In this document: positions 1 through 32,908 of the stretch, piece by piece
Layout: every line of letters starts with the position of its first letter
Numbering within the stretch: position 1 is the first letter of the stretch
NCBI GenBank assembly: GCA_007123785.1
Contig: SLGL01000146.1
Coordinates: 1 to 32,908 of the forward strand
Direction: 5' to 3'
DNA: 32,908 nt
Origin: Balneolaceae bacterium
Lineage (GTDB): Bacteria > Bacteroidota > Rhodothermia > Balneolales > Balneolaceae
Notes under the pieces: generated by a model
The model's input: only the letters and a program-made list of their open reading frames with translations
Told to the model about the DNA's origin: nothing
The model's database searches: none
Program-made: the position numbers and the translations under genes

Positions 1-44
1 CAGCTACTGAAGAGTGTGAAATTGAAGTATTGAATTGAACTTTT

Positions 45-263
45 TTACTCATCATCATACTGTTTGTGATATGCGGTGGTAATCTTCTGGTTCATATGGC
101 GTTTGTAATGCTGATATTCGTACCGGCGCACGGTAAAACCGGAATGATAGGTGCCGTCGTTACAATCGACCTTCAGGCGATTGGGATCATCCGTTTCGGT
201 GATGATCACCCGGATATTGCCGAGTTTATAGGATTCAACTTCTTTGCTCATGAACTGGGCCAA
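45..263 (-). CDS. hypothetical small protein (possible alternative start at Met5, position 251)
   Basis: 72-aa ORF MAQFMSKEVESYKLGNIRVIITETDDPNRLKVDCNDGTYHSG...; coding-like composition; no family recognised. Confidence 0.5.
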   Translation of the reverse strand: MAQFMSKEVESYKLGNIRVIITETDDPNRLKVDCNDGTYHSGFTVRRYEYQHYKRHMNQKITTAYHKQYDDE

Positions 264-380
264 AATGTAAAATTTAACTGATTAACAAAGATAAGCTTTT
301 TGTAATTAAGCAGCTTAATGCTGATTTTTCTCTTAGACAAAATGTTAAATTATGAATAATCCAAAATCTTAATAAGCAGA

Positions 381-977
381 ATGAAAAATCTTGTTTCACT
401 TCTTTTAATTGCTACTCTTTGTGTTACTCTTGCGGGATGCGGCGACAACGGAAACGGCGAACCTGTAACAGAAGCTGACATTTATGATGAGATGCACGAT
501 GCATTTTTTGCCACTATAGCCACTCTTTGCGGGGAAACCTTTTCTGGTGCTTCAACTTTCCCCGACAACCCCGACCATCCTCTTGTGGGTACCGAGCTCA
601 GAACCCACATCTCTTCCTGTGATGAAAAGGTGATAAGGATAGATCTATATCGCGATCTGGATACATGGCATGGCACCTGGGTGCTTGAGCTGCGAGATGA
701 AGGCCTCCACCTCTATCACGATCACCTGGGAGATGTACGAACCGAAGAAGACCTCGGTGATGGTGACTACACCGGATATGGCGGTTATGCCGATGACCGG
801 GGTACAGCTTTCCGGCAATATTTTCCAGCTGATGATGTAACAGGCGATATAATACCTGAAGCGGTAACTAATGTCTGGATGATCGAGATCGATCCGGAAA
901 CAGAAACATTTATTTACTACCTGGAACGACACGATGAGCCGCGGTTCAGGGCGGAATTGACACGTGATCAGAATTGA
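381..977 (+). CDS. putative secreted lipoprotein of unknown function
   Basis: N-terminus MKNLVSLLLIATLCVTLAGCGDNG is a signal peptide with lipobox (LAGC). Confidence 0.75.
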   Translation: MKNLVSLLLIATLCVTLAGCGDNGNGEPVTEADIYDEMHDAFFATIATLCGETFSGASTFPDNPDHPLVGTELRTHISSCDEKVIRIDLYRDLDTWHGTWVLELRDEGLHLYHDHLGDVRTEEDLGDGDYTGYGGYADDRGTAFRQYFPADDVTGDIIPEAVTNVWMIEIDPETETFIYYLERHDEPRFRAELTRDQN

Positions 978-1212
978 AGTATTAAGCCAAATCACATTTG
1001 CCAGAAAGTCATCAGACGAGTCGATAAGAGATCAACCCAATCATCTTAATTGGCTCATTTTTCGAAAAACATGTCCTATGACTTACCGGTTGCCTTATCT
1101 TTAGACACGGCAGCAGTGCAATTCTGAACTCTTATCGGATGAGTGTAACGGACGAAATTACAAATTTCCTTTCGCAATGCTCATCCGATCAATCCTTTCT
1201 TTACGTAGAACT

Positions 1213-2232
1213 TCATCTTGTTATCTGTCGTTTTCGTGTACCATTGGCATTCATCACAAAAACGTGTGGGTCTCCGTGCTCAGTAGAAAGGTAAGCAATA
1301 CGGCTGCCCTGGGGAGACCACGAACCGTAAAATTCATGATATTCCGATTCGGTGAGTCGTTCCACATTGCTTCCGTCCGCATCCATCGCAAAAATATCGA
1401 AATAACCGTATCGGTTTGATGAAAAAAGAATTTTCTCACCGTTTGGTGACCAGACCGGAGCCATGTCGATTGAGGGAGTGTGAGTTAACTGGCGTTTATT
1501 ACTTCCATCAGCATCCATCACAAAAATATCGAAAAAACCAAGCCGATTGGTGATAAAGGCAATTTTTTCGCCGTCGGGTGACCAAACCGGATCCAGATCG
1601 TAAGAAGGGGAGTTGGTTAAGCGTGTCTGTTCAGAACCATCGGCATTCATTACGTAGATCTCTGGCTGATTATCACGATCAGAAACAAATACAATTCTTT
1701 CACCGTCAGGTGAAAACTTCGGATGAACATCTGTAGCCAGATTATCGGTGATCGGGCGCCGGTCCCTGCCACGATGATTCATCAGATAAATTTCATAATT
1801 ACCCTTTTCTCCTCGAAAATGAGTAGCAATAGTGCGGCTGTCGGGTGACCAGGAGGGCCGGTATCCATCCCTTGCATACGTTTCATATAAAGCCCTCACG
1901 TTGTAAACAATAGAGTCAGGCGGAAATGGGCCATGTTCATTCGGACGGTCGGAATAAAAAGCAATCTGCTGGCCGTTTGGAGCCCAGGTCGGATACAGGT
2001 CATTGGCAGGATGATCGGATACGCGTGTTCGTTCACCATTCCAGATATCAATCGCGTATATATCATAACGGCCTGTATAGGCTGCAGAAAAAGCGACCAT
2101 TCTGCCATCGGGGGACCAGGATGGCCCACTGTGAAGACTTTGTGGCGAGTAGGTTTGCCCGAAAACATGGACGGGCAAAAAAATCATCACGAAAACGAGT
2201 GCTGTTAATAATTGTAGCGTTTTTACCTTCAT
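1213..2232 (-). CDS. secreted PD40/TolB-like beta-propeller protein
   Basis: Signal peptide plus repeated W(S/A)PDG.(K/R)I.F.S(D/N)R....(I/V)F.M..DG motifs. Confidence 0.9.
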   Translation of the reverse strand: MKVKTLQLLTALVFVMIFLPVHVFGQTYSPQSLHSGPSWSPDGRMVAFSAAYTGRYDIYAIDIWNGERTRVSDHPANDLYPTWAPNGQQIAFYSDRPNEHGPFPPDSIVYNVRALYETYARDGYRPSWSPDSRTIATHFRGEKGNYEIYLMNHRGRDRRPITDNLATDVHPKFSPDGERIVFVSDRDNQPEIYVMNADGSEQTRLTNSPSYDLDPVWSPDGEKIAFITNRLGFFDIFVMDADGSNKRQLTHTPSIDMAPVWSPNGEKILFSSNRYGYFDIFAMDADGSNVERLTESEYHEFYGSWSPQGSRIAYLSTEHGDPHVFVMNANGTRKRQITR

Positions 2233-2580
2233 TTAGCAATCTCCACTACATAAAATCTGTAATAGTGAATAACTCTATTTTACTAATAAGGTTGTTTTGA
2301 ATCAATTATTGTTTAATCGGGTAAACAATTGCTAAAAAACTTTAAAGTGAGGGTTTCCTGGAATGAGATCAACAGATATCGTTTTTATAAATGCGATAAC
2401 TATAGTCATTAGTGGTTATTAATCATCCTGTATCAGTATAAAGATTGTCCAGTTTGCAGCATTCAGTTGTTCAATACATTTAAATTATCTAATGGCTGAA
2501 AACTGATTCTTTTGATAACTGAAAAAATTAACCGCAAAACAAATTATAGATCCTAATTTGCAAACCAAACCTGACCACCC

Positions 2581-3033
2581 ATGAAAACCATACAAATCCT
2601 ATTTACTGTGATTCTGATGACGGCAGGATTAACATTTGCTCAAACCGATGATACCGAAGTGCTTCAAAACCTGCTTATTGAATTTCTTGAAGGAGCTTCG
2701 ATGAACGATCCCGAAATTCACGAAAGATTCTGGGCAGATGATCTCATCTATACAAGCGCCATTGGTGAACGCATTACAAAAACGGATATCATGAAAACAC
2801 TTCCCGATGATTCATCTGATCTTTCAGAAGAAGAACTCCCTGTCTACTCAGCCGAAGAGATTCAAATTAATCTGTATGGAAATACGGCTGTTATTGGTTT
2901 TCGACTCGTGGCAAAATTTCCTCTTGAATACGGCCAAACCGAACAAATGTACTACTACAACACAGGCACCTTCGTTAAAATGGATGGCCGCTGGCAGGCC
3001 GTTTCCTGGCAGGCTACCAGTATCCCTGATTAA
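2581..3033 (+). CDS. secreted SnoaL/DUF4440-like (NTF2 fold) protein
   Basis: Signal peptide MKTIQILFTVILMTAGLTFAQ; pattern ...DDTEVLQNLLIEFLEGASMNDPEIHERFWADDLIYTSAIGERITKTDIM... typical of this family. Confidence 0.7.
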   Translation: MKTIQILFTVILMTAGLTFAQTDDTEVLQNLLIEFLEGASMNDPEIHERFWADDLIYTSAIGERITKTDIMKTLPDDSSDLSEEELPVYSAEEIQINLYGNTAVIGFRLVAKFPLEYGQTEQMYYYNTGTFVKMDGRWQAVSWQATSIPD

Positions 3034-3144
3034 AAAGTCCGGACCAGTCCGGCAGTTGAAATAAAAAAACGGAATACCTTCTTTGCACAAAGCTGTTTAC
3101 CTTGTGGAACAATTAAATCATTCATTAAAAAAAGCCACTGAAAA

Positions 3145-4149
3145 GTGTCAAAAAAACAGATTACATACAAAGATTCCGGAGTTGATATTCAGGCAGGTGA
3201 AGAACTGGTTAACTCTATTAAAGATGTGGTAAAAGCAACCCATAACGCAAATGTACTGAGCAACATCGGAGGGTTTGGGGGTTTGTTTACGGCTGATTTT
3301 TCTTCTATTAAAAATCCCGTTTTGGTGAGCAGTGTTGATGGAGTAGGAACCAAGCTGATCGTTGCATTCAAGATGAGAAAATATGATACAGTCGGACAGG
3401 ATCTGGTCAATCACTGTGTGAACGATATTGCCGTTTGCGGTGCTCAACCTCTCTTTTTCCTGGACTATTTTTCCACCGGAAAGTTAGAGCACCAAGTGGG
3501 ATTTGATGTGATCCAAGGCTTTGCCAAAGCGTGTAAAGAGAACGGCGTGGCACTGATTGGCGGTGAAACAGCAGAAATGCCCGATATTTACAAAACAGGT
3601 GAATTCGATTTGGCCGGAACGGTTGTTGGGGTGGTGGACCGGAACAAACTGATTACCGGTGAGAGCATTCAAAAAGGCGATAAATTAATCGGATTTAAAA
3701 GCACAGGGCTGCACACAAATGGATACTCTCTTGCTCGCAAGGTTCTGTTTAGTGAATTCGATGTGAACGACCAGCCCAAGGAATTGGCCCAAACCGTAGG
3801 TGAAGAGCTTCTGAAAGTGCATAAATCCTATCTCCCGATAATCTCTCGGCTGAAAGAGATTAAAGGTGTAAACGGATTTTCACATATCACCGGCGGGGGT
3901 ATTGAAGGTAATACCAAACGCATTTTACCGGAGGGATACAGCCTATCGATAAACTGGGAAAGCTGGGAACGGCCTGCCATTTTTAACCTGATCAAAAAAA
4001 CTGGAAATGTACCTGAAAATGACATGCGTGCCACGTTTAATCTCGGTATCGGGCTGATTGCAGTCGTTTCTGAAAACGCAATTCCAGAAGTCAAGCAAGC
4101 TGCAAACAATCTCGGCGAAGAGATTTTCGAAATGGGAGTAGTAGCCTGA
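3145..4149 (+). CDS. purM: phosphoribosylformylglycinamidine cyclo-ligase (AIR synthetase), GTG start
   Basis: Motifs YKDSGVDIQAGEELV, SSVDGVGTKL, GGETAEMPDIY, STGLHTNGYSLAR, ITGGGIEGNTKRILP. Confidence 0.95.
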   Translation: MSKKQITYKDSGVDIQAGEELVNSIKDVVKATHNANVLSNIGGFGGLFTADFSSIKNPVLVSSVDGVGTKLIVAFKMRKYDTVGQDLVNHCVNDIAVCGAQPLFFLDYFSTGKLEHQVGFDVIQGFAKACKENGVALIGGETAEMPDIYKTGEFDLAGTVVGVVDRNKLITGESIQKGDKLIGFKSTGLHTNGYSLARKVLFSEFDVNDQPKELAQTVGEELLKVHKSYLPIISRLKEIKGVNGFSHITGGGIEGNTKRILPEGYSLSINWESWERPAIFNLIKKTGNVPENDMRATFNLGIGLIAVVSENAIPEVKQAANNLGEEIFEMGVVA

Positions 4150-4160
4150 TCCATCCCGGG

Positions 4161-4594
4161 TTACATAGGCGGTAATTGTCCGCGGATTTCACCCTGTTGG
4201 TGGCGGAAAGAAGCAATATTAATGTACAAATGCCCATTCCTGAGGGCCTCAAGCTGAGCTTGCCTCAGGTGAAATTTATTCTCCTCCGGATCAAAAGAAC
4301 CGCTGCGCTTATCCTCGCTAAATTCAGTTGCTTTCAGCCGGAACAGGCGATTACCTTCCTCTCCTCTTCTTCCATAGTGAATATGTCCGGCCCAATAATA
4401 ATCCCGAAGATCAGAAAACTTTCCGCTGACATAAAGCGTATCTGATTCAATCCAAACTTCCACAATACCGGTAGCCGGAGTACGAACCTGGGGTGCTTTT
4501 TCCAAACCGGAGAGAGTGATTTCATGTTTCGACTGACCAAAGGCGGAGAATCCAAAAAACAGTAATAAGACGACCGAAATCGATAGCTTTTCAT
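4161..4594 (-). pseudogene. CHRD-domain secreted protein; N-terminal 1-nt frameshift relative to the SD-linked ATG
   Basis: CHRD-like sequence (ITLSGLEKAPQVRTPATGIVEVWI...AGHIHYGRRGEEGN...GHLYINIASFRHQQGEIRGQL). AGGAGG (4600-4605) - 5 nt - ATG (4592-4594) opens a frame that is one base out of the CHRD frame; the CHRD frame would read MKKLSISVVLLLFFGFSAFGQ if the A-run had one more A. Confidence 0.7.
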
Positions 4595-4748
4595 AGTTAC
4601 CTCCTGGGAATGAATCAATTAGCAATTATAAAACGGAGAAAACTTTTTATGAATTGTTTATCTATTTCAGTAAAAATAGCAGTGCCTGCTGATTGACAGG
4701 CCTGCCGTTATGTTTAGAATCTTAATAAAGGAAGTTATCTTTAAATCT

Positions 4749-4906
4749 GAGTTCGATTAATGAATTTGTTAATGAAAAGCTCCTTAATAAAGACAGGGGG
4801 GATGTTCATCAGAATTTTGCAAAATCCAATGAACACCCCTCTAAATCTCCCTCCCGAAGGATCGGTAAAGGCTTTGTTAGGGGAGACTTTTTCAGTAATC
4901 GAACTC
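4749..4906. repeat. MITE/REP-like palindromic element with 11-bp terminal inverted repeats
   Basis: GAGTTCGATTA (4749-4759) and TAATCGAACTC (4896-4906), with a nested imperfect hairpin GGGGATGTTCAT...ATGAACACCCC (about 4796-4839). Confidence 0.4.
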
Positions 4907-4926
4907 GGGTTTTAATGATTCCCGGC

Positions 4927-5742
4927 TTAATACTCAGGCCAGGGCAGATTGTCCCCCCAAACAGGGCTATTGTCCAGTTCCCGCACCCAGATATTGCGGA
5001 AGCTTACAAGATCACCATGATCCTGCAGCCGGATTCCGTCATCACCGTGGGCAGAATATTCTGGCAGACCTATGTAGACAGTATTTCCTTTTACCTCAAC
5101 ACGGTTCTGTACCAAAACTCCATTCCAAATTACTGTAAAGTATGCCGGAGTTACGAGTTCATCGTTTTCATTAAATTCCGGTGCCTCATAGATAATATTA
5201 TACGTATTCCATTCACCAGGTGGACTTGCCGGATTTGCAAGCGGCACATACTGTTTGTAGATGCTGCCGGCCATACCGTTTACATAGGTTTCATTTTCGT
5301 AGGAGTCGAGAACCTGTACTTCATATCGGCGCTGCAAAAATACACCGCTGTTGCCGCGTCCCTGTCCGTCACCTTCAATTTCGGCAGGGGCTCTCCATTC
5401 CACATAAAGCTGAACGGTACCGAAATTATCGCGGGTAACGATATCCCCGGAGCCCGGAGTTACAGTCATGACGCCATCTTCAATGGTCCACTCCACATCT
5501 TCATCGCCGTTCAGCATTTTCCAGTTTGAAAAGTCAGTACCGTCAAAAAGAATAATAGCATCGGATGGGGGCTCGAGAAATGCTGGCTGTGCCTCAATGA
5601 CAGGCGGAACAGGCTCATAAAATTCAGTGTCTTCGGGTACCCACTCCCGCTCTTCATCTACTTCCTGTGCACAGGCCGATATGGCAAAAAGAAAAACAAG
5701 GAAAAAAAGTGTTAACGTATATGCTCGCATGAATTTATTCAT
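4927..5742 (-). CDS. DUF1080 (3-keto-disaccharide hydrolase-like) secreted lipoprotein
   Basis: Lipobox ISAC; IILFDGTDFSNWKMLNGDEDVEWTIEDGVMTVTPGSGDIVTRDNFGTVQLYVEWR...RGNSGVFLQRRYEVQVLDSYEN. Confidence 0.9.
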   Translation of the reverse strand: MNKFMRAYTLTLFFLVFLFAISACAQEVDEEREWVPEDTEFYEPVPPVIEAQPAFLEPPSDAIILFDGTDFSNWKMLNGDEDVEWTIEDGVMTVTPGSGDIVTRDNFGTVQLYVEWRAPAEIEGDGQGRGNSGVFLQRRYEVQVLDSYENETYVNGMAGSIYKQYVPLANPASPPGEWNTYNIIYEAPEFNENDELVTPAYFTVIWNGVLVQNRVEVKGNTVYIGLPEYSAHGDDGIRLQDHGDLVSFRNIWVRELDNSPVWGDNLPWPEY

Positions 5743-5990
5743 TTGATTATAAGATTGGTTTTAACAACGGTTTTTAAAAAACAAAATATTTTGAATTATC
5801 GCACGATAAATTCAAATCCCGACAATATTTTGAATACAAAAGGAGATTTGGCAATCAGGCATACTTCCCTGAACAGAAACGATGACGGTTCAGTTACAGA
5901 CTGAATTAGAAAAGATCATAAAAACCGGACTACATTCCGGTTAGATGAGAAAGTTCAGTTCTGTTGTACTTCAGACTATATGCCAGATGA

Positions 5991-6170
5991 CTACTGATGC
6001 AGCCATTTATACATCACCAGGGCATCATTTCAGTCCAAATTTGGGATGGCGAAACGAGCCGGCCAGCGTGCCTGCCACTTCAAACCCATTTTTTAAATAA
6101 AATTTTAGTATCGCATACAGCTAATTGGCACTACTCTTATCGTAAATCCTAATAAACTTCGGGCTTCTTT
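5991..6170 (-). pseudogene. remnant of a GNAT-family acetyltransferase C-terminus
   Basis: Minus-strand reading KFIRIYDKSSAN*LYAILKFYLKNGFEVAGTLAGSFRHPKFGL-(frameshift)-DALVMYKWLHQ*; pattern of a GNAT/phosphinothricin-acetyltransferase-like tail with one in-frame stop and one frameshift. Confidence 0.5.
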
Positions 6171-6319
6171 CCGAGATAAATTAACTGCAGATTTATAAAT
6201 CTTTGGTAGATTCCGTACCTTTTAATGCTCTGAAAATCTGAACGAGCAATCTGCAAGGGTTACGAGCCTGAACTCTCTGTATAATAAAACAAGAATGAAC
6301 TAAAAGAATTGAACTCATC

Positions 6320-7744
6320 ATGGCAAAAGAATTTGATGTTTGTGTAATTGGAACAGGTCCGGGCGGTTACGTTGCCGCTATCCGGGCATCGCAACTGGGA
6401 TTTAAAACTGCAGTTGTTGAAAAACGATTTTTAGGGGGGGTTTGTCTGAATATTGGCTGTATTCCAACCAAAGCTCTCCTCAGGTCAGCCGAAGTTTTCG
6501 AGTCGATTTCTCATGCAGCCGATTATGGTGTGAACGTGAAAGAATATTCCGCCAACTTTGATGGCATGATCAAACGAAGCCGAAAAGTGGCCGACAAAAT
6601 GAGTAAAGGCGTTCAATTTTTAATGAAAGCCAACAGTATTGAAGTTCTGAACGGAACCGGTGTTTTTAAATCGGACAAGGAGCTTTCTGTACAGGATGAT
6701 AAAGGTAAAGAGGCAGAAACCGTTAAAGCTAAACATTTTATTATTGCTACCGGTGCACGGCCCCGAGAACTTCCGAATCTTGAAATTGACGGCAAGATGA
6801 TCATCGACTCTGAACGGGCCATGCAGCTCGAAAAACAGCCGAAGAAAATGGTTGTGATTGGTGCCGGAGCAATCGGGGTTGAGTTTGCCTATTTCTATAA
6901 CGCAATCGGTACTGAAGTTACCCTTGTTGAACTCCAAAAAAGCCTGGTTCCGGTTGAAGATGAAGATGTGGGGAAAGAGCTCGGAAAAATCTACAAGAAA
7001 AAGGGGATGAACATCTATACCGAAAGCTCCGTGGAAAAGGTAGAGAAAAAAGGAAAAGGAGTTAAAGTCTCCATTAAAACCAAAAAAGGAACGGAAGAAG
7101 TAGAAGCTGATTTGGTGCTTTCGGCTGTTGGCGTTACCGGGAATATTGAAAATCTCGGACTGGATAAAGCCGGCGTTGAAACAGAAAAAGGCGCCATTAA
7201 AGTGGACACATCCACCTACAAAACCAGTGCCAATAACATTTATGCCATCGGTGATGTAATTGGCGCTCCCTGGCTGGCTCACAAAGCATCTCACGAAGGT
7301 GTTGTTCTGGCTGAGCTGCTCGCCGACAAAAAACCTCAGCCTGTCAACTATAACAACATTCCCGGCTGTACCTACTGTGAACCGCAAATTGCGTCAGTAG
7401 GCCTGACCGAACAGCAGGCGAAAGAGGAAGGATATGACATCAAAGTAGGTAAATTTCCATTTTCAGCAAGTGGAAAAGCAGCCGGTTTGGGCCATGAAGA
7501 AGGTTTCGTAAAAGTGATTTTTGATGAAAAATATGGCGAATGGCTGGGATGCCACATGATCGGCTCGCACGTTACTGAACTGATTGCCGAAGCGGTTGTA
7601 GCACGAGATCTTGAAACCACAGGGCACGAAATTATCAGTGCCGTACATCCACATCCAACCATGAGCGAGGCAGTAATGGAAGCTGTTGCTGAAGCATATG
7701 GTGAGGGTGTTCACCTTGGCACCAAGCCCAAAAAGAAAAAATAA
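6320..7744 (+). CDS. lpdA: dihydrolipoyl dehydrogenase
   Basis: GGVCLNIGCIPTKALL redox-disulfide motif, FAD and NAD GxGxxG motifs, C-terminal HPHPTMSEAVMEA. Confidence 0.95.
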   Translation: MAKEFDVCVIGTGPGGYVAAIRASQLGFKTAVVEKRFLGGVCLNIGCIPTKALLRSAEVFESISHAADYGVNVKEYSANFDGMIKRSRKVADKMSKGVQFLMKANSIEVLNGTGVFKSDKELSVQDDKGKEAETVKAKHFIIATGARPRELPNLEIDGKMIIDSERAMQLEKQPKKMVVIGAGAIGVEFAYFYNAIGTEVTLVELQKSLVPVEDEDVGKELGKIYKKKGMNIYTESSVEKVEKKGKGVKVSIKTKKGTEEVEADLVLSAVGVTGNIENLGLDKAGVETEKGAIKVDTSTYKTSANNIYAIGDVIGAPWLAHKASHEGVVLAELLADKKPQPVNYNNIPGCTYCEPQIASVGLTEQQAKEEGYDIKVGKFPFSASGKAAGLGHEEGFVKVIFDEKYGEWLGCHMIGSHVTELIAEAVVARDLETTGHEIISAVHPHPTMSEAVMEAVAEAYGEGVHLGTKPKKKK

Positions 7745-7762
7745 TTATCAAATTTCCATACC

Positions 7763-7797
7763 AAAAGCGGGCCTCTCCGGAGTGTCCGCTTTTTTTG
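7763..7797 (+). terminator. rho-independent terminator after lpdA
   Basis: AAAAGCGG ... CCGCTTTT 8-bp stem followed by a T-tract, 19 nt after the lpdA stop. Confidence 0.75.
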
Positions 7798-7954
7798 TTT
7801 ACAGCCCATTATTGTGAAGGAAACCATATCAAACCATTTTTTATGATATTTTTATATTGTTCTCTCACCTTCGGGACGAACCGCAACCATAATTACTTTG
7901 CACCTGCAACGTTCACTATCTGACTGATACTTTATCAAACCGTTACCCTTTTCC

Positions 7955-9649
7955 ATGAAATCACCCCTTTTAAAATGTTTGCTGCTGATTCTGTTTACAT
8001 CAGCCCCTTTTACCATAATCGCCCAGGAGCAATCGGTAAGTGAAACGGAAAAAGCCCGTGCCATTGAGTTTTTTGTGGAAGGCATTAACGATTTCGAAAA
8101 CCAGGAATATGAGAGTGCACTTGATAAGCTGACAGCTGCTCACCTTATTCTTTCGGATGATGCCGGAATCAACTACGCCTTGTCCGATGTGTATCTTGCT
8201 ATCGGTGATTACTCCAATGCTGCCTATTACGGACAGGTTGCTGCGGAACTGGAGCCTGAGAACAAGTGGTATCATCTCAATCTTGCCGATATTTACCGTG
8301 TCTCCGGGCAAAATGAACTATCTGTTGAGTCCCTGAAAACCGTACTGGAATACCACCCCAGGGATGTGGATGTACTTTACACTCTGGCTGAGCTTTACAT
8401 GGATTTTGGGGAACTGGAACAATCAAATGAAATACTGGATCAGATTCTGGAATATCGCGGAAGTAGTTTTGAGGTGCATTTTAGAAAATTTCAGAACTAT
8501 AACGCTCTTGGCAAAGATGACAAAGCGCTTGCCGAGCTGCAAAATATGAGGGAGATCAGTCCCGGAAACCTGAGCACATTGCACACCATAAGCCAGTACT
8601 ACCTGGAACTGGGGGATCTGGAAGCTGCTGAAGAAGTTTTGACTGAAGCCCGTGAGCGCAATCCCGGTGACCCACAAACATTGATTCTTCTTGCAGAAAT
8701 TTACATCTATAACAACGAATGGGAACAATTGGGTGAAGCTTTCCTTGAAATTGTCCGTGATCCGCTGATCAATCCGTCACAAAAAATCGAACTGGTACGA
8801 TTTGTATACATGCAACAACAGGATCATCCGGGCGAAATAACTCTTGAAGAGCAAACCGAAAAACTAATTCGTGCCGTTGGCGAAGAAGAGCCTGATTATG
8901 GGCCGGCGCAGTTGATAGCTGCTGACTTATTCATGCAGCAAGGTGAGCCTGAAAAAGCATTGACCAAGCTCGAACGCGCTACAGAAATTTTACCCAATGA
9001 TGCCGAAGCCTGGAGCCAGAGAATGCAGGTGCTTTTTACACTGGGACGGTATGCGGAAGTAATCGAACTCTCTGAAACAGCCAATGAAGCTGCTCCTGAT
9101 AATGCATTCATACAATTTTTTACAGGAACCGCTTATATGTTTACAAATCAGAATGAGCTTGCTGAAGAGTGGCTGGAGCAGGCAACAATGGCTCCATCAA
9201 GGAGAAATTTCAGGTCTGTTATTTATGGCACACTCGGTGATGTACGATACGACCTCGATAATTGGGAAGATGCCGTTCAAGCATACGAAATGGCCCTCAG
9301 CCTAGACAGCAACAATCATAATGCGCTCAATAACTACGCCTATTTCTTGTCCGTGAGAGAAGAAGAGCTTGATTATGCACTGGAAATGTCTGAACGGGCC
9401 GTTGAGATGCAGCCCAACAATGCCGCCTACCTCGATACTATTGGCTGGATACACTTTAAAAAAGGAAACTATGAGAAAGCACGTGAGTATATACAACAAT
9501 CGGTAGATACCGGAGCTGCCAGTGCAGAAGTTTTTGAACACCTGGGCGATGTGTATGAAGCCCTTGGCGATATGGAAAACGCCCGAAAATGGTGGGAAAA
9601 AACCCTCGAACAGGATTCTGATCGAACCTATCTGAAAGATCGGCTATAG
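7955..9649 (+). CDS. secreted tetratricopeptide-repeat protein
   Basis: Signal peptide; many TPR units (e.g. NNHNALNNYAYFLSVREEELDYALEMSERAVEMQPNNAAYLDTIGWIHFKKGNYEKA). Confidence 0.9.
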   Translation: MKSPLLKCLLLILFTSAPFTIIAQEQSVSETEKARAIEFFVEGINDFENQEYESALDKLTAAHLILSDDAGINYALSDVYLAIGDYSNAAYYGQVAAELEPENKWYHLNLADIYRVSGQNELSVESLKTVLEYHPRDVDVLYTLAELYMDFGELEQSNEILDQILEYRGSSFEVHFRKFQNYNALGKDDKALAELQNMREISPGNLSTLHTISQYYLELGDLEAAEEVLTEARERNPGDPQTLILLAEIYIYNNEWEQLGEAFLEIVRDPLINPSQKIELVRFVYMQQQDHPGEITLEEQTEKLIRAVGEEEPDYGPAQLIAADLFMQQGEPEKALTKLERATEILPNDAEAWSQRMQVLFTLGRYAEVIELSETANEAAPDNAFIQFFTGTAYMFTNQNELAEEWLEQATMAPSRRNFRSVIYGTLGDVRYDLDNWEDAVQAYEMALSLDSNNHNALNNYAYFLSVREEELDYALEMSERAVEMQPNNAAYLDTIGWIHFKKGNYEKAREYIQQSVDTGAASAEVFEHLGDVYEALGDMENARKWWEKTLEQDSDRTYLKDRL

Positions 9650-9722
9650 AACCGGCAATGATTTTTAACTGGTAATTTTCAAGTGAGTTGAAAATACCTT
9701 CTGTTTAAAAAAATCCGAACCA

Positions 9723-10487
9723 TTGAAACAGATCATCTACATAATCTTTTTAAGCATTCTTTCGGCAGTGCTACTATCAGCATGCAGCACACCCAGGGAG
9801 TTTACTGCTGTCGAGAAGCTGGAACGGGCTGAACTGGATGTTGAAGAACTAATTTCGATGATTCCAGATTATCGTAATGAGCTTCAGACGATCACTGGAA
9901 GCGGAAGGGCATTGGTCAGTGAACCAGGCGGCAGCGAACGTGTTATGCTTGAGTTCCATTCCAACCGGAACGAAAGCCTCATGACAGTGCGCAATAACGT
10001 TGGCATTGAAGGAGGACAGATTTATGTAGATTCAGACTCCCTTTTGATCTATAACAGGGTAGACAGAACCGCGGAAAAAGTACCACTGCACGAAGGCAGG
10101 CTTAGCAGTGTAGGTTCGATCGCTTCTATCAATATCCTCGATCTGATCAACTATACGATTGAACCCGGGCAAATTGACGAAATTTTTGAAGACCGGAGCT
10201 ATTACTATGCCATTCTGCAAAACCGGACTCAAATAAAAATATCGAAACAAAACGGAACCATTGTGGAAGTGATCCACTCAACCAGTCTGTATGATGCGCC
10301 CTACAGTAAAATTGAATATGAAGGTTATGACAGTATTGAGGGCTTTCATTTACCAAGAAGAATCACCATTTTCAGCAGAGACGAAGCTTCCCGGGCAACA
10401 CTGCTTGTTCAACGGCTCCAGGTAAACACCGAACTCCCGGAACTTGCGATTGTTGTGCCGGATAATATCCCCATACAGCGATTGTGA
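9723..10487 (+). CDS. DUF4292-like outer-membrane-associated lipoprotein (TTG or nearby start)
   Basis: Lipobox LLSAC; DUF4292-like layout (ITGSGRALVSEPGGSERVMLEFHSNRNESLMTVRNNVGIEGGQIYVDSDSLLIYNRVDRTAEKV); sits between the TPR and M23 genes. Confidence 0.7.
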   Translation: MKQIIYIIFLSILSAVLLSACSTPREFTAVEKLERAELDVEELISMIPDYRNELQTITGSGRALVSEPGGSERVMLEFHSNRNESLMTVRNNVGIEGGQIYVDSDSLLIYNRVDRTAEKVPLHEGRLSSVGSIASINILDLINYTIEPGQIDEIFEDRSYYYAILQNRTQIKISKQNGTIVEVIHSTSLYDAPYSKIEYEGYDSIEGFHLPRRITIFSRDEASRATLLVQRLQVNTELPELAIVVPDNIPIQRL

Positions 10488-10488
10488 T

Positions 10489-11745
10489 ATGGCCTTAAGA
10501 TCTTTTCCTGTCCTGTTTATGATGATTCTCTTCTGCCCAATTATGGGTTTTGGGCAGACTTCCTACGATTACCTCCGCGATCAATTAATACAGAGGCAGG
10601 ATAACACCCGCTCACAGATCAGCAACCTGGACAGGCAAATACAAGCGGTCACAGAACGACTCAACGAAGTTTCACGCGAATATGATGAGGTTTTCCGTCA
10701 GTATGAAGAGCTGAACCGTCTCATTGTTCTTCAGCAGGAACGTTTGCGGCAAATGAACCGCGAACAGGGTCAGATCGAAGAAGAGATTCAGCTGATTGAA
10801 GATAACCTGAAAGAACTGGAAGAACAGTTAAACCGTCTAATTGAACAGTACAAAGACACCCTAACCTATATCTATAAACACGGCCGCTCAACCGAACTAG
10901 CCCTGATTTTGACTTCCACCTCTCTGAACCAGCTTATGGTTCGCTCTTTTTACCTTGCAAGATTTAATGACCATCTGCAAAGCCAGGTCGATGAAATCGA
11001 AACCACACAAGAACAGCTGGTTCAATCCAGGCAGGATCTTGAACAAACCCATGACCGAAACCGCGAATCTCTTGCCAACATCCGCAGCGAAACAGAAAGA
11101 CTTGAGCAACAACAGAACCGGCAGGAAGAGATCGTTCAGGCTCTCAGAAGTGACATCAACGGGCTCGAAAATCAGCGCAACCTCCGACAGCAGCAACGCG
11201 ATAACCTTGAAAATACGATGGAAAATCTGATTCGGGAAGAAGAGCGGCTCAGAAGGGCTGAAGCGTCCGGTGCCACTCCGGTGGTACGGGAAAATATGGT
11301 AAGCGAAGACGAACTTGGCGCATTTGAAGAAAGCTTTCGCGAACAACGCGGACAACTTCCCTGGCCGGTTGATAATGGTACAATTACCGAACGATTTGGC
11401 GAACGGATACATCCCGTTTATAACACCCGGACCCAAAACCTCGGTGTGGATATTGCCACCATGCCGGGATCATCCGTACGTGCAGTTAACGATGGGTATG
11501 TATATGGCGTGCAGAACCTTCAGGGATACGGAGAGGTCATTTTTGTGAGCCACGGTGAATACAAAACCGCATACGGAAATATGAGTGATATTTTTGTCAG
11601 GAGAAACCAGGTGCTTCGCAAGGGGGATGTGATTGGACTGTCGGGCGATGAAAACTCCATACGCGGCCCGGTAGTCTTCTTCCTCATCCGGGAAGGCAGC
11701 CAGATGGTTGACCCCGAGAGGTGGCTTCAGAATCCACAGCCTTAA
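10489..11745 (+). CDS. EnvC/NlpD-like murein hydrolase activator (coiled coil + M23 domain)
   Basis: Signal peptide from MALRSFPVLFMMILFCP (internal Met of the ORF track entry), long coiled coil, then LPWPVDNGTITERFGERIHPVYNTRTQNLGVDIATMPGSSVRAVNDGYVYGVQNLQGYGEVIFVSHGEYKTAYGNM. Confidence 0.9.
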   Translation: MALRSFPVLFMMILFCPIMGFGQTSYDYLRDQLIQRQDNTRSQISNLDRQIQAVTERLNEVSREYDEVFRQYEELNRLIVLQQERLRQMNREQGQIEEEIQLIEDNLKELEEQLNRLIEQYKDTLTYIYKHGRSTELALILTSTSLNQLMVRSFYLARFNDHLQSQVDEIETTQEQLVQSRQDLEQTHDRNRESLANIRSETERLEQQQNRQEEIVQALRSDINGLENQRNLRQQQRDNLENTMENLIREEERLRRAEASGATPVVRENMVSEDELGAFEESFREQRGQLPWPVDNGTITERFGERIHPVYNTRTQNLGVDIATMPGSSVRAVNDGYVYGVQNLQGYGEVIFVSHGEYKTAYGNMSDIFVRRNQVLRKGDVIGLSGDENSIRGPVVFFLIREGSQMVDPERWLQNPQP

Positions 11746-11763
11746 AATTCTATGCGTATTATT

Positions 11764-13707
11764 TCAATCAAAATACCGATCCAGAAAACAGGCGAAAGAT
11801 AAACCAGATAATGTGTTGCTGGCGTGAAGTCGCATTTCCGCTGGCTTTTGCCCATTTCCCAAAGCTTGAAGAGATCTGATTATTTTATCAAAATTCAAAT
11901 AACGGGATGCAACGGGGCTTTTCTCAAAATCCTTGATTAAAGCCACTATCTCTTCTTTGTGTTGAATAATACGAAGCGGAAAATCAGCTGCCTGCCTGCC
12001 TCTTCTTTTATTAAGGCGGATTTCATCCGTCAGAATACCTTTCATGGCATTCCTGAGAAAAGCTCTGTCCAGCCCGTCTCTTGTATAGAGCTCATTTGGA
12101 ATGCCAAAACAGTATTTTATCAGTTGAACATCTGCGGTAGGGTCACGTACTTCTAACTGATGCATGGCACCATGCCTGTGCCAGCCTCCGCATACGAGAG
12201 GTTTATTTATATCTATTACATTGGCCCGTTGAATTTCAGGCCTTTTGGGGGCCTTGAAATATTGGAAATCCTCAGATCTCTGAACGATTCGTCTCAATCC
12301 AATTTGATCACAAAATTCCGGATGAATAATGGAATATCCTTTCAAAAGTTTATTTCTTGATACATACAGAAATTCCCTTCGTTTCCATAAAGGCAACAGT
12401 ACCGGGGCCAGGAAATGCTTGGCAAAAAGAAATGGCGAGGAACGACCTCTGCGTTTTTTTTCTGCTTTAAGAGAATCCATTACGGTTCCAATTTTTCCAT
12501 CAAGCAGATCAAAAAAAACTTTATTTGAACCTCCATACCAGGAAATAACAGCGTTCCCTAACTGCCCGGTCAACAGTACACCAAGCCCCATATCCCTGCT
12601 CTGTTGCAAAATGGACAGTATCCAGTTCAAATTTACCCCCCTGTTTGTAGGTATACCGTATTCTTCTGCAAGCCTCAGAATTCCCTGATGAATGGGAACA
12701 TCAGAAGCATCAACACGGATGTGCCGCATATTTGGATATTTTTCGGTTAGCGTGTGCGCAACATCCCATTCATCAATGATTTTATCAGGGACCAATCTAT
12801 TTGCATTGTGCTTTGGCACGGAGGTAAAGGCAGGCAGTTTTACATTTTTTTTGCCGAGTTCATTTGCTGCAAAAGCTGTAATTGTGGTCGAATCCAGCCC
12901 CGCGCTCAGCGTAGTTCCAACGGGCCTTTTTGATCGTAATCGCACCTTCACCGCCCGGCTCATCTGGTCTATAAAACCTTCCGTATAATCCGAATGTGAT
13001 GAGTAATGAATCTGAGGTATGGCATCATACGACCAGTATGTAAAAACGTTTAACATACTACCCGATAGTGTTAATGCATCTCCTGGATGGAGGCTAAACA
13101 CATTTTTCCAGTAGGTTTGATTCCAATTTTCACGGCTCACAAAACCAATGAGCTGGCCTGCAAGATAGGCTTCATTCAGTTGGACATCTACATCATCCAG
13201 ATCAAGAATAGCGTGCAGGTCTGAAGAAAAAACAAAAACAGAATCGTTTTTGTAATAATGCAGAGCAGTGTTACCGAACGGATCTCTTGCGAGAAAAAGT
13301 TACTGCATTTCCGGGTGCCAGGCAGCAAACGCCCAATCACCATAAATATATTCACAGGTATCTTTTCCCCAGCGTAAGTAAGCCAGCTCTACGAGTTTTG
13401 TATCAGGTGTTTTGGGATGATGAGAGGCGGGAATAGCAAATAAATTCAACAATTCATCCCTGTTGTCCAGGCGTGCCGATGCAGTGAACAAAATATTTTT
13501 TTGATTCAAAATACAAGGCGCGTGGTCATATTCTGATTCCGGGGTGATGGATAACCTTGCCTGCCCCATACCCGCATTTTCCTTAGCGATTGTAAATACC
13601 CCGTCTGGTCCCCAAGGGCCAAGCCTTGGCTTCATCTTTTCAAGCTGTTCCTCAACTTCACTTTGCGGCCTGCCATCTAGTCGGATCAAACCAAAAATAG
13701 CACTCAT
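11764..13707 (-). pseudogene. lasso-peptide macrolactam synthetase (asparagine synthetase B-like, 'C protein') with one in-frame TAA
   Basis: N-terminal Ntn-like half MSAIFGLIRLDGRPQ...YIYGDWAFAAWHPEMQ, stop at 13300-13302, then in the same frame LFLARDPFGNTALHYY...and the synthetase half with the PPi-loop-like VGTTLSAGLDSTTITAFA; all codons in one frame, about 647 codons in total. Confidence 0.85.
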
Positions 13708-13747
13708 GAAAAAAGCTTTTGTAATTTATGTGCAGGTGGTTCTTAAT

Positions 13748-14023
13748 CTATCCAAGAACTTTGATCAGGCCTTTTTCTTTGAGATCCGGTAAAAAATTAA
13801 GTACTTCTTCCTGGCATTGTTCTTCAGAGATTTCATAAATATCTAAAAGTTCTTTGCACAGTTCTTCAACCGTTTTTTCCTCTTCTAGAAGGTTCCAGGC
13901 CGATGCGGCTACACGGTTTAATCCGTAATATTTACCAGCATCGGCATCAAACATCACCATTTCATCATCAATAGGAGAAGCAACAACATCCCCGGTTCGT
14001 ATTATTTTACTCTTCAGATTCAT
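13748..14023 (-). CDS. PqqD-like RiPP recognition element (lasso B1)
   Basis: 91 aa, MNLKSKIIRTGDVVASPIDDEMVMFDADAGKYYGLNRVAASAWNLLEEEKTVEELCKELLDIYEISEEQCQEEV...; classic PqqD/B1 pattern. Confidence 0.9.
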   Translation of the reverse strand: MNLKSKIIRTGDVVASPIDDEMVMFDADAGKYYGLNRVAASAWNLLEEEKTVEELCKELLDIYEISEEQCQEEVLNFLPDLKEKGLIKVLG

Positions 14024-14078
14024 CGTAAAAAGAATATTGTTTTATTGAGTTAACAGTAGCTTATCGAAAATGAAGGTA

Positions 14079-14534
14079 TCAGGAAAATGTGGAAACCACA
14101 ACGTACTGATGAGCATTTTCACCACCGAGAATGATTTCAGGTCCAACTTTTAGCCAGGCATGGGCTTTAAGCTCTTTATTCTCTTTTCCTTTCTTGACAC
14201 CAAGAAACACCGTACATCCGATTTTTTTTCTGCGAAGCAACAATTTACCGGTTGCAGCTTGCACAAGGCATTCCGATTTCCAGGGCACGATTTCGCTCAT
14301 CCGCTCGATATAACGCGCCATGGCCCGTACCCAATTCCACTCTTTAGGTAGTTCTTGTTCCATATTCGAATGATTCTGTTCCCCCAGAAAAGGGGCGAGG
14401 TGTTTGAACGGCAGAAAAAGTATCATGAATCTGAAGAAAGCAAGCAGTATAAAAATCTCCATCAAAAGAAGCTTTCCCGAGAGTGGTTTTTGCAGAAAAC
14501 GGTGAATCAGTCTCTTCCTTTTTTTCCTACTCAA
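14079..14534 (-). CDS. lasso leader peptidase (B2, transglutaminase-like core)
   Basis: PWKSECLVQAATGKLLLRRKKIGCTVFLGV...LKAHAWLKVGPEIILGG: Cys and His positions of B2-type proteases; adjacent to B1. Confidence 0.9.
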   Translation of the reverse strand: MSRKKRKRLIHRFLQKPLSGKLLLMEIFILLAFFRFMILFLPFKHLAPFLGEQNHSNMEQELPKEWNWVRAMARYIERMSEIVPWKSECLVQAATGKLLLRRKKIGCTVFLGVKKGKENKELKAHAWLKVGPEIILGGENAHQYVVVSTFS

Positions 14535-14555
14535 AACTAAAATATCAGAATGGTT

Positions 14556-15545
14556 TTATGATTGGTTCCATACATCATGCCGAAATCTTTTTGCAGCTTT
14601 CAGCAGCGGCTTGATACCATCGGGCACCCATAACTTATAAACCGATGTTTTTGAGGCAATCTGAATACAAAATTTCAATTTTTCTTCAGGAGGCCATTGC
14701 AGCCAGTTATCACCATAAAGATAGTGAAGCAAACTGATAACAGCTTTACCCGATGTTATCTTTTCTGTTCTGAACCTGTTGGCGCCCTTTTCCCGGCCCG
14801 ATAAAATGTAGATATTTTTCAAAGCTGCAGGGCCGTCAAAAAAATCAGTTCCGAATTGATCAGCATGGATCCAGCTCTCCGGGTAGTCGGGTGTATCCGG
14901 AAAAATCATTTTCAATTGGGTTTCAGTTAAATCAAGTTCCCGGGCGGTATGGTTAAAAAGTTTCAAAAGCGGATAACCAGACTGAACTACTGGAACATCT
15001 GAGTGAACATCGGTTACAGCCATATCATCGGCATGCAACTGAAAACCATTTAAGGCCAAGGCCGCTGAAATAGTAGACTTTCCCATTCCGCTTGGCCCTA
15101 AAAAAAGATATGAACATCCATCGAGTACAAGAGATGATGCATGCAACACAGTTTTTTTCTGAAGGTACAAAGTAGCAGCCATTGCCGGATTCAGTAAAAC
15201 AAATACAGCCTGATTCCAATCTCTGTTTGTTTGTGAAATGCTGATTTTTGATCCATCAAGATTATATTCAAAAATAGTTTCTCCCCCGGAATGATCTCTA
15301 TATATTAAATGCCATCCCCCCTCTTTTTTTTCCCAAATCCGGGTCATTGATTTAGTTTTCGGATTTTTAACTTTAGGTATGAAGCGATTTTTTTGGATAT
15401 AGAGATCAAAGTGATCTGCTGAAGTTCTATCCTTCTTTAAATCAATTTCACTTGCAACCGACAAACCGTAAAGCAGATAGGTTTTTAATAAATCACTGCC
15501 CACATCTGGATGATGAATAGACTTTGTATTAGATTCTGAATTCAT
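14556..15545 (-). CDS. HPr kinase/phosphorylase-like protein (putative lasso-peptide kinase)
   Basis: P-loop CSYLFLGPSGMGKSTISAALALNGFQLHADDMAVTD; HPrK-like family frequently found in RiPP clusters. Confidence 0.85.
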   Translation of the reverse strand: MNSESNTKSIHHPDVGSDLLKTYLLYGLSVASEIDLKKDRTSADHFDLYIQKNRFIPKVKNPKTKSMTRIWEKKEGGWHLIYRDHSGGETIFEYNLDGSKISISQTNRDWNQAVFVLLNPAMAATLYLQKKTVLHASSLVLDGCSYLFLGPSGMGKSTISAALALNGFQLHADDMAVTDVHSDVPVVQSGYPLLKLFNHTARELDLTETQLKMIFPDTPDYPESWIHADQFGTDFFDGPAALKNIYILSGREKGANRFRTEKITSGKAVISLLHYLYGDNWLQWPPEEKLKFCIQIASKTSVYKLWVPDGIKPLLKAAKRFRHDVWNQS

Positions 15546-15553
15546 AAAAACTT

Positions 15554-16495
15554 TTATGGGACAATCATTTGATTAAATTGTGCATCATACTCTAAAAAGA
15601 CACTTCTTATTTTCTCTTCAGAATGCCCTGACTGTAAACAGCTATTTTTCCACCTTTTTCTCATTTTCTTTATGAGTGATAGTTCCGAATTTTCAGCAAG
15701 CTTCAGAAGCCATTTGCCGCCTGTTTTCAGTTCCTGAACGGACTCAAAGCAAAGTGTTTCAAAGATCTTTACCAAAGCAAGGTAATCTTTCAATGGAGTT
15801 TCGGGATAAAGTGAATAAAAATGCTGAAACCGGAGCTTTTTACGCTCTTTCTGAACCTGCTCTTTGAAAACAATACTTGCCTGTTTTTTATGCCGGCGAC
15901 GCTGGAGCAGAATCATAGGAACATTACCAATTCGGCACTGACTTGATACCCGAATTGGCCACTCATAATCATCAAACATAATATTTTCGTCAAGTGGGAA
16001 TTTTTTTGCAAGTTCAGCTTTCATCATCATAACAGAATTGATTACAACGACCCGAAACAACATTTCTATCCGGATAGAATGATGGTGGACGGGACACCAC
16101 ACCGAATTATTTTTCGCACCTATATTTTTGTACCAGCTGCCACATAAATCCAAATCAGCAGCTTTCATATATCTTAATTGCTCTTCAAGTCTTTTAGAAG
16201 AGTATATATCATCCGAATCAGTTCTGGCAATATATGTTCCCCGTGCATGTTGCATGCCTTCATGAAATGCTTCCGAGTTACTGGCTCCATTCAAAAAAAC
16301 CGGCCGTATTCGGGAGTCACTATTCGCATACTCCTGAACAATTTGGGGAGAACTGTCGGTTGAACCACTTTCAACGATGATAAATTCAAAATCACCGAAG
16401 GTTTGTTTGAGCACAGATTCAATCGCCAAAGGCAGGTATTTTTCATAATTATAACTTGTCATGATTACTGACAAGTACGGAGCAGTATTCTTCAT
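15554..16495 (-). CDS. family 2 glycosyltransferase
   Basis: YLSVIMTSYNYEKYLPLAIESVLKQTFGDFEFIIVESGSTDSSPQIV...RTDSDDIYSSKRLEEQL. Confidence 0.9.
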   Translation of the reverse strand: MKNTAPYLSVIMTSYNYEKYLPLAIESVLKQTFGDFEFIIVESGSTDSSPQIVQEYANSDSRIRPVFLNGASNSEAFHEGMQHARGTYIARTDSDDIYSSKRLEEQLRYMKAADLDLCGSWYKNIGAKNNSVWCPVHHHSIRIEMLFRVVVINSVMMMKAELAKKFPLDENIMFDDYEWPIRVSSQCRIGNVPMILLQRRRHKKQASIVFKEQVQKERKKLRFQHFYSLYPETPLKDYLALVKIFETLCFESVQELKTGGKWLLKLAENSELSLIKKMRKRWKNSCLQSGHSEEKIRSVFLEYDAQFNQMIVP

Positions 16496-16498
16496 AAA

Positions 16499-17110
16499 CT
16501 ACGCATGAATTCCAAGTATTTGATCAACAGTGACATAACCGAACTTCTCCGCAAGTCTTTGAAACGTATAGCCATCGGCGAGATAACCACTCTTCTGATC
16601 CCAGCCCCCGATTTTAAAAAGTGCTCGTTTTTTTACCATAACCTGCAGGGAGTCTATATTCTTTACACGAACAGGGATGCCAGAAAGCACCTTGGGAGGG
16701 TTACCAAGATGTTTGGGGAGCGGTCCCAAATGCAGAATTTTGCAAACTGCAAATCCCGTTTCTATTTTTGTATCCGAGAGGGGAGCTAACATTTTTTCGA
16801 GAAAATGAGGGTAGATCAAATTATCATCATCTAAAAATACAATGAAATTGCCATTTGTATACTGAAGGGAAAACTGTCTCGGTGTATTCCCGAAATCGTT
16901 TGAATGTTCTGGCAAATGAATATATCGTAATTTGGATGAATTTCTCTCCTGTATATATTTTTCAAGAGCCGGATTGGGACCATCAGAACAAATAATGTGT
17001 TCCCAGTAAGAATGGGTTTGATATTCAACAGACCGGATGCAGCGTTCCAATATTTCCAAAGGCCTGTTCCAGGTTGGAGTGATCACTGAAACAAGGTTGT
17101 TTTCCATCAA
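16499..17110 (-). CDS. family 2 glycosyltransferase (short)
   Basis: LVSVITPTWNRPLEILERCIRSVEYQTHSYWEHIICSDGPNP...FIVFLDDDNLIYPHFLEKML. Confidence 0.9.
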   Translation of the reverse strand: MMENNLVSVITPTWNRPLEILERCIRSVEYQTHSYWEHIICSDGPNPALEKYIQERNSSKLRYIHLPEHSNDFGNTPRQFSLQYTNGNFIVFLDDDNLIYPHFLEKMLAPLSDTKIETGFAVCKILHLGPLPKHLGNPPKVLSGIPVRVKNIDSLQVMVKKRALFKIGGWDQKSGYLADGYTFQRLAEKFGYVTVDQILGIHA

Positions 17111-17253
17111 AGGATAGTCATTGAATTAATAATTATTCGTTTAATCACGATTACTTTCAAGCCAAAAAACTACAGAATTTGAGCACCTATGTATATCCAA
17201 AAACATTTGTCTATAATAAACTTATGTTATTTTCGATACTTAATTCAAATCAT

Positions 17254-17283
17254 AAAAAAAGCCGTATTATAATAATACGGCTT
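17254..17283 (-). terminator. rho-independent terminator / attenuator between precursor and tailoring genes
   Basis: Perfect 11-bp stem AAGCCGTATTA (17259-17269) / TAATACGGCTT (17273-17283), 3-nt loop, followed on the minus strand by a run of 7 U (A7 at 17254-17260). Confidence 0.85.
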
Positions 17284-17310
17284 AATTTACAGAGTTTGAG
17301 TGATATGGAT

Positions 17311-17424
17311 TTAGGAGTAACCTTCTCCGTCACTTCCTTCTCCCTCACCCATTCTTGTTTCTGAATAATCTTCTTCAACAATCTTGGGTGTTACCCATTC
17401 ATTTTTTTCTTCGAATCGATCCAT
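17311..17424 (-). CDS. putative lasso-peptide precursor, 37 aa
   Basis: MDRFEEKNEWVTPKIVEEDYSETRMGEGEGSDGEGYS; leader WVTPKIVEEDYSET resembles the YxxPxLxxxGxxxxxT B1-recognition pattern with Thr at -2; acidic Gly-rich core with Asp at core position 8; first gene of the same-strand lasso enzyme array. Track ORF 17311-17496 is an N-terminally extended reading. Confidence 0.8.
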   Translation of the reverse strand: MDRFEEKNEWVTPKIVEEDYSETRMGEGEGSDGEGYS

Positions 17425-17543
17425 AGTTCTGATATTTAATTCATGGTTAGTGCTAATTAGCATAATGAAGTAAAGGAATAATAATTTAAAAGGCAACCTT
17501 AGATTAAACGTTTATAACTTAACTCACTGATAACATTTTGGAT

Positions 17544-18182
17544 TCAGATCAATGAATTTAAAGCGTTTCTGATAGCCTCACCACCTGAAAGCAGATCAAA
17601 CTCAAGCCCCGATGTTTCCGGCATCTCATAAATTTCTGCCAGTACTGCGGCTACATCAGCGCGCGGTATTTCACCACGGTCGAGATTTATTGCGGCTTTC
17701 ACCTTTCCTGTTCCCGGTTCGTTGGTCAGTCTCCCAGGTTTTACGATGGTATAATCAAGGCCGCTGTTCCGCAAGGCATCATCCGCTTCAGCTTTCGCTT
17801 TTTGATAGACCTGAAACACCTCATTACCCCGTGGCGTGTCCAGCCCCATCGCACTGATCATCACAAAACGGGAGATGCCATTTTTTTTCGCTGCATCGAT
17901 CAGTTTAATGGCACCATCACGGTCAACTGTCCACTTTCGGTCGGCCCCGCTTCCGGGACCGGCGCCCGCAGCAAAGAGCACGGCATCTGCATTACCAACC
18001 GCATCGGACAGATCATCAATCTGTTCAATGTCTGCAATGACCGGTTCAACTCCGGCTTTTTTCAGTTCTGCAACCTGTTCCTGTTTACGGACCAAACCTC
18101 TGACTTGGTGCCTGTTTTGAATCAAAAGCGGGTGGAGCAGACGGGCAATCTGCCCGGATGCTCCAACAATCGTAATTTTCAT
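17544..18182 (-). CDS. NAD(P)-binding atypical SDR (NAD(P)H-binding / YwnB-like)
   Basis: MKITIVGASGQIARLLHPLLIQNRHQVRGLVRKQEQ...DAVLFAAGAG...YTIVKPGRLTNEPGTGKV. Confidence 0.9.
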   Translation of the reverse strand: MKITIVGASGQIARLLHPLLIQNRHQVRGLVRKQEQVAELKKAGVEPVIADIEQIDDLSDAVGNADAVLFAAGAGPGSGADRKWTVDRDGAIKLIDAAKKNGISRFVMISAMGLDTPRGNEVFQVYQKAKAEADDALRNSGLDYTIVKPGRLTNEPGTGKVKAAINLDRGEIPRADVAAVLAEIYEMPETSGLEFDLLSGGEAIRNALNSLI

Positions 18183-18280
18183 TGTTCAGAAAGTTAATTT
18201 CATTAACAGTTTTTTAGCATTATTGCAATAATGCAGTAAATGGATCACCTAAACTTTTCCTGGCTGATACTCCGGAAAAA

Positions 18281-19009
18281 TCAAAGCTCTCGGATTCGAA
18301 TATTTCGGAAACGTACTTCATCTCCGTGATCCTGCAACCCAATGTGGCCTTTGGGTGCATTTCCAAATGAAGGATGACATTCAAATTTAGTGCCGCGGAT
18401 AAGATCATACCACTCGGGAGACCAGCGTTCAAATTCTACCACAAGTTCACCATTTTGCCAGTACTCAACAGAAGGCCCATCGGATACAATCCTTACGGAA
18501 TTCCATTCACCCTGTGGTCTTGTATTTTGTGGTTCAGGGGCTTTTTTCTCGTAGAGAGCACCAGAAAGCTGATTATCATCGAGATTCGGGAAAGCATCAT
18601 TGTCCAGAATCTGCATCTCAATTCCGGACCAGAAAATTGCCTGATCGGGTTGCTCTACAATGTGGTGGAAAATACCACTGTTACCCCGTTCCGAAATCCA
18701 CCACTCCAGCTCGAGCTCAAAATCCTGATACCGTTCGTTTGTGATTAAATCCAGAGGGCCGGTTTCCACTCCTTCTACAGGGCGGAAAATTAACACTCCG
18801 TCTTCAACAGTCCAGCCATGTTCGGGAAACGAATCCTGGTTATAAACCCTCCAGTTTTCAGTTGAAACTCCATCAAAAAGCAGCTCCCAGCCTTCGTCAA
18901 TTTCTTCCTGGGTGAGTGTTTTAGGCAGAGTTTCTGTGTCGGTGTTGGAATTCAGCATAAAACCATACATGCTGAATGAAAATAAGAGAGTAAGAAGTAA
19001 TGCTTTCAT
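18281..19009 (-). CDS. DUF1080 (3-keto-disaccharide hydrolase-like) secreted protein
   Basis: EGWELLFDGVSTENWRVYNQDSFPEHGWTVEDGVLIFRP...SERGNSGIFHHIVEQ...GHIGLQDHGDEVRFRNIRIREL. Confidence 0.9.
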   Translation of the reverse strand: MKALLLTLLFSFSMYGFMLNSNTDTETLPKTLTQEEIDEGWELLFDGVSTENWRVYNQDSFPEHGWTVEDGVLIFRPVEGVETGPLDLITNERYQDFELELEWWISERGNSGIFHHIVEQPDQAIFWSGIEMQILDNDAFPNLDDNQLSGALYEKKAPEPQNTRPQGEWNSVRIVSDGPSVEYWQNGELVVEFERWSPEWYDLIRGTKFECHPSFGNAPKGHIGLQDHGDEVRFRNIRIREL

Positions 19010-19209
19010 AATAACTCATCATTTTAACTATTGCGATTGGATTTTTCTGATTTTGAAAATATCAAAACAACCACTGGGTTCGAAATGGTTTTCTGATTTT
19101 ATAAGGTTATTTACATCTTGCCTGCCATGTTTTCTTTTTTAAAATCAAACCGGGAATACCTAAGTTATTTTCCGATTTAAAAACTTTAACCATTTAAACG
19201 AGCTGACCC

Positions 19210-20514
19210 ATGAAATCTCTATCCAGTTTATTGGTTTTGCTGCTCTGTTTTACTTTACCCCTGCAGGCACAAGACCGCCCTCATGTTTTTGAGGGAGCAG
19301 AAATCATTCCCATCACCGGCGAACCGATAACAAACGGTGTACTGATTGTGGAAAATGGTGTGATCACAGCCGTTGGTGAAACAGGCGCCATACCCATTCC
19401 TGATAATGCCGAGCGAGCCGATCTTTCCGGGAAAGTGATTATGCCGGGCCTTGTAGACACCCACTCCCATATCGGTTAAGGGGACGGAGGGGACAGATCT
19501 GCAGCCCTGCATGCCGATGTGCGCATCCTTGATACCATCGACCCGAGAAGTAAAACCTTCAGAAAAGCTGCTGCTGGCGGATTAACTTCCATGAATATCA
19601 TGCCCGGCTCAGGTTTACTGATGAGCGGGCAAACCGTCTATGTAAAACCCAAACCGGCCAACACCATCGAAGAAATGCTGATTATGGTGGATGAAGAGTC
19701 CGGTATCTACGGTGGGCTGAAAATGGCCAATGGCACCAATCCACTTCGCACCGATGGCACACCCGGAACGCGAGCCAAATCAGCCGCACTCGTACGCTCC
19801 CTTTTTGTTCAGGCACAGGAATACAAAACCCAGTTTGATGAAGCCGACGGCGATCCCGAAAAAAAACCATCCCGCGACCTCCAGATGGAAACCCTGGTTG
19901 AAGTGCTGGAAGGCAAGCGGATCGTTCACAATCACACCCACCGCCACGACGATATTCTCACCGCAATCCGCCTGGCTGATGAATTCGGTTATCGCATGGT
20001 TTTACAGCATGTAAGTGAGGGCTGGAAAGTAGCCGATGAAATCGCGGCTTCCGGTTATCCCGCATCCATTATCGGGCTGGACTCCCCCGGCGGGAAGCTT
20101 GAAGCGATCAATCTCCTCAACACCAACGGGAAGGAACTGGAACGAGCCGGAGCTGATGTAGCCTTTCACACTGATGATCCGGTTGTGGACTCACGTTTTT
20201 TCTTGCGGATGGCTGCTTTCGGAGTGAGAGAAGGAATGAGCCGTGAAAAAGCGCTCCAGGCCCTCACCATCGCCGGGGCCCGAATGATGGATATCGACGA
20301 TCGGGTGGGTTCGCTTGAACCGGGCAAAGATGCTGATTTTATCATCCTCTCCGGCGACCCGTTCAGTGTGTACACTCACGTACAGCAAACCTGGATTGAG
20401 GGGGAAAAAATCTGGGATCGCGACAATCCTGAAGACCGGGAATACGCCGTCGGAGGTTATGAAATCTTCCGGGCATCTGCAAACTCTCACACACACCTGG
20501 AGGGCTATAAATAA
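19210..20514 (+). pseudogene. secreted amidohydrolase interrupted by one in-frame TAA
   Basis: MKSLSSLLVLLLCFTLPLQAQDRPHVFEGAEIIPITGEPITNGVLIVENGVI...VDTHSHIG, TAA at 19477-19479, then same-frame GDGGDRSAALHADVRILDTIDPRSKTFRKAAAGGLTSMNIMPGSG...GSLEPGKDADFIILSGDPF. Confidence 0.85.
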
Positions 20515-21758
20515 TGAAATATCTTAAAAGATTAATCTCAGATTATACACCAGTAAAATCTCAGCTATACATACTTTTTGCCGGTTTCTTATTGACGGTA
20601 ATGTGGCAGAATGCCAATGCACAAATCGCTGTAATAGGAGAAACTGTGTACACCGTAAGCGGCGATCCCATTACGAATGGAGTGGTTCTGATCAGTGACG
20701 GTAAAATTGAGGAAGTTGGCTCGGAAGCCAGCATTGAAATTCCGGCTGGATATGAAGTTCACGAAGCAAGTGTAGTCACCCCCGGGTTGATTGACGCCCG
20801 CACGGTGGTTGGCCTGGCAGGATACTATAACGAAGACCACGATCAGGATCAGATCGAAACATCTGACGCTGTGCAGCCAGAACTCCGCGCGATCGACTCC
20901 TACAATGCAAGAGAGTTTCTGGTCAATTATCTCATGGAAGAGGGGATCACCACGGTTCACACCGGACATGGTCCCGGTGCCGTTATCAGCGGGCAAACCA
21001 TGATTGCCAAAACCACCGGCACAACGGTAGATCAGGCACTGGTAGATTCCACAACAATGATTGCTGTTACACTTGGCCCGAGTGTGGGCAGTAACTTTAG
21101 TTCGCCGGGTACGCGTTCCAAGCTCATCTCCGTACTTCGGCAGGACCTGATCCGCGCGGAAGATTACGCCACAAAGCGAGCAGAGGGGAATGTAAACAGC
21201 CGTGATTTGAAAATGGAATCCCTCGCCGATCTTCTGGACGGTAAAATTACCGCACTGGTTACCGCTCACACTGCCAGCGACATCATGACCGCTCTGCGTG
21301 TGCAGCGTGAATTCGGCTTTCCGATGGTTCTCGACGGTGCTTCGGAAGCGTACCTTGTGATTGATGAGATCAGAGAAGCGGGTGTGCCTGTCATCATTCA
21401 CCCCACTATGATTCGTCCTTTCGGTGAGGCAAAAAACTCATCATTCGAAACGGCCTCAAAACTCCATAAAGCGGGAATTCCCGTGGCATTTCAGAGCGGT
21501 TACGAAGGATATGTTCCTAAAACCCGTGTTGTAAAATTTGAAGCTGCCATCGCAGCAGCACACGGCTTGGGGATGGAAAACGCAATTTATGCCTTAACGC
21601 TCGGTTCAGCCGGCATTCTTGGAATTGACAACCGCGTAGGCTCCCTCGAACCCGGCAAAGATGCCGATATTGTACTTTTTGACGGCGATCCATTCGAATA
21701 TCTCACAAATGTAAATTCTGTGATCATCGACGGAAATGTAGTTTATCAGCGGGATTGA
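20514..21758 (+). CDS. secreted amidohydrolase (imidazolonepropionase-like)
   Basis: IAVIGETVYTVSGDPITNGVVLISDGKIEEVGSEASIEIPAGYEV...VTPGLIDARTVVGLAG...GSLEPGKDADIVLFDGDPFEYLTNVNSVIIDG; start overlaps the stop of the preceding gene. Confidence 0.9.
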   Translation: MKYLKRLISDYTPVKSQLYILFAGFLLTVMWQNANAQIAVIGETVYTVSGDPITNGVVLISDGKIEEVGSEASIEIPAGYEVHEASVVTPGLIDARTVVGLAGYYNEDHDQDQIETSDAVQPELRAIDSYNAREFLVNYLMEEGITTVHTGHGPGAVISGQTMIAKTTGTTVDQALVDSTTMIAVTLGPSVGSNFSSPGTRSKLISVLRQDLIRAEDYATKRAEGNVNSRDLKMESLADLLDGKITALVTAHTASDIMTALRVQREFGFPMVLDGASEAYLVIDEIREAGVPVIIHPTMIRPFGEAKNSSFETASKLHKAGIPVAFQSGYEGYVPKTRVVKFEAAIAAAHGLGMENAIYALTLGSAGILGIDNRVGSLEPGKDADIVLFDGDPFEYLTNVNSVIIDGNVVYQRD

Positions 21759-21769
21759 TTCCATCCATC

Positions 21770-21811
21770 AAATCTTCAGGGTTTCATTTACAGACGAAAC
21801 CCTGAAGATTT
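21770..21811. terminator. strong hairpin after the amidohydrolase gene, probable terminator
   Basis: Perfect 16-bp stem AAATCTTCAGGGTTTC / GAAACCCTGAAGATTT, 10-nt loop, followed by TTCTTT. Confidence 0.7.
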
Positions 21812-21944
21812 TCTTTAACAAATATTTCAAGAGTAATCCCTCCTTCTTGGCAGACAACTTTTACAAAAGAATCTTTGTTGATTTGCTATGTTTACAGCCC
21901 CAAAACACCTGTTTGGGTAGAATATCAATAATACAACTGCTTAA

Positions 21945-24900
21945 ATGAAAACTGCGCTACATTTTCTCATATCTTTTTTGATGGCTTCCACCATCGCTTT
22001 AAACGGGCCGCTTCACGCTCAGAATAACAATAACAACGGCAATAAGGAACCAAGCCACAAAGACCTGCCGCTTGATCCCGACCGCAGCGTGCATATTCAA
22101 TCGAATGAAGGAACCTGGATATCGCTCGATGTTCATCCGTCTGGTGAAAAAATTGTACTTGAATACATGGGCAATCTATTTGAAATGCCCATAAAAGGAG
22201 GAGAAACCACACAATTAACACACGGAATGGCTTATGATGCTCAGCCAGTTTATAACCCGGACGGTAGCAAAATAGCTTTCATTTCTGATCGCAGTGGAGG
22301 AGAAAACGTGTGGATCATGGATCTGGAAACGATGGAGACCGAACAGCGTACAAATGGTAATAATTTCAGAATGCAGTCACCAGTCTTTACACCCGATGGC
22401 AATTACATCATTGCCGCGCGGGCTGGTCTTCGCGGCGGGGTTCACAAACTCTGGATGTATCATGTAGACGGTGGCAGCGGAACCGAGTTTATGGATACTG
22501 CCAACAACATTAAGACTATCGAACCTGCATTCGGCGGAGATGACCGGTACCTCTGGTTCTCACAGCGATCAGGCGACTGGCAGTACAACGCGATTTTTCC
22601 ACAGTACCAGATTGCCAGGTTTGACCGTGAAACTGGTGAAATTCATACGCAGACGGCCCGGCTTGGTTCGGCCTTTCGTCCCACACTCTCCTCTGATGGA
22701 AAATGGCTCGTGTATGGCACGCGCCACGAGCAGGAAACGGGACTGCGTATCCGCGATCTAGAAACCGGTAACGAGCGGTGGCTTGCCTATCCCATCCAGC
22801 GGGATGATCAGGAATCAAGGGCCACGCGTGATGTACTGCCCACCATGAGTTTTACTCCCGATAACAGTGCTGTGATTACAACATTCGGCGGCCGAATTTG
22901 GCGCATTCCGGTCGACCCTCATGATGAAACCATCGAAATTCCTTTTGAAATAGATACGAAAATCGAACTTGGCCCGCGCCTGGAGTTCAAGTATCCGGTT
23001 GAGGATGAACCTGAATTTATTGCCAGACAGATTCGTGATGCGGTTCCATCACCCGAAGGCACTCAGCTCGCCTTCACCGTACTGAACGATCTGTATGTAA
23101 TGAACCTTCCGGAGGGAGAACCCCAAAAACTGACCGGTTTCGAACGCGTTGAAGCATTCCCCGCCTGGTCACCTGACGGCCAATGGATCGCATTTGCTAC
23201 CTGGAATCAGGAAGAAGGCGGACACATCTACCGGATGCGAAGTGACGGTGGCGGAAATGAGCAGCGGCTGACCGAAGAACCGGGCATTTATCAGTAGATT
23301 GCCTGGTCTAAAACGCAGGATCGCATCGTAGCTATTCGCGGTGATAAACGGGTGTACTACGAGTCTCCGGGCCCGATTGTACCATTTGCCGCTGATGGTT
23401 TGATCTGGATTCCCTCTGGAGGAGGTGAAATCAGTTTCATTGCCAGTACAGACGGACGAAGTAATCCGCATTTTGTAAAGAATGATGACCGAATCTACCT
23501 GAACCATTCCCAGCGCGGACTGATTTCCATCCGATATGACGGAACTGATGAACGAGAGCATGTGGCCGTTACCGGAAGCACACCGCCCGGAGCCCAGCAG
23601 CCTCAGCGAGCCTCCATCATTTTGAAAGCACCCGAAGGTGATCAGGCACTTGCCATGGTAGGTAGTGATATTTACACCGTTACAATTCCGCGTGCAGGAG
23701 ATGCCCCGACCATTAACGTGTCGAACCCGCAATCAGCTGCATTCCCAGCAGCCAAGCTGACTGATATCGGCGGGCAGTTTCCTGCCTGGGGTTGGGATGG
23801 CCGAACTCTACACTGGTCCATCGGAAAAGGCCACTTCATCTATAACATGGATGATGCGAAAGAACGAGAGCGTGAGCAGGAAGAATACGATCGTGAAAAA
23901 GCTGAAGCCGAGAAAGAGGAAGATGAGAATGATGAGGACGAAGAAAATGGTGATAATGGAAATGGAGATAGAGATAGAGATGATCAGGATGAAGTAAATG
24001 GCAATGCCGAAGAAGATGAAGATGACCGGCCCGAAGATTACGAAGCCGAAGAACTCACCATTGAAATTCCTGCTACCCGGGATCTGCCTGAAGGAGTACT
24101 GGCACTTCGCGGTGTGACAGTCATTACCATGAACGGCTACGAAATTATCGAAAATGCCGACCTGGTGATCCGGGACAGCCGAATAGAAGCAGTCGGAGAG
24201 CGGGGAAGTGTGGAGATTCCAGATGATGCAGAAATCAAAGATGTATCAGGACAAACCATCATTCCCGGCTTTATTGACACACACGCCCACGTAAGGCCAT
24301 TCCGAAATCTGCATCAGCCGCAGATCTGGTCGTTTATAGCGAATCTGGCGTATGGTGTAACTACCCTGCGTGATCCCCAAACCGGGACAACCGATATTCT
24401 CACGTATGCCGATCAGGTGACAGCCGGAACAATTCTCGGGCCGAGAATTTACCAGACCGGACCCGGAGTTTTCTGGACCGAGCAGATCCGCGACCTTGAT
24501 CACGCCCGGGATATTCTCAAACGGTACAGCAAATATTACGATACAAAAACCATCAAGATGTATGTGGCCGGAAATCGAGAACAGCGCCAGTGGATTCTGA
24601 AAGCTGCCAAAGAACAAGAACTGATGCCCACCACAGAAGGATCACTTGACATGAAACTGAACATGAACATGCTCATTGACGGCTACCCGGGACAGGAACA
24701 TAATTATCCTGTAACTCCGGTTTACTCTGATGTGATTCAGGTAACGGCCGAAGCACAAATGGCCTACACCCCCACGCTGCTGGTAACCTATGGCGGCCCC
24801 TGGGCCGAAAACTATTTTTTTATGACAGAAAATGCCGCCAGTGATCCCAAACTGCGAAACTTTACTCCGCGCAGAGAACTGGACGGCAAAGCGCTGAGGC

Positions 24901-25355
24901 GGAGTGCCGGATGGTTCCATGAAGATGAATATGTGATGGACCGCCAGTCCAAAACCGTAAAGCAAATCTACGAGGCTGGAGGTATCAGCGGTGTTGGAAG
25001 TCACGGGCAACTCCAGGGCCTCGGTTTCCACTGGGAACTCTGGGCAATGGCCTGGGATGATATGGATCCTCACCAGGCACTGAGAATTGCTACCATTCAG
25101 GGAGCAAAAGCGATCGGTCTGGATGGCGATATCGGTACAATTGAAGAAGGAAAACTGGCTGACTTGCTGATTCTGGAACGAAATCCGCTCGAAAACATCC
25201 GATATACCAACACCATCCGTCAGGTAATGAAAAACGGACGCCTCTACGACGGGGATTCACTCAATGAAATCTGGCCGGAAGAAAGGGCAGTAGGACGTCT
25301 CTGGTTCCATGAAGAAGAGCCCAGCGGACTACCGGGACTGCATATGGCAGATTAG
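21945..25355 (+). pseudogene. TolB-like beta-propeller + amidohydrolase fusion, interrupted by one in-frame TAG
   Basis: Propeller repeats (YNPDGSKIAFISDRSGGENVWIMD...), TAG at 23295-23297 after ...LTEEPGIYQ, same-frame continuation IAWSKTQDRIVAIRGDKRVYYESPGPIVPF..., then amidohydrolase IPGFIDTHAHVRPF...GTIEEGKLADLLILERNPLENIRYTNTIRQVMKNGRLYD. Confidence 0.85.
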
Positions 25356-25690
25356 TATTTTTGCGGGATACTGGATGCTGGACACGGGTTGCAATTCAGA
25401 ATTCGGGTTACGTCTTTATTATTTGAAAATTGAAATTTGTGATTTCGGAATTTGTACTACCTCTTACATGTCTTAAAGTTTTCCAGGATGAATGCAAAGA
25501 AGCAAAAATTATGATACGAAGCCATATCTACTGCCCACTTCCATTTGTTAACTTTTTGAGAAGTGTTACTCAGTTGTAGAAAAAAGCCCTGTCCATAGCA
25601 AAATTGGCAGAATCTCTATTATTTCAGTTAATCTGAGGAAATTTCCTTTTCCATTTTATCCGTCCGCTCTTTTTTTGTATGATTTGAATC

Positions 25691-26536
25691 ATGAAAATTG
25701 AAAATTACTACCAGAACAAATCCATACTTATCACGGGAGCGGCAAGCGGTATCGGGAAACGGTTTGCTGAAAAAATTTCTGAACAAGCAGAAACCACCCT
25801 TATTCTTTGGGATCGAAATCCCGGAGATCTCAAAAAAATCAAGTCAAACCTTCTAAACCGGGCCGAAGTTCACATTTCAGGGGTTGATATTTCCGATTCC
25901 AGCCACATTCAGCTTGAGGCGGAACGGCTTATCAAGCAAAATCTGCTGCCGGATATCATCATCAACTGTGCGGGAATTGTTGTGGGCAAAATGTTTCATA
26001 AACACGCATTTTCTGATATTGAAAACACTATTGTGATCAATTCAATCGGCAGCATGTGGGTGACAAACGCATTTCTGGACAGGATGATCGGGCGTGGTTC
26101 CGGCCATATCGTAAATATGGCTTCGGCTTCAGGGTATATTGGCAATCCTCGAATGAGTGTATATGCAGCAAGTAAATGGGCAGTTCTTGGATGGACCGAA
26201 TCGCTCCAGATCGAAATGAAAAAGCTAAATACCGGAATCCGCATAACTGCTGTTATACCGAGCTACATAAACACCGGAATGTTTGATGGCGTGAGAGCCC
26301 CGTCGCTGACCCCCATCCTCGAAACCGATGAGATTGTAGATCGGATGATCAGAGGCATCGCTCAGGGAAAGCGCACCATTAAAGCCCCATTTATTGTGCG
26401 ATTTGTTCCGTTTTTAAAATCCATTCTTCCTGCTTTCGTTTTTGACTGGCTTGCCGGAAATCTTCTCGGTGTGTACCGTTCGATGGATACCTTCAAGGGG
26501 CGCATCCCAAAATCTGAAGGAGACGATTCATCATGA
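25691..26536 (+). CDS. short-chain dehydrogenase/reductase
   Basis: ILITGAASGIGKRFAEK (TGxxxGxG), NCAG, MASASGYIGNPRMSVYAASKWAV (YxxxK). Confidence 0.95.
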   Translation: MKIENYYQNKSILITGAASGIGKRFAEKISEQAETTLILWDRNPGDLKKIKSNLLNRAEVHISGVDISDSSHIQLEAERLIKQNLLPDIIINCAGIVVGKMFHKHAFSDIENTIVINSIGSMWVTNAFLDRMIGRGSGHIVNMASASGYIGNPRMSVYAASKWAVLGWTESLQIEMKKLNTGIRITAVIPSYINTGMFDGVRAPSLTPILETDEIVDRMIRGIAQGKRTIKAPFIVRFVPFLKSILPAFVFDWLAGNLLGVYRSMDTFKGRIPKSEGDDSS

Positions 26537-27900
26537 ACATTTCCGAACTTGTATCCCGTCAGAAAGAAGCGTTCCGGACAGGAATTAACCGTACTTACGA
26601 GAAAAGGAAGGCACATCTCCAGGTATTCCGTTCAATGATTTCCAAACATGAAAAGCAGCTATGTGAGGCAATCAACCATGATTTTGGAAAACCAGCGTTT
26701 GAATCCTATTCCACCGAAATTTATGTCCTCCTGCATGAAATTGATGTGCAGCTAAAAAATCTCTCAAAATGGATGGCTCCAGAGTCGGTCGGAGGGCCGG
26801 TGGTTACGTTTCCCTCAAAATATGTGATTCACAAACAACCACTCGGCACAGTTCTGATCATCTCGGCATGGAACTATCCGGTTCATCTCTCCCTTATGCC
26901 GCTGGCCGGGTCCCTTGCAGCAGGAAATACGGCAGTGTTGAAACCTTCGGGGCTGGCACCTGCCACATCAGGCCTCATCAGCAAACTGATTGAACAGAAA
27001 TTCGAACCCGAAGTCCTCACAGTTGTGGAAGGCGGAATTCCCGAAACAACAGAACTGCTGCAACAGCCATTCGATAAAATTTTCTTCACCGGCAGTACAC
27101 GGGTAGGTAAAATCGTGATGAAAGCCGCCGCTGAGCAACTGATTCCTGTTACGCTGGAACTTGGAGGTAAAAGTCCGGCAATCGTTCATAAAGATGCAAA
27201 CATCCTGGTGAGTGCGAAACGAATCATGTGGGGCAAAACAATCAATGCCGGACAAACCTGTGTGGCACCCGATTTTGCTGCCGTTCACCAGTCGCAGAAA
27301 AAACGGTTCACGGAGATGGCACAAAAAACTCTCTCCGGGTTTTTCCGGGATGACTATCGTCCCGGTATAAACTATACACGCATTGTAAACAGAGAACATT
27401 TCAACCGGCTGAAAAAACTGATGGATGGCGGGCGTGTTTTGAGCGGCGGAAGTACTAATGCAGAATCCCTCTTTATCGAACCCACTTTGATGGACGCAGA
27501 ATGGGATGATGTAATCATGCAGGAAGAAATTTTCGGGCCTTTACTGCCGGTCGTTTCTTACAATGACGAAAACGAACTGATCGAAAGACTGCAATTTCGG
27601 CCTTCCCCGCTTGCCCTCTATCTTTTTACGGATGATCAACATTTTCAAAACAAAATTTTTGATAACGTACCATTTGGCGGCGGCTGCGTAAATGATACCA
27701 TCACTCATCTGGGAAATCCCAACCTTCCATTTGGCGGAGTCGGTGAAAGCGGTATGGGCACCTATCACGGCAAAGCCAGTTTTGATACATTCAGCCGGCC
27801 ACAGTCGGTACTAAAAAAGAGTTTCTGGCCCGATCCAGACATTCGTTATCCGCCCTACAATGAAAAAAAACTCACCTGGTTTAAACGGCTTTTTTCCTGA
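26533..27900 (+). CDS. aldehyde dehydrogenase (ALDH3/coniferyl-aldehyde-dehydrogenase-like)
   Basis: ISAWNYPVHLSLMPLAGSLAAGNTAVLKPS, FFTGSTRVGKIV, LELGGKSP, NAGQTCVAPDF; ATGA overlap with upstream SDR. Confidence 0.95.
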   Translation: MNISELVSRQKEAFRTGINRTYEKRKAHLQVFRSMISKHEKQLCEAINHDFGKPAFESYSTEIYVLLHEIDVQLKNLSKWMAPESVGGPVVTFPSKYVIHKQPLGTVLIISAWNYPVHLSLMPLAGSLAAGNTAVLKPSGLAPATSGLISKLIEQKFEPEVLTVVEGGIPETTELLQQPFDKIFFTGSTRVGKIVMKAAAEQLIPVTLELGGKSPAIVHKDANILVSAKRIMWGKTINAGQTCVAPDFAAVHQSQKKRFTEMAQKTLSGFFRDDYRPGINYTRIVNREHFNRLKKLMDGGRVLSGGSTNAESLFIEPTLMDAEWDDVIMQEEIFGPLLPVVSYNDENELIERLQFRPSPLALYLFTDDQHFQNKIFDNVPFGGGCVNDTITHLGNPNLPFGGVGESGMGTYHGKASFDTFSRPQSVLKKSFWPDPDIRYPPYNEKKLTWFKRLFS

Positions 27901-27963
27901 TGGGTGCTTCCACTCACTCATCCGGATGTATAAAACTGCAACAAACCCCGAAACTCCGGTACT

Positions 27964-28962
27964 ATGACCTCAACCAAATACAAAGCTCTCGTTGCCGAAG
28001 AGGTAAATGACAAGTTTGTTCAAACAGTCAAAACCCTTCAAACCGGCGATCTGCCCATAAATGATTTACTCGTCCGCGTTCACTACTCATCTCTTAATTA
28101 TAAGGACGCCCTTTCCGCCACCGGTCACAAAGGTATCACCAAAATCTATCCGTTCACACCGGGGATTGATGCAGCAGGAGTAATTGAAAAAAGTCGGGAT
28201 GATCGCTTCAAACCAGGAGATTCTGTGATTATAACCAGTTACGATTTAGGGATGAATACTCCGGGAGGATTCGGACAATACATCTCAGTACCTGCTGATT
28301 GGGCCATTCCGATGCCTCACGGGCTTACACTTTTGGAGAGTATGATGATCGGCACTTCTGGGCTTACCGCTGCCATCGGTGCGGAGAAAATACTGGATGG
28401 AAACATCAAGTCGGATTCTGGCGATCTTCTGGTTACCGGCGCAACCGGCGCCGTGGGATCTTTTGGCGTTGCACTGCTGGCTCATCTTGGCTTTCGCGTG
28501 GTCGCGGCCACAGGCAAAACAGAGCATACAGATTTTTTGAAAAAACTGGGAGCCAGCGAAGTGCTTCACCGGAATGAGGTTTCCGGTGTTGAAGCCCGCC
28601 CGATGCTATCCTCACGGTGGAGCGCCGCACTGGATACGGTTGGCGGCTCAATGCTCAATGCGGTGATTCGTCAAACCGCTCACAACGGTGTAGTGGCCTG
28701 CTGCGGAAACGTACTGGGTCACGAACTTCAAACCAGTGTACTTCCATTTATCCTCAGGGGAGTAACCCTGGCCGGAATCGATTCAGGCATTGCCTTGATG
28801 AACGACCGCAAAAGAATCTGGAACCGGTTTTCTGCCGACTGGAAACCTGCCGTGCTTGAAAATTTATGCCACATAAAAACACCCGGTGATTTACCGAAGG
28901 AAATTAAAAGAATGCTCAATGGCAAACAGGTTGGCAAAGTGCTGGTTCAGCATTTACATTAG
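27964..28962 (+). CDS. YhdH/AcuI-like quinone oxidoreductase (MDR family)
   Basis: LLVRVHYSSLNYKDALSATGHKGITKIYPFTPGIDAAGVI...LLVTGATGAVGSFGVALLAHLGF. Confidence 0.9.
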   Translation: MTSTKYKALVAEEVNDKFVQTVKTLQTGDLPINDLLVRVHYSSLNYKDALSATGHKGITKIYPFTPGIDAAGVIEKSRDDRFKPGDSVIITSYDLGMNTPGGFGQYISVPADWAIPMPHGLTLLESMMIGTSGLTAAIGAEKILDGNIKSDSGDLLVTGATGAVGSFGVALLAHLGFRVVAATGKTEHTDFLKKLGASEVLHRNEVSGVEARPMLSSRWSAALDTVGGSMLNAVIRQTAHNGVVACCGNVLGHELQTSVLPFILRGVTLAGIDSGIALMNDRKRIWNRFSADWKPAVLENLCHIKTPGDLPKEIKRMLNGKQVGKVLVQHLH

Positions 28963-28976
28963 TAAAAAAACACTGA

Positions 28977-29012
28977 GAACCTGCCAGCGTCCGCCAGGTC
29001 CTGGCAGCGTTC
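28977..29012. repeat. short REP-like extragenic palindrome
   Basis: GAAC-CTGCCAG (28977-28987) / CTGGCAG-C-GTTC (29001-29012) imperfect inverted repeat directly after the MDR gene. Confidence 0.35.
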
Positions 29013-29326
29013 GTACTATTGCGACTTATTTGCACGGATTTCACACCAAGAATTTTTTTACAGACTCCAAATCCGTTTTATTAAGAATTTAAAATCAAAA
29101 GGTTACAATTCGTTTAACATATTTATTGTGAGCACCGAATAAAACGATATCCGGGTTAGAGTTTCTGTACTCTGAACAGCCGTATAGTGCCGTGTGATCT
29201 GTAAAAGTGTAGAAATGTCATCAGAGGAGTCCATCAGTGATAATTCCTGATGTAATTAAATTTGATTCTCATCTTAAGGAGTATCATTTTTCGTTTTTAG
29301 ATTAATTTCCCCTCATAATATAAATA

Positions 29327-30763
29327 ATGTACCAAACCCTAATCCTTAACGCCCAGGTACTGGATGGTAGCGGCTCTTCGGCCCGCCATATAGATGTAGC
29401 CATCTCAGATACCGGAAAACTATCTCTTTTTCCTCCCGGTAACGAGACTGCTGCCGGTGAAACGATCGATGCAGACGGGCTCTGCCTGGCTCCCGGGTTC
29501 ATCGATGTTCACACGCATGATGATACTGCTGTTATCAAAAACCCGGAGATGGAAAATAAAATCAGTCAGGGTGTCACCACTGTGATTGTGGGCAACTGCG
29601 GTATCAGCGCCAGCCCGGTTTCACTGAACCGTGATGAACCGCCCAACCCGATGAACCTGCTGGGTGAACGCGAAGATTTTCTCTACCCTAAATTTTCCGA
29701 TTATGTGGATGCGGTTAGGAAAGCCCGTCCATCTGTAAATGTAGCCGCACTTATTGGCCACACTTCACTTCGGAGCAATCACCTGGCAGACCTGTTCCGT
29801 CCTGCCAATACGGACGAGATTGAAGCGATGCGTAAGGAGCTCCGTGAATCCCTTAAAGACGGAGCCATCGGCCTTAGTTCTGGCCTCGCTTACGACACCG
29901 CCTACGAAGCACCAGACACTGAAGTAAAAGCGCTGATTGAAGAAGTGGCTGAAAGTGGCGGAGTTTACACCACGCATATGCGAACTGAGTTTGATCAAAT
30001 CATTAATGCGATTAACGAATCATTCGACATCGCCAAACATGGCCGTGTTCCGCTCATCATTTCTCACCTGAAGTGTGCGGGAGCGGCAAACTGGGGCCGG
30101 AGCAGCGAAGTGTTGAAGCATGTGGAAAAACAGGCCGAAACCCACAAATTTGCGTGTGATTGCTATCCCTACTCCGCCAGTTCCAGCAATTTGGATCCCA
30201 AACAGGTTACCGATAAAAACGACATTTTTATCACCTGGTCGCGCCCGCACCCTGATCAGAGCGGCAAGCTATTAGCTGAAATTGCAGAAGAGTGGGAGCT
30301 TTCCCTGCTGGATGCCGCCTATAAACTGATGCCGGCCGGGGCGGTTTATCACTGTATGAGTGAAGAAGATATGCAGAAAATATTGAGCTATGATCGAACC
30401 ATGATCGGCTCTGACGGCCTGCCCGAAGACCCCTTCCCGCACCCGCGACTCTGGGGAACATTTCCGCGTGTGCTGGGCCGGTACTGCCGTGATTTAAACC
30501 TTTTTGATCTGCCCGCTGCCATCCACAAAATGAGTGGGCTATCAGGCACGGAGTTCGGCCTCAAGGAACGTGGTTTTATCGCCGACGGCTACAAGGCCGA
30601 TCTGGTACTGTTTGATCCAAAAAAAGTCCGGGATGTGGCCACCTACGAAAATCCGAAACAGCACTCTGAAGGCATCCAAAAAGTATGGGTAAACGGGCAG
30701 CTCAGCTACAGCAGTGGTGAAAAAGCAAACGGCCGTGCCGGTGAATGTATATTGCGAAATTGA
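29327..30763 (+). CDS. N-acyl-D-amino-acid deacylase (D-aminoacylase-like amidohydrolase)
   Basis: APGFIDVHTHDDTAVIKNPEMENKISQGVTTVIVGNCGISASP...SHLKCAG...TMIGSDGLPEDPFPHPRLWGTFPRVLGRY. Confidence 0.93.
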   Translation: MYQTLILNAQVLDGSGSSARHIDVAISDTGKLSLFPPGNETAAGETIDADGLCLAPGFIDVHTHDDTAVIKNPEMENKISQGVTTVIVGNCGISASPVSLNRDEPPNPMNLLGEREDFLYPKFSDYVDAVRKARPSVNVAALIGHTSLRSNHLADLFRPANTDEIEAMRKELRESLKDGAIGLSSGLAYDTAYEAPDTEVKALIEEVAESGGVYTTHMRTEFDQIINAINESFDIAKHGRVPLIISHLKCAGAANWGRSSEVLKHVEKQAETHKFACDCYPYSASSSNLDPKQVTDKNDIFITWSRPHPDQSGKLLAEIAEEWELSLLDAAYKLMPAGAVYHCMSEEDMQKILSYDRTMIGSDGLPEDPFPHPRLWGTFPRVLGRYCRDLNLFDLPAAIHKMSGLSGTEFGLKERGFIADGYKADLVLFDPKKVRDVATYENPKQHSEGIQKVWVNGQLSYSSGEKANGRAGECILRN

Positions 30764-31016
30764 ACAACTTTTTGAAAATAATGATGACTTTGAATGAAAA
30801 GGAAAAACAGAGCTGTCAGACAATCTGAATTTAGTTGTTCAAATTTAAGCTCACAACTATGCTGAATAACCTATAAATTTCTGCGAAAATCAGCATGAAA
30901 CCGTAGCGGGTTTTTTTACCTTATTTTATAAGATCTTTTAACGGATCGAACCTTTTTGGGCAGTTATGGCTCAAAATGATCATATTCTCTCAAACCCAAT
31001 CAAAAACAAAAAAAAC

Positions 31017-31403
31017 ATGTCTATAAAACGTTTTGGCTCAGAGGGTGGAGTCGGTACCGGAGGTCAGCATCTCCCCTTTTCAAAAGCCGTTGAAGCCGGG
31101 GGATGGCTCCATGTATCCGGACAAACTCCCATGAAAGATGGTGAAATCGTTGAAGGTGGTGTGATCGAACAGTCGCGCCTTGCGATTAAAAACTGTCTGG
31201 AAATCATGCGTGATGCTGGCTACGGTCTCGAACACGTAGTTCACGTTACCGTTATCCTCACCGATGCGCGCTATTTTCAGTCGTTCAACAAAGTATTCAA
31301 AGAGGTCTTTGGTGACCATCCGCCCGCGCGAATCTGCTCCGTTGCCGATCTGGTTGTCGATTGCAAGGTGGAAGTGGGCCTTATCTGCTACAAAGATGAC
31401 TGA
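31017..31403 (+). CDS. ridA: RidA/YjgF-family protein
   Basis: PFSKAVEAGGWLHVSGQTPMKDGEIVEGGVIEQSRLAIKNCLEIMRDAGYGLEHVVHVTVILTD...ARICSVADLVVDCKVEVGLICYKDD; start chosen at internal Met MSIKRFG. Confidence 0.85.
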   Translation: MSIKRFGSEGGVGTGGQHLPFSKAVEAGGWLHVSGQTPMKDGEIVEGGVIEQSRLAIKNCLEIMRDAGYGLEHVVHVTVILTDARYFQSFNKVFKEVFGDHPPARICSVADLVVDCKVEVGLICYKDD

Positions 31404-31445
31404 TTTGTCTGAATGGCGGAAGTTTTCGCAACGTAAACCGAGCAG

Positions 31446-32908
31446 ATGAACAGCCTTGTATTTCTTACTGCCTTTTCTGTTTACATACTTTTTCTGATCT
31501 GGCTTGGCTGGTTCGTATCCCGCAAACAGGAATCGGGGGAGGATTTTCTGCTGGCCGGCCGCGGTCTTCCCATTTTTCTGATTCTGGGGACAACAGTTGC
31601 TACAATGGTGGGTACAGGCTCTTCTATCGGCGCGGTGGGCTTTGGTTATGATACCGGCTGGGGCGGTGCACTCTACGGCCTGGGCGGTGCCATCGGTATA
31701 CTTTTGGCAGGCTGGTGGTTCGCTCCCATCCGAAAGCTTCGTTTTATGACGATGAGCGAAGAGCTCTCCTACTACGTGGGTGCTAATCGTCTGGTAAAAA
31801 ACGTGGTCGGATTTCTGATTTTTCTTGCATGCATCGGCTGGCTGGGTGCACACATTCTGGGCGGGGGAATGTACCTGGCTTGGGTAGTGGATATTGACCT
31901 TGATCTTGCAAAAGTGATCGTGGCGCTGGGCTTCAGTATATACATCGTGATTGGCGGATATCGCGCCGTGGTATGGACCGACACCATTCAGGTGATTATT
32001 TTATTCTTTGGTTTTATTCTGATGGCTTGGCTTGCCGTGCAGCAGGCCGGTGGCTGGGAGACACTGCTGAGCCTCCAGTCTGATGGAAGCACCAGTTTTT
32101 TGGGTATTCAGCAAGTGGGTGGAATTCATGCCCTCTCCCTGGTGGTGGTCATTGCCGTAGGTGTGCTTGCCACGCCATCCTTTCGCCAGCGGATTTATTC
32201 ATCTGAAAGCGTTTCGGCAGCTCGAAAATCGTTTGCGTGGTCGGGTGGCATCTACCTGCTTTTTTCCTTCATCCCGGCTCTCATCGGCATGGCTGCATTT
32301 GCTCTGAACCCCGAACTGGACAACCGGAACTTTGCCTTTCCTTTTCTGGCCATTGAGGTGCTGCCGCTCTATGTCGGTGTGATTGTGCTGATTGCGGGCC
32401 TCTCCGCTACAATGTCCAGCGCCAGCTCCGATGCGATTGCCGGAGTTACGATTCTCATACGAGATCTTTACGTTATGTTTAAGGGCGAAATGCCTGCCCG
32501 GGAAAAAGTTGTGTTTTATTCCAGGATTTCAATTGTTGCAGTGGTCGGGCTTGCTCTTCTGATGGCACTCACATCCGATGATATTATCACCTATATCACC
32601 AACATGATTGCTACCATTATGAGCGGAATGTTTACTTGCGGCGTTTTGGGGCGGTTCTGGCCGCGCTTCAACTGGCAGGGTGCCGTCGCCTCTCTGATTG
32701 GCGGTTCGATTGCATCAGCCGCTGTATTACTGACTAACGGCGGAACCGAGTATTGGGGCAACCCCATCCTTCCGGCCCTTGCTTTGGCGATGATTACAGG
32801 AATTGTGACAACACTCGTTACTCCAAAAAGCAACATCACGCCCGATCAGGCCCGTGAGATTCTGGACAAAGAACGTGAACAGATGGAAGGAGTCGCTGAA
32901 GTGATTGA
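31446..32908 (+). CDS. sodium:solute symporter (SSS family), truncated by window end
   Basis: Hand-translated open frame from ATG 31446 to window end (not in ORF track because it has no stop): MNSLVFLTAFSVYILFLIWLGWFVSRKQESGEDFLLAGRGLPIFLILGTTVATMVGTGSSIGAVGFGYDTGWGGALYGLG... Confidence 0.9.
   Translation, partial: MNSLVFLTAFSVYILFLIWLGWFVSRKQESGEDFLLAGRGLPIFLILGTTVATMVGTGSSIGAVGFGYDTGWGGALYGLGGAIGILLAGWWFAPIRKLRFMTMSEELSYYVGANRLVKNVVGFLIFLACIGWLGAHILGGGMYLAWVVDIDLDLAKVIVALGFSIYIVIGGYRAVVWTDTIQVIILFFGFILMAWLAVQQAGGWETLLSLQSDGSTSFLGIQQVGGIHALSLVVVIAVGVLATPSFRQRIYSSESVSAARKSFAWSGGIYLLFSFIPALIGMAAFALNPELDNRNFAFPFLAIEVLPLYVGVIVLIAGLSATMSSASSDAIAGVTILIRDLYVMFKGEMPAREKVVFYSRISIVAVVGLALLMALTSDDIITYITNMIATIMSGMFTCGVLGRFWPRFNWQGAVASLIGGSIASAAVLLTNGGTEYWGNPILPALALAMITGIVTTLVTPKSNITPDQAREILDKEREQMEGVAEVI

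Follow-up and report, generated by a model that had tools for sequence, protein, structure and literature searches.

A predicted kinase-tailored lasso-peptide operon with an unusual glycosyltransferase pair in Balneolaceae, and acceptor-less peptides encoded behind T9SS cargo genes in related genomes

Described systems and the Balneolaceae locus

Phosphorylation and further tailoring of lasso peptides have a precedent in the enzymes PadeK, PsmK, and PsmN (PMC9266682, PMC8498205). A His-Lys-Asp-Asp (HKDD) set is essential in the lasso kinases PadeK and ThcoK, which act on linear precursors at their C-terminal Ser (PMC9266682, PMC8498205), and in pseudomycoidin a nucleotidyltransferase homologue puts a sugar on the phospho-Ser (PMC9266682). 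Lasso clusters of rumen Butyrivibrio carry an HPr kinase, a nucleotidyltransferase, and a family 2 glycosyltransferase (GT2) (PMC7533575). Linear polyphosphorylated peptides (LPPs) are associated with an RRE, an HprK kinase, and an NTP transferase, with no cyclase; LPPs and paeninodins are described as restricted to Bacillota, and their roles are stated to be unknown (PMC13381572). The same source notes that clusters for phosphorylated lasso peptides are frequently located within polysaccharide loci.

The window analyzed here is a stretch of 32,908 nt from a Balneolaceae metagenome-assembled genome (G000; 515 contigs, 86% complete). It contains a whole lasso-type operon on the minus strand, in the order A-GT2a-GT2b-K-B2-B1-C (17424-11764), with K being HPr-kinase-like (Table 1). 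As in the paeninodin-type system (PadeA-K-B1-B2-C; PMC9266682, PMC8498205), B1 and B2 are split, C and an HKDD-bearing HPr-kinase-like kinase are present, and the precursor combines a WxxP leader with a C-terminal Ser. In contrast to that system, which belongs to Bacillota, the window lies in Balneolota, carries two GT2 genes and a very short Gly/Glu-rich core, and has no linked nucleotidyltransferase or ABC exporter. The outcome in pseudomycoidin (PsmK and PsmN), phospho-Ser plus hexose, would be predicted for the window as well; however, its sugar step relies on NTP_transf_5, which is absent from the cluster, whereas the window would use GT2. The rumen clusters likewise place a kinase and a GT2 beside lasso genes, although they belong to another phylum and additionally hold a nucleotidyltransferase and two-component genes. 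The kinase-GT2 lasso combination is therefore not unprecedented (PMC7533575).

As a whole, the window locus is best explained as a paeninodin-like, kinase-tailored lasso-peptide operon, a reading to which we assign a probability of about 0.8. Judged from its sequence, it is a genuine, slightly degraded operon of this kind with an unusual GT2 pair. The earlier note had proposed a lasso cluster with an unusual tailoring set; the lasso component stands, with B1, B2, C, and a precursor all found, but C is interrupted here and the tailoring set has the rumen precedent.

Table 1. Features of the operon, its chromosomal marker, and example cargo-downstream peptides of related genomes.
Feature	Position	Strand	Details
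Precursor A	17311..17424	(-)	37 aa; translation; orthologue L026:12728-12615(-)
Hairpin + T-run	17259..17283	(-)	directly after A; z -5.0
GT2a, family 2 glycosyltransferase	16499..17110	(-)	203 aa, DDD motif; PF00535 E 3.2e-18
GT2b, family 2 glycosyltransferase	15554..16495	(-)	313 aa, DSDD motif; PF00535 E 1.8e-29
K, putative HPr-kinase-like tailoring kinase	14556..15545	(-)	H135, K156, D173, D174 invariant
B2, predicted leader peptidase, transglutaminase-like	14079..14534	(-)	Cys89, His125 invariant; NF033537
B1, discrete PqqD-type RRE	13748..14023	(-)	PF05402, NF033536
C, predicted Asn-synthetase-like macrolactam cyclase	11764..13707	(-)	PF00733 + GATase_7; in-frame TAA 13302-13300
NAD(P)-binding reductase, chromosomal slot marker, outside pathway	17544..18182	(-)	adjoins B2 in L018-L020, L024, L025, L032 (same-genus genomes)
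Example cargo-downstream peptides (L221-L256)	L234 (G019:C125:42382-42489); L023:6134-6244; L031:10745-10581(-)		

The seven tightly spaced minus-strand genes described in the earlier note were recovered as such, with gaps of <60 nt among the genes after A and of only 3-8 nt between GT2a, GT2b, and K. The operon segment is AT-richer than its surroundings (GC 40.2% vs 43.9% and 48.3% in the flanks). HMM searches matched B1, B2, and C to lasso families, as had been expected. B2 scored 84 bits against PF13471/NF033537 (cut-off 33), and B1 scored 73.7 bits against PF05402 (E 1.5e-20, cut-off 23.4) and 75.1 bits against NF033536, slightly below the cut-off of 80. The best models for C were PF00733 and lass_lactam_cya; with lass_lactam_cya, either half of the gene fell far short of the 525-bit cut-off. 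A Pfam scan of the genes on either side of the cluster disclosed no linked exporter or transporter, which agrees with the earlier note, as does the acidic core; other polysaccharide genes were likewise not found near the operon.

A sister MAG of the same genus (G019, JAFIFB010000008.1, 'MAG: Balneolaceae bacterium isolate coassembly_bin.53', locus L026) holds the complete operon in the same order, with protein identities to the window of 85–97%. A conserved small acidic precursor is thus kept in a close relative, 36 of 37 residues of A being identical and the sole change being core Ser7 to Thr. Pairwise dN/dS between the window and G019 was about 0.05 for A, 0.07 for GT2a, 0.16–0.21 for B1, B2, GT2b, and C, and 0.32 for K, indicating purifying selection on every operon gene; by this measure, the predicted 37-aa precursor is under the strongest. 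Because the entire gene order is kept in a second genome, with dN/dS of 0.05-0.32 for all genes, the operon is not a chance arrangement, and the seven predicted genes are confirmed as a genuine lasso-type operon. The region upstream of A is also kept in L026, and the hairpin stem after A is unchanged. This hairpin and its T-run likely form an attenuating terminator yielding more mRNA for A than for the enzymes, which would give a high precursor-to-enzyme ratio.

Precursor, kinase, and glycosyltransferases

Precursor A consists of the leader MDRFEEKNEWVTPKIVEEDYSETR and the core MGEGEGSDGEGYS (17352-17314); the core reads in full M-G-E-G-E-G-S-D-G-E-G-Y-S, ending in ...GEGYS with a C-terminal Ser. 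Lasso precursors are usually cleaved with a Thr at position -2. In A, T23 occupies this position, and core Asp8 (D32 of A, 17331-17329) is the candidate ring acceptor; in an alternative register starting at Gly, the acceptor would be Asp7 or Glu9. The RRE motif of leaders, [Y/W]xxPx[L/V/I] (PMC13381572), appears in MDRFEEKNEWVTPKIVEEDYSETR as W10xxP13, and WxxP is common to other lasso precursors. The motif, the Thr at -2, and an acceptor within positions 7-9 were hence all found in A. The core is acidic, Gly/Glu-rich, and 12–13 residues long, equal to the shortest lasso peptide cited, huascopeptin (13 aa, PMC12427821), so the threaded fold is uncertain, a point that counts against the lasso reading.

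Comparable features occur in G005 (L024), where A-B2-C-B1 lie in the same chromosomal slot and the precursor, ...SDTK-FGEQGDDDGDGFGEGDINPPPRS, shows the Thr at -2, Asp8, an acidic core, and a final Ser. At the Balneolales loci without C (L031, L023), the precursor is likewise without a ring acceptor, suggesting that acceptor and cyclase go together.

K scored below the curated cut-offs of the HPr kinase models (21 bits for PF07475, 36 bits for TIGR04352), which counts against its assignment; in the alignment, its HKDD set was invariant. A K-profile search of the genome contigs found only three relatives, and precursors ending in Ser were seen at many kinase-bearing lasso loci of the phylum sample. 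The earlier note had proposed a phosphorylated and possibly glycosylated lasso peptide. Phosphorylation is well grounded in the C-terminal Ser, the HKDD set, and the paeninodin precedent, while glycosylation of the peptide by GT2a and GT2b is only plausible.

C and K occur together at 18 other loci of the phylum sample, and at 17 of these NTP_transf_5 and/or an ABC exporter is encoded within about 10 kb. Only L099 (G264:C9) departs from this, a kinase-lasso cluster from another family located in a polysaccharide locus that includes GT2s. Neither gene is linked to the operon in the window or in L026, where two GT2s are present instead; the only NTP_transf_5 (PsmN-like) copy found in the window's genome is unlinked (G000:C402). 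GT2a and GT2b could hence fill the role of pseudomycoidin's nucleotidyltransferase.

The L026 orthologues of GT2a and GT2b are 95.6% and 93.6% identical, respectively, and no close orthologues beyond G019 were found in 396 phylum genomes or in 99 relatives. Their nearest sequences are generic polysaccharide-type GT2s, so the acceptor is not readable from sequence, and AlphaFold models built on two-row alignments (mean pLDDT 41 for GT2a, 37 for GT2b) were set aside. The closest solved relatives, polysaccharide and teichuronic-type GT2s, and the frequent location of phosphorylated lasso clusters in polysaccharide loci (PMC13381572; L099) could indicate that the pair are bystanders, cell-surface polysaccharide enzymes lying between A and K, and that the product is phosphorylated only. 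We consider this unlikely, though deserving of weight, since no further polysaccharide genes lie nearby, the GT2a-GT2b-K genes are almost contiguous, and both GT2s are retained with the operon in the sister, GT2a being among its most constrained genes. The tie between the GT2s and the peptide consists of this joint conservation in two genomes and of co-transcription inferred from spacing, nothing else, which counts against a tailoring role.

For the kinase-tailored lasso operon we propose that B1 binds the W10xxP13 leader of A, that K would phosphorylate the C-terminal Ser of linear A, and that B2 would cleave after Thr23-Arg24. C would link Met1 to Asp8, closing a ring of 8 residues in a peptide of 13; if the cut instead fell after Met25, a 12-residue core would remain, with Gly1 linked to Asp7 or Glu9. 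The probable next step is glycosylation by GT2a and GT2b, at the phospho-Ser or at Ser/Tyr. The likely product is a 12–13-residue acidic lasso peptide, phosphorylated at the C-terminal Ser and perhaps glycosylated.

A further PqqD - NTP_transf_5 - GT2 - kinase-like - GT2 group is located elsewhere in the sister genome (L262, G019:C72:92500-99500).

The interrupted cyclase gene

The earlier note had regarded C as in need of repair, and indeed its frame is broken by a single TAA. In G019, C is an uninterrupted 647-aa frame. Relative to it, dN/dS of the window's C was 0.26 before the stop and 0.16 after, and purifying selection on both sides suggests that the TAA arose recently or stems from misassembly. 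Apart from the window's C, the slot holds a C only in G005, and this too has an in-frame TAA in the N-terminal domain (about 9999-10001), at a different codon. Both stops count against an intact lasso pathway. As the TAA interrupts C, the window's genome may make no product, and the pathway there is probably stalled at cyclization. An alternative genetic code for the TAA was set aside, the neighboring genes ending normally in table 11.

The presence of a TAA in the N-terminal amidotransferase-like domain of two same-slot C genes, at different codons, might also be taken to mean that C works as two polypeptides or that the stop is read through. This is very improbable, given that the window offers no start codon between the stop and 13140, which would remove part of the N-terminal domain, and that the sister C is a single frame.

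The interruption of C in both genomes could instead reflect an operon that is no longer of lasso type, in which C is dead and B2, B1, K, and the GT2s turn A into a linear phospho- or glycopeptide, the kind of processing proposed for the cyclase-free relatives. Such a view draws on cyclase-free K/B2/B1 loci with linear WxxP...Ser precursors, which exist in the order, and on the open frames of A, K, B2, B1, and both GT2s in the window. We judge it improbable, although less so than a functional split of C. The window core retains Asp8, C is intact in G019, and in the window purifying selection on C extends to the parts before and after the stop; moreover, K2, the kinase gene of the linear system, has suffered deletions in the window's genome, which yielded no linear precursor.

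Cyclase-free relatives and peptides behind T9SS cargo genes

Seven other genomes of the genus hold B2/B1 without a nearby cyclase in the slot beside the NAD(P)-reductase and/or DUF1080 genes (or equivalent), either as B2 alone (L018, L019, L020) or as B2 with B1 (L021, L022, L025, L032). Genome-wide searches for a cyclase in these seven gave distant Asn-synthetase-like matches only, or none. The solitary B2/B1 keep the catalytic Cys/His, and across diverged species their dN is far below dS (with dS near saturation), so the view of them as decaying leftovers was rejected. The notion that cyclase-free genomes have no precursors was also rejected, as the precursor profile, run over these genomes, found peptides in trans at other loci. 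In the sister species the slot thus appears, from these comparisons, to serve a cyclase-free, trans-encoded peptide system, and the window's B2/B1 would sit in a slot kept under purifying selection for it. This qualifies the reading of the earlier note, in that B2 and B1 would not belong to a closed lasso cluster alone.

A second profile, built from acceptor-less sequences only, detected acceptor-less peptides (E < 1e-5) in 11 of 28 same-genus genomes, where a single genome has as many as 11 at scattered positions, and also in a few Balneolales outside the genus. Their common traits, partly built into the profile, are W..P.[IVL]..L.I...T, a Pro-rich core, and a final Ser (43/44). Genomes with linear peptides and genomes with a K homologue, 11 each, share 10 (Fisher p 9e-6, phylogeny uncorrected), and K adjoins a B1-type RRE at a conserved locus in several of the genomes.

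Of the linear peptides, 35 were testable in having 700 nt or more of contig upstream of them, and 33 of these begin 11–382 nt downstream of a gene with a T9SS type A sorting domain at its end, a pairing independent of the profile. The domain was confirmed by TIGR04183 and PF18962 in the cases scanned. Such cargo genes number 10–34 per genome in the seven genomes counted, or about 1% of genes (gene number estimated), a rarity that excludes chance pairing even should some of the cases go back to cassette duplication and so not be independent. At L031, L023, and G025:C313 (L175/L256), the cargo-peptide pair lies beside an NTP gene and K, together with B2, a B1-type RRE, or both, which physically ties the linear peptides to the machinery.

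In the window's genome, K2, a second HPr-kinase-like gene (G000:C257, L259), carries two internal deletions relative to the full-length gene in G019 (G019:C78, L260), and the acceptor-less profile found no linear precursor; the side system thus looks dead there. G019 has the full-length K2 and one cargo-peptide pair. In several species (L174, L179, L190, L191), the stretch from K2 to the RRE gene contains a mini-ORF that has a leader (W[HQ]KP.IISLD or similar) but no core and is possibly a trans-acting leader.

The cyclase-free Balneolales set and LPPs have in common a discrete RRE, an HprK-like kinase, an acceptor-less core, and a [Y/W]xxP leader. In LPPs, which belong to Bacillota, the genes are clustered, the leader is YxxP, and the peptidase is of the SpI type, whereas the Balneolales set has lasso B2 as its candidate protease, a WxxP leader, and precursors scattered behind T9SS cargo. 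Because leader, candidate protease, phylum, and gene layout differ, we do not file the set as LPP. The absence of a cyclase and of a ring acceptor, by which LPPs are recognized, applies to the T9SS-paired peptides of the relatives; the window has both C and Asp8.

The phylum-wide search revealed no clear members of the T9SS-paired family outside Balneolales. In the literature covered, which included few subscription papers, we found no report linking T9SS to lasso peptides or Por secretion to PqqD, and no title or abstract on type IX secretion and RiPPs that mentions the cargo-peptide pairing. The relatives may hold a wider, apparently undescribed family of uncyclized peptides encoded behind T9SS cargo genes. 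We place at even odds that the window operon is a cyclized offshoot of a Balneolales RiPP system in which short WxxP...Ser peptides, encoded immediately behind T9SS type A cargo genes, serve as partners of the cargo. Acting in trans, a kinase-RRE pair at an unlinked locus and a solitary lasso-type B2 would phosphorylate and trim these peptides, with glycosylation as a possible further step, and the modified products would function alongside the secreted cargo on the cell surface.

The lasso cluster would extend kinase-tailored lasso peptides to Balneolota; its GT2s are candidates for lasso glycosyltransferases, and its core matches the shortest on record. Of the two results, the possible T9SS-paired family is the less expected and deserves testing most. 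It offers a reason why lasso B2/B1 persist in genomes without a linked cyclase and, with a T9SS cargo protein as a concrete neighbor, a testable hypothesis for the function of kinase-modified RiPPs.

Follow-up and report, generated by a model that had tools for sequence, protein, structure and literature searches.

In the window, by which we mean the whole 32,908-nt stretch of Balneolaceae DNA analyzed here, the 37-residue open reading frame (ORF) at the head of a B1/B2/C gene cluster genuinely encodes a precursor from which a small modified peptide is made. With moderate confidence, we read it as a lasso-type RiPP precursor that would be cut after Arg24, phosphorylated on serine, and closed into a Met1–Asp8 ring with the tail GEGYS. 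This reading is favored by the content of the cluster, by a genome of the same genus (G065) with identical architecture and an intact C gene, by the co-occurrence of the ORF with C, by the acid at core positions 7 to 9 and its SDGxG context, and by the combination of a C-terminal Ser with an HPr-kinase homolog, which matches paeninodin biology (PMC8498205). It is weakened by the in-frame TAA that interrupts C both here and in a second relative, G069, by the lack of C in most relatives of the clade, by a 13-residue core starting with Met, by a kinase homolog that scores under curated cut-offs, by the missing transporter gene, and by an Asp8 in G069 that is not independent evidence. The original prediction of a RiPP precursor served by a B1/B2/C system is supported, and the peptide is encoded exactly as it had been quoted, on the minus strand, which had been left unstated. 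The original observation also made no mention of the hairpin behind the ORF, of the TAA in C, of the pairing of a Ser-ending core with a kinase homolog, or of the cyclase-less relatives. The sequence itself shows the ORF, the cluster, the synteny, the positional conservation, and the break in C, whereas cut site, ring, phosphorylation, glycosylation, and above all threading are predictions.

The leader motif by itself is weak evidence for a precursor: the W/Y..P.[ILV]...T pattern is expected about 0.6 times among the short ORFs of a base-shuffled 33-kb sequence. Moreover, the proposed fit to YxxPxL...T stands as regards the presence of the motif and departs from it twice, with Trp in place of Tyr and with Trp and Thr spaced by 13, where 15 is usual. 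What places the ORF beyond chance is its position, its conservation in G065 and G069, and its co-occurrence with C. Compared with G065, the ORF carries 8 base changes, and the fact that 7 of them fall on the third base of a codon (binomial p = 0.0026) supports its translation; codons 1 to 20 are identical, and the codon outcomes are six synonymous changes and one Ser-to-Thr replacement, which is the sole residue difference between the two precursors and lies in the core. A TTG start further upstream, giving a 61-residue ORF, was rejected since the residues it adds are not conserved in G065; translation thus likely begins at the ATG at 17424. The terminator-like hairpin lies directly 3′ of the ORF, and scans of the window for Rfam families and tRNAs gave no matches. 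The window is a single contig out of 515 in a draft genome with a completeness of 86%.

The precursor is the first gene of a cluster on one strand, followed by genes for two GT2 glycosyltransferases, the HPr-kinase homolog, B2, B1, and C (Table 1), and both this order and the flanking genes are matched in G065. The B2 alignment retains the Cys and HAW motifs, the relatives of B1 include lasso B1 proteins of solved structure, and the kinase homolog has a P-loop (GPSGMGKS) and an ADD motif whose residues are kept in all four aligned homologs. In split-B lasso systems, the leader is bound by B1 and cut by B2, and the core is cyclized by C. The window resembles these systems in its B1, B2, and C homologs, in the W/Y-x-x-P-x-I/L leader, in the Thr near the cut, and in the acid at core position 8, and differs from them in the 13-residue core, Met1, the spacing of 13, the interruption of C, and the absence of a transporter gene from the cluster in the ORF list of the window. 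By analogy, B1 would bind the W-x-x-P-x-I leader, B2 would cleave after Arg24, immediately behind the conserved Thr-Arg pair, and C would close a ring of 8 residues by coupling Asp8 to the amine of Met1. The HPr-kinase homolog would probably phosphorylate the C-terminal Ser ahead of cyclization, and the two GT2 enzymes, whose role is suggested by their family, may add sugar. As in clusters of the phosphorylated and phosphoglycosylated lasso peptides paeninodin and pseudomycoidin, an HPr-kinase homolog accompanies a Ser-ending core; the window differs in having two GT2 genes instead of a nucleotidyltransferase, in a kinase of weak similarity, and in a product that is predicted from the genes. 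Although the kinase homolog of paeninodin-type clusters phosphorylates the C-terminal Ser of the core (PMC8498205), the Bradymonas kinase BsfK targets Ser3 instead (PMC10368454), and for this reason the C-terminal Ser is only the presumed target here.

Table 1. Features of the precursor locus in the window
Feature	Position	Strand	Remarks
Precursor A, 37 aa	17311..17424	minus	leader residues 1-24 = 17424-17353; stop TAA
Predicted core MGEGEGSDGEGYS of precursor A	17352-17314	minus	13 residues
Asp8 codon of predicted core, proposed Met1-lactam acceptor	17329..17331	minus	position-specific conservation
C-terminal Ser codon, proposed phosphorylation site	17314..17316	minus	40/41 family matches Ser-ending; kinase precedent PMC8498205
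Terminator-like hairpin between A and enzyme genes	17259..17283	minus	11 pairs; conserved in G065
GT2-family glycosyltransferase 1	16499..17110	minus	PF00535 3.2e-18
GT2-family glycosyltransferase 2	15554..16495	minus	PF00535 1.8e-29
HPr-kinase homolog	14556..15545	minus	TIGR04352 3.3e-9, PF07475 2.6e-4; under curated cut-offs
B2 leader peptidase, transglutaminase-like	14079..14534	minus	NF033537 84 bits vs cut-off 33
B1 (PqqD/RRE)	13748..14023	minus	PF05402 1.5e-20; NF033536 75 bits vs cut-off 80
C, asparagine-synthetase-like macrolactam synthetase	11764..13707	minus	in-frame TAA at 13302-13300
NAD(P)-binding flanking gene, outside pathway	17544..18182	minus	marker of syntenic locus in genus

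A cut with Thr at −2 and Asp8 as the predicted acceptor, as originally proposed, are supported by precursors from other Rhodothermia. Comparison loci comprised 4 to 20 kb flanking C-like genes; the phylum-wide NF033535 search behind them matches many asparagine-synthetase-like proteins and served only to pick loci. Short ORFs near the C-like genes were searched with a precursor profile built on 14 hand-picked examples, and core starts were set by leader spacing (Thr at −2), blind to the positions of acids. Of the 48 cores, 30 carry an acid at positions 7 to 9, compared with 17.3 ± 3.1 after shuffling, and 27 carry Asp at position 8 or 9, compared with 9.4 ± 2.7; none of 2,000 shuffles reached either count, in a set that keeps near-identical rows separate and, given its hand-picked seeds and loose E-value limit of 20, may hold some rows that are not real precursors. 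The cores without an acid at these positions are mostly of one kind (L115, L117, L118, L119, L134, L135, and L143), whose leaders read, for example, W..P.LV.HGK or WARP. Four of these loci (L115, L117, L119, and L135) carry several adjoining precursors with the leader W..P.LV.HGK and cores such as GSCWYGKQGGQYDADLGPGTLSDCR, and their C homologs are among the top NF033535 scorers.

In the window, a precursor with an RRE-binding motif in its leader and with Thr at −2 accompanies B1 and B2, and its core shares more than an acid with three of the Rhodothermia precursors (L112, L114, and L136): counted from Thr at −2, these read S7-D8-G9-Q-G11 and the window reads S7-D8-G9-E-G11. Among permutations of the window core, SDGxG falls at positions 7 to 11 with a probability of 0.0024; the motif had been noticed before the test. 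The three precursors lie near C-like genes as well, and differ from the window in cores of 24 to 27 residues, a leader spacing of 15, and a more distant B1. The layout of Thr at −2 and Asp8 also agrees with the precursors of G069, whose core is acid-rich and whose Asp8 is no independent evidence, and of G113, where a 12-residue candidate core, GPYTDATDFGPS, is encoded on the opposite strand adjoining a C-like gene; B1 and B2 were not found on the contig carrying that candidate.

The core had been expected to be unusually short, and at 13 residues it falls one below the 14 to 24 given for natural lasso peptides in one 2019 review (PMC6784204), a range that is descriptive and not a definition; predicted cores of 21 to 42 residues have also been termed lasso (PMC7533575). 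Should the Met1–Asp8 ring form, the core would rank with the shortest of lasso type and would probe the minimum tail needed for the fold; the phrase "shortest lasso peptide" was not found in the open-licence literature searched. C might also close the Met1–Asp8 ring without GEGYS being held in it, giving a branched-cyclic, unthreaded peptide. The Gly-rich tail, in which Tyr12 is the sole bulky residue, and a total length under the cited range speak for such a product, whereas the 12-residue G113 candidate beside a C-like gene suggests that short forms may recur; we regard an unthreaded peptide as unlikely, though worth keeping in mind.

The link between the ORF and C is drawn from the same genus. 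At the B2 locus, the acidic precursor and C were both present in 3 of 10 genomes (the window, G065, and G069) and neither was found in the other seven (G049, G054, G059, G063, G066, G067, and G070), a co-occurrence with Fisher p = 0.008 if relatedness is ignored. Some of the seven loci are on short contigs, where a gene past the contig end could escape; C was also absent from all seven in a whole-genome search with the G065 protein (1e-20). It had been argued that relatives lacking the ORF next to conserved enzymes would count against a precursor. Such relatives do exist, since the seven genomes keep B2 and most of them B1, but all seven also lack C, and this ties the ORF to C.

The C gene itself is interrupted in the window, where codon 136 is an in-frame TAA and G065, with an intact C of 647 residues, has GAA. 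The final ring may thus not form in the window genome, whereas every gene is intact in G065. In G069, too, C is interrupted by an in-frame TAA, there at codon 115 in the N-terminal domain (L008 5499-5501). A contig search with C as query returned five loci, one of them G065 itself. Between the window and G065, C shows 110 synonymous and 78 nonsynonymous codon changes, within the range of the neighboring genes, so that no long relaxation is visible. The adjacent amidohydrolase gene (19210-20514) carries the same GAA-to-TAA change relative to G065 (19477-19479). No stops were seen in the domain matches of the window genome to ABC transporters (31) or TonB barrels (24), and frequent base error is therefore not evident. 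Both a local base error and true decay fit these data. Decay of the whole cluster in the window genome, with the ORF a relic there, would accommodate the TAA and the several same-genus genomes whose locus is reduced to B2 alone or to B2 and B1. We nevertheless consider it doubtful, given that the ORF, its leader, and the remaining enzymes have been preserved with a bias toward synonymous changes and that the second GAA-to-TAA change keeps a local base error possible despite the stop-free domain matches.

B1 and B2 alone do not justify assuming a lasso, since the systems nearest to the window in B1 and leader lack a cyclase and have cores that are rich in Pro and end in Ser. In the B1 tree, the proteins of the window, G065, G069, and further genomes of the genus form one group (support 96/94) with those of three cyclase-less Balneolales systems (G077, G129, and G131), apart from the B1 proteins of other Rhodothermia clusters. 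A profile built from the window, G065, and G069 precursors only (A1) matches G130 (1.3e-4) and G131 (1e-3), and one built from 11 precursors (A4) hits 24 of the 135 Balneolales genomes, with up to 11 matches in a single genome. The neighborhoods of many A4 matches contain 41 ORFs at E 0.01, of which 40 end in Ser; among the 37 with a clear Thr, cores have 9 to 17 residues and begin with Gln, with one exception to each rule. About 40 dispersed short precursors (L182 to L220) have a lasso-like leader, mostly Pro-rich cores, and no cyclase nearby. These Balneolales precursors (G066, G077, G132, and others) resemble that of the window in leader spacing (13 to 14), short core, C-terminal Ser, and related B1, B2, and kinase, and differ in that C is not nearby, that most cores are Gln-first and Pro-rich, and that they lie downstream of T9SS proteins. 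For about 30 of them, a long ORF with a T9SS-type C terminus is located just upstream on the same strand, with a T9SS sorting domain in the three upstream proteins scanned (G066, G077, and G132); such C termini number 33 in 194 kb of precursor loci compared with 2 in 249 kb of comparison loci. The window precursor shares the leader and the C-terminal Ser of the family, but its upstream neighbor is the NAD(P)-binding gene and not a T9SS protein. Ignoring shared ancestry, precursor matches are present in 14 of 17 genomes with B2 (p = 6e-12) and in 13 of 14 with the kinase homolog (p = 2e-12). C was not matched in the cyclase-less genomes with the G065 protein at 1e-20, a limit at which remote or unassembled copies would be missed.

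Within this family, too, an acid occurs at positions 7 to 9 in 24 of 37 cores. Acid position alone therefore does not separate Ser-ending peptides from lasso precursors, and what speaks for a ring in the window is that C is present, that Asp8 stands in an SDGxG context, and that precursor and C occur together. The grouping of the window B1 with cyclase-less systems, the existence of related precursors without C, and the stops in the C genes of the window and G069 would all suit a linear product, freed of its leader by B1 and B2, phosphorylated on Ser, and possibly glycosylated, with C vestigial in the lineage and missing in most of the clade. The intact C of G065, whose codon changes relative to the window are no more relaxed than those of neighboring genes, and the joint occurrence of the acidic precursor with C make this rather unlikely. 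The lasso-type peptide of the window is probably one cyclized branch of the wider Ser-ending family. We more tentatively suggest, as a proposal falling somewhat short of probable, that Balneolales B1, B2, and HPr-kinase homologs serve a large set of dispersed, trans-encoded Ser-ending peptides, each paired with a type IX-secreted surface protein and made cyclase-free, the window peptide being a branch in which C was retained or acquired and cyclizes the product. The finding connects a lasso cluster with a clade in which B1, B2, and a homolog of a Ser kinase persist without a cyclase, and makes testable a second, linear-peptide role of lasso enzymes tied to type IX secretion; if true, the trans-encoded peptides would be a cyclase-free RiPP class assembled from lasso parts. 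In the open-licence literature searched, we found no description of the Balneolales Ser-ending family and no paper joining "lasso peptide" and "Balneola."

Lasso cores commonly start with Gly, and cutting ahead of this residue (Thr at −3) would give GEGEGSDGEGYS, ring-closed at Asp7 or Glu9. Despite a rumen-bacteria survey that places Thr at −3 (PMC7533575), this cut is improbable: Thr at −2 sets the Rhodothermia acids at 8 or 9 and aligns S7-D8-G9-x-G11, and G069 has Phe at the position of the window's Met, so that the residue preceding Gly resembles a variable core residue.

A second locus with the kinase homolog and B1 (L236 5969-6109 and L240 6940-7026, minus strand) contains mini-ORFs with the leader W.KP.I.SLD that stop before a core. 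A nucleotidyltransferase has been reported to add hexose onto the phosphorylated lasso peptide pseudomycoidin, and a nucleotidyltransferase is present in two of the cyclase-less clusters, L033 (G132) and L038 (G077), with NTP_transf_5 in L038.
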